Both the position numbers and the translations under genes were made by a program. Source: Thermoanaerobaculia bacterium (GTDB taxonomy: Bacteria; Acidobacteriota; Thermoanaerobaculia; Multivoradales; JAIOJS01). From it: a DNA stretch of 56,180 bases. Positions 1-56,180 of the stretch are shown here, piece after piece; position 1 is the first letter of the stretch; every line of letters starts with the position of its first letter. Location: contig JAUIDB010000027.1 in NCBI GenBank assembly GCA_030429235.1, positions 1 through 56,180 of the forward strand. The letters are read 5' to 3'. The notes under the pieces were generated by a model, which had not been told where the DNA came from, did not search any database, and saw only the letters and a program-made list of their open reading frames with translations.

Positions 1-1242
1 ATAGGCGGGATACAGGCGTCCCTCGAGACGACGCGAGGCGACGGCAGCGATCTCAGGGGCCGTCACATGGATGTAGTTGTCGCTGGTCCCCTCCCAGAGG
101 CGTTCGCCCTCCGACTGACGACAGCGTTCCCAAAGTATGTTCATCTCCGTCCCTACGTGCTGGAGCCAGAAGGAGCGTTCGGCGGTTCGGGCTACGGCGA
201 GGAGCCTCTCCATCCGCTGTCGTTTGACCTCGTGGGTCACCGAATCGGAAAGCGCCGCCGCCGCGGTCCCCGGCCTCGCCGAATAGGGAAACGCGTGGAT
301 GCGGGCGAACTGCTGTCGCCGTACGAACTCCAGACTCGCCGCAAACTCCTCTTCCGTTTCTCCGGGAAATCCGACGATGACATCCGTAGTCAGTGCGACC
401 CCGGGGACCCTCTCTCGGATCTCCTCCGTCAGCTCGGCGTAGCCAGCGGCGGTGTAGGGCCGCCGCATGCGGCGTAGGGTCTCGGTACAGCCACTCTGCA
501 ACGAGAGGTGGAAGTGCCTACAGAGCCGTCCGCCGGCAAACAGGTCGAGCAAGCGGCGGTCGAAGCGCCACGGAGCGACCGAAGTGAGCCGGAGCCGTGG
601 TAGATCGGTCTCGGCGAGCAGGCGGCACACCAGGGCGTAGAGGTCGTACTCGCCGGGCCGATAGTGCGAGATCTGTACGCCGGTGAGCACGACCTCCTCC
701 ACCCCTCGGTCCACCAGTGACGCGACCTCCTCCACCACTTCCTCTGGCGGGCGACTCCGCTGGCGACCCCGAGTGCTCGGAATGATGCAGAAAGCACAGT
801 GCACGTTGCAGCCGTCCTCGATCTTGATCGCGGCGCGAGCGTGTCCCCAGGAGACATCCAGGTAGGGCAGGTCCTGGCCCTCACCCGTCGCGGGTTTGCT
901 GTCCGGAAAGCGTTCGTGCACGCGGGCTACGAGGTTCTCTTTGTCGTGGTTGCCCACGACCAGGTCGACGCCGGCGAGCCGTGCCGCCTCGTCGGGAGCT
1001 TCCGCCACCCAGCAACCGGTCAAGACCGTTCGGACCTGCGGATTCTGTCGTTGACTCCGTCGGGCTACCTTGCGTGAGGTTCTCGCAGCGACGTGGGTCA
1101 CGGTACAGGTGTTGACGACGTGCAGATCTGCCTGCCCGATCTCATCGACGACCTCGTGCCCCGCCGCCCGGAACTGCCGCGCCGCACGCTCGAGTTCGGC
1201 CTGGTTCAGCTTGCAGCCCAGATTGGTGAAGAACACTCGCAT
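1..1242 (-). CDS. mtaB: tRNA (t6A37) methylthiotransferase MtaB, 3' end off the window
   Basis: Radical-SAM enzyme that adds a methylthio group to t6A37 of ANN-decoding tRNAs. I read 414 residues. The family runs to about 430, so only a short C-terminal piece is missing. The N-terminal UPF0004 domain carries the auxiliary-cluster cysteines C10 (NLGCKLNQ), C46 (NTCTVT) and C77 (LTGCW). The radical-SAM triad is C145, C149 and C152 (CNVHCAFC), followed by IIPSTRGR, which is typical of MtaB rather than MiaB. The ATG at 1242 has no clear Shine-Dalgarno but lies 9 nt after a TAAGAT hexamer. It follows the flippase-like gene by 36 nt on the same strand, so it could be read from that operon or from its own near-leaderless start. 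Confidence 0.93.
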   Translation of the reverse strand, partial: MRVFFTNLGCKLNQAELERAARQFRAAGHEVVDEIGQADLHVVNTCTVTHVAARTSRKVARRSQRQNPQVRTVLTGCWVAEAPDEAARLAGVDLVVGNHDKENLVARVHERFPDSKPATGEGQDLPYLDVSWGHARAAIKIEDGCNVHCAFCIIPSTRGRQRSRPPEEVVEEVASLVDRGVEEVVLTGVQISHYRPGEYDLYALVCRLLAETDLPRLRLTSVAPWRFDRRLLDLFAGGRLCRHFHLSLQSGCTETLRRMRRPYTAAGYAELTEEIRERVPGVALTTDVIVGFPGETEEEFAASLEFVRRQQFARIHAFPYSARPGTAAAALSDSVTHEVKRQRMERLLAVARTAERSFWLQHVGTEMNILWERCRQSEGERLWEGTSDNYIHVTAPEIAAVASRRLEGRLYPAY

Positions 1243-1251
1243 CGCCGCCCG

Positions 1252-1257
1252 ATCTTA
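1252..1257 (-). promoter_or_regulatory. candidate -10 element (TAAGAT) of mtaB
   Basis: On the minus strand TAAGAT is followed by 9 nt and then the mtaB ATG, with no ribosome-binding site between. No good -35 is seen at 17 nt. It fits the TANNNT-before-ATG pattern found at several other genes here. Inference only. Confidence 0.3.
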
Positions 1258-1278
1258 CTCGGCGCGAGAGGAATGGCT

Positions 1279-2349
1279 CTACGCGTCGGGCGAAGGACTC
1301 GGCTCCCCCTCGTACCGCCACTCACAGAGCAGCAGAGATCCCAAACCGAGCCCGATCACCAGGGCGTAGTGAACCCCACGAAAGAGGACGGTCACGACCA
1401 CTGCATCCGCCTCGATCGCCCCCAGCAGCGTGAGGGTCAGTACCATTCCGGCCTCGACCCCACCCACTCCTCCTGGTGTCCCCAGGAGCCCTCCCGCCGT
1501 GGTTCCTAGCGCCACGGCCAAGATGCACCACCACCAGGGCCACGAGACGGCGAGTGCCGCTGCGATCCACTCCACGGAGCCGGCCAAGAGCAGAACCATC
1601 GAGACCGCCAGCATCAGATTCCCGACGACCAGCCTGCGCCTCTTCAGGAGTTGGCGCAAAACCCGGATCGACTGCCGCCCACCTTCGACGAGCCGGCTCC
1701 CCCGCGGCCTCCGACCGATCCGGTCCACCAAACCTCTGATCAGGACTCCCACCCCGGTGCGTCGCCCCGAGCGGGGCCGCCAGACCACCACGACCACCGC
1801 TACCAGCAGGACGCCGAGTGCGACCGAGAACAGGACCCAGCGTCGCAGCACCGCCGCCATCACCGCCAACGCGAGCATCGTCGCCGAAATGCTGACTACC
1901 TGGTGCAGCAGTTGGTCGAAGAGTACGGTGCCCAACACCGTCGAGGCGCCGGCCTGGGATCTCGGCACCCCATGCCGAGCACGAAAGAGACCGCCGGCCA
2001 ACCGGGCGGTCGGGGTGACGTGATTGACCAGCATCCCTCCCAGGAGCGCAGGCAGGGTCCGGGTCATGGTCGTTTCCAGGTGAAACGCCGCAATGCCTCG
2101 ACGCCAACGCCAATCCCAGAGCGCCAGGCGTACCAGCAATGCTCCTACCGCCAGCGACAACATCCCCCAACCCAAGTCGTTGATCCGACCTTCGAGGTCG
2201 CTCGAGTCCACTCCGCCGAGAAGCCGCACCGTGAGGAGCACTACCAGCAGGATCAGTCCGCAGCGCACGAACCATCCCAACGCAGTACCACGTCGCGACC
2301 GACTCACCACCATGTCGCGGGTCGGCGGACCTCCGGGTTCCGGGCACAT
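1279..2349 (-). CDS. flippase-like integral membrane protein (UPF0104 / LPG-synthase TM family)
   Basis: Polytopic inner-membrane protein of 356 residues with about seven to eight hydrophobic segments. It matches the layout of the lysylphosphatidylglycerol-synthase transmembrane domain family, with no C-terminal aminoacyl-transfer domain. Family features seen are NHVTPTARLAGG (around residue 108) and GGLLGTPGGVGGVEAG near the C-terminus. The family is linked to lipid or glycolipid translocation and envelope biogenesis; the substrate here is unknown. The start is uncertain. The ATG at 2349 lies 6 nt after a TATGAT hexamer (possible leaderless start). The ATG at 2313 would remove 12 residues and place the first membrane segment closer to the N-terminus. 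It is divergent from a sulfatase-like gene. Confidence 0.8.
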   Translation of the reverse strand: MCPEPGGPPTRDMVVSRSRRGTALGWFVRCGLILLVVLLTVRLLGGVDSSDLEGRINDLGWGMLSLAVGALLVRLALWDWRWRRGIAAFHLETTMTRTLPALLGGMLVNHVTPTARLAGGLFRARHGVPRSQAGASTVLGTVLFDQLLHQVVSISATMLALAVMAAVLRRWVLFSVALGVLLVAVVVVVWRPRSGRRTGVGVLIRGLVDRIGRRPRGSRLVEGGRQSIRVLRQLLKRRRLVVGNLMLAVSMVLLLAGSVEWIAAALAVSWPWWWCILAVALGTTAGGLLGTPGGVGGVEAGMVLTLTLLGAIEADAVVVTVLFRGVHYALVIGLGLGSLLLCEWRYEGEPSPSPDA

Positions 2350-2355
2350 CTCGGC

Positions 2356-2361
2356 ATCATA
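2356..2361 (-). promoter_or_regulatory. candidate -10 element (TATGAT) of the flippase-like gene
   Basis: On the minus strand GC-TATGAT is followed by 6 nt and the ATG at 2349. It sits 20 bp from an oppositely oriented TATCAT, so the 91-bp gap would hold back-to-back promoters. No convincing -35. Confidence 0.35.
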
Positions 2362-2380
2362 GCGTTCGCCCGCTCTTTGC

Positions 2381-2386
2381 TATCAT
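2381..2386 (+). promoter_or_regulatory. candidate -10 element (TATCAT) of the sulfatase-like gene
   Basis: GC-TATCAT stands 54 nt before the ATG at 2441 in the only region that can drive this divergent gene. No -35 of quality is visible. Confidence 0.3.
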
Positions 2387-2440
2387 CCGCGCTCCTGGAG
2401 CCCGCCGCCCCGGGACACCCTATCGACACGACGATCCCGT

Positions 2441-3808
2441 ATGCTGCCTGAGTCCAAGAACACCGTGCTGCGCGCTCTGCGAGTCCTGGGATGGAGCCTC
2501 GCCCTGGCAGCGGCCGTGGCCCCCCCCGCATCGGCCCGCCGTTTCCCCAACGTAGTCGTCGTCACCGTCGACACCCTGCGAGCCGATCATCTGTCGTCCT
2601 ATGGATACTCGAGGCAGACGTCGCCCCACATCGACCGACTGTTGAACGGCGGTGCCCGTTTCACCGAAGCCCGGACGGTGGAACCGCTCACCAATCCGGC
2701 CCTCTCGTCGCTGATCACGTCGCGCTACCCACACGAACACGGCGCCAGCCGCAACGGGCTGCCGATGCGCTCCGGTCTGCCCTCCTTCGTCAAGCAGCTG
2801 CAGCGTCGAGGCTTCTCCACCGCGGCTTTCGTCGGCAACTGGACCCTGAAGGACGAGATCTCCGGACTCGCCGAGCACTTCGACGAATACCACGAGGTCC
2901 TGAGCCGAAAACGATGGCTGATCATGAAGGGTGAGGCCACCGCGGACGACATCACCGAGTTGTCGCTCGACTGGATCGAACAGCAGGCCGCCAGCGACCC
3001 AAATCAGCCCTTCCTGCTCTGGGTACACTACGTCGAACCGCACGCACCATATCGAAGCCAGCGGACGGTGCTCGACCAACTCGGCCTGGCTACCGACCGC
3101 GACCTCCCACCCAAAGATCGGTACGACAGCGAAATCGCCTTCGTCGATCGGTCGATCGGTCTCCTGGTCGACGGTATCGACGCAAAGTACCCGGCGGAAG
3201 AGACTCTGTACGTGTTCGCCGCCGACCACGGTGAGAGCCTCGGAGAGCATCGCTACTGGGGGCATGGACGCAACCTCTACGAGCCCGGGCTGCGCATTCC
3301 GCTCGGCTTCAAGTGGAGCGGCCAGATCCCTCCGACGACCGTCGAACAGCCCAGCACTCTTCTCGACGTCGGTCCTACCGTGCTCGGTCTCATCGGCTAC
3401 CCCATCGACCGCAGCTACGTCGGCCTCGACTGGAGCGACGCCCTCACCGGCACTTCGTCAGATGCCGTACTACCGGCCGATCGTGTCATCTACCTGCAAG
3501 CCCACAAAGGCGCAGTACAGGGAGTCGAAGACCGAAAGAAGGCCCGGCAGCGCGGTCTACTCCAGGTTGGCCTCGTTCGACAGGGCCGCAAAGAGATCCT
3601 GGACCTTCCCAAGTCCTACCTGGTGTTCGACCTCCAAAACGACCCCCGAGAGAAGGCCCGCCGCGACGCGAACGAAACACCGTCCCGAGCCCTGTCGGAT
3701 TGGCATCAAGAAGTGGTCGACGGCCTCGCCGGGGCCGACTCCCTCCCCGTCCCTGAGCTGGACGAGGAAGGCGAGGAGCAGATGCGGTCTCTCGGTTACA
3801 TCGACTGA
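2441..3808 (+). CDS. exported sulfatase-family (alkaline phosphatase superfamily) hydrolase
   Basis: 455-residue protein with an N-terminal signal-like segment (residues about 10-32, ending PPASARR). The sulfatase-superfamily metal site is clear: VVTVDTLRADHLSSYGY (residues 40-56), and later FAADHGESLGEH with the GHGRNLYEPGLRIPL block. At the nucleophile position, where formylglycine sulfatases have Cys or Ser in C/S-x-P-S-R, this protein has T84-N-P-A (PLTNPALSSLITSRYP). It is therefore more likely a phospho- or alkyl-transfer member, or a non-FGly enzyme, than a classical sulfatase. The ending RSLGYID is common in the bacterial subgroup annotated simply as sulfatase. It stands alone, divergent from a lipid-flippase-like protein, which would fit envelope glycan or lipid modification. 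That role is inferred. Confidence 0.87.
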   Translation: MLPESKNTVLRALRVLGWSLALAAAVAPPASARRFPNVVVVTVDTLRADHLSSYGYSRQTSPHIDRLLNGGARFTEARTVEPLTNPALSSLITSRYPHEHGASRNGLPMRSGLPSFVKQLQRRGFSTAAFVGNWTLKDEISGLAEHFDEYHEVLSRKRWLIMKGEATADDITELSLDWIEQQAASDPNQPFLLWVHYVEPHAPYRSQRTVLDQLGLATDRDLPPKDRYDSEIAFVDRSIGLLVDGIDAKYPAEETLYVFAADHGESLGEHRYWGHGRNLYEPGLRIPLGFKWSGQIPPTTVEQPSTLLDVGPTVLGLIGYPIDRSYVGLDWSDALTGTSSDAVLPADRVIYLQAHKGAVQGVEDRKKARQRGLLQVGLVRQGRKEILDLPKSYLVFDLQNDPREKARRDANETPSRALSDWHQEVVDGLAGADSLPVPELDEEGEEQMRSLGYID

Positions 3809-4300
3809 TTCAGGGCCGCACGGCAGACAGACGGTCTGCAGGTCGCCTGGAATCACGAAACTGTCACCCCGTGATCACACCTAGGTCCCGGACCGCATAA
3901 ACAATCGAGTCGGCGCCTCCCCGTCGGCCGGGTAGCCGTTGTCGCTACCGAGCTGCCCCTCGAGTACGGCAAAGGTTCGGTCTGGACTCCGGGTCCTCGT
4001 TTCTCTAGCTGCTATGGCGTCGATGCATCATCTCCGCCTACCCAGTTTGCGCGATTCTCCCCACCCCAAAGCCCCTGGCCCGTTGACCCATCACCGGGCC
4101 ACGAGAAACCTGGAGCCTTTTGGTTTCTGCAGTTACGACCCACTACCGAAGACCGGTTCCAAAATTCGGAATCCCGATTCAATCTCGATACCGATATTCA
4201 AAATAGTGGAGTGAACCTAAGCATTAGTTCTGCGTAGTAGTCAGTGAGAACGGTGCGCAAAATGCCGCACTCCGGAGCCACAGGATCAACCTAGCCGAAC
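3809..4300. other. 492-bp gap without a supported gene; locally AT-richer
   Basis: The longest non-coding stretch in the window. An open frame at 3939-4214 (91 codons) has no recognisable domain, no ribosome-binding site and untypical composition, so I do not call it. The part from about 4130 to 4230 is clearly richer in A and T than the rest of the window. A short hairpin (GTGCG 4254-4258 with CGCAC 4267-4271) lies before the small HTH gene. The region may hold the promoter of that gene or be the remnant of decayed sequence. Confidence 0.4.
3823..3839 (+). terminator. weak stem-loop after the sulfatase-like gene
   Basis: GCAGAC (3823-3828) pairs with GTCTGC (3834-3839) around a 5-nt loop, 15 nt after the stop codon. 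No U-run follows, so termination is uncertain. Confidence 0.25.
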
Positions 4301-4591
4301 ATGGAGTCCCCGATGAATCGACCCACCAACCGCGCCACCCAACCCACCGCCGCCGCCGTGATTCGCGACGAAGTCTGCCGGGTTATGGATGACTGGGGCA
4401 TGACCTACCACGAAGCCTGCCGTCGACTCGACATGCCCAGCGTGTCGCGGATCCACTGGCTCAGAAACAACATCCGACATTGGCCCGAGCCAGAGCTCTT
4501 TCACAAGCTCTGCGCCGCCTTCCGCCTCGACCCCGAGGAACTGCTGCGCGAAGCCGGCTACCTCGACTGTCCGGATCAGGCTCCCGACTGA
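4301..4591 (+). CDS. small helix-turn-helix (XRE-like) protein
   Basis: 96 residues. After a polar N-terminus, residues about 20-90 read as a compact all-helical domain (MTYHEACRRLDMPSVSRIHW, then LFHKLCAAFRLDPEELLREAGYL). The end segment resembles Cro/C1-type HTH proteins, which close with a helix containing L-x-x-xGYL. The first helix-turn-helix is less canonical. It could be a transcription factor or a small adaptor. Start ATG 4301; an in-frame ATG at 4313 is also possible. There is no strong ribosome-binding site. It lies between an AT-rich gap and an HD-GYP regulator gene 91 bp downstream, so a link to that signalling gene is possible but not shown. Confidence 0.6.
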   Translation: MESPMNRPTNRATQPTAAAVIRDEVCRVMDDWGMTYHEACRRLDMPSVSRIHWLRNNIRHWPEPELFHKLCAAFRLDPEELLREAGYLDCPDQAPD

Positions 4592-4650
4592 GTCCGACTC
4601 CTTTCGACCAGCCTCTCGGCTGGGGTACCGGTTCGACCAATGGGCTCCTA

Positions 4651-4656
4651 TATACT
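4651..4656 (+). promoter_or_regulatory. candidate -10 element (TATACT) of the HD-GYP regulator
   Basis: TATACT is placed 26 nt before the ATG at 4683. The implied leader is about 19 nt. A -35 is not evident. Confidence 0.35.
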
Positions 4657-4682
4657 CTGGCGAACCGAGTACCCCGTCCGAG

Positions 4683-5717
4683 ATGTCTGCACCACCCAAG
4701 ATTCTCGTCGCCGACGACGAACCGCATATCCGCGAGCTCCTCGCCCGGTGCCTCGAGACCGAAGGGTACAGCTGCTCGCTCGCTCCCGATGCCCAGCGTG
4801 CCCTGCAACTCCTCGAAGAGCACGACTACACCCTCCTGATCTCCGATATCAACATGCCGGGACTGTCCGGCATGGAACTCCTGCAGGAGGTGCGAAGTCG
4901 ACACCCTGACGTCGCCGTGATCCTCGTCACCGGGGTCGACGACCGTAAGACTGCAATCCGAGCTCTGCAGCTCGGAGCCTTCGGCTACGTCATCAAGCCC
5001 TTTGACCTCAACGAGCTCGCGATCAACGTCGCCAACGCCTTCGAGCGGCGCCGCTTGACGTTGTTGAGCCGAGCGACGCAGGAACGTCTCGAGGCTGAGG
5101 TGCGCAAGCGCACGGAGGAGATTCGCCAACGAGAGGAAGAGGTCGCCCTACGTTTGGTGGCCGCCGCCGAGTACCGCGACACCGACACGGGGGCTCACAT
5201 TCGCCGCATCGGTCTCTACAGCGCGGCGATGGCCGAGATTCTGGACTGGGAGCCACGAGCCATCGACGACCTCCGGGTCTCGGCCATGATGCACGACATC
5301 GGCAAGATCGGAGTTCCCGACAGCATTCTCCTCAAGCCAGGGCGACTGACCGAAGACGAGTTCGCGGTCATCCAACAACACACCACGATCGGCGCCAACA
5401 TTCTCGAGAACAGTTCGATTCCGATGCTGCAGATGGCACAAGAGATCGCCAAGAGCCACCATGAGCGCTGGGACGGTGCTGGCTACCCAGAGAGCCTGGC
5501 GGGACCGTCGATCCCGTTGAGCGCCCGCATCGTCGCCGTAGTCGACGTCTACGATGCACTGGTCCACGAGAGGGTCTATCGACCAGCGGTTCCCGAAGAG
5601 GAGGTTTTGGATCTCATGGCCTCGGAGCGGGGCAACCACTTCGACCCGCAACTACTCGACCTCTTCTTGGAGAACCTCTCCACCTTCCGAGAGATCCGCC
5701 AGACCGTGGGATCGTGA
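4683..5717 (+). CDS. response regulator with HD-GYP c-di-GMP phosphodiesterase domain
   Basis: 344 residues. Receiver domain 1-120: acidic pair D11/D12, phospho-acceptor D55 (SDINMPG) and K105 (IKPFD). A charged coiled-coil linker (about 120-160) joins it to an HD-GYP domain with H204-D205 and K208 (MHDIGKIGVPD), HHERWDGAGYP (259-269) carrying the GYP signature, and the downstream DVYDALVHERVYRP segment. All signature residues are present, so an active phosphodiesterase hydrolysing c-di-GMP under phosphorylation control is expected. No partner histidine kinase is adjacent. Its stop overlaps the GTG start of dusA (GTGA), so the two are co-translated. A PilZ protein follows dusA. Confidence 0.95.
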   Translation: MSAPPKILVADDEPHIRELLARCLETEGYSCSLAPDAQRALQLLEEHDYTLLISDINMPGLSGMELLQEVRSRHPDVAVILVTGVDDRKTAIRALQLGAFGYVIKPFDLNELAINVANAFERRRLTLLSRATQERLEAEVRKRTEEIRQREEEVALRLVAAAEYRDTDTGAHIRRIGLYSAAMAEILDWEPRAIDDLRVSAMMHDIGKIGVPDSILLKPGRLTEDEFAVIQQHTTIGANILENSSIPMLQMAQEIAKSHHERWDGAGYPESLAGPSIPLSARIVAVVDVYDALVHERVYRPAVPEEEVLDLMASERGNHFDPQLLDLFLENLSTFREIRQTVGS

Positions 5718-6718
5718 CCGGCGAGACTCCCTCGATCAACCGTAGTCACCGGCTCAGCGTAGCGCCGATGATGGACTGGACGGATCGGCACTGCCGCTTC
5801 TTCCACCGACTCATGACCCGCCGCGCCCTCCTCTACAGCGAGATGGTCACGACCGGAGCGATTCTGCACGGCGACCGGAAGCGCTTGTTGCAGTACAACG
5901 ACGCCGAACACCCGGTGGCCCTACAGATCGGCGGAGACGACCCGAGGGCTCTAGCGCAGTGTGCCGCGATCGCCGAGGACGCTGGATTCGACGAGGTCAA
6001 TCTCAACGTCGGCTGCCCTAGCGACCGAGTCCAGCGGGGACGGATCGGCGCCTGTCTCATGACGGAACCGGAGGTCGTGGCCGAGGGGGTTGCAGCGATG
6101 CGCCAGCGGGTTCGGATTCCGATCACCGTGAAGCACCGAATCGGCGTCGATGACCAGGATCGCTACGAGGATCTGGAGCGCTTCGTCCGTATCGTGTCCG
6201 AGGGAGGGTGCGGCACCTTCATCGTCCACGCTCGCAAGGCCTGGCTCAGCGGGCTGAGTCCCAAAGAGAACCGAGAGATCCCGCCTCTGCGCTACGAAGA
6301 GGTGCATCGTTTGAAGAGCGCCCTCCCCCACCTGTCGATCGAGATCAACGGCGGGATCAAGACGCTCGACGAGGTCGAAGAGCAGCTCCGGTTGGTCGAC
6401 GGGGTCATGCTGGGCCGAGCGGCGTACCACACCCCGTTCCTACTGGCCGATGCCGACCGTCGCATCTTCGGTGACGGAGATTCCATCCCACCGACCCGGC
6501 AAGCGGTGGCTCGGCACTACGCCGACTACTGCGATCGACAAGTAGCGCAGGGCCAACCGCTACCCCGCATGACCCGCCACATCCTGGGACTGTTCCACGG
6601 CTGTCCCGGCGCCCGCGGTTGGCGGCGCCACCTTACCGAGCAAGCGCGCCGCCCCGGAGCGAACTCGCAGGTGATCCTCGAGGCCCTGGAACGGGTCCCG
6701 GACCCGCGAGCCGCCTGA
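5714..6718 (+). CDS. dusA: tRNA-dihydrouridine(20/20a) synthase DusA
   Basis: FMN-dependent reductase making dihydrouridine in the tRNA D-loop. 334 residues, normal for DusA. Visible are the N-terminal SVAPMMDWTDRHCRFF and the catalytic cysteine C101 in NLNVGCPSDRVQRGRIGACLM (I show 20 residues or fewer of it: NVGCPSDRVQ). FIVHARKAWLSGLSPKENRE, diagnostic for DusA rather than DusB or DusC, and the phosphate-binding INGGIKT follow. The start is GTG at 5714 inside the stop of the HD-GYP gene. Confidence 0.95.
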   Translation: MTGETPSINRSHRLSVAPMMDWTDRHCRFFHRLMTRRALLYSEMVTTGAILHGDRKRLLQYNDAEHPVALQIGGDDPRALAQCAAIAEDAGFDEVNLNVGCPSDRVQRGRIGACLMTEPEVVAEGVAAMRQRVRIPITVKHRIGVDDQDRYEDLERFVRIVSEGGCGTFIVHARKAWLSGLSPKENREIPPLRYEEVHRLKSALPHLSIEINGGIKTLDEVEEQLRLVDGVMLGRAAYHTPFLLADADRRIFGDGDSIPPTRQAVARHYADYCDRQVAQGQPLPRMTRHILGLFHGCPGARGWRRHLTEQARRPGANSQVILEALERVPDPRAA

Positions 6719-6754
6719 ACCCGCCGCCCTCGTCGAGCTCGAGTCCTCCCCTGC

Positions 6755-6760
6755 TAGAAT
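6755..6760 (+). promoter_or_regulatory. candidate -10 element (TAGAAT) of the PilZ gene
   Basis: GC-TAGAAT lies 13 nt before the ATG at 6774. The intervening CTCAGTCCCCCAC has no Shine-Dalgarno, so a very short leader is implied. Confidence 0.35.
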
Positions 6761-6773
6761 CTCAGTCCCCCAC

Positions 6774-7478
6774 ATGAGTACCTTCGAGGAGAAGAGACGC
6801 TACCCGCGCTACGACACCGACGGTTTGGGAGGCACCCTCGTCTTCTCCGTCCAGGCAGAGGTGTCCAATATCAGCCTGTCAGGTATGGCAGTCGAGGCCT
6901 CGTCGCCATTCACGGTCGGCCAGTCCTACTCGGTGCGGCTGGGTACCGAACCGAATTGCCTCCACCTCAATGCCAGTACCCGTTGGTGCGAACTTGCTCA
7001 TGTCTCTCCGGACCGGGGCGGCAGTCAGCTCACTCGCTATCGTGCGGGCTTCTCGTTCGATGACGTCCTCAGTGGCGAAACAGCCCGCATTCGTCAGTTT
7101 CTGGAGAGCCGGATCGTGCTCGATGTCGACGAGCGCATCTGTGGTCGGCTCGCTCCGTCGGCGGGTCACTCCATCGCCCTGGAGTCGACCTGTCGCTTCG
7201 AGGTGTTGAAACTGTCGGCCAGCGGACTCCTGATCGAAACCGAGAGCTGCCCCGCAGAGGGGAGCCTGCAGATCCTGCGGTTGCCGCTGGGCGAGGAGGA
7301 GGAACAGATTCAGGCTCGGGTCGCCAGCGTGGTGCAACCCGGTGTGCAGGGTCGTCGGCTCAAACACCGACTCGGTCTCGAGTTCATCCAGCTCTCGGAA
7401 CGAGCCTCCGACTCGTTGCACCGTTTCATTCGCACCGAACTCGAGGGTTCCGGCCCCGGTACCGTGCCGTCCAGTTGA
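6774..7478 (+). CDS. PilZ-domain c-di-GMP receptor protein, two PilZ-like units
   Basis: 234 residues. The first PilZ unit (about 5-120) has the full binding signature: RRYPR (R8 and R12, RxxxR) and NISLSG (N32-x-S34-x-x-G37). The second unit (about 125-225) keeps the fold pattern (EVLKLSASGLLIETES ... HRLGLEFIQLSE) but has K in place of D/N in the second motif and no RxxxR, so it is probably a structural, non-binding copy. No output or membrane domain is attached, so it should act as a diffusible c-di-GMP adaptor. It lies 55 bp after dusA and close to the HD-GYP enzyme that would remove its ligand. Confidence 0.85.
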   Translation: MSTFEEKRRYPRYDTDGLGGTLVFSVQAEVSNISLSGMAVEASSPFTVGQSYSVRLGTEPNCLHLNASTRWCELAHVSPDRGGSQLTRYRAGFSFDDVLSGETARIRQFLESRIVLDVDERICGRLAPSAGHSIALESTCRFEVLKLSASGLLIETESCPAEGSLQILRLPLGEEEEQIQARVASVVQPGVQGRRLKHRLGLEFIQLSERASDSLHRFIRTELEGSGPGTVPSS

Positions 7479-7539
7479 CACAGACCCCCGGGTTGCCGAC
7501 AATCCGACTCTCGACTGGACTCTCGCGGAGATCACACCA

Positions 7540-8070
7540 TTGCAGGCTGACACCACCACCCAGACCCTCGACATCAACGGCGAACGCCGCACGGTCTGCT
7601 TTCCGAGCCACCACACACTCCTCGAGGTACTGCGCGAGGAGTGCGGGCTCACCGGTACGAAACACGGCTGTGAACTGGGTGAATGCGGAGCCTGTACCGT
7701 ACTCGTCGACGGAGAGGCAGTACTCTCCTGTCTCGTGTTGACGGCCGAGGTCGGCGAGCGCCCGATCGAGACCGTGGAAGGGCTGCAAGATGGCAACGCA
7801 CTGCACCCGTTGCAGACGACCTTCGCCGACCTCGGGGCCGCCCAGTGTGGCTACTGTACCCCCGGCATCCTGATGGCCGCCAAGTCCCTCCTCGCACACA
7901 ATGCCGCTCCGAGCCGACCCGAAATCCGCGAGGCACTCTCGGGCAACCTCTGTCGGTGCACGGGCTACCACAAGATCGTCGAGGCGGTCGAAGGAGCTTC
8001 GGTGCTGCTCCGCGGTGAGGCCTGGGAGCCGGAGGCCGAGACGATCTACGGCCACGACGTGGATTCCTGA
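7540..8070 (+). CDS. [2Fe-2S] subunit of a xanthine dehydrogenase/CO dehydrogenase-type enzyme
   Basis: 176 residues if started at TTG 7540, which has GGAG (7527-7530) 9 nt upstream; no ATG or GTG in frame is closer. The plant-type ferredoxin site is C44, C49, C52 and C64 (HGCELGECGACTVLVDG). The second cluster site is C103, C106, C138 and C140 (QCGYCTPG, NLCRCTG). This is the small electron-transfer subunit of the molybdenum hydroxylase family. Its usual FAD and molybdopterin partners are absent from the window: a PilZ gene lies upstream and a thioesterase converges downstream. It may work with a distant partner or be a remnant. Fold and clusters are certain; the substrate is unknown. Confidence 0.9.
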   Translation: MQADTTTQTLDINGERRTVCFPSHHTLLEVLREECGLTGTKHGCELGECGACTVLVDGEAVLSCLVLTAEVGERPIETVEGLQDGNALHPLQTTFADLGAAQCGYCTPGILMAAKSLLAHNAAPSRPEIREALSGNLCRCTGYHKIVEAVEGASVLLRGEAWEPEAETIYGHDVDS

Positions 8071-8149
8071 GCTTCGCTAGGTCAGCCGTGAGCTTCGCTA
8101 GGTCAGTTCCTGGGCTTTTCTGGTCGGTCCGCAAGCTTCGCTAGGTCAG
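8070..8149. repeat. four tandem 21-22 bp repeats between convergent genes
   Basis: The core AGCTTCGCTAGGTCAG occurs exactly at 8070-8085, 8091-8106 and 8134-8149. A decayed copy (GGGCTTTTCTGGTCGGT) lies at 8112-8128, keeping a 21-22 bp period. The array begins on the last base of the ferredoxin-type gene's stop codon and ends inside the stop codon of the thioesterase gene, so it fills the whole spacer. Function unknown. The gaps of about 5 bp rule out a CRISPR. Confidence 0.9.
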
Positions 8150-8565
8150 TCCTGCGCTCCCACGAGTCCCGATAGTTTCGCCCGGATTCGATCCGGCAGC
8201 GGAACCTTGCGACCGGTTCGATAGTCGATCAACACGATCACGCCCTCCCCTTCGGCTACGGCCTCGGCCCGCCCACGGACCTCGACCCGGTACTCCATGG
8301 TGAAACTGGTGGTTCCCAGCCGACCGATTCGGGTCCCCACCTCGATCTGAGCCGGGTACACCACCGGGTAGCGAAAATCACAGCTCGTGTGGGCCAGGAT
8401 GGGCCCCACCTCGGGGGTACCACTCGATTGCAATCCGATCCTCTCGAAGAGAGCCATCCGGGCCGACTCGAACCAAACGAAGTAGCGAGTGTTGTTGACG
8501 TGACCGAGGGAATCCATCTCGCCCCAATGGAGCGGAAACTCGATGGTGACAGGGTAGTCTCTCAA
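8146..8565 (-). CDS. acyl-CoA thioesterase, 4HBT (hotdog) family
   Basis: 139 residues, the usual size for YbgC/FadM-type thioesterases. The active-site region GEMDSLGHVNNTRYFVWFE (residues 15-33) has the catalytic Asp and the HVNN signature. It hydrolyses acyl-CoA or 4-hydroxybenzoyl-CoA-like thioesters; the substrate is unpredictable. The start is TTG at 8565 with GGGAG 9 nt upstream. It is the last gene behind murJ (30-bp gap) on the minus strand. Its stop codon lies in the last unit of the tandem repeat. Confidence 0.88.
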   Translation of the reverse strand: MRDYPVTIEFPLHWGEMDSLGHVNNTRYFVWFESARMALFERIGLQSSGTPEVGPILAHTSCDFRYPVVYPAQIEVGTRIGRLGTTSFTMEYRVEVRGRAEAVAEGEGVIVLIDYRTGRKVPLPDRIRAKLSGLVGAQD

Positions 8566-8595
8566 TGTCGTAGGCTCCCGGGAGGTCGGCGGGGA

Positions 8596-10257
8596 TTAGG
8601 GGCGCTTACCAAACCATGCCCTCGGCTCCGGGAAACGCAAGAGGAACGCCCCACCGAGGTAGAGAGCGGCATAGAGGCTCAGAACCACCAGGCCTTCGGC
8701 CCAGACCCGAGCCAACTCGAGCCGGTTGGCGACCAGACCCGCCACCAGGACGGAGACCAGCGCCCAGGAGGCCATGCGCAAGAGGGGCCACCACGGAAGC
8801 TCCAGCCCCTCCAGCCGACGGCGCAGCGCACCGTAGAGCAGTAGCCACTCCAACCAGGCGCCAGTGGCACTGGCGAGGGCGAGGCCGACTGCCCCCAGTC
8901 GATGCTCCGAACCGACTTGGGGCAACCAGTCTCCGAGCCTGACACCGTCCAGCCACCACATCAGACAGATGCCGACCGCGACCGCGAGACAGACCCGAAC
9001 GACGGCGATGCGGGCCGGGACCTTGGTCTCACCCAGGGAGTAGAAGGTATTGACCAGAAGGCGGGAGCTGGTACTCGGGAAGAGGCCGAGGGTGAACCCA
9101 GCGAGCACGAGGTACACCAACCAGGTGTCTGCCGCCCCGAAGCTCCCCCGCTGATACACCAGACCCACCAGAGACATCCCGATCACCAGATAGCCTAGGA
9201 CGGTGGGCAGCGTGAGGAACGCCATCTGACGGAGCCCTCGCCGCACACGGTCTGCCCGGGCTCCGGTCTCGTCGAGGGCTAGACGGGATAGCTCAGGCAA
9301 TTCCGCGGCTGCGACCGACATCGCAAACAGGCCGATCGGCAAGAGATAGAGCCTCTGGGCGTAGTCCAGGGCCCCCACTGCCCCCGCCACCAGAAAGGAC
9401 GCCAGGAACTGCTCGAAGTAGCTGGAGAACTGCACCACACCGCGACTCGCGAGCACCGGTACGAAGGCGCGCAACGCCTGCCGCACGCCCCCTACCCGAG
9501 TCGAGAACGAGAGCCGAAAACCAGGCATCAACCGAACCACCAAGGGGACCTGCACGGCGAACTGGAGCAGACCCCCCGCGAAGGCTCCCCAGCAGGTGGC
9601 GATCACCAGGCGATCCAAGGAACCCGCTTCGATCCCCTCCCTCAACAACGGCTCACCCACCCAGATCAGGGTCGAGATCATCGACAGATTCCAGAGCGCA
9701 GGCGCCACGTACGGTAGGAAGAAACGGCGATGGCTGTTGAGCACCCCGAGCGACCAGGCGGAGAGCACCAGCACCGCGGTCATCGGAAACAGGATCCTCA
9801 CCGTGCGCACCGACAGTTCGAACCGATCGACCGCCCCGGCGGTGTCGGCGTCCCCCAGGAAACCCGCCAGGAAGACGGCCACGATCGGTCGGGCCGCCAA
9901 GATCCCCAGCAGGGCGAAACCGCCCGCCGCCGCCAGAAGGAGTCCGAAGATCGCACCGGCGAAACGCCCAGCGTCGCGCTCTCTCCCCTCCTCCACCAGT
10001 CGGCTGTAGATCGGGATGAACGCCGCCGACAAGGTCTGTTCACCCAACAGGTTCTGCAGAATGTTGGGAGCCCGCAGCGAAGCCGACCAGACGTCGGCAT
10101 GGGCCCCGACGCCAAAGTAGCGCGCCGTCAGAGCGGTCCTGACAAATCCCAGCAGTCGAGTGACGAGCATCCCCGCCGCCACTCGCACCGCGTTCGACCG
10201 AGCCACCTCAGGACCCCCTCGGGGGCCATCGGAAGCTCCGGTCGTCGGATCGCTCAC
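8596..10257 (-). CDS. murJ: lipid II flippase MurJ
   Basis: 553 residues from the GTG at 10257, with about 14 hydrophobic segments, the MurJ/MATE-like topology. Hallmarks are the N-terminal block LLGFVRTALTARYFGVGAHAD, NLLGEQTLSAAFIPIYSRL and the central SSYFEQFLASFLVAGAVGAL. It moves the peptidoglycan precursor lipid II across the inner membrane. The start overlaps the stop of the DAHP synthase gene (GTGA). A longer open frame upstream is out of register with the family and lies inside the aro gene, so I discard it. Confidence 0.93.
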   Translation of the reverse strand: MSDPTTGASDGPRGGPEVARSNAVRVAAGMLVTRLLGFVRTALTARYFGVGAHADVWSASLRAPNILQNLLGEQTLSAAFIPIYSRLVEEGRERDAGRFAGAIFGLLLAAAGGFALLGILAARPIVAVFLAGFLGDADTAGAVDRFELSVRTVRILFPMTAVLVLSAWSLGVLNSHRRFFLPYVAPALWNLSMISTLIWVGEPLLREGIEAGSLDRLVIATCWGAFAGGLLQFAVQVPLVVRLMPGFRLSFSTRVGGVRQALRAFVPVLASRGVVQFSSYFEQFLASFLVAGAVGALDYAQRLYLLPIGLFAMSVAAAELPELSRLALDETGARADRVRRGLRQMAFLTLPTVLGYLVIGMSLVGLVYQRGSFGAADTWLVYLVLAGFTLGLFPSTSSRLLVNTFYSLGETKVPARIAVVRVCLAVAVGICLMWWLDGVRLGDWLPQVGSEHRLGAVGLALASATGAWLEWLLLYGALRRRLEGLELPWWPLLRMASWALVSVLVAGLVANRLELARVWAEGLVVLSLYAALYLGGAFLLRFPEPRAWFGKRP

Positions 10258-11630
10258 TCGGTAGAGCCATCCCGTCGCTGCCGCCCCATCCGGCGGGCGA
10301 TCAGCATGGCCATCTCCAGTGCTTGCTCGTAGTTGAGGCGTGGATCGACGAGCGATCGGTAGCTCCGACCGAGGTCCTCCTCGCCGAGACCCCTGGCGCC
10401 TCCGACACACTCGGTCACATCTTCTCCAGTCAACTCGAAGTGCACTCCCCCGAGAATCGAACCCAGCCGCTCGTGGGTCTCGAAGGCCAGTTCGAGCTCG
10501 CGCAGGATGTCCTGGAAGTCCCGCGTCTTGAGCCCGCTCCGTGTGGTCTGGGTATTGCCGTGCATCGGGTCGCAGCACCAGAGCACCGTCTTTCCCGACT
10601 CTCGCACCACGTCGATCAGGCGGGGCAGCTCGGCGGCGACTTCGTCGACCCCGAACCGATGAATCAAGGTCAATCGCCCCGGCTCGTCCTCGGGATGTAG
10701 GAGGTCGAGCAAGCTGCGCAACTCGTCTGAGGTCGTCGCGCTTCCCACCTTCACTCCCACCGGGTTGCGCAGGCCCCGAAAGTACTCGACATGCGCCCCG
10801 TCGGGAGCCGCCGTGCGTTTCCCGATCCAGGGGAAGTGGGTCGATAGGTTGTACCAGCCCGGCCGGTGCGGCACCCTTCGGGTCTGGGCCTGTTCGTACA
10901 ACAGGTGGAGGCCCTCGTGACTCGTATAGAAGTCGACCCGTTCCATCGAACCCACTCGGCGTCCAGCCAGGGTCTCCATGAAGCGCAGCGATTCGCCGAT
11001 CGACTCCACCATGCGTTGGTAGTCGAGACGATGGGGCGAGTGTTCCATGAAGGCCAGATCCCAGTACTCGGGATGGTGCAGGTCGGCGAACCCGCCGTCG
11101 ACCAGGGAGCGAATGAAGTTGAGGGTCAAAGCCGCCCGCTCGTAGCCGCGCAGCAGCAACTCGGGATCGGGCTCACGATCCTCTTCCGTGAACGGCAGCC
11201 GGTTGATCAGATCGCCGCGATACGACGGGAGTTCACTGCCCGCCTGGATCTCCATGTCCGAAGAACGGGGCTTGGCGTACTGGCCGGCGAAGCGTCCGAC
11301 CCGGATGACCGGACGGCGGCTTCCATGAACCAACACCAGGCTCATCTGGAGCAGGATCTTGAGCTTGTTGGTAATGGTCCCTGACGTGCAGTCCGCAAAG
11401 CTCTCGGCGCAGTCGCCCCCCTGCAGCAGGAACTGCTTGCCCTGAGCTGCCTCGGCGAGCTGCCTCTTGAGGCCTTCCACTTCCCATGAGGTGACCAGGG
11501 GTGGAAGCTGCTTCAGGTTCTCGAAGGTCGCCTGAAGAGCCGCCTCGTCGCCGTAGCGAGGCTGCTGCAGTGCAGGGTAGTCGCGCCAGGAAGCGGGACT
11601 CCAGGACGTCCTGGCCAGGGAGGTGGTCAT
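10254..11630 (-). CDS. class II 3-deoxy-7-phosphoheptulonate (DAHP) synthase
   Basis: First enzyme of the shikimate pathway, joining PEP and erythrose-4-phosphate. 458 residues, typical for the plant/actinobacterial class II type, unrelated in sequence to AroF/G/H of Escherichia coli. Seen are QGGDCAESFADC (metal/PEP-binding cysteine region), RVGRFAGQYAKPRSS, STHFPWIGKRT, RGLRNPVGVKVG, WCCDPMHGNT and the metal-site GGVHFELTGEDVTEC. No extra regulatory N-terminal region is evident. Together with tyrA about 14 kb away it covers both ends of tyrosine synthesis. Its ATG overlaps the antiporter stop and its TGA overlaps the murJ start. Confidence 0.96.
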   Translation of the reverse strand: MTTSLARTSWSPASWRDYPALQQPRYGDEAALQATFENLKQLPPLVTSWEVEGLKRQLAEAAQGKQFLLQGGDCAESFADCTSGTITNKLKILLQMSLVLVHGSRRPVIRVGRFAGQYAKPRSSDMEIQAGSELPSYRGDLINRLPFTEEDREPDPELLLRGYERAALTLNFIRSLVDGGFADLHHPEYWDLAFMEHSPHRLDYQRMVESIGESLRFMETLAGRRVGSMERVDFYTSHEGLHLLYEQAQTRRVPHRPGWYNLSTHFPWIGKRTAAPDGAHVEYFRGLRNPVGVKVGSATTSDELRSLLDLLHPEDEPGRLTLIHRFGVDEVAAELPRLIDVVRESGKTVLWCCDPMHGNTQTTRSGLKTRDFQDILRELELAFETHERLGSILGGVHFELTGEDVTECVGGARGLGEEDLGRSYRSLVDPRLNYEQALEMAMLIARRMGRQRRDGSTE

Positions 11631-13516
11631 GAGACCGGCTCCATCTGGAGATCCTCTTCGCTCTCCTCGAACCCTTCGGACGACTCGGACTCCTCGTCTT
11701 CGCTCTCCGTCAGAATGCGGCTACTGATCGCATCGCGACCGGCCCCCGGGACCACGAGAAGGCTGAGGGCATCGAAGTCGCGCCAAAGGTTGTTCCCAGA
11801 CCAGGAGAACGTCAAGTTCCCTGAACCGTGACTGCACAGCAGTAGGAAGTCCTGCGGCCAGCGCCGAAGGGCCTCGCGCACCACCGCCACGTCTTCCTCC
11901 CCTTCGATCGAGACCTTGATCCGTTCCGCCGTGCCCCCCTCGAGACGCCGGTTCCAACTCGGCACATCGACCCCGCCCCCCGAGAGCATCTCGGCCCAGC
12001 CCCGGGTGCGCACTCCGAAATCGTCCGGTGGCTGCTGCATGACGACGACCGGATGCTCGACGCCAAACTCACTGTGAACCAATTCGGCCACCAGTAGATT
12101 CAGGTCGTCGTTGGTCGTCGCTGCGATCACCCGACTGTCCCGATCGACGTCCGCCTTCTCGTAGGATGCTGACTCTCGGGCGTCGCCCACCACGGTCAGG
12201 AACCCTCGATCCCGGAAGGTGTCGAGACGCCACGGAACCGAGTCGAGCACTGCCACCCCGCGGCCCTCCGCTTGGAACACGGACGCCAACTGGTGCGTGA
12301 TTGCGTTGGCTCCGACCAGGATAGCCCGTCGCCGGCTCGGGTCGTCGACGTATCCGAAGGCTCGAGGAAGCACCACGGCCATGACCGTGGCCCAGAGTCC
12401 AGTCACCAGGATCACCAGGTAGACCAGCGCCTCCAGCACCTCACCCCCGGCAATCCCCAGCCCACGCAGTTCGATCGCGGCCAAGGAAGCCACCGCCGCG
12501 GCCACGATTCCGCGAGGTGCCGTCAAAGCGAGAACCAGTCGTTCTTTTACGTCGCATTGGCTCGGTGGAACTGAGAGGAACACCGACAGCGGGCGTACGA
12601 GGACGATCAGTCCCGCCGTCACCGCGGCCCCTCGCCAACCCAACTGCACGATCGCCGGAAGATCGAGTTGAGCGGCCAAGAGAACGAAAACGAAGGAGAT
12701 CAAGAAGGTCGTCAGCTGCCCCTTGAAGTCGCGAACTCGACTGAGATCCGGGAGATCGCCGGCCGACAGCGTGACACCCATCACCACCGAGGCCAGGATG
12801 CCCGACTGCGGAGCCTGCTGTTCGGCCAGCCAGTAGGTCAGCAGAAGGGTCGAGAGGATGGCGAGGTTCTGCACCTCGCCTCCGACCACCCGACGTCGCA
12901 CGATCTGGCGGCACAACGCGCCGGAGGCAAACCCCAGGATGATCCCCACGAGAGCAACCTCGAGAACGTCGGCGGCCAGGCTACGAATCGGCAAGCCAGC
13001 ACGCGCCACCCAGAGCAGCACGAAGTAGGCGGCGGTCGCCCCGATCGCATCGATGATCAAACCCTCGGAAGTCAGGATCGCCTTCACCCGCCGAGGTACC
13101 ACCATGTGCCGCAGCAGCGGCGCGATCACCGTCGGACCTGTCACCATGACGATGGCGCCGAACAGGGTGGCCAGTCCCCAGGACAGGTGCGCTACGTAGT
13201 GCGCTAACGCCGCCGACCCGACCGTGGTCAGGAAGGCACCGAAACTCAGAAGATTGCGGATGGCGACACCGACTTTGGAGAGCTGCCGGAGGTCGAGCGA
13301 GAGCCCTCCCTCGAAGAGGATGATGGCAACCCCCAGATGGACCAGCACCTCGAGTCCCTCGTGGAGATGATCGGGATCGATGAATCCCAGCACACCGGGT
13401 CCGGCCAGGATCCCGGCGATCAGCAGCGGCAAGATGGCGGGAATGCGGAAACGCTCGGCGACCACTTGGGCCGCGATTCCCAGAACGATGGCGAGTACGA
13501 CGGTATCGAGAATCAC
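11627..13516 (-). CDS. cation:proton antiporter with C-terminal nucleotide-binding domain
   Basis: 629 residues. Residues 1-390 form 12-13 membrane helices of the CPA-type exchanger fold, with FEGGLSLDL (68-76), VTGPTVIAPLL and SEGLIIDAIGA containing D156, the probable ion-site aspartate. Residues about 396-520 resemble a TrkA-N/RCK regulatory domain (ILVGANAITHQLASVF), though the Gly-rich loop is imperfect. The last 30 residues are very acidic (EDEESESSEGFEESEEDL). It likely exchanges Na+ or K+ for H+. Start GTG at 13516. First gene of the antiporter > DAHP synthase > murJ > thioesterase operon, all overlapping or within 30 bp. Confidence 0.9.
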   Translation of the reverse strand: MILDTVVLAIVLGIAAQVVAERFRIPAILPLLIAGILAGPGVLGFIDPDHLHEGLEVLVHLGVAIILFEGGLSLDLRQLSKVGVAIRNLLSFGAFLTTVGSAALAHYVAHLSWGLATLFGAIVMVTGPTVIAPLLRHMVVPRRVKAILTSEGLIIDAIGATAAYFVLLWVARAGLPIRSLAADVLEVALVGIILGFASGALCRQIVRRRVVGGEVQNLAILSTLLLTYWLAEQQAPQSGILASVVMGVTLSAGDLPDLSRVRDFKGQLTTFLISFVFVLLAAQLDLPAIVQLGWRGAAVTAGLIVLVRPLSVFLSVPPSQCDVKERLVLALTAPRGIVAAAVASLAAIELRGLGIAGGEVLEALVYLVILVTGLWATVMAVVLPRAFGYVDDPSRRRAILVGANAITHQLASVFQAEGRGVAVLDSVPWRLDTFRDRGFLTVVGDARESASYEKADVDRDSRVIAATTNDDLNLLVAELVHSEFGVEHPVVVMQQPPDDFGVRTRGWAEMLSGGGVDVPSWNRRLEGGTAERIKVSIEGEEDVAVVREALRRWPQDFLLLCSHGSGNLTFSWSGNNLWRDFDALSLLVVPGAGRDAISSRILTESEDEESESSEGFEESEEDLQMEPVS

Positions 13517-13597
13517 GACCGAGAGACTAACCCATCTCTCCCCTCGTGGCGACAGGCATTCGTCGCCCCCGCCGCGTCAGAGCAGCGGGTCTTCGCC

Positions 13598-13626
13598 TTG
13601 ACTTGACCCGCAGGCTCTCTTAGCCT
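13598..13626 (+). promoter_or_regulatory. candidate sigma-70 type promoter of the bactofilin gene
   Basis: TTGACT (13598-13603), a 17-nt spacer and TAGCCT (13621-13626). The ATG at 13665 has a good AGGAGAG ribosome-binding site. One of the few places in the window with both hexamers at standard spacing. Confidence 0.5.
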
Positions 13627-13664
13627 CTCTCCCTCCACTACTGGCCAACCACTAGGAGAGTGCC

Positions 13665-14294
13665 ATGTTCAACCGAGACGACGCCAACCAGAAGCCCCTG
13701 CGGGCCCCCGAAGGCAGAACTCCGGCCGGCGGCCGGCCCGCGCTGATCGGGTCTTCGATCGCCGTTCGAGGTGAACTCGTCGGTCGCGAAGACCTGACGA
13801 TCGATGGCACCTTCGAGGGCGAAATCCGAGTCGCCGGTTGCCTGGTGACAATTGGATCCAACGGCCAGGTCGAAGGGCGAATCCACGCCAAGGTCATCGC
13901 CGTCGAAGGTCGCATCAAGGGAGACCTGGTGGCCGAGGACCAGGTCGTCGTCCGCGCTTCGGGGACAATGGAAGGCGACATCCAGGCCCCTCGCGTCGCA
14001 CTCGACGAGGGCTGCCAGTTCAAGGGCAACATCGATATGGAACCAGGACGGGAGAAGCCATCGAAGCCGAGCCCTCCCCAAGACGCGCAGCCAGACCCCG
14101 CCGCCTCTGCCTCTGAACCGGCGTCGGCGCCCGAGGGCGAGCCAAGCGAGGAAGACGCCCAGGAGAATTCCGACGAGGACGATCAGGAGTCGACCTCCCA
14201 AGAGCCCGCCACACCTTCGGACGACTCCTCCAATCTCTCCAATTCGGCCAACTCGGGGCGCGGCCGCCACAACCGCCGCAACCGACGCCGCTAG
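13665..14294 (+). CDS. bactofilin (polymer-forming cytoskeletal protein)
   Basis: 209 residues. The central beta-helical bactofilin domain (about 26-125) shows the repeated six-residue pattern: IGSSIAVRGELVGREDLTID, GTFEGEIRV, VEGRIHAKVIAVEGRIKGDL, VRASGTMEGDI. These proteins self-assemble into filaments that position envelope or motility factors. The long tail (126-209) is unusual: Pro/Ser/Glu/Asp-rich and strongly acidic, closing with a short basic run (GRGRHNRRNRRR). A tail of this kind suggests membrane or nucleic-acid contact at the filament surface. It has a strong ribosome-binding site and its own promoter, and is followed 8 bp later by a methyltransferase-like gene. Confidence 0.93.
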   Translation: MFNRDDANQKPLRAPEGRTPAGGRPALIGSSIAVRGELVGREDLTIDGTFEGEIRVAGCLVTIGSNGQVEGRIHAKVIAVEGRIKGDLVAEDQVVVRASGTMEGDIQAPRVALDEGCQFKGNIDMEPGREKPSKPSPPQDAQPDPAASASEPASAPEGEPSEEDAQENSDEDDQESTSQEPATPSDDSSNLSNSANSGRGRHNRRNRRR

Positions 14295-14302
14295 GGATCA
14301 GA

Positions 14303-14962
14303 GTGGTCGCATTTTGGCGCCGCGCGAGCCAGACGGCGACCGCGGTCTCGGATCACGAGAGCACGGAGTCGGCTCCGCCGCCGTCCTTCCGCTCGCGTGC
14401 GCTGACCCAGCTTTTGGAGAGCCGTCCCACCGATCGACCCTGGGAGGTTCTCGATCTCGGGGCACCCAACCAGCAGAATCTGATGTTCTTCGGTCGCCGT
14501 TCGGCTCACTACGGCATCGAGGACCTCCACCGCTCGCTGGAGCCGGTGCGGCGCGGCCTCGAGTACGATCTCGACAAGGCCGCGGCGCTCGAGGGTTGGC
14601 TCCGCTTCGAGGCCGATCGCAGATTCGACCTGGTTCTGGCCTGGGACCTCTTGAACTACCTACCCCGGGGCCTTCTGGAACTGATCGACGAGCGACTCGC
14701 TCCCCATTGCCATCCCCGGACCGAGTTCTACGCGCTCCTGGCGATGGAAGAGAAGATACCGGCCCAGCCGGGCCGCCCCACGGTGATCGACGACGAGACG
14801 ATCCGACTCGACGGGTGGGAAGGCCCTCGCACCCGCTCCTGGGACCGACATACGACGACGGTACTCACCGACTCGATGCCCCACTGGACGATCGACCGGA
14901 CCTTTCTCCTCAAGGTCCACATGCACGAGGTCCTGTTGGAGGCGGCAGCCAGCGATCCCTGA
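14303..14962 (+). CDS. SAM-methyltransferase-like protein of unknown function
   Basis: 219 residues from GTG 14303 (AGGGA 6 nt upstream). The middle looks like a class I methyltransferase Rossmann fold: VLDLGAPNQQN at motif I and FDLVLAWDLLNYLPRG at motif IV. The motif I glycines (GxGxG) are replaced by GAPNQQN, so SAM binding may be altered or lost. No substrate-specific motif is recognised. It is translationally close to bactofilin (8-bp gap), and such conserved pairing may matter more than the fold assignment. A diverged methyltransferase is my best reading. Confidence 0.6.
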   Translation: MVAFWRRASQTATAVSDHESTESAPPPSFRSRALTQLLESRPTDRPWEVLDLGAPNQQNLMFFGRRSAHYGIEDLHRSLEPVRRGLEYDLDKAAALEGWLRFEADRRFDLVLAWDLLNYLPRGLLELIDERLAPHCHPRTEFYALLAMEEKIPAQPGRPTVIDDETIRLDGWEGPRTRSWDRHTTTVLTDSMPHWTIDRTFLLKVHMHEVLLEAAASDP

Positions 14963-14980
14963 GCCCGCCTCCGGTCGCGG

Positions 14981-15511
14981 TTACTCGCGGAAGAGCCCGA
15001 AGCCGTCATCTCGAACCAGCACCTCCAGGACCTCGAGATCCTGGATCCTCCACCCTGGCTCGCCGTTGACCCAAGCGCTGGCCACCAGATACGACTCACG
15101 GCCAGTGCGGTCGCCGAAGTCGACCGTGACTGTAGCCTGGAAGACCAGACTGGCCGTGCCGTTGTCGCGTAGGAGCAACTCCTCGGTCGCCATCTCTACC
15201 CGCACCGACTCCCCCAGGGAACGATAGCGCCGCCAAGCGATCAAGAACTCCTGCGCTGTCGTCAGTCTGCCCTCGTAGGGGCGAGCCGCCAAGGAAAAGG
15301 GGTTGGCGAAGAGTTCCAGGATCTCGCGACCCTGCGCCATGGCTACGAGGTCGGACTCTTGCTCCTCCTTCTCGAGCTTCGCCTCCAGCTTGCCGAGCTG
15401 TCGCAGAATCTGTTGGCGGTCGCTCGATCGATGGATCCACCATCCCAGGAGGACGACGAAGGCGAGGGCCAGAAATCCCCACCCTCTCCAACGCGCTGGC
15501 CCCTCAGACAT
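14981..15511 (-). CDS. membrane-anchored protein with NTF2-like domain, unknown function
   Basis: 176 residues from the ATG at 15511, which overlaps the end of the E1 gene by 8 bp. One membrane helix (about residues 11-26, GFLALAFVVLLGWWI), a coiled-coil-like stretch (QILRQLGKLEAKLEKEEQES), then a domain of about 110 residues with the rhythm of SnoaL/NTF2 folds: a helix containing FLIAWRRYRSLG, then strands SLVFQATVTVDF and SYLVASAWV, and the final WRIQDLEVLEV. The N-terminus is inside, with the domain on the periplasmic side. It probably has no catalytic role. No specific family name can be given. Confidence 0.65.
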   Translation of the reverse strand: MSEGPARWRGWGFLALAFVVLLGWWIHRSSDRQQILRQLGKLEAKLEKEEQESDLVAMAQGREILELFANPFSLAARPYEGRLTTAQEFLIAWRRYRSLGESVRVEMATEELLLRDNGTASLVFQATVTVDFGDRTGRESYLVASAWVNGEPGWRIQDLEVLEVLVRDDGFGLFRE

Positions 15512-17888
15512 CGACTCTGCGCGGTGGTAGCTCCACCGGCCGGCCCTCTCGGACGAGATCGTAAACGGTTTCGACGATGTCGTCGCAGTTCGGTTTGGAG
15601 AAGTAGTCACCGTCCGAACCGTAGGCGGGTCGATGAGCTCGAGCCGTCAGCGTCCGGGGTTCCTGATCCAGCCACCAGAAGGCTCCCTTCTCGAGCACCT
15701 GTTGCAACATGAAGGCGGTTGCTCCCCCCGGCACGTCTTCGTCGAGGAACAGTACGCGACCCGTCTTCTGAATCGAAGTCCCGATCCGGTCGGACCGATC
15801 GAAGGGGAGGAGAGTCTGCACGTCGACAACCTCGACTTCGACCCCGGCCTCGGACAGCCGATCCGCGGCTTCGAGGGCGAGCCGACAGCAGGCACCGTAC
15901 GTCACCACCGTCGCGTCGGTCCCGCCGCGAAGGATCTCTGGTTCCCCCAGGGCCACTCTGAACTCGCCTACATTGTCGGGCATCGGCTCCTTGACCCGGT
16001 AGCCGTTGAGAACCTCCACCACGATCGCCGGATCGTCCGCCGCGAGCAGCGTGTTGTACATACCGGCGGCCTGCGTCATGTCTCGAGGCACGCAGACGTG
16101 GATTCCCCGCACGAGATTGAGAATCCCCCCCATTGGGGAGCCCGAGTGCCAGACCCCCTCCAGGCGATGTCCTCGGGTACGGACGATGACGGGCGCCATC
16201 TGGCGTCCCGCGGTTCGATACCGGAGCGTCGCGAGATCATCCGAGAGGATCTGCAACCCGTAGAGGATGTAGTCCAGATACTGGATCTCGGCAATCGGTC
16301 GGAGGCCGCGCAGTGCGAGTCCGATCGCCTGTCCCATGATCGTGGCTTCGCGAATTCCGGTATCGGAGACCCGAAGAGACCCGTACTTGGCCTGGAGCCC
16401 AGCCATCCCCTGGTTGACGTCTCCGAGTTGACCGACGTCCTCGCCGAAGGCTACGAGTTCTGGAGAGCGTTCCAGGGCTGCATCGAAACAGGCGTTGAGA
16501 ATTTCGAAACCGTTGACGCGACTCGGCTTGTCTCGATATCGGACGGAGATCGGTTCCACCCGAGTCGCCGAGCGTTCGGTCTCGCAGAACAGGTCACTCG
16601 AGTAGCGATGGTGGTTCGTCTCGAGCTGTTCCTCGAGCCATCGACCCAGGTCCGCGATCGGTTCGTCCCGCCGCCCCCGGAGAGCAAACAGAGCCTGGCG
16701 AGCGGTCGAAACCAGCGATCGCCGTAGAACCGTGGTCGTCTTCTCGACCGCGTCGGCCAGGTCGCGGACCCTCGAGCCCTCCGCCCCACCGGCCGCTGCC
16801 CGCAGCAGCGTGACCAACTCCTCGCGCTCGGTCAGCAGCGGCGACTGAAACGCCTCCCAGGCGGCACGCTGTTCCGACTGGACGAAAGCGATCTCCTCGG
16901 CTTCGAGTTCCTGGAGCTCATCATCGGTAGCGATCTCGTCAGCCACCATCCAGTCGCGCATGCGGCTGAGGCAGTCGAAGTCCTTCTCCCATTGCAGGCG
17001 ATCAGGACTCTTGTAGCGTTCGTGACTCCCCGAGGTCGAGTGTCCCTGCGGCTGGGTCACCTCGGTTACGTGAATCAGGGCGGGAACGTGCTCGAGGCGC
17101 ACGATGGAGGCAGCGTCGAGATACGTCGCGCACAGCGTCGGATAGTCCCAGCCGGGAACGGTGTAGAGATCGTAGCCTTGGTTCGACCCGGGCTGACGTC
17201 CGAATCCCGCCAAGACCGCAGAAAGGTCTCCCTTGGTGACCTGGTATTCGTTGGGCACCGAGATCCCGTACCCGTCGTCCCAGATCGACATTAGCAGCGG
17301 GGCCCGAAGCACGCCGACGGCGTTGATCGCCTCCCAGAAGAGTCCCTCGGCCGTACTGGCGTTCCCGATCGTGCCGAAGGCGATTTCCTGTCCGCCCTGC
17401 GAGAACTGGGTGCTGGCGGCGAGTTCGGGGAGTTCCCGGTAGAGCCGAGAAGCGTAGGCCAGGCCCACGAGACGCGGCATCTGGCCGGCGGTAGGAGACA
17501 TGTCAGCCGAGGAGTTGAAGCGTTCGGTCGCCGCCAGCCACTCCCCCTGGGCGTCCAGCAGATGGGTCGCGAAGTGTGAGTTCATCTGGCGACCGGCGGA
17601 TGCTGGCTCTCGCTCGCGGCTCGCGTCGGCGTACAGTTGAGCGAAGAACTGACGAACCGTGAGTTCTTCGATTGCAAACAGGAAGGTCTGATCCCGGTAG
17701 TAGCCGGAGCGGAAGTCCCCAGGCCGAAACGCACGAGCCATCGCCAGCTGGGCTACCTCTTTGCCGTCGCCGAAGATCCCGAACTTGGCCTTGCCGGTCA
17801 ACACCTCGCGGCGGCCCAGAAGGCTCACCTGGCGGCTTCTGAAACCGATCCGGTAGTCGCGGACGATACTCTGCTTCTCGAACTCCAA
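15504..17888 (-). CDS. 2-oxoacid dehydrogenase E1, fused alpha and beta subunits
   Basis: 794 residues from TTG 17888, which has TGGAGG 6 nt upstream. A longer open frame to 18092 lacks such a site and adds unalignable sequence. The N-terminal half is the E1-alpha thiamine-diphosphate domain (GTIGNASTAEGLFWEAINAV, SIWDDGYGISVPNEYQVTKG). The C-terminal half is E1-beta (VAFGEDVGQLGDVNQGM, TGIREATIMGQAIGLAL, GGATAFMLQQVLEKG, SDGDYFSKP). It decarboxylates pyruvate or a branched-chain 2-oxoacid and hands the acyl group to an E2 lipoyl protein. No E2 or E3 is nearby. Single-chain alpha-beta E1 enzymes of this type occur in Bacteroidota and Acidobacteriota. Substrate preference cannot be decided from motifs. 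Confidence 0.9.
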   Translation of the reverse strand: MEFEKQSIVRDYRIGFRSRQVSLLGRREVLTGKAKFGIFGDGKEVAQLAMARAFRPGDFRSGYYRDQTFLFAIEELTVRQFFAQLYADASREREPASAGRQMNSHFATHLLDAQGEWLAATERFNSSADMSPTAGQMPRLVGLAYASRLYRELPELAASTQFSQGGQEIAFGTIGNASTAEGLFWEAINAVGVLRAPLLMSIWDDGYGISVPNEYQVTKGDLSAVLAGFGRQPGSNQGYDLYTVPGWDYPTLCATYLDAASIVRLEHVPALIHVTEVTQPQGHSTSGSHERYKSPDRLQWEKDFDCLSRMRDWMVADEIATDDELQELEAEEIAFVQSEQRAAWEAFQSPLLTEREELVTLLRAAAGGAEGSRVRDLADAVEKTTTVLRRSLVSTARQALFALRGRRDEPIADLGRWLEEQLETNHHRYSSDLFCETERSATRVEPISVRYRDKPSRVNGFEILNACFDAALERSPELVAFGEDVGQLGDVNQGMAGLQAKYGSLRVSDTGIREATIMGQAIGLALRGLRPIAEIQYLDYILYGLQILSDDLATLRYRTAGRQMAPVIVRTRGHRLEGVWHSGSPMGGILNLVRGIHVCVPRDMTQAAGMYNTLLAADDPAIVVEVLNGYRVKEPMPDNVGEFRVALGEPEILRGGTDATVVTYGACCRLALEAADRLSEAGVEVEVVDVQTLLPFDRSDRIGTSIQKTGRVLFLDEDVPGGATAFMLQQVLEKGAFWWLDQEPRTLTARAHRPAYGSDGDYFSKPNCDDIVETVYDLVREGRPVELPPRRVDV

Positions 17889-18143
17889 GACCAACCTCCA
17901 GCCAGTGATGCAGTAGCGGTTTCCCTCGATGTCGGGACCCGAGCCCCGGCCAGCGTGATCAGGCGACCAGCCGATCCCACCCGACTCCCGGTTCGGAATC
18001 GCACCCTGGGGCCGCGGGGCGCTGTTCAGTACCCAGACGGCGCGCTGCGGGACCCGATCGTACCACGACGGAAGCGTGAGATAATGAACCAAATCTCGTT
18101 CATGACCCCGGGATCAGGGGTCTGCATTTCCCCCAGAGCAGCC

Positions 18144-18650
18144 ATGCCGACAATGACTCTGAGTGCCTTCAACCACCTTCCGGCTCTTGAGGCGGGCGGC
18201 CTGATGCATGGCGTCTGCCCCTCCCGCCGCTGGGCCGAGCGGGTCACGGCCAGTCGTCCCTACCACAACCTCAACGAGTTGCTGTACACGGCGCACCGCG
18301 CCTGGTGGGGCTTGGGAGCGGACGAGTGGAAGCTCGTCTTCGGCAGCGTCAGCTCCCTCCGTGATCGCCTGCTCCAGCGCCAGGCGGGCGCTGGCGACTC
18401 CACGGAACTGGACCTCGATCCGATCTTCGCGGCCGAGCACCAGTACCGGCAGAAGTTCGGGTTCGGCTTCGTCACCTACCTGGGAGAGGTTCCGACCACG
18501 GAGCTACTGTCGCACTGTCGTCAGCGCCTCGCCAACGACCCTGACGTCGAACTGCGCACGACCGCCGAAGAACAGGCGAGGATCAACCGAATCCAGCTCG
18601 AAGCGATCTTCGTGCCCCGCCGGCGCATGGAGGACCCATCAACTAGCTAG
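18144..18650 (+). CDS. OHCU-decarboxylase-like protein with altered active site
   Basis: 168 residues from ATG 18144; ATG 18153 and a farther ATG 18084 (GGAAG 9 nt upstream) are alternatives. The sequence follows the 2-oxo-4-hydroxy-4-carboxy-5-ureidoimidazoline decarboxylase fold: [68 protein letters not shown]. In active enzymes EW..F..HPxIG carries the catalytic His. Here the segment reads [15 protein letters not shown], with V69 where His is expected. The following EQAG Glu is replaced in QRQAGAGD. Catalysis of uric-acid degradation is thus doubtful. No uricase or HIU hydrolase is near. Its last 12 bp overlap the end of the convergent kinase gene. Confidence 0.75.
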
Positions 18651-21600
18651 GGGTAGGGAAAAACTGAACCGAGAGCCCTTTCCCCGCTCACTCTCGACCC
18701 AGACCCTCCCCTGGTGCAACTCGACCAGCTTCTTGGCGATGGTCAAGCCCAACCCCGTGCTCGACTCGCCGGCAGTCGGACGGGCACTCAACCGTCGACC
18801 CGAGAAGACGGCGTCCAGTTCCTCCGGGAGCAAGCCCTGACCGGTATCGCTCACGCTCGTGATCAACTCCGACTCGTTCGTCTCGCAGCGAACGCGTACC
18901 GTGCCCCCCGGCTCGGTGAACTTGATGGCGTTCGAGATCAGGTTGTCCAAGACTTCGACCACCCGGAGTCGGTCGACCAAGACTTCGCTGGCGCTCAGCT
19001 GCCCTTCCAGGGCGAGAGAGATGTCCTTGGCCCGGGCCGCCCCTTCGTGCAGCACCAGCCGCTCCTCGACCAGATCGGCGAAGCGCTCACGGGTCAGTTT
19101 GAGATCGATCCGACCGGCTTCGATCGCGGCGACGTCCAAGAGTTCGCCGATCAGCTCGTGCATGTGCTGACCGCAGCCCAGGATATTCCCCAACGAACGC
19201 TCGAGGAAACGATCCTCCAGCCTCCCCTCCTTCTGTAGGCGCAACAAGGTCTCGCTGAATCCGATGATTCCAGACAGCGGGCTTCGCAAGTCATGGGCGG
19301 CGATCCCTAGGAACTCGTTCTTCGTCCGGTTCAGCTGCTCGAGCTCCACCAGCAACCGTCCCTTGATGAAACCGGAGGCCACATGGTCCTTGAGGTTCTC
19401 GAGCGCCGCCAGATCCTGGTCGACAAACGCACCCGTACGATCGGTATCAGCGAAGAGAAGGTAGCCCGCCAGTCGATCGTCCAACTCGATCTTCATCACC
19501 AGCAGCGATTTCGGGGTTCCCCCCAAGCCGTTCTCCACACTCCGCAGGGAGGTGGCGCGGCTCTCGGAGACGAGGAGGCCAGGCCCGAGTTCCCGACCGT
19601 GATCGACGTAGGAACTCTCGAACTCGGAAGTCTCCACCGTGAGGCCAACCTCAGCGGATCCAGTCCAGCTGTAGGCTGCCCTCAACTCCACCTGGTCCCC
19701 CCGGCGGTTGGCCACCCAGGCCATGGACCACGGACTCCGGAGCACGAAACTGACGCCCTCGAGAATAGCCCGCAACTGGTCTGGGAATCCCTTCTCCAGA
19801 TTGATCTGACGGATCGTATTGTTGATGATCCAGAGCTGTTCGTTTTTCTGTTCGACCTCCCAACTCGCCCGCTTCAACTCGGCCGTCCGCTCCTCCACTA
19901 GATCGGTCAGCTGTCGTTTCTGCCGGTTGAGTCGACGGAGGCGATAGCGGGCCCCTCCCACCAACAGGCCCAGGAGACTTGCCGCGCTCAGTCCCTTGAA
20001 CCAGGCCATGGCCCAGAAGGGTGCATCGATGACGATGTCGAACCCGACGCTACCGTCGGACCATACGCCGTCGGCATTGGCCGCTTTGACCCGAAATCGA
20101 TAGGTACCGGGCGGAACATTGGTGTAGCTGGCTCGCCGCAGCGATCCCGACTGGTTCCAGCCTGGGTCCAAGCCCTCCAGAATGTAGGCGTAGCGCAAAC
20201 GCTGCGATCGGCGGTAGTCCAACCCCACGAAATCGATCGAGAAGAAGCGTTCGAGGTAGTCGATCGCGATCTCATCGCCGTTGCGGACTGGCCGGGCCTC
20301 GCTGCCGGTCTCGGTCAAGAGCTGGAAGGTGTCGAGCAGGACATCGGGAGCCGCATGGTCCACCACCAGACCGGCCGGATCGAACCGATTCAGACCATTG
20401 AGACCACCAAAATACATCTCGCCACTGGGAGATCGGAATCCGGCACCGGGGGAGAAGATACGCCCCTGCAGTCCATCGACGACGTCGAAGGTGAGGACTC
20501 GACCGGTCTGCGGGTCGAAGGACCAGAGACCCTCGTTCGAGCTGATCCACAAGCGACCTTGTGCGTCGCTCTGGATCGCGTGCACCGCCGAGGTCGGAAA
20601 TCCGTGGCGCGGCCCGTAGTGCTCGAAGGTCTCGGTCCGAGGATCGAAACGATCGAGACCGTTGCGGGTACCCACCCAGATCGTGCCGTTGCGGTCCTGG
20701 TGGATCGCCTCGACCCGATCACTGCTCAGGGTATTGGGTTGCTGCGGATCGTGCCGGTAGTGCACGACCGTTCCGGCGTCTCCATCGAAGCGATTGACTC
20801 CACCGACATCGGTCCCGACCCACAGGACCCCATCGTCGTCTTCGTAGAGGGAGACGATGAAGTCATCGCTCAGGGTATGGGGAGGCGGGCTCTGCCGATT
20901 GAGGTGCCGGAACGTCCTCGTCGCGGGCTCCCACAGGTCCAAACCCTCCTCGGTACCAATCCAGAGTCGGTCGGCACTGTCTACCAAGAGCGACTCCACG
21001 CGGTTGCTGGCCAGGCTCGCGGGATCGTCGGGGTCGTGTTGGAACAGTTCGAACCGGTCCCGCTCCGGTGCGAAGCGATGAAGTCCCTGACGCGTACCGA
21101 ACCAGAGGGTCCCGTCTCTGGATTCGGCGATCGCCTGGATCCGGTCACTGGCCAGCGAGCCTGGAGTTTCAGGACCGCGGAAGTACTGCGCGACCGAGCC
21201 GTCGCGACCGAAACGGGTCAAGCCGCGCACCGTCCCCACCCAGAGATCGCCGGTGGACGACTCGCGGACTGAAAGTACCTGTCGATGCGAGAGTCCGTCA
21301 GTGCGTCGCGGATGATGCTGATAGTGCACGAACTCGGCCGGTCGAAGGTCCAGGGCCGCGGCTCCTCCGCCTCGGGTCCCGATCCACAGCAACCCCGAGC
21401 GATCTTCGACGAGTGCCCGGATGTCGTCGTGTGGCAATCCCCGCTCGTCGACCCGCGGACCCGGGACCTGAGCGCAGGTTCGGATCTCGCGATCGCAGCG
21501 GAACAAACCCGACCTTTGGGTTCCAACCCAGAGAGCGCCATCACTCGCCTCGAGGAGATCATTGACCGTAGCGTCGACCAGCGCCTCGACGTCGGTGAAA

Positions 21601-22415
21601 CGGTGAAAGTCATCGCTCTCGGGTCGGTACCGATTGAGCCCTACTTCGGTACCCACGAGCAGTCTCCCCAGCCCATCCACGGCCAGGGTTCGGACCAGCT
21701 CGTGGCTGAGGGACTGTGGCCGCTCAGCATCCGCCCGGTAGTGGGTGAATCCTCGGTCGTCGCCCAGAAAGCGATCCAGGCCCTCGTCGGTGGCCACCCA
21801 GAGCTGGCCCGAGCCGTCGCGAAGAAGCGACCACACTCGGTCGTGGCTGAGACTCGACGGATCGCCGGGATCGGCGCGCCAGACCCGGAAGACGCCGCTG
21901 GCGGTGTCGAGTCGCGCCAGGCCCCGGTAGGTCCCGACCCAGATTTCGCCCGCTCCCTCGTCGAGGACGATCTGGACCCGGTTGTCGGGCAGGCTACCCG
22001 GGTCGTTGGGATCGTGACGGAAGCTCTCGACCGCGCCCGTATCGGGATCCAGTCGCACCAACCCCCCGCCCCAGGCGCCGATCCAGATCGCGCCGTCCTG
22101 CCCTTCGTAGAGAACGCTCACGTCGCGGACGCTCGACGCACTGCCCTCAGGCCTCAGAGAGTACCGTTTGAACGCGTAGCCATCGTAGCGATCCACGCCA
22201 TCCTCGGTGCCGAACCAGAGGAAACCACGGCGATCCTGAAGAATCGAATAGACCGCGTTGTGCGACAGCCCCTCGTCGACCGTGAGGGGGCGTATTCTGA
22301 ACTGCTCTTGGGCTAGGCTCGGCGAACTCAGGGCCCAGGCGAGCAACGGGAAGCAGAAGGCCCGGACGCAACGGCGCCAGTACACCAGAGTACAGCGCCG
22401 CGGGCAAGGGGTCAT
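18639..22415 (-). CDS. giant two-component sensor kinase with double seven-bladed propeller sensor
   Basis: 1258 residues from the ATG at 22415 (GAGAGG 12 nt upstream); longer frames extend into the intergenic terminator. A signal-like segment at about 15-35 is followed by 14 propeller blades of the Reg_prop type (each near LWVGTxxGLxRFD), i.e. two seven-bladed propellers in the periplasm. Next come a Y_Y_Y domain ([16 protein letters not shown]), one membrane helix, a coiled coil, a GAF-like domain, a HisKA domain with H1041 ([11 protein letters not shown]) and a HATPase_c domain (N box [10 protein letters not shown] boxes SDTGQG and STGLGL). Unlike Bacteroides hybrid two-component systems it has no receiver and no DNA-binding domain, and no response regulator is adjacent. 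The ligand is unknown; propellers of this class often bind sugars. Confidence 0.9.
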
Positions 22416-22492
22416 TTCGATCGTAGCCCTCTCTAAAGCAAAGAGTTGGAACTGCCGAGATCGTAGCACAGTGGCCTCGTTGGCAAAGAGAA

Positions 22493-22518
22493 GGGGCGGC
22501 CCCCCCGGGGACCGCCCC
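22493..22518 (-). terminator. terminator of the arsR-trxA operon
   Basis: GGGGCGG (22493-22499) pairs with CCGCCCC (22512-22518). The C-run and G-run in the loop can add base pairs. On the minus strand it follows the trxA stop by 21 nt and is followed by TTCTCTTT. A GC-rich stem with a modest U-rich tail. Confidence 0.65.
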
Positions 22519-22539
22519 AGCGTCAGTCTCGCTCTCGGC

Positions 22540-22872
22540 TCAGGCGCCGAGCGCGGCGTCGAGCTTGGCCTGCAGGCCTGCTTTGGGCAGGGCCCCGACG
22601 AACCGATCGACCTCCTGGCCATCACGGAACAGGATCATGGTAGGGATCCCGCGAACCCCCAACTGCGCAGCGTACTGCTGGTTCTCGTCGGTGTTGACCT
22701 TGGCGATGGTGAGCCGCTCGCCGTACTCGCCGGCGAGCTCCTCGAGCACCGGGGCGATCTGCTTGCAGGGGCCGCACCAGGGGGCCCAGAAATCGACCAG
22801 GACCGGGGTATCGGACTGGAGGACGCTACTCTGGAACTCACCGTCGGTGACATTCAGGGTTTGTTTGGACAT
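22540..22872 (-). CDS. trxA: thioredoxin
   Basis: 110 residues, the standard size. The active site WCGPC lies at 32-36 in [14 protein letters not shown]. The conserved cis-proline loop is in RGIPTMILF, with [12 protein letters not shown] at the end. A general cytosolic disulfide reductase. Ribosome-binding site AAAGGAG. It is the second gene after an ArsR-family regulator (37-bp gap), followed by a terminator, so the two make a compact operon. Expression is thus likely under the control of that regulator rather than purely housekeeping. Confidence 0.97.
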
Positions 22873-22909
22873 GTTGTTCTCCTTTGAGCCGCACCAGGCG
22901 GCGTTGGTT

Positions 22910-23266
22910 TTATCTCGACTTGGCCAGCGGCTGGCCGAGCTGTTGGTTGCTGGCCCGCAAGGCTCTTTCGGCCTGGCGGGCCATCGATCCGCACATCAGC
23001 TGACAGACGGCGAGAACGGCATCGTCCTCGAGAGAATAGAAGACCGTCGTTCCTTCGCGACGACGCCGCACCAGACCAGCTCGATGCAAGACCTGTAGGT
23101 GCTTGGAACCGTTGGCCTGGCTGCAGCCCAGTCGATCCACGATCTCGTGAACCCGCAACTCCCCTTGGTCGAGCAGATGTACGATCTGCAGTCTCGACGG
23201 TTCGGCCAGGGCTTTGAGGCGTACCGCCAGGCGTTCCAGGTACTCTCGGTCGATCGAAGGTTGCAT
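22910..23266 (-). CDS. ArsR-family (winged helix) transcriptional repressor
   Basis: 118 residues from ATG 23266; an upstream TTG at 23326 would add 20 unaligned residues. Helix-turn-helix region: LKALAEPSRLQIVHLLDQGE, then HEIVDRLGCSQANGSKHLQVL, then the wing RRREGTTVFYSLED. It carries a cysteine in the recognition helix (LGCSQ) and a Cys-x3-Cys pair in the last helix (VCQLMCGSM), which could bind a metal or respond to thiol redox state. The ELCVCDL metal box of classical ArsR is absent (ELRVHEI). Together with trxA downstream, a redox or sulfur sensor is plausible. Candidate operators lie 67-92 bp upstream at 23333-23357. Confidence 0.88.
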   Translation of the reverse strand: MQPSIDREYLERLAVRLKALAEPSRLQIVHLLDQGELRVHEIVDRLGCSQANGSKHLQVLHRAGLVRRRREGTTVFYSLEDDAVLAVCQLMCGSMARQAERALRASNQQLGQPLAKSR

Positions 23267-23332
23267 CAGGTAGGGTGTCGGTTCAGGATTGGATCGAAGC
23301 GGCGCTTCTTCTCTGCCGCACGTCAACCATAA

Positions 23333-23346
23333 CTATATCGCTATAG
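23333..23346. promoter_or_regulatory. inverted repeat, candidate ArsR-family operator
   Basis: CTATA (23333-23337), TCGC spacer, TATAG (23342-23346). An A/T-rich imperfect-centre palindrome typical of small winged-helix repressor sites, lying between the divergent arsR-like and mscS-like genes. It could control both directions. Confidence 0.5.
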
Positions 23347-23347
23347 A

Positions 23348-23357
23348 GGAATATTCC
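23348..23357. promoter_or_regulatory. perfect 10-bp palindrome GGAATATTCC
   Basis: Stands one base after the CTATA/TATAG inverted repeat, in the same divergent promoter region, 36 bp before the MscS start. It may be a second operator or overlap a promoter hexamer. Confidence 0.4.
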
Positions 23358-23393
23358 AAGGGCTCCCATGCCGGCGGAATCGAGGACATCACG

Positions 23394-24485
23394 ATGAATC
23401 GACTCGACGGGCTCCAGTTCGACTGGGAGCTACTCCTGCTGGGCAACGAACCCATGCGCTGGCTGATCGCGGCGGGAGTTGCGACCGCCACCTTCTTCAC
23501 CCTTCAACTGCTGCGGCGCTTCGTCGGCACTCGACTTCGTCGCTTCGCCGCCCGCACCGCGACGGAGATCGACGATACGCTCAGCGGTCTGGTGGATCGC
23601 ACCAACAGTTGGGCTCTCTTCGCGCTCGCTCTGATCGTAGGGAGTCGCTCCCTCAGCCTTCCCGACCGCGTACACCAGGCGACGCTGCGCGTGGCCGGGA
23701 TTCTGCTCATCATCCAGGTTGCGATCTGGGCCTCCTTTGCCCTGCAGGACCTGGTTCTCCGGGCCGTCCGACGGCGGGAGAAGGAGGGAGAACTACCCCG
23801 TTCGGTAACTACCCTGATCGCGGTGGGTGGCAGTATCCTGGTCTGGTCGACGGCCTTCCTGATCGCGGTAGAGACTCTGGGGTACGACGCCACCGCGCTG
23901 GTGACCGGCCTCGGTATCGGCGGCGTAGCCATCGGCCTCGCACTCCAAGGGATCCTCAAGGATCTCTTCGGCTTCCTCGCGATTGTCCTCGACCGACCGT
24001 TCGCGGTGGACGACACGATCGCGATCGGCGACCTGGTCGGCAAGGTCGAACGGATCGGCATCAAGACCACACGACTGCGAGCCCTTTCCGGTGAGGAGAT
24101 GGTGTTCGGAAACCACGACCTCCTCTCGAGCCGGGTCCGCAACTTCCACGACGTCGAGCAGCGCCGCATCGTGATTCGGCTGGGTGTGGTCTACGACACA
24201 CCTCCCGGTACGCTCGCCCAGATCCCGTCCTGGGTGCAAGAGGCCGTCGAATCGGTCGACTCCACCGAGTTCCAACGCTGTTTCCTGGTGGGCCTGGCCG
24301 AGTCGTCGATCGAGTTCGAACTGGTACTCACCGTCGAGACCTCGGACTACAACTTCTTCCTCGCCACCCAGCAGGGCTCGATCCTCGCGATCCTGCGGCG
24401 TTTCGAACAGGAAGGAGTCGATCTCGCCTTCCCGACGCGGACCCTGGTCATGAACTCTCCCCACGGTAAGGAGGCGACTGCATGA
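23394..24485 (+). CDS. small-conductance mechanosensitive channel, MscS family
   Basis: 363 residues from ATG 23394, with GAGGA 7 nt upstream. The longer frame to 23289 runs over the operator region and is rejected. About four membrane helices; the pore helix and beta domain are clear: TALVTGLGIGGVAIGLALQG (pore lining, Gly/Ala pattern), ILKDLFGFLAIVLDRPFAVDD, then the soluble MscS beta domain (KVERIGIKTTRLRALSGEEM, FGNHDLLSSRVRNF). It gates in response to membrane tension and releases small solutes. It is co-translated with a double-Cache exported protein (ATGA overlap) and divergent from an arsR-trxA operon. Confidence 0.93.
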   Translation: MNRLDGLQFDWELLLLGNEPMRWLIAAGVATATFFTLQLLRRFVGTRLRRFAARTATEIDDTLSGLVDRTNSWALFALALIVGSRSLSLPDRVHQATLRVAGILLIIQVAIWASFALQDLVLRAVRRREKEGELPRSVTTLIAVGGSILVWSTAFLIAVETLGYDATALVTGLGIGGVAIGLALQGILKDLFGFLAIVLDRPFAVDDTIAIGDLVGKVERIGIKTTRLRALSGEEMVFGNHDLLSSRVRNFHDVEQRRIVIRLGVVYDTPPGTLAQIPSWVQEAVESVDSTEFQRCFLVGLAESSIEFELVLTVETSDYNFFLATQQGSILAILRRFEQEGVDLAFPTRTLVMNSPHGKEATA

Positions 24486-25390
24486 GGTTCCCCCAGCCTC
24501 TCTCGCCCGAGCGGCTCCTGCCCCTGGTCTGCACGCTCCTTCTGCTCTCGGGGGCATCCTCCAGCGCGACCGAAGAGGTCTACGAGTTCGAGGAGACCCG
24601 GCAACTCGTCCAGCGAGTCGTGGCCGCAGCCGACCTGATCGCTGACGAAGGACTCGAGATCGCTTGCGAGGCGTTCCAGACCCCGGGCCCACCCTGGTTC
24701 TTCGACGAAGTCTATGTCTTCGTTCTCGATCTGGATGGCGAGGCGCTGTGCCATCCAGCTCAGCCTCAGTTCCAGGGTCGGAGCCTGCTCGAGATGCGAG
24801 ACCCGCACGGCAAGCCCGTGGTCAGAAACTTCCTGGCCGAACTCGAAGGCGATGAGGTCGACGGCTGGGTGCACTATCTGTGGCCACGTCCCGGGGACCC
24901 CACCTTCTACTGGAAGAGCACCTACGTGCGCAAAGCGCAGGACAGCGAAGCGACCTACGTCGTCGGTAGCGGCCTCTACGAGCTGCCAACCGAACGTTCC
25001 TTCGTGGTCGAACAGGTGAAGGATGCAGAGGCACTGGTCCTGGAGTACGGAACCGATGCGTTCGACCTCCTGCGCGAGCGGTGGCGCGGCTTCCGCTTCC
25101 TCGATGCTTACCTCTTCGTGATGGAGGAGAACGGCATCGAGCACGTCAATCTGGGGTTTCCGGAACTCGAGGGCTTGAACCTCCTCGACTTTCAGGACAC
25201 GACCGGCAAGCTCGTCTCGCGGGAGATGCTACGACGCCTCGAAGACTACGAGGATGGCTGGATCGAGTACCAGTGGCCTCGCCCGGGGCAGATCCAGCCG
25301 TCGGCCAAGAGTTCCTACGTGCGAGGGGTCGAGGTCGAGGGAACGCTCTACGTGATCGGAGCCGGCGTCTACTTGCCGTCGCCCCCCTGA
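24482..25390 (+). CDS. exported protein with two tandem Cache domains
   Basis: 302 residues. Signal peptide (1-29, [18 protein letters not shown]), then two similar units of about 135 residues. Each has a DF/MRD..GK motif followed by a GW.xYxWPRPG segment ([14 protein letters not shown] near 130 and [14 protein letters not shown] near 260) and a closing KSxYVR...VxGxGxY. This is the single-Cache type 2 pattern, the extracellular ligand-binding module of chemoreceptors and kinases, but there is no membrane anchor, kinase or MCP part. It should be a free periplasmic small-ligand binder. The start overlaps the mscS stop, so function with the channel is likely. It overlaps the end of tyrA by 22 bp. 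Confidence 0.8.
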
Positions 25391-26496
25391 CGGTCCCGGC
25401 CGGCCAAGTAGGAGCGCCCCTTCTCCATCAGGGCTTCGAAGCCCGCCTCGTCACCGGCTCGAACCACCGAACGAATCCGCTCGACCGCGTAGAGCAGGGC
25501 GGCCAGCGATTCGGTACCGTACTCGTTCAGGGTCTGGATCTCGAAGTAGAGCCGAGGGTTGTCCTCCGCGACTCGACGCGCCACCCCGAGTTGGGCATCG
25601 AAGGTGGTGCTCGACAGTTCGGCCAGCTTGGGAGCCGCCTCACCACTCTCAGCCAAGGCCGTAAAGAAGGCGATGTTCACCGCGTGCGAGAGCCCGAGAA
25701 CGTACGCGATGAGGTGGTCGTGGCTCTCGAGGTCCATCTCCACCTGTCGAGCCATGGTCGATCCGAAGAGCTCCCGCGCGAAGTCGGTCGCTTCGGGCAC
25801 GCCGACGTCGACGAAGATGACGTGGCGACCGGACAGCAGTGCCGTATCGGGACCGAACATCGGGTGGATCGACGTCACCCGCAGACCCGCCTGCACCGCC
25901 TGATGGAGTGCATCGCGTAGGGGGCTCTTGAGCGAGCTGACGTCGAAAACGATCCCCGGCGGGCGGCGGGCGGCGAGTTCGAGCAGAACCTCACGGGCGA
26001 CCGGCATCGGGGTTGCGACCACGATCAGGTCGTGATCGAGCGGCGACTGGCGCCAATCGGCCAAGCGAGCCGAGAGCGGCAGGTCCGAAACCTGGTCCGC
26101 CGAAGGGTCGGCCACCTCGACCGCGAATCCCTGAGAATCGAGAAACCGCACGAACCAACGACCCATCAGCCCGGCCCCACCGATGACGAGGACTCGTCGC
26201 CCTTCACCGCCGCCCTGACGACTTACCAGGTCCTGTTCCTGGACCGTCAGCGACGAGCGAATGAGCAACAGCAGGAGCTCCTCCCCCAGGTCACCGGCCA
26301 GGCCTACGCGTTCAGCCGCTCGTCGAGCGCGCTGGAGGACCTCCCTCTCCTGCTCGTAGTCCCGAGTCGCCTTGCCCGACGAGCGTTTTACTCGGCCGAT
26401 CTCCGTAGCCAGTTCTTGGCGCTGGGCCACGAGGCGCAGCAGTTCGCCGTCGATTTCGCCCAAGGCGCGACGCAGTTCGTCCAGTGGTCTCGCCAT
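25369..26496 (-). CDS. tyrA: chorismate mutase / prephenate dehydrogenase
   Basis: 375 residues. Residues 1-90 are an AroQ-type chorismate mutase ([20 protein letters not shown], then [14 protein letters not shown]). Residues about 98-375 are an NAD-dependent prephenate dehydrogenase with the nucleotide loop [12 protein letters not shown], the active-site HPMFGPD and [12 protein letters not shown]. The bifunctional T-protein makes 4-hydroxyphenylpyruvate for tyrosine. No ACT domain is attached. Ribosome-binding site AGGAGGGGG. It is 42 bp behind the DHH phosphoesterase gene, same strand, and converges with a 22-bp overlap on the Cache gene. Confidence 0.95.
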
Positions 26497-26538
26497 ACCC
26501 CCCTCCTGCCTTCGCTTAGGAACGGCCCCGACCCGGCT

Positions 26539-27435
26539 TCAGCCGTTGGCCTTCAACTCGCCGATGATCATCTGGATCTGCTGTTCGGCGTCGTCGTCTG
26601 TCATCGGAATGCTGCCCGCGCCGGCGTGCCCGCCTCCCCCGTAGCGGGCCGCGAGTTCGCCGACGTTGGTCTTGCAAGTGCGGTTGAAGATGCTGTGGCC
26701 CAGAACCACCATCGGGTATTCGCGGCCTGGTCCCCAGTGCAACCGGAGCGACACGTTGATCTCGGGGTACAGCGCGTAGATCAGAAAGCGATTGCCAGCT
26801 GGGACCTCCTCCAAGTGTCGAAAATCCGTAACCACCACGTTCTCGTAGAGTCGGCTGCACTGCCTGAGTGCTGCCTGGAAGGCGTCGTTTTGCTGATCCA
26901 GCAGATGGCACCGGCGGGCCACCTCGGGACTGGCGAGAATCTCTTCGATCGGAAGACCTTGTTGCAGCATCTCGAGCAGGTCGACGAAGTACTCCTTGAA
27001 GGAACCGAGGCCCGTACGGCCATCGACCGTGAACCCGAGTTTGATGTACCCCTTCGGAGCCATCACATCGGCCGGGGACAGCTGCGCCGAATCGAGACGA
27101 TCCGTTTCGGCCACGAGTTCCTCGTACTCGGGCATGGTCTCGCTACCCTGGTAGTACTCGTAGACCAACCGTGCCGCCGACGGGGCGGGGCCGAAACTCC
27201 CCACGAAATCGGGAGGAGGAGCCGCCGGTGTCGCGGTGTGCATGTGGTGGTCGAACCAGATGGCGCAGCGCGAGTCGTACGGCAGGTTGGCGACGATATC
27301 GTCCGGTCCGATCTCGGCCCGGCCTTCCGTGATGTCCTGGGGATGGATCAAGACGATGTCATCGATCGTCTCGTTCCGGGTGATGAGGACCGCACAGGTC
27401 AGGCCGTCGAGGTCGCCACGGGTCACCAATCGCAT
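26539..27435 (-). CDS. DHH/DHHA1-family phosphoesterase
   Basis: 298 residues. N-terminal metal residues TRGDLDGL (D8, D10), the DHH signature D62-H63-H64 in WFDHHMH, and the C-terminal DHHA1 motif [10 protein letters not shown] (266-275) that binds the substrate. The family includes nanoRNases (Orn-like), c-di-AMP phosphodiesterases and exopolyphosphatases. Without the N-terminal PAS/GGDEF parts of GdpP, this is a soluble stand-alone enzyme. Its specificity cannot be fixed from motifs; oligoribonuclease/pAp phosphatase or an unknown substrate are both possible. It has a good AGGAG site and a TATACT hexamer at 27468-27473 on the minus strand. Divergent from argG. Confidence 0.8.
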
Positions 27436-27467
27436 CGTCAGATTCTCCTATCGTCAGCTGTCCGCAG

Positions 27468-27473
27468 AGTATA
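27468..27473 (-). promoter_or_regulatory. candidate -10 element (TATACT) of the DHH phosphoesterase gene
   Basis: GCG-TATACT is 32 nt before the ATG at 27435, which has its own AGGAG ribosome-binding site. The divergent region is shared with argG. Confidence 0.35.
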
Positions 27474-27583
27474 CGCCGAGACCTGCAGCCTCACCCCTGA
27501 AGCGAGCTCGTGATAGCGTACCGCGTCGCGCCGGTGCCCTGGCGCGCCATCTGCCCCAAACCACCACGAATCGAGCACGAACC

Positions 27584-28819
27584 ATGACCCAGTCCCCTCG
27601 CGTCGTTCTCGCCTATAGCGGCGGACTCGACACCGCCTGCATCCTCAAGTACCTCCAACTCGAGGGCTACGAGGTCATCGCCTACATCGCCGACGTAGGT
27701 CAGGAAGAGGACTTTGCCGACCTCGAGCGTCGTGCGCTCGCCACCGGTGCGACCAAGGCGGTGGTCCGAGATCTGCGCCGAGAGTTCGTAACGGACTACA
27801 TCTACCCCGCGATCGCCGGAAACGCGATCTACGAGAACCGCTATCTGTTGGGTACGTCGTTGGCGCGACCTGTGATCGCTGCCCATCAGGTGGCTGTGGC
27901 CCGGGAGGAGGGAGCCCAGGCGTTGTCCCACGGTGCGACCGGCAAGGGCAACGATCAAGTTCGCTTCGAACTCGCCTACGCGGCGTTGGCGCCACGCCAC
28001 GAAGTGATCTCGCCCTGGAAGACCCGCAAATTCCTCGACCAGTTTCAGGGAAGGACCGACCTCCTGGCCTACGCGGAGAAGCATCAGCTGCCGGTCGAAG
28101 CTACCGCCTCGAAGCCCTACTCGACCGACGAGAACCTGATGCACAAGAGCTACGAGGCGGGCATCCTCGAGGACCCCTGGCAGGAACCGAGCGAGGAGAT
28201 GTACCGGCTCACGCGATCCCCGCTGAGCGCTCCCGACGAGCCGACGGAGGTGGTGATTCACTTCCAGGATGCCCTACCGGTACGACTCGTCGAAAAGAAC
28301 GGCCGAGAGACCAGCGATCCCCTCGAACTCTTCGTGCGGCTGAACGACCTCGGCCGCCAACATGGGATCGGCCGGGTCGACATGGTCGAAAACCGGTTCG
28401 TCGGCATCAAGTCCCGCGGCGTGTACGAAACCCCGGGAGGTACCATCCTGCACCATGCCCTCCGCGACCTCGAGGGCATCGCCATGGACCGGGAGGTCCT
28501 GCGACTCCGCGATTCACTCTCTCCAAAGTTCGCGGAATTGATCTACAACGGGTTCTGGTTCAGTCCCGAGATGGACTTCATCCGAGCGGCGTTTGCGAAG
28601 TCGGAGGAACTGATCGACGGCCGAGTGAAGGTACGGCTCTACAAGGGGTCTGCCACCGCGCTGGGTCGCGAATCTCCCAGTTCACTCTACGACCGCGACC
28701 TGTCCTCGATGGATGTCGAGGGAGGCTACGACCAGGAAGACGCCCGTGGTTTCATCCGCATCAACGGTCTTCGATTGCGGGCCCACAAGGTCATCGTGCG
28801 CGGCGCAGCGGATCGGTGA
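27584..28819 (+). CDS. argG: argininosuccinate synthase
   Basis: 411 residues from ATG 27584; the extension to 27236 falls in the promoter region and the divergent gene. The ATP PP-loop SGGLDT is at residues 12-17 ([13 protein letters not shown]); [16 protein letters not shown] and the later [20 protein letters not shown] are conserved substrate contacts. It condenses citrulline and aspartate. There is no strong Shine-Dalgarno. It is followed after 6 bp by argH, so the last two steps of arginine synthesis are co-expressed. Confidence 0.97.
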
Positions 28820-28825
28820 GCAACG

Positions 28826-30172
28826 ATGTCTAGACTGTGGGAACGGGGAGAGCCACTCGAAGCGACGATCGCCCGCTTCACCGTGGGCGACGACCCGCAG
28901 CTCGACCTTCGCCTCGTGGCCTACGACGCGTTGGGCAGCCTGGCCCACGCGACAATGCTGGCCGAGATCGAGGTCCTGACCCACGAAGAGCTGACCGCCC
29001 TTCGGCGCGAGCTGCGACAGGTGGTCGACGAGGCGCGGCGCGGAGAGTTCGAGATCGCCCTCGCCGAGGAAGACGGACACACTGCGCTCGAGAACCGGCT
29101 CACCGAGCGTTTGGGCGATACCGGTAAGCGGATCCACACCGGCCGCAGTCGCAACGACCAGGTGATCGCGTGTACGAGACTCTACGCCCGTGAGGCCCTG
29201 CTTCGAGTCGCCGACGAACTCCGCGAGACCTCGCTCGCCCTGTTGCGGCTGGCCACCGAACATCGCGAAACGAGCGTTCCCGGCTATACCCACACCCGGC
29301 AGGCGATGCCGTCGACGCTCGGCCTCTTCTTCTCGGCCTGGGCCGAGAACCTGCTCGACGCTGCGCCCTGGTTGGAGGTTGCCTACCAGCACCTCAACCG
29401 CTCCCCTCTCGGCAGCGCCTCCGGGTACGGAGTCGCCCTGGCTCTCGACCGCCAACGCGTCTCTGATCTGCTCGGTTTCGATCGCGTCCAACGCAATACA
29501 CTGGCAGTCCAGAACGACCGCGGCCGTACGGAAATGCTGGTTCTCGGCACGCTGCTCGGACCCGTCCTCGACCTCTCGCGCTTGGCCACGGATCTGATCT
29601 GGATGTCGAGCGAGGCTCTCGGCTTCATCCGCCTGGCCGACCAGGTCACGACCGGATCGAGCATCATGCCGCAGAAGCGCAACCCCGACGTGCTCGAGCT
29701 CATTCGAGCCAACGGCGCTCGCTTGCGGGCCCGCCACCAGGAGGCGGCCAACCTCTACGCCGGCCTTACCGCGGGCTACCACCGCGACCTGCAGTACACC
29801 AAGGCTCCCCTCTTGGCTGGTTTGGAGGAGACCGTCGACGTCCTGCGGGTACTGCGCCCGGTTCTCTCGACCCTGACCGTGGACGACAGGCGCTGCCGAG
29901 AGTCGATGGACCGCAGTATCGGAGCTACCGATGCGGTGTATCGCCAGGTCGCGCAGGGGCGACCCTTCCGCGAAGCCTACAAGGAGGTCGCCGCCGACCC
30001 CGAGGCCGCAGTCGAGTCCGATCCCAGCGAGGGTTGGCGCGCTCGCCGCCATCTCGGTGCCCCCGGGGCGCTGGACCTCGGCGAACTCGAGGAACGAGCG
30101 ACGGAGCTGGGCGAGTGGCACCGGGGACGGCAGCGAGCGGTCGCCGCCACCTGGCAAGCTCTCCTGGGATAG
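28826..30172 (+). CDS. argH: argininosuccinate lyase
   Basis: 448 residues. Fumarase/aspartase superfamily signatures: HTGRSRNDQV, TRLYAREALL region, PGYTHTRQAMPSTLGLF and the catalytic-serine loop GSSIMPQKRNPD. It cleaves argininosuccinate to arginine and fumarate. It follows argG by 6 bp. A long GC stem without a U-run follows the stop, then a receiver/ATPase gene. Confidence 0.97.
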   Translation: MSRLWERGEPLEATIARFTVGDDPQLDLRLVAYDALGSLAHATMLAEIEVLTHEELTALRRELRQVVDEARRGEFEIALAEEDGHTALENRLTERLGDTGKRIHTGRSRNDQVIACTRLYAREALLRVADELRETSLALLRLATEHRETSVPGYTHTRQAMPSTLGLFFSAWAENLLDAAPWLEVAYQHLNRSPLGSASGYGVALALDRQRVSDLLGFDRVQRNTLAVQNDRGRTEMLVLGTLLGPVLDLSRLATDLIWMSSEALGFIRLADQVTTGSSIMPQKRNPDVLELIRANGARLRARHQEAANLYAGLTAGYHRDLQYTKAPLLAGLEETVDVLRVLRPVLSTLTVDDRRCRESMDRSIGATDAVYRQVAQGRPFREAYKEVAADPEAAVESDPSEGWRARRHLGAPGALDLGELEERATELGEWHRGRQRAVAATWQALLG

Positions 30173-30184
30173 GTTCGAAGCAAC

Positions 30185-30212
30185 CCCGCCCCTTGGGTCC
30201 ACTCGGGGCGGG
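30185..30212 (+). terminator. GC-rich stem-loop after argGH
   Basis: CCCGCCCC (30185-30192) pairs over 8 bp with GGGGCGGG (30205-30212), loop 12 nt, 12 nt after the argH stop. There is no U-tract, so it may be a weak or factor-assisted terminator. Confidence 0.45.
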
Positions 30213-30245
30213 CCCAGCCCTTGGCGACCGGGTCCGGGCAACTGC

Positions 30246-30251
30246 TATAGT
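30246..30251 (+). promoter_or_regulatory. candidate -10 element (TATAGT) of the receiver/ATPase gene
   Basis: GC-TATAGT with a poor TTGGCG 19 nt upstream (30221-30226). The coding start (GTG 30343) is 91 nt downstream. Confidence 0.3.
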
Positions 30252-30342
30252 TCTGGCACATGCCCGCACAGCGATCCGGTCTCCGCGCCAGTCTCGGCAG
30301 GACGCAGCGGGGCCACGGCGCCGACCTGTTCGAGGAGTGCCC

Positions 30343-31239
30343 GTGACCTCCGAGCCGATCCGCGTCTTGGTGATCGATGACGAAGATGTCATCCGCGATC
30401 TCCTCAACGCGCTGCTCTCGCGCCGCGGCTACTTGATCGAGGAAGCACCCGATGGCATGGCCGGCTGGGAGCGTCTCGATCGTCCCCCCCTACCCGACGT
30501 CGTACTCCTGGATTGGAGCATGCCCCGCATGTCCGGCGTCGAACTGCTCGAGCGCATCAAGCACGACGACCGCTTCCAGATGCTGCCGGTCATCATGCAG
30601 ACCGCCCACGACAGCCCCGAGGACATCCAGCGCGGGATCGAAGCCGGCGCTCACTACTACGTCACCAAGCCGTACGATCCCAAGATGCTGGAATCGATGG
30701 TCGCGGCCGCGGCCGAGGACCACCGTCGGCACCGCGCGCAGCAAGACGCGTTGGCCCGGGGTCTGGATGCCATCGCCAGCCTGATCAGGGGACACTTCCA
30801 GTACCGATCTGTCGACGAAGGGGTTGCCCTGGGCCGCTTGCTGGCTCGTGCCTGCCCCGATCCGGAATCCGCCGCGGTCGGCCTGTCGGAACTGATGATC
30901 AACGCCGTCGAGCACGGCAACCTGGGCATCTCCTACGAGGACAAGTCGCGACTCCTGGAGCAGGGAGCCTGGAAAGAGGAGGTCGAACGACGGCTAGCGC
31001 TCCCCGAGTACCGGGATCGTCGGGTCCGCGTCGACTTCGAACGCAATGACGACGAATTGCGGTTGACGATCGCTGACGAGGGCTCGGGCTTCGACTGGCA
31101 GCCCTTCCTCAACATCGCGCCGTCACGCGCGTTCGATCGACATGGGCGTGGTATCGCTCTGGCCAACAACCTGAGTTTCGATCGGCTCGAGTACCAGGAA
31201 CCGGGCAACGTGGTCACCGCGATCCTGCCGGTACGGTAG
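30343..31239 (+). CDS. response regulator fused to an RsbW-like ATPase domain
   Basis: 298 residues from GTG 30343, with GAGGAG (30332-30337) 5 nt upstream. Receiver domain 1-125: D12/D13, acceptor D57 (LLDWSMP) and K109 (VTKPYD). A helical linker leads to a HATPase domain of the anti-sigma/serine-kinase type, with N box SELMINAVEHGNLG and G1 box ADEGSGFDW, then the G2 region HGRGIALANN. There is no HisKA and no phospho-accepting His. Receivers joined to RsbW-like ATPases may control an anti-sigma or anti-anti-sigma partner-switch, or act as a stand-alone ATPase; the partner is unknown. It converges on era. Confidence 0.85.
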   Translation: MTSEPIRVLVIDDEDVIRDLLNALLSRRGYLIEEAPDGMAGWERLDRPPLPDVVLLDWSMPRMSGVELLERIKHDDRFQMLPVIMQTAHDSPEDIQRGIEAGAHYYVTKPYDPKMLESMVAAAAEDHRRHRAQQDALARGLDAIASLIRGHFQYRSVDEGVALGRLLARACPDPESAAVGLSELMINAVEHGNLGISYEDKSRLLEQGAWKEEVERRLALPEYRDRRVRVDFERNDDELRLTIADEGSGFDWQPFLNIAPSRAFDRHGRGIALANNLSFDRLEYQEPGNVVTAILPVR

Positions 31240-31289
31240 CTCTTTCCGCCGGGGTCGTCGAGCTCTCCTCTTGGGGCTCACGGCTGCGA

Positions 31290-32216
31290 TCAGTTGGTCT
31301 CCAGACCCGTGGCTCGATCGAGATCAGTGAGAATCCGCTGGTTCTCTCGCCAGTCCTTCTCCACCCGAACGTTCAGCTGAAGGAAGACCTTGCGCTCCAG
31401 ATACTGCTCGAGATCGAGACGAGCGGCCGTGCCGATCTTCTTGACCATTGCGCCCCCTCTGCCGACGACGATCTTCTTCTGACTTTCGCGCTCGACCAGA
31501 ATCGAGGCGTACAGCATCAGCCTCCCGCCCGGATGCTCGCTCTCTTCCCACCGCTCGATCACGACGGCAGTGCTGAACGGAAGCTCCTGGGACGTTTCCC
31601 TCAGCACCTTCTCGCGAATCCGCTCCGCCACCAGAAATCGCTCCGGGTGGATCGTCAGCAGATCGGTATCGTAGAGCGCCCCCCCCGGCGGGAGCCGCGC
31701 AAAGAGCAGGTCGAGAAGGATCCCCGCACCGTCTCCGGTTCGGGCCGATAGCGGCAAGATCTCGTCGAAACAGTTCAACCCGGCGTAGTGCTCGATGCGA
31801 GGTAGCAAGGCCTCCTTGCGCAGGCGATCGATCTTGTTGAGCACCAGGATCTTGGGCTGCGCGAGATCGGCGACCAGGTCGAGCATGAACTGGTCCCCTC
31901 GGCCGAAACTCTGGGTGGCATCGACCAGCAGGACCACGACGTCGGCTTCGGCCAGAGCTCCCTCGGCGTACGACACCATCCGACGGTTCATGCGGTGCAT
32001 CGGCTTGTGGACCCCGGGGGTGTCGTAGAAGACGATCTGGCCACGCGCCTCGGAGTGAATCCCCACGATACGATGGCGCGTCGTCTGGGGCTTGTTCGAG
32101 ACGATCGCCACCTTCTCTTCCAGCAACTGGTTCATCAGGGTCGACTTGCCCGCATTGGGGCGACCGACCAGGGCCACGGTCCCCGATCGCAACGTGGCTA
32201 AAGGTTCTTCGGTCAC
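31290..32216 (-). CDS. era: GTPase Era
   Basis: 308 residues. GTPase motifs: G1 GRPNAGKST (18-26), DTPGV (G3), NKID (G4), SAR (G5). The C-terminal KH domain has IVVGRGGAMVKKIG and EKDWRENQ. Essential for 16S rRNA 3'-end and 30S maturation. Start GTG, overlapping the stop of the CorC-like gene. It is the last gene of a ybeY-containing cluster that is conserved across bacteria. Confidence 0.97.
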   Translation of the reverse strand: MTEEPLATLRSGTVALVGRPNAGKSTLMNQLLEEKVAIVSNKPQTTRHRIVGIHSEARGQIVFYDTPGVHKPMHRMNRRMVSYAEGALAEADVVVLLVDATQSFGRGDQFMLDLVADLAQPKILVLNKIDRLRKEALLPRIEHYAGLNCFDEILPLSARTGDGAGILLDLLFARLPPGGALYDTDLLTIHPERFLVAERIREKVLRETSQELPFSTAVVIERWEESEHPGGRLMLYASILVERESQKKIVVGRGGAMVKKIGTAARLDLEQYLERKVFLQLNVRVEKDWRENQRILTDLDRATGLETN

Positions 32217-33514
32217 GATTCCGAGTTGCCCTCGCCCACCGTGACCACGGTAGCGTTCTCACTGCGATCCGGAACCTCTGCGCCCTCGACTTCGATCGGT
32301 TGCACACGCACCCTCCGCGCGCTCCGTGAATCGGCAGCTTCGACCAGGAACCTCAGGCCGAAGGCCTCGACTCGATCGCCGACTTCAGGGACGCGGCCCA
32401 GGATGTCGAAGACCAAACCACCCACCGTTTCGTACGCCCGATCGGTCGTTTCGACCGCTACCTCACCGCCGAGGTGGACCAGCGGCAAGCGTCCGTCGAC
32501 GCGCCAGCTACCGTCAGGAAGGCTCACTTCGAGCGGTTCCTCGTCGTCGTGCTCATCGACGATCTCGCCGAAGATCTCCTCCAGAAGGTCCTCGATCGTC
32601 ACCACGCCCTCCGTACCGCCGTACTCGTCGACCACGACCGCCAGTTCCTGGTGACGTTCCTGCAGCTCTCGGAGCAGTTCCGTAAGGCTCTTGGTCTCGG
32701 GAACGAAGTGGGTCGGTTGGAGATACTCCTCGATGTCCCCACCGGCCCGCACGGTCCTCACGAGATCCCGGACATGCAGGATTCCGATCACCGAATCGAT
32801 CGAGTCGCGATAGATCGGAATGCGCGAATGCCCCGAGTCGAGGACTAGGTCGATCAGTTCCTCCGTCGTGGTTTCGATCGAAGCCGCCACGACATCGATG
32901 CGCGGCGTCATCACACTCCGGACCAGCGTATCGCCGAAATCGACCAGGCCACGCAGAAGCTCCCCTTCGTCTGGCTCGAGGATCCCCTCTCGACGCCCGA
33001 CGTCGATGAAGGCATCGATTTCCCCGGGTGAGGCCTCGTCGGTATCCTCGTCGACCGAGCGGGGGTTCGGAAGGACCGCTGCAATCGCCGGCAGCAGCGG
33101 CGAAAGAATCCAGCGGAGCAAGCGATAGATTCCGGTACTGCGCGTCAGGGCCGCCTCTGGGTCGCGCCCGACGAGGTGGCGACTCCCCCACTCGCACACC
33201 ACCAGCAGGAGCAAGGTCGAGAGGGTTGCAGTGCGCAGCGGATCCCGAATCTCGAGACTCCCTCCGATCGCCACCAGCGCCACCAGGAGCAGCAGGCCCG
33301 AGGCCCCCGCCAACACTCGCAGCAGGAATCGGAACGCGTCGAATCGACCTCGCTTCTGGTAGAGGGAGCGCAACTCCGACCCCGCCTCCTCTGACCAGCT
33401 CCGCAGCCGAATGGGCCCAGACTGTTCCAACAGATTCGCAGCCAGGGTCAGGACCGCCAAGGCGATCCCGCTGGCGAAGGCAACGATCAACGGTCCTAGG
33501 AACAGGGCGCTCAA
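32213..33514 (-). CDS. CBS-domain membrane protein, CorC/HlyC (hemolysin) family
   Basis: 433 residues from TTG 33514, preceded by GAGGCGG and overlapping the ybeY stop (TTGA). Three hydrophobic segments at the N-terminus (CNNM/DUF21-type, shortened), then tandem CBS domains (RSVMTPRIDVVAASIE and PTHFVPETKSLTELLRELQE) and the C-terminal CorC_HlyC FAD-like transporter-associated domain (WRVDGRLPLVHLGGEVAV). Proteins of this class are thought to export Mg2+/Co2+ or sense adenylates. Position between ybeY and era matches the widely conserved order. Confidence 0.88.
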   Translation of the reverse strand: MSALFLGPLIVAFASGIALAVLTLAANLLEQSGPIRLRSWSEEAGSELRSLYQKRGRFDAFRFLLRVLAGASGLLLLVALVAIGGSLEIRDPLRTATLSTLLLLVVCEWGSRHLVGRDPEAALTRSTGIYRLLRWILSPLLPAIAAVLPNPRSVDEDTDEASPGEIDAFIDVGRREGILEPDEGELLRGLVDFGDTLVRSVMTPRIDVVAASIETTTEELIDLVLDSGHSRIPIYRDSIDSVIGILHVRDLVRTVRAGGDIEEYLQPTHFVPETKSLTELLRELQERHQELAVVVDEYGGTEGVVTIEDLLEEIFGEIVDEHDDEEPLEVSLPDGSWRVDGRLPLVHLGGEVAVETTDRAYETVGGLVFDILGRVPEVGDRVEAFGLRFLVEAADSRSARRVRVQPIEVEGAEVPDRSENATVVTVGEGNSES

Positions 33515-33981
33515 ACCGCCTCTACCTCGGGGGTCAAGTAGCGTCGGCGGAGCTTCGACTCCAGGCGATCCATGGTCCCGTCGTCGCGCTCGTGGTCGTG
33601 ACCCAGGCAATGGAGTACGCCATGGAGAAGCAGGATCTCGAGTTCCCGATGGAGGGAATGGCCTCCGCTCTCGGCCTGGCGGCGAGCCGTCGGCACCGCG
33701 ACACAGACGTCACCGAGGTGCCAGCCCTCGCGGCCCTCGTCACCCGGGAAGGAGAGGACGTCGGTCGGGCGGTCTTTGTCCCGGAAGGTTCGGTTGAACT
33801 CACGCATCTGTCGATCGCTCAACAGACGGACCGCGAAACTCGACGCGTCGGGAGCCAGATCGGCCACCAGTTGCCGCAACCAGGGGCGAAGGCGACGGAG
33901 TTCCACTCCACCGTAGCGCCCTGGATTGTCCAGTGTCAGCTCGAGAACGCCGGACGCACTGACCGTCGCCACCTCGTTCAA
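33511..33981 (-). CDS. ybeY: endoribonuclease YbeY (rRNA maturation factor)
   Basis: 156 residues. The zinc site HGVLHCLGHDHE (three His, near the C-terminus) and DKDRPTDVLSFP are diagnostic. It acts in 16S rRNA 3' processing and 70S quality control, matching its co-location with era. The stop overlaps the TTG start of the CorC-like gene; the start overlaps the HD-membrane gene by 4 bp. Confidence 0.95.
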   Translation of the reverse strand: MNEVATVSASGVLELTLDNPGRYGGVELRRLRPWLRQLVADLAPDASSFAVRLLSDRQMREFNRTFRDKDRPTDVLSFPGDEGREGWHLGDVCVAVPTARRQAESGGHSLHRELEILLLHGVLHCLGHDHERDDGTMDRLESKLRRRYLTPEVEAV

Positions 33982-36488
33982 TGGGTGACCACCCCGTCCG
34001 GGCCGACCTTGGCCGCGGCGCCCGCACCCTCGGCCTCCGCCAGTGCTTCAACCTCCTCGAGGTCGTCCTTTCTGACATCGCCACTTTCCAGCGATCGATC
34101 CGGTCGCCCCTTGAAATCGAAACCAGGGTAGTCGAGACGCTGGTGGTGGATGTGGGACAGCAGCAGTTGAAAGGCCTCGGAGACCCGCTTGAGATCTCCC
34201 AGGGTCAGGTCGGTGTCGTCGAGCTGTCCATCCCGCAGGCAGTCGTCGGTGATGGCCTGGATCACCGCTCGAATCTTCTGCGCATCAGGCTCGACCAAGG
34301 TCCGACTGGCAGCCTCGACTCCATCCGCCAGCATCAAAACGCCCATGACCTTACCCTGAGGCCGGGGGCCCGGATAGCGGAACTTGTCTTCGGGAACCTC
34401 CCCGCGCTCAGGCGACGCCATCTCCTTCGCCCGGTTGTAGAAGAAGGAGATCAGCCGCGTACCGTGGTGCTGGGAGATCGCGTCCAGGATCGGCTGCGGC
34501 AGATGGTAGTCCTTCGCCAGTTGGAGACCCTCCTTCACGTGGTTGATGATGATCAAAGCACTCATCGAGGGCTGGATCTTGTCGTGAGGATTGCGCCCCG
34601 GTCGCTGGTTCTCGACGAAGTACTCGGGACGGAGCACCTTCCCGATATCGTGATAGAGAGCTCCAGTGTAGGCGAGCACCGAGTCGGCCCCGATCGCCTC
34701 GCACCCTGCCTTGGCCAGATTCGCCACCATCAGGGAGTGCTGGAAGGTCCCCGGAGATTCGAAAGCCACCCGCCGCAGCAGGGGCAGATTGGTGTTGGCC
34801 AACTCCACCAGCTTGAGGCCGGTCGTGACCGAGTACACCGATTCCAGCACTGGTACGGCGAAGCTGACCACCGCCGCCACCAGAATCCCACCGGCGAAGC
34901 CGCAGAACACCTCGAACCCGACGTGGAGCGGTACCGAGCCGACCTCGATGTCGCCGCGCAAGGCTGCCAGCACGAGCACCGTGACCACATTGACGCCACC
35001 GACGGCCAGACCGGTTCTCACCAGCAGCGATCGTTGTTTGACCTGGAAGTGCTCGACGATCAGGACGGCAGCGATCGACCCGGCCAGACAGTAGAGGACC
35101 ATCGACCACGAGCTGTCCTCGACCACCATGGGGGCTAGCACCGAGAGCGCAAGCGCCGTCAGCATGGCCAAGCCGCGTCCGTAGATCAGGACCACGACCA
35201 GCGCCAGACCGGCGAACGGAATGGCGTAGAAGTAGGGCTCCGGCAGGTTGTAGGGAGCCCCTTCGAGGGAGGTTGCCAGTCCGTGCACCAGCAGGAAGCA
35301 GACCCGCGCGCAGACCAGGCTCACGGCGACCAACAGCAGGATCTCTCCCAAGAGAGTTGGCCTCGGGTTGTACTCGGTGCGCTCCTGTCGCACCCCGAAC
35401 CAGAGCAGCAACACGAACAGTCCCAGCAGTAGAGCGACGCCGAGTCGAGGTCGAACCTGGTCCCAGGTCGACGGATCGACCGACAGCTCCTCGATGATCT
35501 CCGCCGCCCGCTGGTCGATGGTGTCGCCCTTGCGGACGATGATCTGCCCCGCCAGCACCCGGTTGAAGACCTGCTCGACCGCCTCGGCCGCTGCATCCTG
35601 GCGCCGCTGGGTCTCGCTCGGGTTGGGATGCAGGTTGGGTCCGACGTTGGCGACGACGAAGTCGACCACCAGATTGCGATCCTGGCTCCTCAACGACCAG
35701 GCTCGGACCTCTCGCTCGACCAAGTCGCGAACTTCGCCCGGAAACTCGAGATACCCAAAGAGGTCGACCTGGGTCTGCTCGCGACCCGTCGACAGATCGC
35801 GCAGCTGAATCCCACGAGAGCGGTTCTCCAGGAGCGACCCCTTGCCCGAGACCGTACCCTGCTCGAGAACTCGTTCGAAGACCGCCCGCAACCGATCTTC
35901 CAGTTCGGAGCTGAACTGCTGACGCCGGAAGAAAGCGACCTGAGCCATGGTCAGCTCGACCTCCGAGCCGGCCCGGATCGCGTCCGCCAGTTCGTCGTCC
36001 GCCAGGGCCTCGAGCGGCACTGGTTCCCCGTCTTCGTCAACACCAGGCACCACCAGCTGTCGACCGATGCTGAACGCTTCCATCAGCTGTTGGTCGACGC
36101 GGCGGGCCGACTCGGCATCGAAGTCCCAGACCGGAATCACGTCACTGCGCGCCTTCGAGCGCTTCTCTTCCGTGGTTTCGAGGTCGAGGATCACAGCCTC
36201 CTGGGTCGCCACGAAGTCGCGTTGGGCCACACTACCCTCGACGACATCGCCGGACCGCCACCCTTGCTGCGACGGCGTCAAGACCCAGGTGGCCAGCCCC
36301 AGGAAGAGCACGACCCAGAGTAGGTCCAGCGCTAGCAGCTGTTGCCAGCGCTCCTTGGTCCAGCGGGACCACCGATTCCAGCGCCCCGCCTCGGCGCGCC
36401 GAATCTTGGACACACCGGTACCCGTCCGGGGACGGCGGTCCCGTTTCGGCACCTTCCCCGTGCTCGACCGATCGCCCTGACTGGCCAC
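33978..36488 (-). CDS. seven-TM HD-domain phosphodiesterase (PgpH/YqfF type)
   Basis: 836 residues: one N-terminal membrane helix (about 50-68), a large extracellular 7TMR-HDED region to about 360 with GDTIDQRAAEIIEE, then about seven helices (360-560) and a cytosolic HD domain (about 600-760) with LYHDIGKVLRPEYF and the ISQHHGTRLISFFY motif. The PgpH family hydrolyses c-di-AMP. Whether this organism makes c-di-AMP is not shown here. The order phoH > HD-membrane > ybeY > corC-like > era is the classic conserved cluster, all genes overlapping or touching. Confidence 0.92.
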   Translation of the reverse strand: MASQGDRSSTGKVPKRDRRPRTGTGVSKIRRAEAGRWNRWSRWTKERWQQLLALDLLWVVLFLGLATWVLTPSQQGWRSGDVVEGSVAQRDFVATQEAVILDLETTEEKRSKARSDVIPVWDFDAESARRVDQQLMEAFSIGRQLVVPGVDEDGEPVPLEALADDELADAIRAGSEVELTMAQVAFFRRQQFSSELEDRLRAVFERVLEQGTVSGKGSLLENRSRGIQLRDLSTGREQTQVDLFGYLEFPGEVRDLVEREVRAWSLRSQDRNLVVDFVVANVGPNLHPNPSETQRRQDAAAEAVEQVFNRVLAGQIIVRKGDTIDQRAAEIIEELSVDPSTWDQVRPRLGVALLLGLFVLLLWFGVRQERTEYNPRPTLLGEILLLVAVSLVCARVCFLLVHGLATSLEGAPYNLPEPYFYAIPFAGLALVVVLIYGRGLAMLTALALSVLAPMVVEDSSWSMVLYCLAGSIAAVLIVEHFQVKQRSLLVRTGLAVGGVNVVTVLVLAALRGDIEVGSVPLHVGFEVFCGFAGGILVAAVVSFAVPVLESVYSVTTGLKLVELANTNLPLLRRVAFESPGTFQHSLMVANLAKAGCEAIGADSVLAYTGALYHDIGKVLRPEYFVENQRPGRNPHDKIQPSMSALIIINHVKEGLQLAKDYHLPQPILDAISQHHGTRLISFFYNRAKEMASPERGEVPEDKFRYPGPRPQGKVMGVLMLADGVEAASRTLVEPDAQKIRAVIQAITDDCLRDGQLDDTDLTLGDLKRVSEAFQLLLSHIHHQRLDYPGFDFKGRPDRSLESGDVRKDDLEEVEALAEAEGAGAAAKVGPDGVVTH

Positions 36489-37477
36489 TAGATCGTCTCC
36501 GTCGCCAACGACCTGACCTCGCGACTTCGTTTTCGCTCGTCGAATCGATCGTAGGCGGCGACGATTCGCTGCACGAGCCGGTGGCGCACCACGTCGCGAC
36601 GGGTGAACTGAACGAACGAGATCCCTTCGACCCCCGCCAGCACTTCCCGCGCCTGAGCCAGCCCCGAGCGTCGCTCACTCGGCAGGTCGGTCTGGGTGAG
36701 ATCACCGTTGATCACCACCTTGGAACTGAAGCCCATACGCGTGAGGAACATCTTCATCTGTTCCCCCGTGGTGTTCTGGGCCTCGTCGAGGATGATGAAA
36801 CTGTCGTTCAGGGTCCGTCCCCGCATGAAGGCGAGCGGAGCGACCTCGATCGTGCCCCGTTCCATCATCTTCGACACCTGGTCGAAACCGATCAGATCGT
36901 AGAGCGAGTCGTAGAGCGGTCGGAGATAGGGGTTGACCTTGTCGGCGAGATCACCGGGCAGGAACCCCAGCTTCTCCCCGGCCTCGACCGCTGGGCGGCA
37001 GAGGATGATCCGTCGCACCGACTTCTCGGCCATCGCGGCCGCCGCCATCGCCACCGCCAGGTAGGTCTTTCCAGTCCCCGCCGGACCGACGGAGATCACG
37101 ATGTCGTGATCGATCATCGCCTGCAGGTACCGCTGCTGATTGAGACTGCGCGGGCTGACCACGCGCCGCGCCTTGGCCAGGATCCCGTCGCCGCGAAAGA
37201 ACTCGACCAACGACGTCGTCGGCTCTTCTTCCAGAACGCGGATGGCAGTCTCGATCTCGTGCGGACGAAACCTGTGCCCCAGGGTCAACAGCTCCGAAAG
37301 CTCCGACAGGAGGTGTTCGGCTACGCCTTCGGCCGCTCCGTCCGTCCCGGAGATCGTCACCGTCCCGCCCCGCGCCGACAACTCGACTCCGAAGGCCCGC
37401 TCGATCCGACGAAGGTTTTCGTCCTGCGTGCCAAAGAGGGTGTCGATCCCCTCGCGCTGAATCTCGAGTTGCTTCAT
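36488..37477 (-). CDS. phoH: PhoH-family ATPase
   Basis: 329 residues. Walker A GPAGTGKT at 131-138, Walker B IILDEAQNTT, RPAVEAGEKLGFLPGD and RSGLAQA. The N-terminal part before residue 100 is the KH-like region of the PhoH group. The function (RNA-associated ATPase or helicase) is not fully established. First gene of the ribosome-biogenesis cluster; 81 bp after guaA. Confidence 0.93.
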   Translation of the reverse strand: MKQLEIQREGIDTLFGTQDENLRRIERAFGVELSARGGTVTISGTDGAAEGVAEHLLSELSELLTLGHRFRPHEIETAIRVLEEEPTTSLVEFFRGDGILAKARRVVSPRSLNQQRYLQAMIDHDIVISVGPAGTGKTYLAVAMAAAAMAEKSVRRIILCRPAVEAGEKLGFLPGDLADKVNPYLRPLYDSLYDLIGFDQVSKMMERGTIEVAPLAFMRGRTLNDSFIILDEAQNTTGEQMKMFLTRMGFSSKVVINGDLTQTDLPSERRSGLAQAREVLAGVEGISFVQFTRRDVVRHRLVQRIVAAYDRFDERKRSREVRSLATETI

Positions 37478-37558
37478 GGTAGGAAACGAAGGCGAAGGGC
37501 GGCCTGGGAAGGATCGTTCATGGCGCGAAGGGCCAGTCTATCAGGGTCGTAGATCCCA

Positions 37559-39103
37559 CTACTCCCATTCGATGGTCCCGGGCGGCTTGCTGGTGACGTC
37601 GTACACCACCCGATTCACACCCTTGACCTCGTTGACGATCCGATTCGCCGCTCGACCCAACAGGTCGTACGGTAGGTGAGACCAGTCTGCGGTCATGAAG
37701 TCGTGAGTATCGACACTGCGCAGGGCCACGACCTGTTCGTAGGTCCTCTCGTCGCCCATGACGCCGACGCTCTGCACCGGTAGGAGTACCGCGAACGCCT
37801 GGTTGACCCGCTCGTACAGTCCCGCGGCCTGGAGCTCTTCGAGAAAGATCGCATCGGCTTCGCGCAGTAGATCCAGCTTCTCGTGGCTTAGGTTTCCGAG
37901 GAGCCGAACGGCCAGGCCCGGTCCCGGGAAGGGATGGCGACCGAGAATCTCCTCGGGAAGCCCCAGTTCTCGACCCAACTGCCGAACCTCGTCCTTGAAC
38001 AAGAACCGTAGGGGCTCGACCAACTCGAAACCCAGCTCTTCCGGCAGCCCACCCACGTTGTGGTGGGTCTTGATCACCACCGATGGACCCCGCACCGACA
38101 CCGACTCGATCACGTCGGGGTACAGCGTGCCCTGCGCCAGAAACGCTGCGTCCTGGTACTCGGCTGCCGCCGCCTTGAAGACGTCGATGAAGGTATGTCC
38201 GATGATCTTCCGCTTGCGTTCGGGATCGGAGACTCCCGACAAAGCCTCCAGGAAACGATCCCTGGCGTCGACCAGATGGATGGGAAAGCCGAGTTCGTCA
38301 CCCAGGAGGTGCATCACTTGCTTGGCTTCGTCCTTTCTCAGCAGGCCGTTGTCCACGAAAATCGCTCGGTACTGCCCGGGAATCGCTCGCTGTAGCAGAC
38401 CGGCCACCACCGTCGAATCGACCCCGCCAGATAGACCGCAAATCACGGTGCCCTCTCCCACCTGCTCACGGACGGTGCGCACGGCTTCCTCGAGGAAGTT
38501 GCTGATGCGCCAGTCGCCTCGAGCACCGCAAATCCCGTACAGGAAGTTCCGCAGCAATTCACCACCGTGCACGGTATGGACCACTTCGGGATGGAACTGA
38601 ATCCCCCAGATGCGACGGTCGGGATTCTCGAAGGCGACGATCGGCGCATTGGGGGTCGCGGCGGTGGTACGGAAGCCGGCCGGTAGCGAACCGATCCGGT
38701 CGCCATGGCTCATCCAGACCGCCTCGCGGGTCGATAGCCCCGCAAAGAGCTCCCCGGGCGCCGTCACATCGATCTCCGCTCGTCCGTACTCGCGGTGCGC
38801 CGCCGCCTCCACCGACCCGCCCAGCAGGTGGGCGGTCAACTGCATGCCGTAGCAGATGCCCAGAATCGGAACGCCCAGCTCGAAGAGCGCCGCCTCGCAG
38901 TGCGGCGCCCGATCGGCGTACACACTCTGAGGACCCCCGGAGAGGATGATGCCGCAGGGATTCAGACGACGGATGGTGTCGAGAGGGAGATCGAAGGGAT
39001 GGATCTCGCAGTAGACGCGGTTTTCGCGCACTCGGCGGCCGATCAGCTGCGTGTACTGGCTACCGAAGTCCAGGATCAGAAGAGTCTGGTGGGATGAACT
39101 CAT
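37559..39103 (-). CDS. guaA: GMP synthase (glutamine-hydrolysing)
   Basis: 514 residues. N-terminal class I glutamine amidotransferase with the nucleophile cysteine in [15 protein letters not shown] and the FHPEVVHT histidine/glutamate pair. ATP-PPase domain with the P-loop GLSGGVDST and the C-terminal dimerisation domain ([10 protein letters not shown]-like region [16 protein letters not shown]). It amidates XMP to GMP. Starts at ATG 39103; the upstream 138 bp separate it from serA. Mildly linked to apt at the far end of the window by purine supply. Confidence 0.97.
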
Positions 39104-39241
39104 GAATCGCTCGTAGTTTGGTATGTGGAACAGCGGAACTCCGGGGGAAGCCCGAGGGAAGCGCTATTCTCGCAGAAGGCAGACCTCGATCCCATACCGC
39201 CGTTTCCCGACTGCCGCCGGTGGTGGTCGTCGGCTCGGGGG

Positions 39242-40447
39242 CTAGACCTCCTTGACCGCCACGGCCAGAACGTCGTCCAGGCTTTCGATCGCCTCGACCA
39301 ATCGACGACTCGGCTCACCCGTGAGTTGGATTCGGGCGCTGGCCGCCAGATGTCCCTCGAAAACCTGGTTCTCCATCTCCTGCACGTTGAGGCCGGCCCC
39401 CCGAATGCACTCGAGCACCGCCGCCAGAACGCCCACTCGATCGGCATGGCGCACCACCAGCAGGTGGGTCGCCGGCGTACTGACGGCGAGATTGACGCAG
39501 TTGGGGACCTCGCCGCGACTGAGATAGCTCTCCACGATCCTGACCACTTCGTCGGCTACTGCCTGCTGCGCCTGCTCGGTCGAGGCTCCGATGTGGTGGG
39601 TACCCTGGACTCCGGGCAGGGCGAAGATCCCAGGATCGAGGCTGCCCTCGGCGCCACTCGGTTCGTTGGCAAACACATCGAGCCCCGCCCTCAGGCCCTT
39701 CGCCTCGACCGCCGCCGCCAGGGCCGCCTGATCGACCACGTCGCCGCGGCTCGTATTGATGACCAGTGCACCGTCCGGAAGCGCCTCGAGCACGGTGCGG
39801 TCGACCACGTGGCGCGTCGCTTCGTTCAGGGCTAGATGGATCGACAGTACATCGCAATTCCGCGCCAGCTCCACCGGCGACGGCGCGTACTCGACGCCGA
39901 AGGCCGCGGCTCGCTCTGGACTCAGCGACCGACTCCAGGCGACGACTTCCATGCCGAAGGCCTGGGCCCGAGGAATCATGGCCCGACCGATGCCACCGAG
40001 ACCGAGAAGTCCGAGCCGCCGCCCGAGCACCCCGCGTGCCTTGGAGTACTTCTTCTTGTTCCAGCGCCCACCTTCGAGGTCCTTGGCACCCTCCACCAGC
40101 GCCCGATCGAGGGAGAGCAGGTGGGCAAACGCCAGTTCAGCGACCGCCACCGAGTTCTTCCCCGGACAATTGGCGACGTAGATGCCCCTCTCGGAGGCGG
40201 TCTCGAGGTCGATCGTGTTGACCCCCGCACCCGCCCGGATCACGAGGCTCAGGCTCGGTGCCGCCGCCAAGTGTACGGCGGTGACCCGGGTGCTTCGGAC
40301 GACGAGAACCTCGGGATCGTGTTGCGCCAAGGCCGCCAGCAGCGCCTCGTCCCGCAGGCTGGGATCGGATACGACTTCGGCGCCCGACGTCCGTAAGGCC
40401 TCGATGCCGGTGACGGGAAACTTGTCTGCGATCAGAATCCTGGTCAT
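39242..40447 (-). CDS. serA: D-3-phosphoglycerate dehydrogenase with C-terminal ACT domain
   Basis: 401 residues from ATG 40447 (GGGAG site). NAD-binding loop LGLGGIGRAMIPRAQAFGM (residues about 143-161) and the 2-hydroxyacid dehydrogenase signature NTSRGDVVDQAALAAA. The ACT domain (about 325-401, LLVVRHADRVGVLAAVL) suggests feedback by serine or a similar ligand. Compared with long forms there is no ASB intervening domain. Last gene of the cinA > plsY > gpsA > serA run; 19 bp after gpsA. Confidence 0.94.
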   Translation of the reverse strand: MTRILIADKFPVTGIEALRTSGAEVVSDPSLRDEALLAALAQHDPEVLVVRSTRVTAVHLAAAPSLSLVIRAGAGVNTIDLETASERGIYVANCPGKNSVAVAELAFAHLLSLDRALVEGAKDLEGGRWNKKKYSKARGVLGRRLGLLGLGGIGRAMIPRAQAFGMEVVAWSRSLSPERAAAFGVEYAPSPVELARNCDVLSIHLALNEATRHVVDRTVLEALPDGALVINTSRGDVVDQAALAAAVEAKGLRAGLDVFANEPSGAEGSLDPGIFALPGVQGTHHIGASTEQAQQAVADEVVRIVESYLSRGEVPNCVNLAVSTPATHLLVVRHADRVGVLAAVLECIRGAGLNVQEMENQVFEGHLAASARIQLTGEPSRRLVEAIESLDDVLAVAVKEV

Positions 40448-40466
40448 GGTCCACTCCCGGGTCGAA

Positions 40467-41477
40467 TCAGAGTTCGGCCTCCGACTTGAGTTCACGTTGC
40501 ATCAACTGCTGTACGGCCTGGCGCGGCGACCGATCGTCGTAGATTACCGCTGCCATCTGTTCGGCGATCGGCATCTCGACCCCTTTCCGCTCGGCTAGAC
40601 CGACGATCGAGAGCGAGTTCCGCATGCCCTCCGCCACCATGCCGGTCTCCGACTCCATCTCGGCGAGGGACCGCCCCTCGGCCAAAGCCAGACCGGCTCG
40701 CCGATTCCTGGAAAGTCCACCGGTACAGGTCAGAACCAGGTCCCCCAGTCCGGCCAGACCCGAGAAGGTTCGCGGTTTGCCACCGTAGGCAAGACCCAAA
40801 CGAGTCATCTCGTGGAGCCCCCGGGTAATCAAGGCGGCGAGGGTGTTGTGCCCCATCCCCACCCCGGTGAGCACGCCGGCCGCGATCGCCACGACGTTCT
40901 TAGCCGCACCTCCGAGTTCAACCCCCACCACGTCAGCCGACGTGTAGAGGCGCAGGGATCCGGTCGACAGATGCTCCTGGATCTCGCGGGCCAGATCGCC
41001 ATCCTCCGAGGCGATGACCGCCGCCGTCGGCACGCCAGAGGCCAACTCGGCGGCAAACGAGGGCCCGGAGAGGACCGCAAAACTCACTTCTCGATCCGCC
41101 TTGGCCCCCTCTTCGAAGGTCACTTGACTCATCCTCGCCAAGTGCTCGGTCTCGATACCCTTGGTCGCCGAGATCAACTTCAGCCGGCGCCCTCGAGGGT
41201 AGGAGGCCAGGAACTCGCGCAGTACCTGTCGGAAGCCGTGCGAAGGCACGGCGACGATCAACAGTTCAGAATCGAGCGGATCGTGGAGATCGTTCGTCAG
41301 GCGGAGCCCGGGGGGTAGTTGGATGCCCGGAAGGTAGCGGTGGTTTTCGCCCCGCTGCCGACACTCCTCGACGAGTTCCGAGCGGCGAGCCCAGAGCTCC
41401 ACGTCGAAACCGGAGTTGGCCGCGTAGACCGCCAAGGAAGTACCGAAAGAACCTGCCCCCAACACACCAATCTTCAT
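40467..41477 (-). CDS. gpsA: glycerol-3-phosphate dehydrogenase (NAD(P)+)
   Basis: 336 residues from ATG 41477; the long frame upstream lies inside plsY. N-terminal nucleotide loop GVLGAGSFGTSLA, ATKGIE and LSGPSFA motifs, and the catalytic lysine region GAAKNVVAIAAGV. It provides sn-glycerol-3-phosphate for phospholipid synthesis. It overlaps the stop of plsY (ATGA), so producer and user of glycerol-3-phosphate are co-translated. Confidence 0.96.
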   Translation of the reverse strand: MKIGVLGAGSFGTSLAVYAANSGFDVELWARRSELVEECRQRGENHRYLPGIQLPPGLRLTNDLHDPLDSELLIVAVPSHGFRQVLREFLASYPRGRRLKLISATKGIETEHLARMSQVTFEEGAKADREVSFAVLSGPSFAAELASGVPTAAVIASEDGDLAREIQEHLSTGSLRLYTSADVVGVELGGAAKNVVAIAAGVLTGVGMGHNTLAALITRGLHEMTRLGLAYGGKPRTFSGLAGLGDLVLTCTGGLSRNRRAGLALAEGRSLAEMESETGMVAEGMRNSLSIVGLAERKGVEMPIAEQMAAVIYDDRSPRQAVQQLMQRELKSEAEL

Positions 41478-42208
41478 TCTCTGTTCCCCCTCTGTTGCGT
41501 GAGCCCGGTCGCTCGGGTCGCCCCCTGCTGACCAAAGAGTTCCGAATTGTGGGCAGGCATTGCGTCGTCCAGACCCTCCCCCTCCCTCACCCGCAGTTCT
41601 CCGAGGCGCCGTTCGGCCCCGCGGCGGATGCGGGCGAAGTTCGATCGATGCTTGTAGGCGATCAGCAGAGCCACCAAGGTGGCACAGAGTAGGAGCTCGA
41701 CGGAAGGTGGTCGCAACCAACCCAGGAAACCGAAGAGAAACCACCACATCGGAAAGGAGAGTGACGCCGCCACCGAAGCCAGGGAAACGAACCGCGAGCT
41801 CGCCAGGACGAGGACGAACATCGGCACCACCGCCAGCAGGACCGCCGGGGCCAAGGATCCCAGGGCCCCCGCCGCGGTGGCCACGCCTTTGCCGCCGCGA
41901 AAGCCGAGAAAGACCGAATACACATGGCCCAGAACCACCGCTGCCGCCACCCAGCCCAGAGTCCGATCCGAGACCTCGAGCTGATGCGCCAGGACCACCG
42001 GCACGACCCCCTTGAGCACGTCGCAAGAGAGGGTCAACAGGCCGATGCGTGGGCCTGCGATGCGCAACGCATTGGTGGCCCCTGGGTTGCCACTCCCCAC
42101 CGCTCGGACATCTCTGCCGGTGGACCAGCGCACCAGAAAGACGCTGAATGGGATCGAGCCCACGATGTAGGCCGCCGCGGCGAGCAGAGCCGTCAACCAG
42201 GGACTCAT
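41474..42208 (-). CDS. plsY: glycerol-3-phosphate acyltransferase PlsY
   Basis: 244 residues from ATG 42208. Five or so membrane helices and the three PlsY motifs: GSGNPGATNALR, GFRGGKGVAT and the terminal AYKHRSNFARI. It transfers acyl from acyl-phosphate to glycerol-3-phosphate. The C-terminal extension of about 45 residues after ARIRRG (RREGEGL..., QQGATRATGLTQQRGNRE) is polar and not part of the family core. It overlaps both neighbours (cinA, gpsA) by 4 bp. Confidence 0.94.
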   Translation of the reverse strand: MSPWLTALLAAAAYIVGSIPFSVFLVRWSTGRDVRAVGSGNPGATNALRIAGPRIGLLTLSCDVLKGVVPVVLAHQLEVSDRTLGWVAAAVVLGHVYSVFLGFRGGKGVATAAGALGSLAPAVLLAVVPMFVLVLASSRFVSLASVAASLSFPMWWFLFGFLGWLRPPSVELLLCATLVALLIAYKHRSNFARIRRGAERRLGELRVREGEGLDDAMPAHNSELFGQQGATRATGLTQQRGNRE

Positions 42209-43473
42209 CTTCGTCGGGGCCTCCAGGTCGGATCGAGCAGCCGCCGGCGAAGCATCTCGAGAGCCCACTGGCTCGCCATCCTCCGGATCATGTCGCGACT
42301 CCCCACCAGGCTGGCACGATGGCAGATCGCCTCATCCTCACCAGGACCGGCCACCGCCACGTACACCGTACCTACCGGCTTCTCCTCGCTGCCTCCTCCC
42401 GGACCGGCGATTCCCGTCACCCCAATGCCGAAGTCTGCCGCGAGCCGCTCCCGCACTCCCCGAGCCATCGCGATCCCCACCTCCCGGCTCACCGCTCCGT
42501 GCTGCTCGAGCAGTGTGCTCGACACCCCAAGCCATTGCTCCTTGACCCGATTGGCATAGGCCACGATCGCTCCGTCGAAGTAGCCCGAACTTCCGGGTAC
42601 GGCGGTCAGTCTCTGCGCAACTCCACCACCAGTACAGGACTCGGCTGTAGCGATCTTCCGCCCCTGCTCCAGCAGCAGGCGACCGCAGACCGCTTCGAGG
42701 CTCAGGTCGCGGTCGCGGGTAAAGACCGCGGCCCCGAGAAGGTCGGCGACGCGATCAGACATCTGAGACAAACGAGCCCGGCGCTCGGACTCGGCGCCGC
42801 GGGCCCACAGCTCGATCCGCACCTCTCCCGGACTGGCCAGAACCGTGACCGCCTCGCGCCCAAACTCGGAGTAGACCGGTGCGATCTTCTCCTCGACTGC
42901 CGATTCACCTCGACAGGCCACCTTGAGCACCGTCGACTCCAGTTGGGTTTCCGATCCGATCTGTTCGTCGAGCCAGGGAACCACTTCGTTGGCCAGCAAA
43001 CCATCGAACTCCCGGGGCACGCCAGGCAGCAGGAAGCACGTCGTACCCCGATGTTCGAGTCGCAGGCCGGGGGCAGTACCGAGTGGGTTCCACAACACAT
43101 GGGCCCCGTCGAGGACTACGGCCTGTCGACGATTGATTTCGGGCATCTCCCGGCCGAAGGCGGCGAACTTGGCACGAATGTCCTCGACGATCTCCTCTCG
43201 AACGTGCGTGGAGACGCCGCACGCCTCGGCCATGCAGCGACGGGTCAGGTCGTCCTCGGTCGGTCCGAGGCCGCCGCAGACCAACAGCAGGTCGGTTCGT
43301 CCGAGCAAGAAGTCGAGTTCCGCTACCAATTCGGTGGGCCGATCGCCAACCACCGACTTGCGCCGCAACGAGACTCCGTAACCCTGCAAGAGTCTCGTCG
43401 CGCGCAGCGAGTTCGTATCGAGCCGTTCGACTCCGAGAAGCTCCGAGCCCACGGCGAGAAAGGCCGCCTTCAT
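42205..43473 (-). CDS. cinA: CinA (damage/competence-inducible protein, nicotinamide-nucleotide amidase type)
   Basis: 422 residues. The N-terminal MoaB-like domain (about 1-170) has VCGGLGPTEDDLTR and LLPGVPREF. The C-terminal CinA deamidase domain (about 255-422) has the nucleophile region TAESCTGGGVAQRLTAVPGSS and TGIAGPGGGSEEKPVGTVY. Known homologues act in NAD recycling (NMN deamidase and ADP-ribose pyrophosphatase). The start has a TATCAT hexamer 7 nt upstream. Head of the cinA > plsY > gpsA > serA run. Confidence 0.95.
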   Translation of the reverse strand: MKAAFLAVGSELLGVERLDTNSLRATRLLQGYGVSLRRKSVVGDRPTELVAELDFLLGRTDLLLVCGGLGPTEDDLTRRCMAEACGVSTHVREEIVEDIRAKFAAFGREMPEINRRQAVVLDGAHVLWNPLGTAPGLRLEHRGTTCFLLPGVPREFDGLLANEVVPWLDEQIGSETQLESTVLKVACRGESAVEEKIAPVYSEFGREAVTVLASPGEVRIELWARGAESERRARLSQMSDRVADLLGAAVFTRDRDLSLEAVCGRLLLEQGRKIATAESCTGGGVAQRLTAVPGSSGYFDGAIVAYANRVKEQWLGVSSTLLEQHGAVSREVGIAMARGVRERLAADFGIGVTGIAGPGGGSEEKPVGTVYVAVAGPGEDEAICHRASLVGSRDMIRRMASQWALEMLRRRLLDPTWRPRRR

Positions 43474-43480
43474 GGGTCCG

Positions 43481-43486
43481 ATGATA
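43481..43486 (-). promoter_or_regulatory. candidate -10 element (TATCAT) of cinA, leaderless arrangement
   Basis: TATCAT, then 7 nt, then the cinA ATG (43473). An AGGAG lies too far upstream (13 nt). The divergent gene at 43570 has the same 7-nt arrangement. Confidence 0.4.
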
Positions 43487-43533
43487 CTCCTGATGGCAGC
43501 GCTACTGGCTCCGTTCGCAGGTCCGTGAAGTAC

Positions 43534-43562
43534 GTGACAGCGACTCGGAATCCGGGTACCAT
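43534..43562 (+). promoter_or_regulatory. promoter with -35 GTGACA and -10 TACCAT, leaderless arrangement
   Basis: GTGACA (43534-43539), spacer of exactly 17 nt, TACCAT (43557-43562), then 7 nt to the ATG at 43570. No ribosome-binding site fits. The best-spaced promoter of this class in the window. Confidence 0.5.
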
Positions 43563-43569
43563 TCGGCGG

Positions 43570-44607
43570 ATGCGCCGCTTGTGTCTTCGCTCCATACTCC
43601 CTGTTGCGACCCTCTTTCTCGCGACCCTGGCCCTAGCTGCTCCCGACAGCCAGTGGCTCGCCGTCGGTCAAGGCTCTCAGGAGGTCCGGATCCTACAACA
43701 GGGGAACGAGCTTCTCGTGGCCACAGGCGAGACCTCGCGTTCCGTCGCCATCGATCAGCTCACCGCTTCCGGAACCTCTTTGCAGGAAGCTGTGGTCCTC
43801 ACTCGGGGCTGGGCCGTGGCCGGCAGCGAGATCCGAAAGGAGGGTCGAGAACTGGTGATCGTCCAATCGCGAGATGATCAGCAGGTCCGCCTCCCGAGCC
43901 CTCCCGGGCGCAATGGAGCGATCCGACACAATCCAGTGCTCTTGACCCAATCCGGGGAACTGGTCGGTATGCTCTGGCTTCAGGGTCGGGACGAGGCGAG
44001 TTTCCGTATCGAATACGCCGAGTGGAACGGTGATCGATGGCGACGTCGGGGTCGTCTCACAGGCCGGGGCCCCGGGAGCCAGCTGGCCCTCGATGCGGTG
44101 GTGCTCGAAGACGGCACCTGGCTCGCGGTCTGGAGCCGATTCGACCGTCGAGACGACGAGATCTACTGGAGTCACCGAGGCAGTAGCGGTTGGTCGGAAC
44201 CACAGCGCGTGTCGACGGACAACGCAGTCCCCGACATCGTCCCCACCCTCACCAGCCTGGGTTCAGAAGCGCTCGTCGCCTGGAGCCGTTTCGACGACGA
44301 GGGGTACGAGCTGTACACCGCTCGCTTCGACGGCGCAGCGTGGATCGACGAACGGCGTGTGGCCAACCAGGGTGCTCTCTACCCCACCTGGCACCAGGTT
44401 CCCGGTGCAGTGGCCCTGGTCTACCGCCACGCCGGCGCCAGCGCCTGGGGATGGGTGGAGTTCGATGCTACCGGCCGAAGCCAGCGCGCTACCCTCGTCG
44501 CTGGGCCCGCCGAGGCACGTCCGATTCCCAGCTATGCCTCCGGCAGTGCTGAACTGCTCTACCCCACCGGCCAGAGCGAGCCGGTGAGTTGGTCCTCCAT
44601 CCCCTGA
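43570..44607 (+). CDS. exported beta-propeller-like protein of unknown function
   Basis: 345 residues from ATG 43570; the longer frame back to 42148 is antisense to cinA and is dropped. Signal peptide (1-23, ILPVATLFLATLALA). The rest is beta-rich, with WD/sialidase-like blades: EYAEWNGDRWRRRGRLTG, WLAVWSRFDRRDDEIYWSHR, ALVAWSRFDDEGYELYTARF, which repeat the pattern AWSRFD..(D)E.YxxxR. No catalytic residues of sialidases are recognised. A secreted or periplasmic binding/structural protein is my inference. It has its own promoter, divergent from cinA. Confidence 0.65.
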   Translation: MRRLCLRSILPVATLFLATLALAAPDSQWLAVGQGSQEVRILQQGNELLVATGETSRSVAIDQLTASGTSLQEAVVLTRGWAVAGSEIRKEGRELVIVQSRDDQQVRLPSPPGRNGAIRHNPVLLTQSGELVGMLWLQGRDEASFRIEYAEWNGDRWRRRGRLTGRGPGSQLALDAVVLEDGTWLAVWSRFDRRDDEIYWSHRGSSGWSEPQRVSTDNAVPDIVPTLTSLGSEALVAWSRFDDEGYELYTARFDGAAWIDERRVANQGALYPTWHQVPGAVALVYRHAGASAWGWVEFDATGRSQRATLVAGPAEARPIPSYASGSAELLYPTGQSEPVSWSSIP

Positions 44608-44664
44608 CGTCTCCTGACGTCGGGGGCCAGGTCGCCCGTCGTCGCCCGTTTCTCTCCGATCCGC

Positions 44665-44670
44665 TAGACT
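44665..44670 (+). promoter_or_regulatory. candidate -10 element (TAGACT) before the isoprenoid operon
   Basis: GC-TAGACT is 13 nt before the ATG at 44684. AAGAG (44672-44676) 7 nt before the ATG could instead be a ribosome-binding site, in which case the promoter lies farther upstream. Confidence 0.3.
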
Positions 44671-44683
44671 CAAGAGTTCACCC

Positions 44684-45766
44684 ATGCCCAACACGCCCCC
44701 CCGTTCCGGGGAGATCGCTGGCGCCGAGGCGACCGCAGCCTCGGACACGCTCGACGGCCTCGTCGACCGCAAGGCCGACCACATTCGTCTCGCGCTCGAT
44801 CGACGGATGCAGGCCGACCAGAGCGTCTTCGCCGCCTGGCGGTTCGGGCACGTGGCCCTTCCCGAGATCGATCGCGACGCCATCGACCTGCGGACACCGT
44901 TCCTCGGCCGCACTCTGGAACTGCCCCTCCTGATCTCGTGTATGACCGGGGGCACGGACCTGGCGGCCCGAGTGAACCGTAATCTCGCGCTCGCCGCCCA
45001 GCGCGCCGGCGTCGCTCTGGGGCTCGGATCGCAGCGGAAGGCTCTCGAGGATCCGAGTCAGGCCGAGACCTTCAAGGTCCGGGAACTGGCTCCGGACGTT
45101 CCCTTGATCGGCAACCTCGGAGCCGTGCAGTTCAACTACGGCTACGGACTCGAGGAGTGCCGTGCCGCCGTCGACATGATCGATGCCGACGCCCTCGCTC
45201 TGCACCTCAATCCCCTGCAGGAGGCGATTCAACCCGAAGGACAGTGTGACTTCTCCGAACTCCTCCCCCGAATCCGTAGCGTCGTGCAAGACCTCGAGGT
45301 CCCGGTGATCGTCAAGGAGGTGGGATCAGGGCTCTCAGCTGCGACCGGCCGGCGGCTCCTCGACGTTGGGGTGCCCATCCTCGACACCGCTGGGGTCGGA
45401 GGCACCAGTTGGGCTCGCATCGAGGCGGCGCGAGCCAGCGACCTTCCGATCGGCGAGCTGTTCGCCGACTGGGGCCTGTCGACTCCCGAGAGCCTCCTCC
45501 AACTCCGCCCCCTGTCCTCCGACTTCACCCTGATCGGTAGCGGAGGTCTCCGCAGTGGTCTGGACGCGGCGAAGGCGCTGGCCCTGGGCGCCGATCTGGT
45601 AGGGATCGCCCAACCCTTCCTGGCCGCCGCCCTCGACTCGGCCGAGGCGGTGGTGGATCGAATCGAGCGCACGCGCCAGGAACTCGAGATTGCCATGTTC
45701 TGCCTTGGGGTGACCCGACCTACCGACTTGCGACGCGCCGAACTAAGCAGGAGAGATACGCCGTGA
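44684..45766 (+). CDS. fni: isopentenyl-diphosphate delta-isomerase, type 2 (FMN)
   Basis: 360 residues. Converts IPP to DMAPP with reduced FMN. Signature blocks: LPLLISCMTGGTDLAARVNR, LGLGSQRKALEDP, GNLGAVQFNYG, LNPLQEAIQPEG, VIVKEVGSGLS (FMN contact), DTAGVGGTSWARIEA and IGSGGLRSGLDAAKALALGAD. Type 2 isomerases are common in archaea and mevalonate-pathway bacteria. First gene of the isoprenoid cluster. Its stop overlaps the GTG start of the HMG-CoA reductase gene. Confidence 0.95.
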   Translation: MPNTPPRSGEIAGAEATAASDTLDGLVDRKADHIRLALDRRMQADQSVFAAWRFGHVALPEIDRDAIDLRTPFLGRTLELPLLISCMTGGTDLAARVNRNLALAAQRAGVALGLGSQRKALEDPSQAETFKVRELAPDVPLIGNLGAVQFNYGYGLEECRAAVDMIDADALALHLNPLQEAIQPEGQCDFSELLPRIRSVVQDLEVPVIVKEVGSGLSAATGRRLLDVGVPILDTAGVGGTSWARIEAARASDLPIGELFADWGLSTPESLLQLRPLSSDFTLIGSGGLRSGLDAAKALALGADLVGIAQPFLAAALDSAEAVVDRIERTRQELEIAMFCLGVTRPTDLRRAELSRRDTP

Positions 45767-47031
45767 GCCAGAGTGCCCCTACCCACAACTCCACTGTCGA
45801 CGACCTGGTCCGTGACCTGGTCGAACGGCGTATCCGCATGCACCAGATCCCCTCCGATCTGTCGGCCGAGGAGGCAGCCGAGGTTCGGCGGCGGGCGCTG
45901 GAAGAGCAGGCTTCCGTGTCGCTCGACCACATGCGGCGCTACTCCTTCGATGTCGATGTCGCGTCGAGCCGAAACTGCGAGAACCTCATCGGCGTCGCCC
46001 AGGTGCCCATCGGAATCGTAGGGCCCGTGCCGGTCCGCGGTGACACGGTCGAGGACGAGGTCTACGTGCCCCTCGCCACCACCGAAGGGGCGCTGATCGC
46101 GAGTACGAATCGGGGCTGTGCTGCCCTGCGGGCCGCGGGCGGCGCTCGGGTCTATGTCGAGGACGTGGGGATGACGCGGGCCCCGGTGTTCCGTACCAGC
46201 GGTATCGATGAGAGCCGGCGCTTCGTCGCCTGGATCGAGGAGCACGAGGACGAGATCCGCGACCTGGCTCGCGCCACCAGTCGGTTCCTCGAACTGGTCT
46301 CGATCCGACCCTTCGTTTTCAGTACCACCGTCTTCGTGCGGTTCCGCTTCCAATCGGGGGACGCCATGGGGATGAACATGGCGACCATCGCCTGCGATCG
46401 GATCGTGACCAACCTGATCGAGCCTTCCACAGGGGTGCACTGCACCGCCCTCTCTGGGAACTACTGCGTCGACAAGAAACCCGCCGCCGTCAACTTCCAG
46501 GAGGGGCGGGGAAAACGGCTGTTCGCCGAGGTGGAGATTCCGGCCGAGGTTCTGAGCCGCACCCTCAAGACCAACCCGGCCGATCTGGTGGAAGTGCAGT
46601 ACCGAAAGAACCTGCTGGGCTCGATCGCGGCCGGGTCCTCAGGCTTCAACGCACACTTTGCCAACGTGCTGGCTGGCTTCTTCATCGCCACCGGGCAAGA
46701 CCTGGCGCATGTCGTCGACGGTTCGACGGGGGTGACGTTCGTCGAGGAGCGACCCAACGGAGCCGCCTACTTCTCGGTCTTCCTCCCCACCGTCCCGCTC
46801 GGGGCGATCGGAGGCGGCACCGGGCTGGCCACACAGAGTGAGGCCCTGAAGCTGCTCGGCGTCGCCGTCGACCCCGACCGCCCGGGACAGGCCGTGATGC
46901 GCCTGGCAGAGATCCTCGCCGCCACGGTTCTGGCGGGCGAGTTGTCACTGATGGCCGCCTTCACCTCGCGCGATCTCGCCAGCGCCCACGAACGACTGGG
47001 CCGAGGCCCCGCCGACGCAACAGAAGGCTAG
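45763..47031 (+). CDS. hydroxymethylglutaryl-CoA reductase, class I
   Basis: 422 residues, GTG start. Reduces HMG-CoA to mevalonate with NADPH. Catalytic residues visible: Glu in ATTEGALIAS, Lys in NYCVDKKPAAVN, Asp in GDAMGMNMAT, His in SAHERLGRG. IGIVGPVPV and IGGGTGLATQSEALKLLG are also present. The arrangement is the class I (eukaryal/archaeal-like) type rather than class II (Pseudomonas mevalonii type). No membrane segment at the N-terminus. Central gene for entry into the mevalonate pathway. HMG-CoA synthase is not in the window. Confidence 0.96.
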   Translation: MSQSAPTHNSTVDDLVRDLVERRIRMHQIPSDLSAEEAAEVRRRALEEQASVSLDHMRRYSFDVDVASSRNCENLIGVAQVPIGIVGPVPVRGDTVEDEVYVPLATTEGALIASTNRGCAALRAAGGARVYVEDVGMTRAPVFRTSGIDESRRFVAWIEEHEDEIRDLARATSRFLELVSIRPFVFSTTVFVRFRFQSGDAMGMNMATIACDRIVTNLIEPSTGVHCTALSGNYCVDKKPAAVNFQEGRGKRLFAEVEIPAEVLSRTLKTNPADLVEVQYRKNLLGSIAAGSSGFNAHFANVLAGFFIATGQDLAHVVDGSTGVTFVEERPNGAAYFSVFLPTVPLGAIGGGTGLATQSEALKLLGVAVDPDRPGQAVMRLAEILAATVLAGELSLMAAFTSRDLASAHERLGRGPADATEG

Positions 47032-47047
47032 CCTCGGAGTCACCACC

Positions 47048-48235
47048 ATGGGCACGCCGGCTCCTGCTCCCCCCCGACACCGGGTTTCGGTCTCGGCTCC
47101 GGGCAAGTTGATCCTGATGGGTGAACACGCGGCGGTCTACGGCCACCCCGCACTGGTCGCCGCCATCGATCTGCGACTCGTGGTCACGGCGACCGCCCAG
47201 GTGGAGACCGAGGAACCAGGAGTCGAACTCGAGCTGCCGCAGCTCGGCTACTGTGGCCTGGTTCCCTGGTCGGAGATCTGGACCGCCACCGACTCCGCTC
47301 GGGTCTCCTGGCGCCGACAGTTCGGAGATGCCACCAAGCCGGCGGAAGGTCCTGCCGTCGAATCCATGCGGCGCCCGGCCCGAGACACCACGCGCGCGAC
47401 CTCGGAGACCGTCGGGGTGACACCAGCTCAGTTGGTCCAGTTGGCACTCGGCGAAGCCTCGCGGCGACTGGGAGAGAGCCTCGACAGCCCCGACCTGCAC
47501 CCCGCCTCGCTGCGGCTTCGCATCGACTCCGAACTACCGGTGGGAGCTGGGTTCGGAAGTTCGGCTTCGTTGGCGGTGGCCGTGGCGGCGGCCTACGGGG
47601 CACTTAGGGGTCGAGAGTTCGACCGGCCGACCCTGCTCGAACTCTCGCTGGATGTCGAGCGGCGCCAGCACGGGACGCCCTCCGGCATCGACAACGCGGC
47701 GGTCCTCTACGGCGGCCTCCTGTGGGCGGAACCGAACCCGGCCGGACCGCCGACCTGCGAGCCACTTTCGGCCTACTCGCCTCTCCTCGGCTGCTTCCAG
47801 GTGTTCCACTCAGGTGCACCGGGCGAATCGACCGGCGTCGTCGTCGGAGCGGTCCGCCGCAAACTGGAGCAGGCTCCGGAGGTGATCCATCGAGCCTTCG
47901 ACGTCATCGGCAGCTGTACTCGCACCCTCCTGCGCTACCTCGAGGACGGAGCCACTCGTCAGGACACTGCCCGTCTCATCCGACGCTGCGGCCACGCGCT
48001 GGAGAGCCTCGGGGTGGTTCCCGAGCCGATTCGCGAACTGATCCGACGGATCGAGCAGGCGGGTGGTGCCGCCAAAATCTCTGGGGCCGGCAGTTTGACC
48101 GGCACCGGAGCCGGGTCGATTCTGGTGTTCCACCCGGAGCCCGAGGTATTCCAGGAGAACAGTTTCCTACAGAGCTGGCGCAAGCTACCGATCCAGTTCC
48201 CCGCACCGGGCCTCGTCCTCGAAGCGATCTCCTGA
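47048..48235 (+). CDS. mvk: mevalonate kinase (GHMP kinase family)
   Basis: 395 residues. N-terminal SAPGKLILMGEHAAVYGHPA and the ATP loop LPVGAGFGSSASLAVA; GTPSGIDNAAVLYGG carries the catalytic Asp; the C-terminal GHMP loop is KISGAGSLTGTGAGS. The first block is the mevalonate-kinase form. Phosphomevalonate kinase is excluded because its N-terminal motif lacks GEH/YG. Residues about 105-140 are an insert rich in Thr/Arg. Phosphorylates mevalonate at C5. It follows the reductase by 16 bp and precedes the decarboxylase by 8 bp. Confidence 0.92.
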   Translation: MGTPAPAPPRHRVSVSAPGKLILMGEHAAVYGHPALVAAIDLRLVVTATAQVETEEPGVELELPQLGYCGLVPWSEIWTATDSARVSWRRQFGDATKPAEGPAVESMRRPARDTTRATSETVGVTPAQLVQLALGEASRRLGESLDSPDLHPASLRLRIDSELPVGAGFGSSASLAVAVAAAYGALRGREFDRPTLLELSLDVERRQHGTPSGIDNAAVLYGGLLWAEPNPAGPPTCEPLSAYSPLLGCFQVFHSGAPGESTGVVVGAVRRKLEQAPEVIHRAFDVIGSCTRTLLRYLEDGATRQDTARLIRRCGHALESLGVVPEPIRELIRRIEQAGGAAKISGAGSLTGTGAGSILVFHPEPEVFQENSFLQSWRKLPIQFPAPGLVLEAIS

Positions 48236-48243
48236 GAGACCTG

Positions 48244-49251
48244 ATGAAGACCGCAACCTACTCTGCACCGTCCAACATCGCCTTCATCAAGTATTGGGGC
48301 GCGACCGATCTCGACCGGGTCCTGCCCTCCAATCCATCGATTTCGATGACCCTCTCGGAGTGCCGGAGCCAGACCACGGTCCGCTTCGAGCCGGGGGTAC
48401 GGGCACCGGACGAGATCTTCCTCTTCGACTCCCGGGACCAGCCGGTGCCGCTCACCGAACCGTTTCGTCGGGGGATCGAGCGACACCTCGCCGCGGCACG
48501 CCAGCGCTACGGAATCGAGGGCTGCTTCCACATCGCGACCCGCAACAACTTTCCGGCCCAGGCAGGCCTGGCGAGTTCGGCCTCGGGCTTCGCGGCCTTG
48601 GCCGCGGGCATCAACGAGGCGGCCGATCTCGGGCTAGATCCAGCGGGCCTCTCGGACCTCGCGCGGATCAGTGGCTCGGGCTCGGCCTCGCGTTCGGTCT
48701 TCGGTGGCTTCGTGGAGTGGCCTGCCTCCGCGGAGGCAACCTCGGCCCGCCGCATCGCTCCTGCGGATTACTGGGCGTTGTCCGATGTCATCGCGATCGT
48801 CGAATCCGGTGGCAAGGAGGTCTCCTCGCGACAGGGTCATCGGCGCGCCGCCGCCAGCCCCCACTTCGCCCGACGACAGGAGCTGCTCCCACAGCGTCTG
48901 GCCACGGTTCGTTCGGCCATCTCCAATCGTGACCTGGAGACCCTCGGTCCGATTCTCGAAGAGGAGGCGATCGAACTCCATCTCGTCGCCATGTCGTCGC
49001 ACCCGCCCATCTTCTACTGGAAGCCGGCCACGCTGACCGTACTCGAGGCGGTGCGGCGACTCCGGTCGGACGGGGTGTCTGCCTGGGCGACCATGGACGC
49101 GGGCGCCAACGTACACGTACTCTGCGCCACTACGAGTGAACGAGAGGTGGCCACTGCTCTCTCCCGGGTTCCGGGAGTGCTCCAGGTCCTTCCCGACCGC
49201 ATCGGTACGGGACCCCGGCGCCATGAAGAGGCCGTGGGAACCGCCCCGTGA
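48244..49251 (+). CDS. mevalonate-(di)phosphate decarboxylase family; probable mevalonate-5-phosphate decarboxylase
   Basis: 335 residues from ATG 48244 (GAGAG site). N-terminal NIAFIKYWGATDLDRVLPSN, central GLASSASGFAALA, R150 in SGSGSASRSVFGGF and D285 in TMDAGANVHVL (the family's catalytic Arg and Asp). In classical diphosphomevalonate decarboxylases the sequence is KYWGK; here A20 follows KYWG, so that lysine is missing. Together with the isopentenyl phosphate kinase that overlaps its 3' end, and with no phosphomevalonate kinase, I infer decarboxylation of mevalonate-5-phosphate to isopentenyl phosphate. Diphosphomevalonate decarboxylase activity is the alternative. Confidence 0.85.
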   Translation: MKTATYSAPSNIAFIKYWGATDLDRVLPSNPSISMTLSECRSQTTVRFEPGVRAPDEIFLFDSRDQPVPLTEPFRRGIERHLAAARQRYGIEGCFHIATRNNFPAQAGLASSASGFAALAAGINEAADLGLDPAGLSDLARISGSGSASRSVFGGFVEWPASAEATSARRIAPADYWALSDVIAIVESGGKEVSSRQGHRRAAASPHFARRQELLPQRLATVRSAISNRDLETLGPILEEEAIELHLVAMSSHPPIFYWKPATLTVLEAVRRLRSDGVSAWATMDAGANVHVLCATTSEREVATALSRVPGVLQVLPDRIGTGPRRHEEAVGTAP

Positions 49252-50063
49252 GCCCCCGCCAGCCCCTGAGTCTGATCAAACTGGGCGGCAGTCTGATCAC
49301 CGACAAGGCTGAACCCGAGACTCCTCGCACCGAGACCATCGCACGCCTGGCCGCCGAGATCGCGGCCGGCCGCGCTTCGGATCGTCTACCGCTGATCGTC
49401 GGCCACGGAAGCGGTTCCTTCGGACACAGCGTCGCCGCGGAGTTCGGAATCTCGCAAGGGGGCACGACCGAACCGTCCTCGGCCGGAGTGAGCGCCACGC
49501 AATCGGCCGCGCATCGTCTCCACCGGTTGGTAGTAGCCAGCCTGGCCGACCACGGGGTACTGCCCTATTCGTTACCCCCCAGCTCCTGGTGCGTGGTCGA
49601 CGAGGGCGAAGTGACGATTCTGACGATGGAACCGCTCTGTCGCGCTCTGGACCTCGGCCTGGTGCCGGTCGTGTGCGGCGATGTCCTTCTGGACCGACAA
49701 TACGGAAGTTCGATCGCTTCGACGGAATCGGTTCTCGTCGCCCTGGCCCGCCGGCTCGAAGAGTCCGGCGACTTTGCGCCTGCACGAGCCCTCTGGTTCG
49801 GCAATACCGCCGGCGTGCTCGACTCCGTCGGCGCCACCATCCCCAGACTCGATCCCGACCAGGTCGACCTGGACTCGCTGCGCCGCCCCGAGGTGCCCGA
49901 CGTCACCGGCGGCATCCATCTCCGACTGGCAGCCACCCAAGCCCTTGCTCGGCTGGGCGTGACCTCGTTGATCGCGGATGGTCGGCAGCCAGGGCTCGTC
50001 CAGCGCGCCCTAGCCGGTGAGGCCTGTCCCGGTACCCTGGTGCCGGCAGACCCTAGATCTTGA
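49248..50063 (+). CDS. isopentenyl phosphate kinase (amino-acid kinase fold)
   Basis: 271 residues, GTG start overlapping the decarboxylase stop. Phosphorylates isopentenyl phosphate to IPP. N-terminal KLGGSLITDK (K11, K20) and HGSGSFGH (53-60), in which H60 corresponds to the catalytic histidine unique to these kinases. FGNTAGVLD, PDVTGGIHLRL and the terminal GTLV are also typical. Acetylglutamate, glutamate-5- and aspartate kinases lack the HGxGSFGH histidine, so they are excluded. These kinases are known from archaea, plants and a few bacteria such as Roseiflexus. It completes the alternative mevalonate route in this cluster. Confidence 0.93.
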   Translation: MSPRQPLSLIKLGGSLITDKAEPETPRTETIARLAAEIAAGRASDRLPLIVGHGSGSFGHSVAAEFGISQGGTTEPSSAGVSATQSAAHRLHRLVVASLADHGVLPYSLPPSSWCVVDEGEVTILTMEPLCRALDLGLVPVVCGDVLLDRQYGSSIASTESVLVALARRLEESGDFAPARALWFGNTAGVLDSVGATIPRLDPDQVDLDSLRRPEVPDVTGGIHLRLAATQALARLGVTSLIADGRQPGLVQRALAGEACPGTLVPADPRS

Positions 50064-50101
50064 CGGGTCTCCTAGCTGGGCCATCGGTCCGGCTGACGGG
50101 C

Positions 50102-50107
50102 TAAGAT
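50102..50107 (+). promoter_or_regulatory. candidate -10 element (TAAGAT) of the squalene-synthase-like gene, leaderless arrangement
   Basis: GC-TAAGAT, then 8 nt, then ATG 50116. No ribosome-binding site is visible in the 52-bp gap. The gene could be read both from the operon and from this site. Confidence 0.4.
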
Positions 50108-50115
50108 ACCGCCCC

Positions 50116-51018
50116 ATGGCCGACCTCGACGACCTCCTCGAGAAGACGAGTCGCACCTTTGCGCTGACGATCCCGCTCCTTCCCGAGCCCACCCGCCGCG
50201 AGGTCACCCTGGCCTACCTGCTCTTCCGCATCGCCGATACCTTCGAGGATGCTACGACCTGGCCGGGACACCAACGGATCGACGCCCTGGAGGAGTTCGG
50301 CCGGCTGCTCGCGGTCGACGAGGATCGAGTTTCGACCGAAGCCGCCACCCGCCGTTGGATGGAAGACCCACCCGACGATCGTCACAGTGGCTACCTCGAA
50401 CTGATCGCCGAGGTGCCCTTCGTCTTCGATCTGTTCTGGCAGCTCGATTCCGCGGCTCGGAGCACCATCCGCCGCCATCTGGCGCGAACGGTGGAGGGAA
50501 TGGCTCGCTACGTGGCCACCGGCGACGGAAGCAGCCGACTGGAGCTCTCCAGCCTGCAGTCGCTGCGCGACTACTGCTACATCGTCGCCGGAATCGTCGG
50601 CGAGATGCTCACCGACCTCTACCTCACCGAGGATCCCAGCCTCGCGGAGAGCGGGCCCTACCTGCGAGAGCGCGCTCGCGACTTCGGCGAGGCGCTGCAA
50701 TTGGTTAACATCCTCAAGGACTCCGCTCGCGACGACGCCGATGGCCGCCGCTACCTGCCCAGTGATTGTTCGGTGGCGGACGTCTTCGACCTGGCGCGGT
50801 CCGATTTCGCTCGAGCCCGTGAGTACGTGCTCGAGATCCAGCAACGGGGCGCAGCCCGGGGGCTGACCGCCTTCAACGCACTACCGCTCCTCCTCGCGCG
50901 GGCCAGCCTGGACCGGGTCGAAGAGGCAGGACCCGGCGCCAAGATCAGTCGGCCCGAGGTCTACGCGATCGTCGCCGAGATGGAGCGAGCTCTGGACGCT
51001 GGCGAACCCGTCGTCTAG
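50116..51018 (+). CDS. squalene/phytoene synthase family protein, squalene-synthase-like
   Basis: 300 residues. Head-to-head prenyl synthase fold: first Asp-rich motif DTFED (41-45), the SRTFALTIPLLP start, YCYIVAGIVGEMLTDLY and second motif ALQLVNILKDSARDD. The LVNILKD form is nearer to bacterial squalene synthases than to phytoene synthases, which have TNILRD. It would join two farnesyl diphosphates to squalene (hopanoid or carotenoid C30 precursor). Specificity is not certain. ATG 50116. It extends the isoprenoid cluster from C5 supply to a committed C30 product. Confidence 0.87.
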   Translation: MADLDDLLEKTSRTFALTIPLLPEPTRREVTLAYLLFRIADTFEDATTWPGHQRIDALEEFGRLLAVDEDRVSTEAATRRWMEDPPDDRHSGYLELIAEVPFVFDLFWQLDSAARSTIRRHLARTVEGMARYVATGDGSSRLELSSLQSLRDYCYIVAGIVGEMLTDLYLTEDPSLAESGPYLRERARDFGEALQLVNILKDSARDDADGRRYLPSDCSVADVFDLARSDFARAREYVLEIQQRGAARGLTAFNALPLLLARASLDRVEEAGPGAKISRPEVYAIVAEMERALDAGEPVV

Positions 51019-51071
51019 CGCCCCGTGCCCGTAGTCTGCGGTCGTCTGCTATCCCCGGATCCACCGGCGAA

Positions 51072-52373
51072 CTAGGCGCCCGGAACCGTCGGGCCGACCC
51101 GACGCTGTACGAGCGCGGGCGGCTCGACCTCGTCGTCACCGAGGGCGAAGCAGGAAAGCACCTTGTCGCGCAGCCGGTCGTTCGGATGTCGCAAGTAAAG
51201 CCGTCCCAGCGCTTGGCCAGCTTCGATCGGCTCGCCGATGCGGACGTCGTAGCGCAACGCCACTCCCATATCGATCTGGGCCCCGGGACGCGCCCGTCCC
51301 CCCCCGGCCTCGACCAACGAGAAACCCAGGGTCCGGGTGTCCACCGCCTGGAGATAACCGGACCGCGGAGCCAGCAGGTCCACCTCGACCGGCGCCAGGT
51401 CCAGCTTCGGGTCCTCCAACCAGCGCTCGTCAGCTCCTTGCGCCCGCGCCCAGCGGAGGAACTTCTCGTAGGCCCGGCCAGAGGTCAACGCCTCTCCGAG
51501 GTCCTCCTCAGAGAGATCGACACCCTCCAGGGCGGCGACCTCCACCGAAAGCGCCGACACCACTCCCATCAGATCGTCGGGACCCTCGCCTCGTAGGCAC
51601 TCGAGAGATTCGAGTACCTCGGCGGCGTGACCAACCCACCGGCCCAGGGGCTGACTCATGTCGGTGAGCAGGGCACTGGTGTGGCACCCGAGTTCGTTCG
51701 CCGCTGCCACCATCATCGTCGCCAACTGCTCCGCTCGCACCGGGTCCGGAATGAAGGCTCCGCTCCCCGTCTTGACGTCGAGAACCAGCGACGAGGCACC
51801 AGTTGCCAGCTTCTTCGACAGGATGCTCGCGGTGATCAACGGTAGGGACTCGACCGTTCCGGTCTGGTCCCGGATGGCGTAGAGACGCTTGTCGGCCGGA
51901 GCGATCTCGGCCGTTGCCACCCCGATCGCCACGCCATTGTCGTGGAGCATGTCGAGACAGTGCTCGCGGTCGAAGTCCATGGTGAGGCCCGGAATCGCCT
52001 CGAGTTTGTCCGCGGTGCCCCCGGTGTGACCGAGTCCTCGCCCGGTCAGCATGACCACCGGCAGCCCGCACGCTGCCACCAGCGGCGACAGAACGAGCGA
52101 GACCTTGTCTCCGACCCCGCCGGTCGAGTGTTTGTCGCACAGGTTGGGGACTTCGTCGCGAAGTCGCCACTCTTCGCCGGACCGCAGCATCCCCTCGGTC
52201 AGCTGCCGGGTCTCCGACGGTTCGAGCTGATGAATCGCCGCCGCCATCAGGAAGGCTGCGAGTTGTGCGTCGCTCCAACTGCCGTCGCTCGCGCCCGAGA
52301 CGACCGCCGCAATCTCGTCGCCACTCAGACAGTGGCCGTCACGCTTGCGCGCCAGGATCTCGAACGGAAGCAA
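51072..52373 (-). CDS. deoA: thymidine/pyrimidine-nucleoside phosphorylase
   Basis: 433 residues from TTG 52373, with AGGAG 6 nt upstream. Glycosyltransferase family 3: phosphate site DKHSTGGVGDKVSLVL, LTGRGLGHTGGTADKLE, KKLATGASSLVLDVKTGSGAF; the C-terminal domain has PRSGYLQAVDTRTLGFSLV. Phosphorolyses thymidine or uridine. It is 18 bp behind a TPR protein gene on the minus strand. Conversion to deoxyribose phosphate may supply sugar phosphate; no deoC is adjacent. Confidence 0.94.
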   Translation of the reverse strand: MLPFEILARKRDGHCLSGDEIAAVVSGASDGSWSDAQLAAFLMAAAIHQLEPSETRQLTEGMLRSGEEWRLRDEVPNLCDKHSTGGVGDKVSLVLSPLVAACGLPVVMLTGRGLGHTGGTADKLEAIPGLTMDFDREHCLDMLHDNGVAIGVATAEIAPADKRLYAIRDQTGTVESLPLITASILSKKLATGASSLVLDVKTGSGAFIPDPVRAEQLATMMVAAANELGCHTSALLTDMSQPLGRWVGHAAEVLESLECLRGEGPDDLMGVVSALSVEVAALEGVDLSEEDLGEALTSGRAYEKFLRWARAQGADERWLEDPKLDLAPVEVDLLAPRSGYLQAVDTRTLGFSLVEAGGGRARPGAQIDMGVALRYDVRIGEPIEAGQALGRLYLRHPNDRLRDKVLSCFALGDDEVEPPALVQRRVGPTVPGA

Positions 52374-52391
52374 CCGGGACTCCTACCCGGA

Positions 52392-53141
52392 TCAGGAGAC
52401 GGCGGCCTGTTGCAGCTCTGCCGCCTTCAGCTGCGCCTGCTGCGCGTAGGGCGAGTCGGGATGCTCGTCCCCCAGGCGGCGGTAGGCATCGGCTGCCTCC
52501 TCGGTGCGGTCCAACTCCTCGAGAGTGATCGCCAACTGGTAGAGCGCGACATCCTGCGGCAGGAGCGGACGCTTCGAAGCCAGTTCCCGCTCGAGTTCGG
52601 CCACGACCTCTTCACCCTGGCCGGCATCCCGATCGAGGGCCAGGAGGCTGACCTTGACCGAGGCCGCCAGCATGTGATCGTCCGTCTTGTCCAGGAACTC
52701 CTGCCACAGCTGACGGGCCCCTTCGGGGTTGCCAGCCTCCAGTTCGAGTCGACCGAGGTGGACCGTCGCCGCCAACGCGGCTCCGGTCCGCGAGTAGTCC
52801 GCCCGCACCTGCTCGAAGAGTTCCTTGGCCCGTAGGTCGCGCGAAGCCAGGTCCGCGAAGGTCGGATCGTCGGCGTCCTCAGGGTCGGCACCGTCGCCGA
52901 CGATCGGCGCGTTGAAGGTGTCCAGGGCCTGTCCGAGGGCCAGGCTCGCAGCGTCCTGCTTGCGGTCCTGAAGCTGGCGAAAGCCGACGAAACCGAGGAT
53001 CGCCAGCACGAAGGCCACACCGGCAGCCATCAGTTGCTGCTTGTGATTGACCACCCAGAGCAGAATCTCGTTGATGTAGTGCAGTACCTCATCCTCACGG
53101 ATGTCCTGCTTGATTTCCTTCTGGCTCAGACGTTCGCTCAT
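52392..53141 (-). CDS. membrane-anchored TPR protein (YfgM-like)
   Basis: 249 residues. N-terminal KEIKQDIREDEVLHYINE, one membrane helix (about 38-55, AAGVAFVLAILGFVGF), then helical TPR-like repeats on the periplasmic side (YSRTGAALAATVHLGRLELE, EEAADAYRRLGDEHPDSPYA). This is the TPR_21 family that in other bacteria links to the translocon and the BamB complex. First gene of the TPR > deoA pair; the tRNA gene lies 58 bp upstream. Confidence 0.82.
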   Translation of the reverse strand: MSERLSQKEIKQDIREDEVLHYINEILLWVVNHKQQLMAAGVAFVLAILGFVGFRQLQDRKQDAASLALGQALDTFNAPIVGDGADPEDADDPTFADLASRDLRAKELFEQVRADYSRTGAALAATVHLGRLELEAGNPEGARQLWQEFLDKTDDHMLAASVKVSLLALDRDAGQGEEVVAELERELASKRPLLPQDVALYQLAITLEELDRTEEAADAYRRLGDEHPDSPYAQQAQLKAAELQQAAVS

Positions 53142-53199
53142 GGTCTTCGGTCCTCTGACGGCTCGGGTGGCAACGTTTCCAACGGTCGTGGGTGTGAAC

Positions 53200-53276
53200 T
53201 GGTGCGGCTGGGAGGATTCGAACCCCCGGCCAAGAGCTTAGGAAGCTCCTGCTCTATCCTGCTGAGCTACAGCCGC
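53200..53276 (-). tRNA. tRNA-Arg (anticodon CCU), CCA encoded
   Basis: Cloverleaf read on the minus strand: acceptor GCGGCTG/CAGCCGC, D-arm GCTC/GAGC, anticodon stem GGAGC/GCTCT with loop TTCCTAA (anticodon CCT, reading AGG), T-arm GGGGG/CCTCC with TTCGAAT. The discriminator A at 53203 is followed by an encoded CCA (53202-53200). A perfect TATAAT lies 11 nt upstream. Confidence 0.95.
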
Positions 53277-53287
53277 AGCAACGCGCG

Positions 53288-53293
53288 ATTATA
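53288..53293 (-). promoter_or_regulatory. -10 element (TATAAT) of the tRNA-Arg gene
   Basis: A perfect TATAAT on the minus strand, preceded by GC, stands 11 nt before the mature 5' end of the tRNA. No clear -35. It is the strongest match to the GC-TANNNT pattern of the window. Confidence 0.6.
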
Positions 53294-53303
53294 GCGGGTT
53301 TCC

Positions 53304-53819
53304 TCAGTACTGGATCAGCGAAATGACTTCGCGATTGGCGAGCCGTTGGCGCGGCTCGAGGAAGGTGAGTTCGACCAGGAACCCCATCCCGGCGACGGTC
53401 CCCCCGAGCTTCTCCACCAGATCGGCGGTCGCCGCCGCGGTACCCCCGGTCGCCACCAGGTCGTCGATGATCAGAACGCGCTCCCCTTCCTTGACGGCGT
53501 CGGCATGAATCTCCAGAGTATCGGTCCCGTACTCGAGCTCGTAGCTCGCCGACTCCGTGTTCCAGGGCAACTTGCCGGGTTTGCGCACGGGGACGAATCC
53601 CGCGTTCAAGTTGTACGCCACGATCGGAGCGAACATGAAGCCTCGCGACTCCATGCCGATGACCTTGTCGATCTGCTGTCCGGCGAAGAGCCAGACGAAG
53701 CGGTCCACCGTCATCCTCAGGGCCTTCGGGTCGGCCAACAGCGTGGTGATGTCGTAGAACAGGATGCCAGGCTTGGGAAAATCCGGCACCTCACGGATGT
53801 ACGCTTTGAGATCGTCCAT
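53304..53819 (-). CDS. apt: adenine phosphoribosyltransferase
   Basis: 171 residues from ATG 53819. An in-frame TTG at 53825 is 5 nt from AAGGAG while the ATG is 11 nt away, so the TTG may be the true start. Motifs: [34 protein letters not shown] and the PRPP loop [20 protein letters not shown]. Salvages adenine to AMP. It is followed by the tRNA-Arg gene and preceded by acylphosphatase, with a 30-bp gap. Confidence 0.95.
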
Positions 53820-53849
53820 GGACAAGAAGACTCCTTGGTTGTTCGTGGG

Positions 53850-54125
53850 TCAAAACAGGATCTGGAACTGGCCGTCGGCGGGCTCGAACGCCGCGGGCTC
53901 GGATTCGCACGAGGTTACGCTGCCCGCCGGGGGGCCTTGCCGGAGACGTCGCCCGAAGGAATCCAGCGTTTCGGGTGGTCCTTCGGCGAAGATCTCCACG
54001 GTTCCGTCCTCGCGATTTCGTACGGAGCCTCCGAGGGAGAGGAACTCTGCCTCTCGGCGGGCGAAGTAGCGGAAGCCTACGCCCTGGACCTTGCCCCGGA
54101 CGACGTATCTGCGCTGCTCACTCAT
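53850..54125 (-). CDS. acylphosphatase
   Basis: 91 residues, a usual size. The active-site loop is GKVQGVGFRYFARREA (with the phosphate-binding Arg), and the conserved Asn is in GSVRNREDGTVEIFAEG. Hydrolyses acyl phosphates. It overlaps the end of the DedA-like gene by 8 bp and precedes apt. Confidence 0.93.
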   Translation of the reverse strand: MSEQRRYVVRGKVQGVGFRYFARREAEFLSLGGSVRNREDGTVEIFAEGPPETLDSFGRRLRQGPPAGSVTSCESEPAAFEPADGQFQILF

Positions 54126-54774
54126 GCCCGACCTCCTCGGCGACCTGGCCCGTCTCCGCCGCCCCTTGCGCTCCCCGCTTGACGAGCCAGAAGCCGAGGA
54201 CGAGCAGCACGACGAAGGCGATGGTCAGCCAGTTCAGGTAGTCGTGCAGGAACGTCCGGATCGAAGGTCCGAAGAGGTAGATCAATCCGGCCACCGCGAA
54301 GAAGCGAAGCGAGCGAGCGAGAATCGAGGCCAGCACGAAAATCCGGAAGTTGATGGCAAAGGCACCGCCCGAAATCGTGAACAGCTTGTAGGGCAGCGGC
54401 GTGAGCCCGGCGATGCCGGTGGCCCACGCGTTGTACTTGTCGTAGTAGCGCTGCACCGCGGCCACTCGCTCGGGGTCGAAGAAGCGCTTCAGTAGCGGCC
54501 GCCCCCCCCAGAACCCGATGCCGTATCCCGCCATGCCCCCCAGTACGGAGGCCACGGAGCACACGGTGGCGAACAGGAACGCCTTCGACGGATCGCCGAT
54601 GCACAGTGCGATCAGGAGGACGTCGGGTGGAATCGGGAAGAAACTGCTCTCGGCGAACGAGATCAGAAACAGCGCCCAGACCCCGTGCGGCGTGGAGGCC
54701 AGCCCCTCGACCCACACCAGCAGTTGATGCAGGCTATCGCTCAGCTGATGCAGCCATCCCTTGATCGCGTCCAT
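54118..54774 (-). CDS. DedA-family (YqaA-like) membrane protein
   Basis: 218 residues. Five to six membrane segments with the VTT/SNARE-associated pattern: ESSFFPIPPDVLLIALCIGD, GGMAGYGIGFWGGRPLL, and a C-terminal helix ending in the polar tail GAQGAAETGQVAEE. DedA proteins are linked to lipid scrambling and envelope homeostasis; the exact substrate is not known. Ribosome-binding site GGAGGGAGAG overlaps the end of pcm. Confidence 0.88.
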   Translation of the reverse strand: MDAIKGWLHQLSDSLHQLLVWVEGLASTPHGVWALFLISFAESSFFPIPPDVLLIALCIGDPSKAFLFATVCSVASVLGGMAGYGIGFWGGRPLLKRFFDPERVAAVQRYYDKYNAWATGIAGLTPLPYKLFTISGGAFAINFRIFVLASILARSLRFFAVAGLIYLFGPSIRTFLHDYLNWLTIAFVVLLVLGFWLVKRGAQGAAETGQVAEEVGHE

Positions 54775-54776
54775 CT

Positions 54777-55439
54777 CTACTCTCCCTCCGGCATCCAGCC
54801 GTGTCGACCCACCAACGGCACGAACGCGACAGCTCCGTGCTCCTCTCGCTGAAACGAACCATCCGGCTGCCGCTCGTAGCAGACCAGTACCTGACTCTCG
54901 AGATCCCCCTCGGGGATCACCAATCGTCCTCCCTCCCCCAGCTGATCGAGGAGGGGCTGCGGCACCCCCGGCGCCCCGGCCGTGACCACGATCCGGTCGT
55001 AGGGGGCCATCTCACTCCACCCGATGGTGCCATCGAAGGTCTGGATCTTGATGTTGTCGAAACCCATCGAACGCAGTCGGCGGTTGGCGCTTCGCGCCAG
55101 CTCGCCGATCCTCTCGAGGCTGAACACCCAGCGCGTCAGGAGAGCTAGAACCGCCGTCTGGTAGCCGGATCCGGTCCCGATCTCGAGGACCCGCTGACTG
55201 GGCTCCAGCCTGGCCAACTCCGACATCCGAGCCACGATCCAAGGTTGAGAGATGGTCTGCCCTGACGACAACGGGAGAGCGTAGTCCCGGTAGGCTTGAC
55301 CCCACAGGTTCTTGCGCACGAACTCGTGTCGAGGAACGCGCCGAATCGCATCGAGCACCGCGGCATCGCGAATTCCCCGCGATCCGAGGAGCTCGGCCAA
55401 GCGCTCTCTCTGGTGGCGAAAGTCCGGAGCGGCGTTCAT
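54777..55439 (-). CDS. pcm: protein-L-isoaspartate O-methyltransferase
   Basis: 220 residues from ATG 55439; the longer frame extends into surE. Class I SAM motif VLEIGTGSGYQTAVLA, upstream SQPWIVARMSELARL with the family Ser, and AYRDYALPLSSGQTISQP. It repairs isoaspartyl residues. The surE stop overlaps its start (ATGA), as in many proteobacterial surE-pcm pairs. Confidence 0.95.
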   Translation of the reverse strand: MNAAPDFRHQRERLAELLGSRGIRDAAVLDAIRRVPRHEFVRKNLWGQAYRDYALPLSSGQTISQPWIVARMSELARLEPSQRVLEIGTGSGYQTAVLALLTRWVFSLERIGELARSANRRLRSMGFDNIKIQTFDGTIGWSEMAPYDRIVVTAGAPGVPQPLLDQLGEGGRLVIPEGDLESQVLVCYERQPDGSFQREEHGAVAFVPLVGRHGWMPEGE

Positions 55440-56180
55440 TCCGTCGCGACGTCTCCACCGATCCAGGCGGCCGATTGATCCTCGAGCGATCGGCGCAGTT
55501 CGGGCTGACCATCCAGCACGTTGTAGTCGGTGAGGTCGAGGTGCAGCGGCGTAATGGTCACCTTGCGCTCGGACAGGGCGGCGAAATCGGTCCCCGTCTC
55601 CTCCTCCCATTCGGGAGTCCCGGCGATCCAGAAGTACTTGCGGCCCCGGGGATCGGTCTTCTCGACGACCGATTGCACGTACCTCCGGTTTCCCAGGTGC
55701 GTCCACTCGACGCCGGTGAAGGGCTCCGAAGGGAAGTTCACGTTCAGAATCAATTGACGAGGCAGCTCGACTTCGAGTAGAGAACCCACCAAGCGGCGGG
55801 CGAACTGAACTCCTCGCGCGAACGAAAAGTGCTCGCCGACCTCCTGGCTGAACGCGACCGAGGGGATTCCCAGAAGGCTCCCCTCGAACGCAGCGCTCAC
55901 CGTACCCGAGTAGGTGACGTCATCCCCGAGGTTGACACCGAAGTTGACCCCCGACACGATCAAGTCGGGAGGATCGTCCTTGAGGAGGGCCATCACGGCG
56001 AGGCTCACGCAATCGGTGGGCGTACCGTCCACCGCGTACCAATCCTCCTCGATGCACCGCATTCTCAGCGGTCGGTGCAGGGTGAGCGAATGACCGCTGG
56101 CGCTCTGCTCCCGGTCGGGAGCGACGACGATCACCCGTCCCAAAGGGGCAAGCGCCTGAGCCAGGAGCTTGATCCCCTCC
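55436..56180 (-). CDS. surE: 5'/3'-nucleotidase SurE, N-terminus beyond the window
   Basis: About 247 residues are visible. The frame continues past the right edge (EGIKLLAQALAPLGRVIVVAPD), so the first 10-20 residues with the NDDG metal motif are missing. Present are APDREQSASGHSLTL, VDGTPTDCVSLAVMAL and PDLIVSGVNFGVNLGDDVTYSGTV (quoted in parts). Nucleoside-monophosphate phosphatase of stress and stationary phase. Head of the surE > pcm > dedA-like > acylphosphatase > apt run. Confidence 0.94.
   Translation of the reverse strand, partial: EGIKLLAQALAPLGRVIVVAPDREQSASGHSLTLHRPLRMRCIEEDWYAVDGTPTDCVSLAVMALLKDDPPDLIVSGVNFGVNLGDDVTYSGTVSAAFEGSLLGIPSVAFSQEVGEHFSFARGVQFARRLVGSLLEVELPRQLILNVNFPSEPFTGVEWTHLGNRRYVQSVVEKTDPRGRKYFWIAGTPEWEEETGTDFAALSERKVTITPLHLDLTDYNVLDGQPELRRSLEDQSAAWIGGDVATE

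Follow-up and report, generated by a model that had tools for sequence, protein, structure and literature searches.

Does the decarboxylase encoded at 48244..49251 (+ strand) act on mevalonate diphosphate (MVAPP), as classical diphosphomevalonate decarboxylases (MDDs) do, or on mevalonate 5-phosphate (MVAP)? The question arises in the window, by which is meant the whole stretch of 56,180 nucleotides that was analyzed, from a Thermoanaerobaculia bacterium of the Acidobacteriota. The open reading frame translates into 335 amino acids with no internal stops, and Pfam, NCBIfam and PDB matches place the protein in the MDD/MPD superfamily, with the Pfam domains MVD-like_N and MDD_C. Judged from the sequence together with the gene context, the gene very probably encodes an (R)-mevalonate 5-phosphate decarboxylase (MPD, also PMD) of the alternative mevalonate pathway, of the haloarchaea/Chloroflexi type.

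Catalytic core and the two specificity positions

The preliminary description had reported the motif KYWG at residues 16-19, followed by Ala20, with R150 and D285 remaining, and both statements are borne out. The translation reads K-Y-W-G-A, codon 20 (48301..48303, + strand) being GCG at the site where MDDs carry the KYWGK lysine (Lys21 in Staphylococcus epidermidis; N20 in the MPD of Anaerolinea thermophila). D285 and R150, the superfamily's catalytic Asp and Arg, are both retained and are invariant among the aligned relatives, and K191 and the GSGSASRS motif are retained as well. A second specificity position, beyond the Ala20 described earlier, is codon 199 (CAT, His; 48838..48840, + strand), which is Met in MDDs and corresponds to H194 of the A. 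thermophila enzyme. A table from 2013 (PMC3857490 Table 4) already lists the loss of Lys21 as an MPD-like feature, and the histidine has been called the 'conserved histidine residue of PMD' (PMC11052028). The window protein has Ala20 and His199 at these sites, and neither of the two MDD residues, the KYWGK Lys (PMC3857490 Table 4) and Met199.

Members of the superfamily from the Thermoplasmatales are likewise without this Lys (PMC3857490 Table 4), and the protein might on that account be a mevalonate-3-kinase or a mevalonate 3,5-bisphosphate decarboxylase of the Thermoplasma-type pathway. Such an assignment is scarcely credible: D285 is kept, whereas the catalytic Asp is lost in mevalonate-3-kinase (PMC9254496), GSGSASRS and K191 are kept too, and the profiles NF040848 and NF040847 score 26 bits against a cut-off of 440 and 28 bits against 560. 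Both activities were ruled out on D285 and the profile scores.

An AlphaFold2 model of the window decarboxylase (pLDDT 87) finds its best PDB match in A. thermophila mevalonate 5-phosphate decarboxylase (E 2e-39, TM about 0.9), which is also the best match by sequence. The two proteins share the fold, 42% identity in the structural alignment, a residue other than Lys at position 20, His at 199/194 and the catalytic Asp and Arg, yet the window protein has Ala20 where the A. thermophila enzyme has Asn20. The kinetics of the latter are reportedly described in a 2019 paper in ACS Chem Biol. Its structures in the PDB comprise complexes with MVAP (6n0x) and MVAPP (6n0y) and the N20K H194M mutant (6n0z); N20 and H194 are also the two positions at which the window protein departs from MDDs. 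An additional residue directly before the ATP-site motif GSGSASRS (window residues 141-150, 48664-48693) is found in the Acidobacteriota decarboxylases linked to isopentenyl phosphate kinase (IPK; relatives L031-L048), compared with both MDDs and the A. thermophila enzyme.

The MPD of Roseiflexus castenholzii (PMC3857490) has also lost the Lys21 equivalent (Leu77), with IPK as its partner and no phosphomevalonate kinase (PMK), yet differs from the window protein with its Ala20, and has Ala201 for Ser145 and Thr255 for Ser195; the compensating Arg83 proposed for it has no equivalent in the window protein (V26). Classical MDDs (S. epidermidis, S. aureus, Enterococcus faecalis) share the overall fold, KYWG, Ser145/Ser147, R150 and D285, whereas their K20 and M199 are replaced by Ala and His in the window protein, and their partner is PMK, not IPK.

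Gene context and the proposed route to IPP

The decarboxylase gene is one of six closely spaced or overlapping genes on the + strand (44684-51018), an apparent operon. It opens with genes for type 2 isopentenyl-diphosphate isomerase (IDI2; 44684..45766, + strand; TIGR02151, 383 bits, over cut-off), HMG-CoA reductase (NADPH) (45763..47031, + strand; TIGR00533, 446 bits, over cut-off) and mevalonate kinase (MVK; 47048..48235, + strand), the last having TIGR00549 as its best family at 161.0 bits, just below the cut-off of 163. The decarboxylase gene follows, and its stop codon is overlapped over 4 bases by the GTG start of an IPK gene (49248..50063, + strand), whose product scores 146 bits with NF040647 (cut-off 120) and has IPKs as its best PDB matches. 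The run is completed by a squalene/phytoene synthase family protein, a downstream user of prenyl diphosphates (50017..51018, + strand, though the true start may be later than 50017; PF00494, over cut-off). IPK is the final enzyme of the alternative pathway, while PMK is the usual partner of MDDs. Dellas et al. 2013 (PMC3857490) described just such a set, MVK, decarboxylase and IPK but no PMK, as the alternative mevalonate pathway. The adjoining IPK also distinguishes the window from the Chloroflexota, in which most loci show no IPK within the stretch examined.

In the genome that carries the window (estimated 100% complete), a search with the PMK family TIGR01220 gave only weak, sub-threshold matches, to MVK and to the homoserine kinase of a threonine operon. 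TIGR01220 is not very sensitive, the control genome of Lactococcus lactis falling below its cut-off; a second search was therefore made with a PMK homologue as protein query, and MVK was its sole match in the same genome. An undetected PMK was rejected on the outcome of these family and protein searches. IPK is encoded and no PMK was found, as the alternative pathway has it; without this kinase, which would supply an MDD with MVAPP, the cell would not be expected to make MVAPP.

In the proposed route, MVK would yield MVAP, and the decarboxylase would use ATP to phosphorylate the 3-hydroxyl (O3) of MVAP and then eliminate phosphate and CO2, as in MDDs, with isopentenyl phosphate (IP) as the product. 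Phosphorylation of IP by the adjacent IPK would give IPP, which IDI2 would then isomerize. By analogy with characterized MDDs, Asp285, Arg150 and Lys191 would play catalytic roles, and the A. thermophila entries suggest that A20 and H199 (K-to-A and M-to-H) reshape the site with which MDDs contact the second phosphate, so that MVAP could bind productively. Literature in favour of the alternative-pathway reading is found in PMC3857490, PMC9254496 and PMC11052028.

In vitro, the decarboxylase may still accept MVAPP as a substrate. Dual specificity like that of the A. thermophila enzyme, with MVAP and MVAPP both accepted in vitro and MVAP used in the cell as the only one of the two that is made, has somewhat less than an even chance of being correct; it is a sub-case of the MPD reading and concerns strictness, not the pathway. 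The A. thermophila N20/H194 enzyme, whose His the window protein shares, was crystallized with both ligands, and both activities have been described for Chloroflexota enzymes of the same motif (PMC11052028); Ala20 is therefore no proof that MVAPP is excluded. Yet Ala is unable to make the side-chain contacts of Asn and has become fixed across most of the clade, and since these genomes have no source of MVAPP, there is no evident selection for keeping its use.

Genes for the MEP-pathway enzymes DXR and IspH are also present (C75:75632-76774 and C91:24384-25214), so that the genome appears to carry both routes to IPP and the alternative pathway need not be essential. A search for HMG-CoA synthase (PF08540, PF01154, TIGR00748) found none in this genome, nor in G001, G017, G059 and G119, although these genomes encode the other enzymes of the mevalonate pathway; HMG-CoA may come from leucine breakdown or from a synthase that has diverged. 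G001, G017 and G059 are without DXR and IspH as well as without a match for the synthase, and an HMG-CoA lyase scores over cut-off in G001 and G017.

Distribution of the two forms

The decarboxylase occurs in 24 of the 297 Acidobacteriota genomes surveyed, in two forms. The H199 form is found in 19 of them, with Ala20 in all 18 that cover that site (one contig ends before position 20), and the K20/M199 form in the other five. Across the 297 genomes, IPK over cut-off is present in exactly the 19 genomes of the H199 form and no others, and no PMK was seen in these 19. In the five K20/M199 genomes the decarboxylase has a PMK homologue as its neighbour, and no IPK exceeds the cut-off; these PMK homologues fall below the NCBI PMK cut-off, with PMK still their best family. 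Since Ala stands in 18/18 same-type homologues covering the site (window included) and Lys in the five of the other type, Ala20 cannot be put down to chance or to a sequencing error. In G144, the IPK and the decarboxylase lie on different contigs.

These counts bear on the possibility that the protein is a classical MDD with a tolerated substitution, served by a PMK too diverged to detect, with the IPK merely salvaging isopentenyl phosphate. The protein does pass the MDD model TIGR01240, and IPK also occurs in eukaryotes with the classical pathway (PMC3857490). Nevertheless, a classical MDD is improbable here: MVK and homoserine kinase are the only kinases that the PMK searches bring up, all 19 genomes with the H199 form have IPK and none shows PMK, and Lys20 is kept in every PMK-linked homologue seen.

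Both DXR and IspH are absent in six of the 19 IPK genomes (G144, G230, G238, G001, G017 and G059), in which IPP is therefore probably made by the alternative route only. Some relatives have one route to IPP and others have both, and G176 has DXR with no IspH detected.

A wider set of 103 loci, in addition to the window, was drawn from Acidobacteriota, Chloroflexota, Planctomycetota, candidate phyla, Bacillota and Proteobacteria; at 54 loci neither kinase lies in the stretch examined. His199 is present in 36/36 IPK-linked homologues, with Ala, Asn, Arg or Thr and never Lys at position 20 (one of these rows is cut off at position 20, the count includes G144, whose IPK is distant, and two row pairs are the same genome from two collections), and K20 with M199 in 14/14 PMK-linked homologues. 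Positions 211 (R/W) and 291 (H/K) split the two groups equally well. When columns 20 and 199 are left out of the tree, the PMK-linked enzymes form one clade (98% SH-aLRT) and the group of the window a separate clade of 23 rows (100%). The split between IPK and PMK, and between non-Lys and Lys, is a single event on this tree, and the correlation thus amounts to one independent comparison; the association of 36/36 against 14/14 was rejected as a series of many independent tests, and the Fisher p = 2e-5 for 19 versus 5 genomes, which treats related genomes as independent, must not be read as if they were. Two related Anaerolineae (L108 and L124) have Leu or Phe at position 20 with Met199, a combination seen nowhere else in the set.

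It had been suggested in the preliminary description that loss of the lysine fits a change from a diphosphate to a monophosphate substrate. The monophosphate part of this proposal is supported by the adjacent IPK gene, the lack of a PMK, the A. thermophila MPD as closest solved relative and the Lys21-replacement signature (PMC3857490 Table 4). Loss of charge alone is insufficient to settle specificity, given the Asn20 enzyme of A. thermophila crystallized with both ligands, the dual activities in Chloroflexota and Arg20 in two IPK-linked enzymes. The latter, from candidate-phyla bacteria (L071 and L076), combine Arg20 with His199, and a positive charge at this site can therefore coexist with the alternative pathway; these enzymes, and the two ligands seen with the Asn20 enzyme, weaken the case for charge loss as the sole switch. 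The pair of non-Lys20 and His199 is a better marker than the loss of the Lys charge alone.

Annotation and meaning for the Acidobacteriota

The window protein scores 220 bits with TIGR01240 (diphosphomevalonate decarboxylase, equivalog), over cut-off, and 141 bits with NF040704 (phosphomevalonate decarboxylase MvaD), below a cut-off of 475 that is an annotation rule and not a biochemical feature. TIGR01240 is passed by all homologues tested, of both kinds, and NF040704 by none, including two from the Chloroflexota (L107 and L084). The models would therefore name the window protein for the wrong substrate, and it is probably misnamed by standard annotation. Residues 20 and 199 separate the MPD and MDD kinds, whereas the profile score does not. 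Counting against the MPD reading are these two model results, the missing Arg83 equivalent, the presence of DXR and IspH, the failure to find HMG-CoA synthase and the one-event split.

The Lys-loss signature and the alternative pathway have already been published (PMC3857490), and Lys and His are treated together in PMC11052028. For Acidobacteriota, no published description of the alternative pathway was found among open-licence papers, a scope that makes the absence of a report weak evidence. One paper (PMC5462960), in which isopentenyl phosphate is not mentioned, reports the non-mevalonate pathway for 31/31 cultivated Acidobacteriota genomes and the majority of the mevalonate-pathway genes for a single SD22 environmental genome.

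The chances are evenly balanced that the Ala20/His199 enzymes constitute a distinct Acidobacteriota clade of MVAP-specific decarboxylases, all named by the models for the wrong substrate, whose pathway is the sole source of IPP in several lineages and exists alongside the MEP pathway elsewhere, as in the organism of the window. On the MPD reading, the pathway described in haloarchaea and Chloroflexota would extend to the Acidobacteriota, and this one phylum would offer a clean contrast between MPD with IPK and MDD with PMK.
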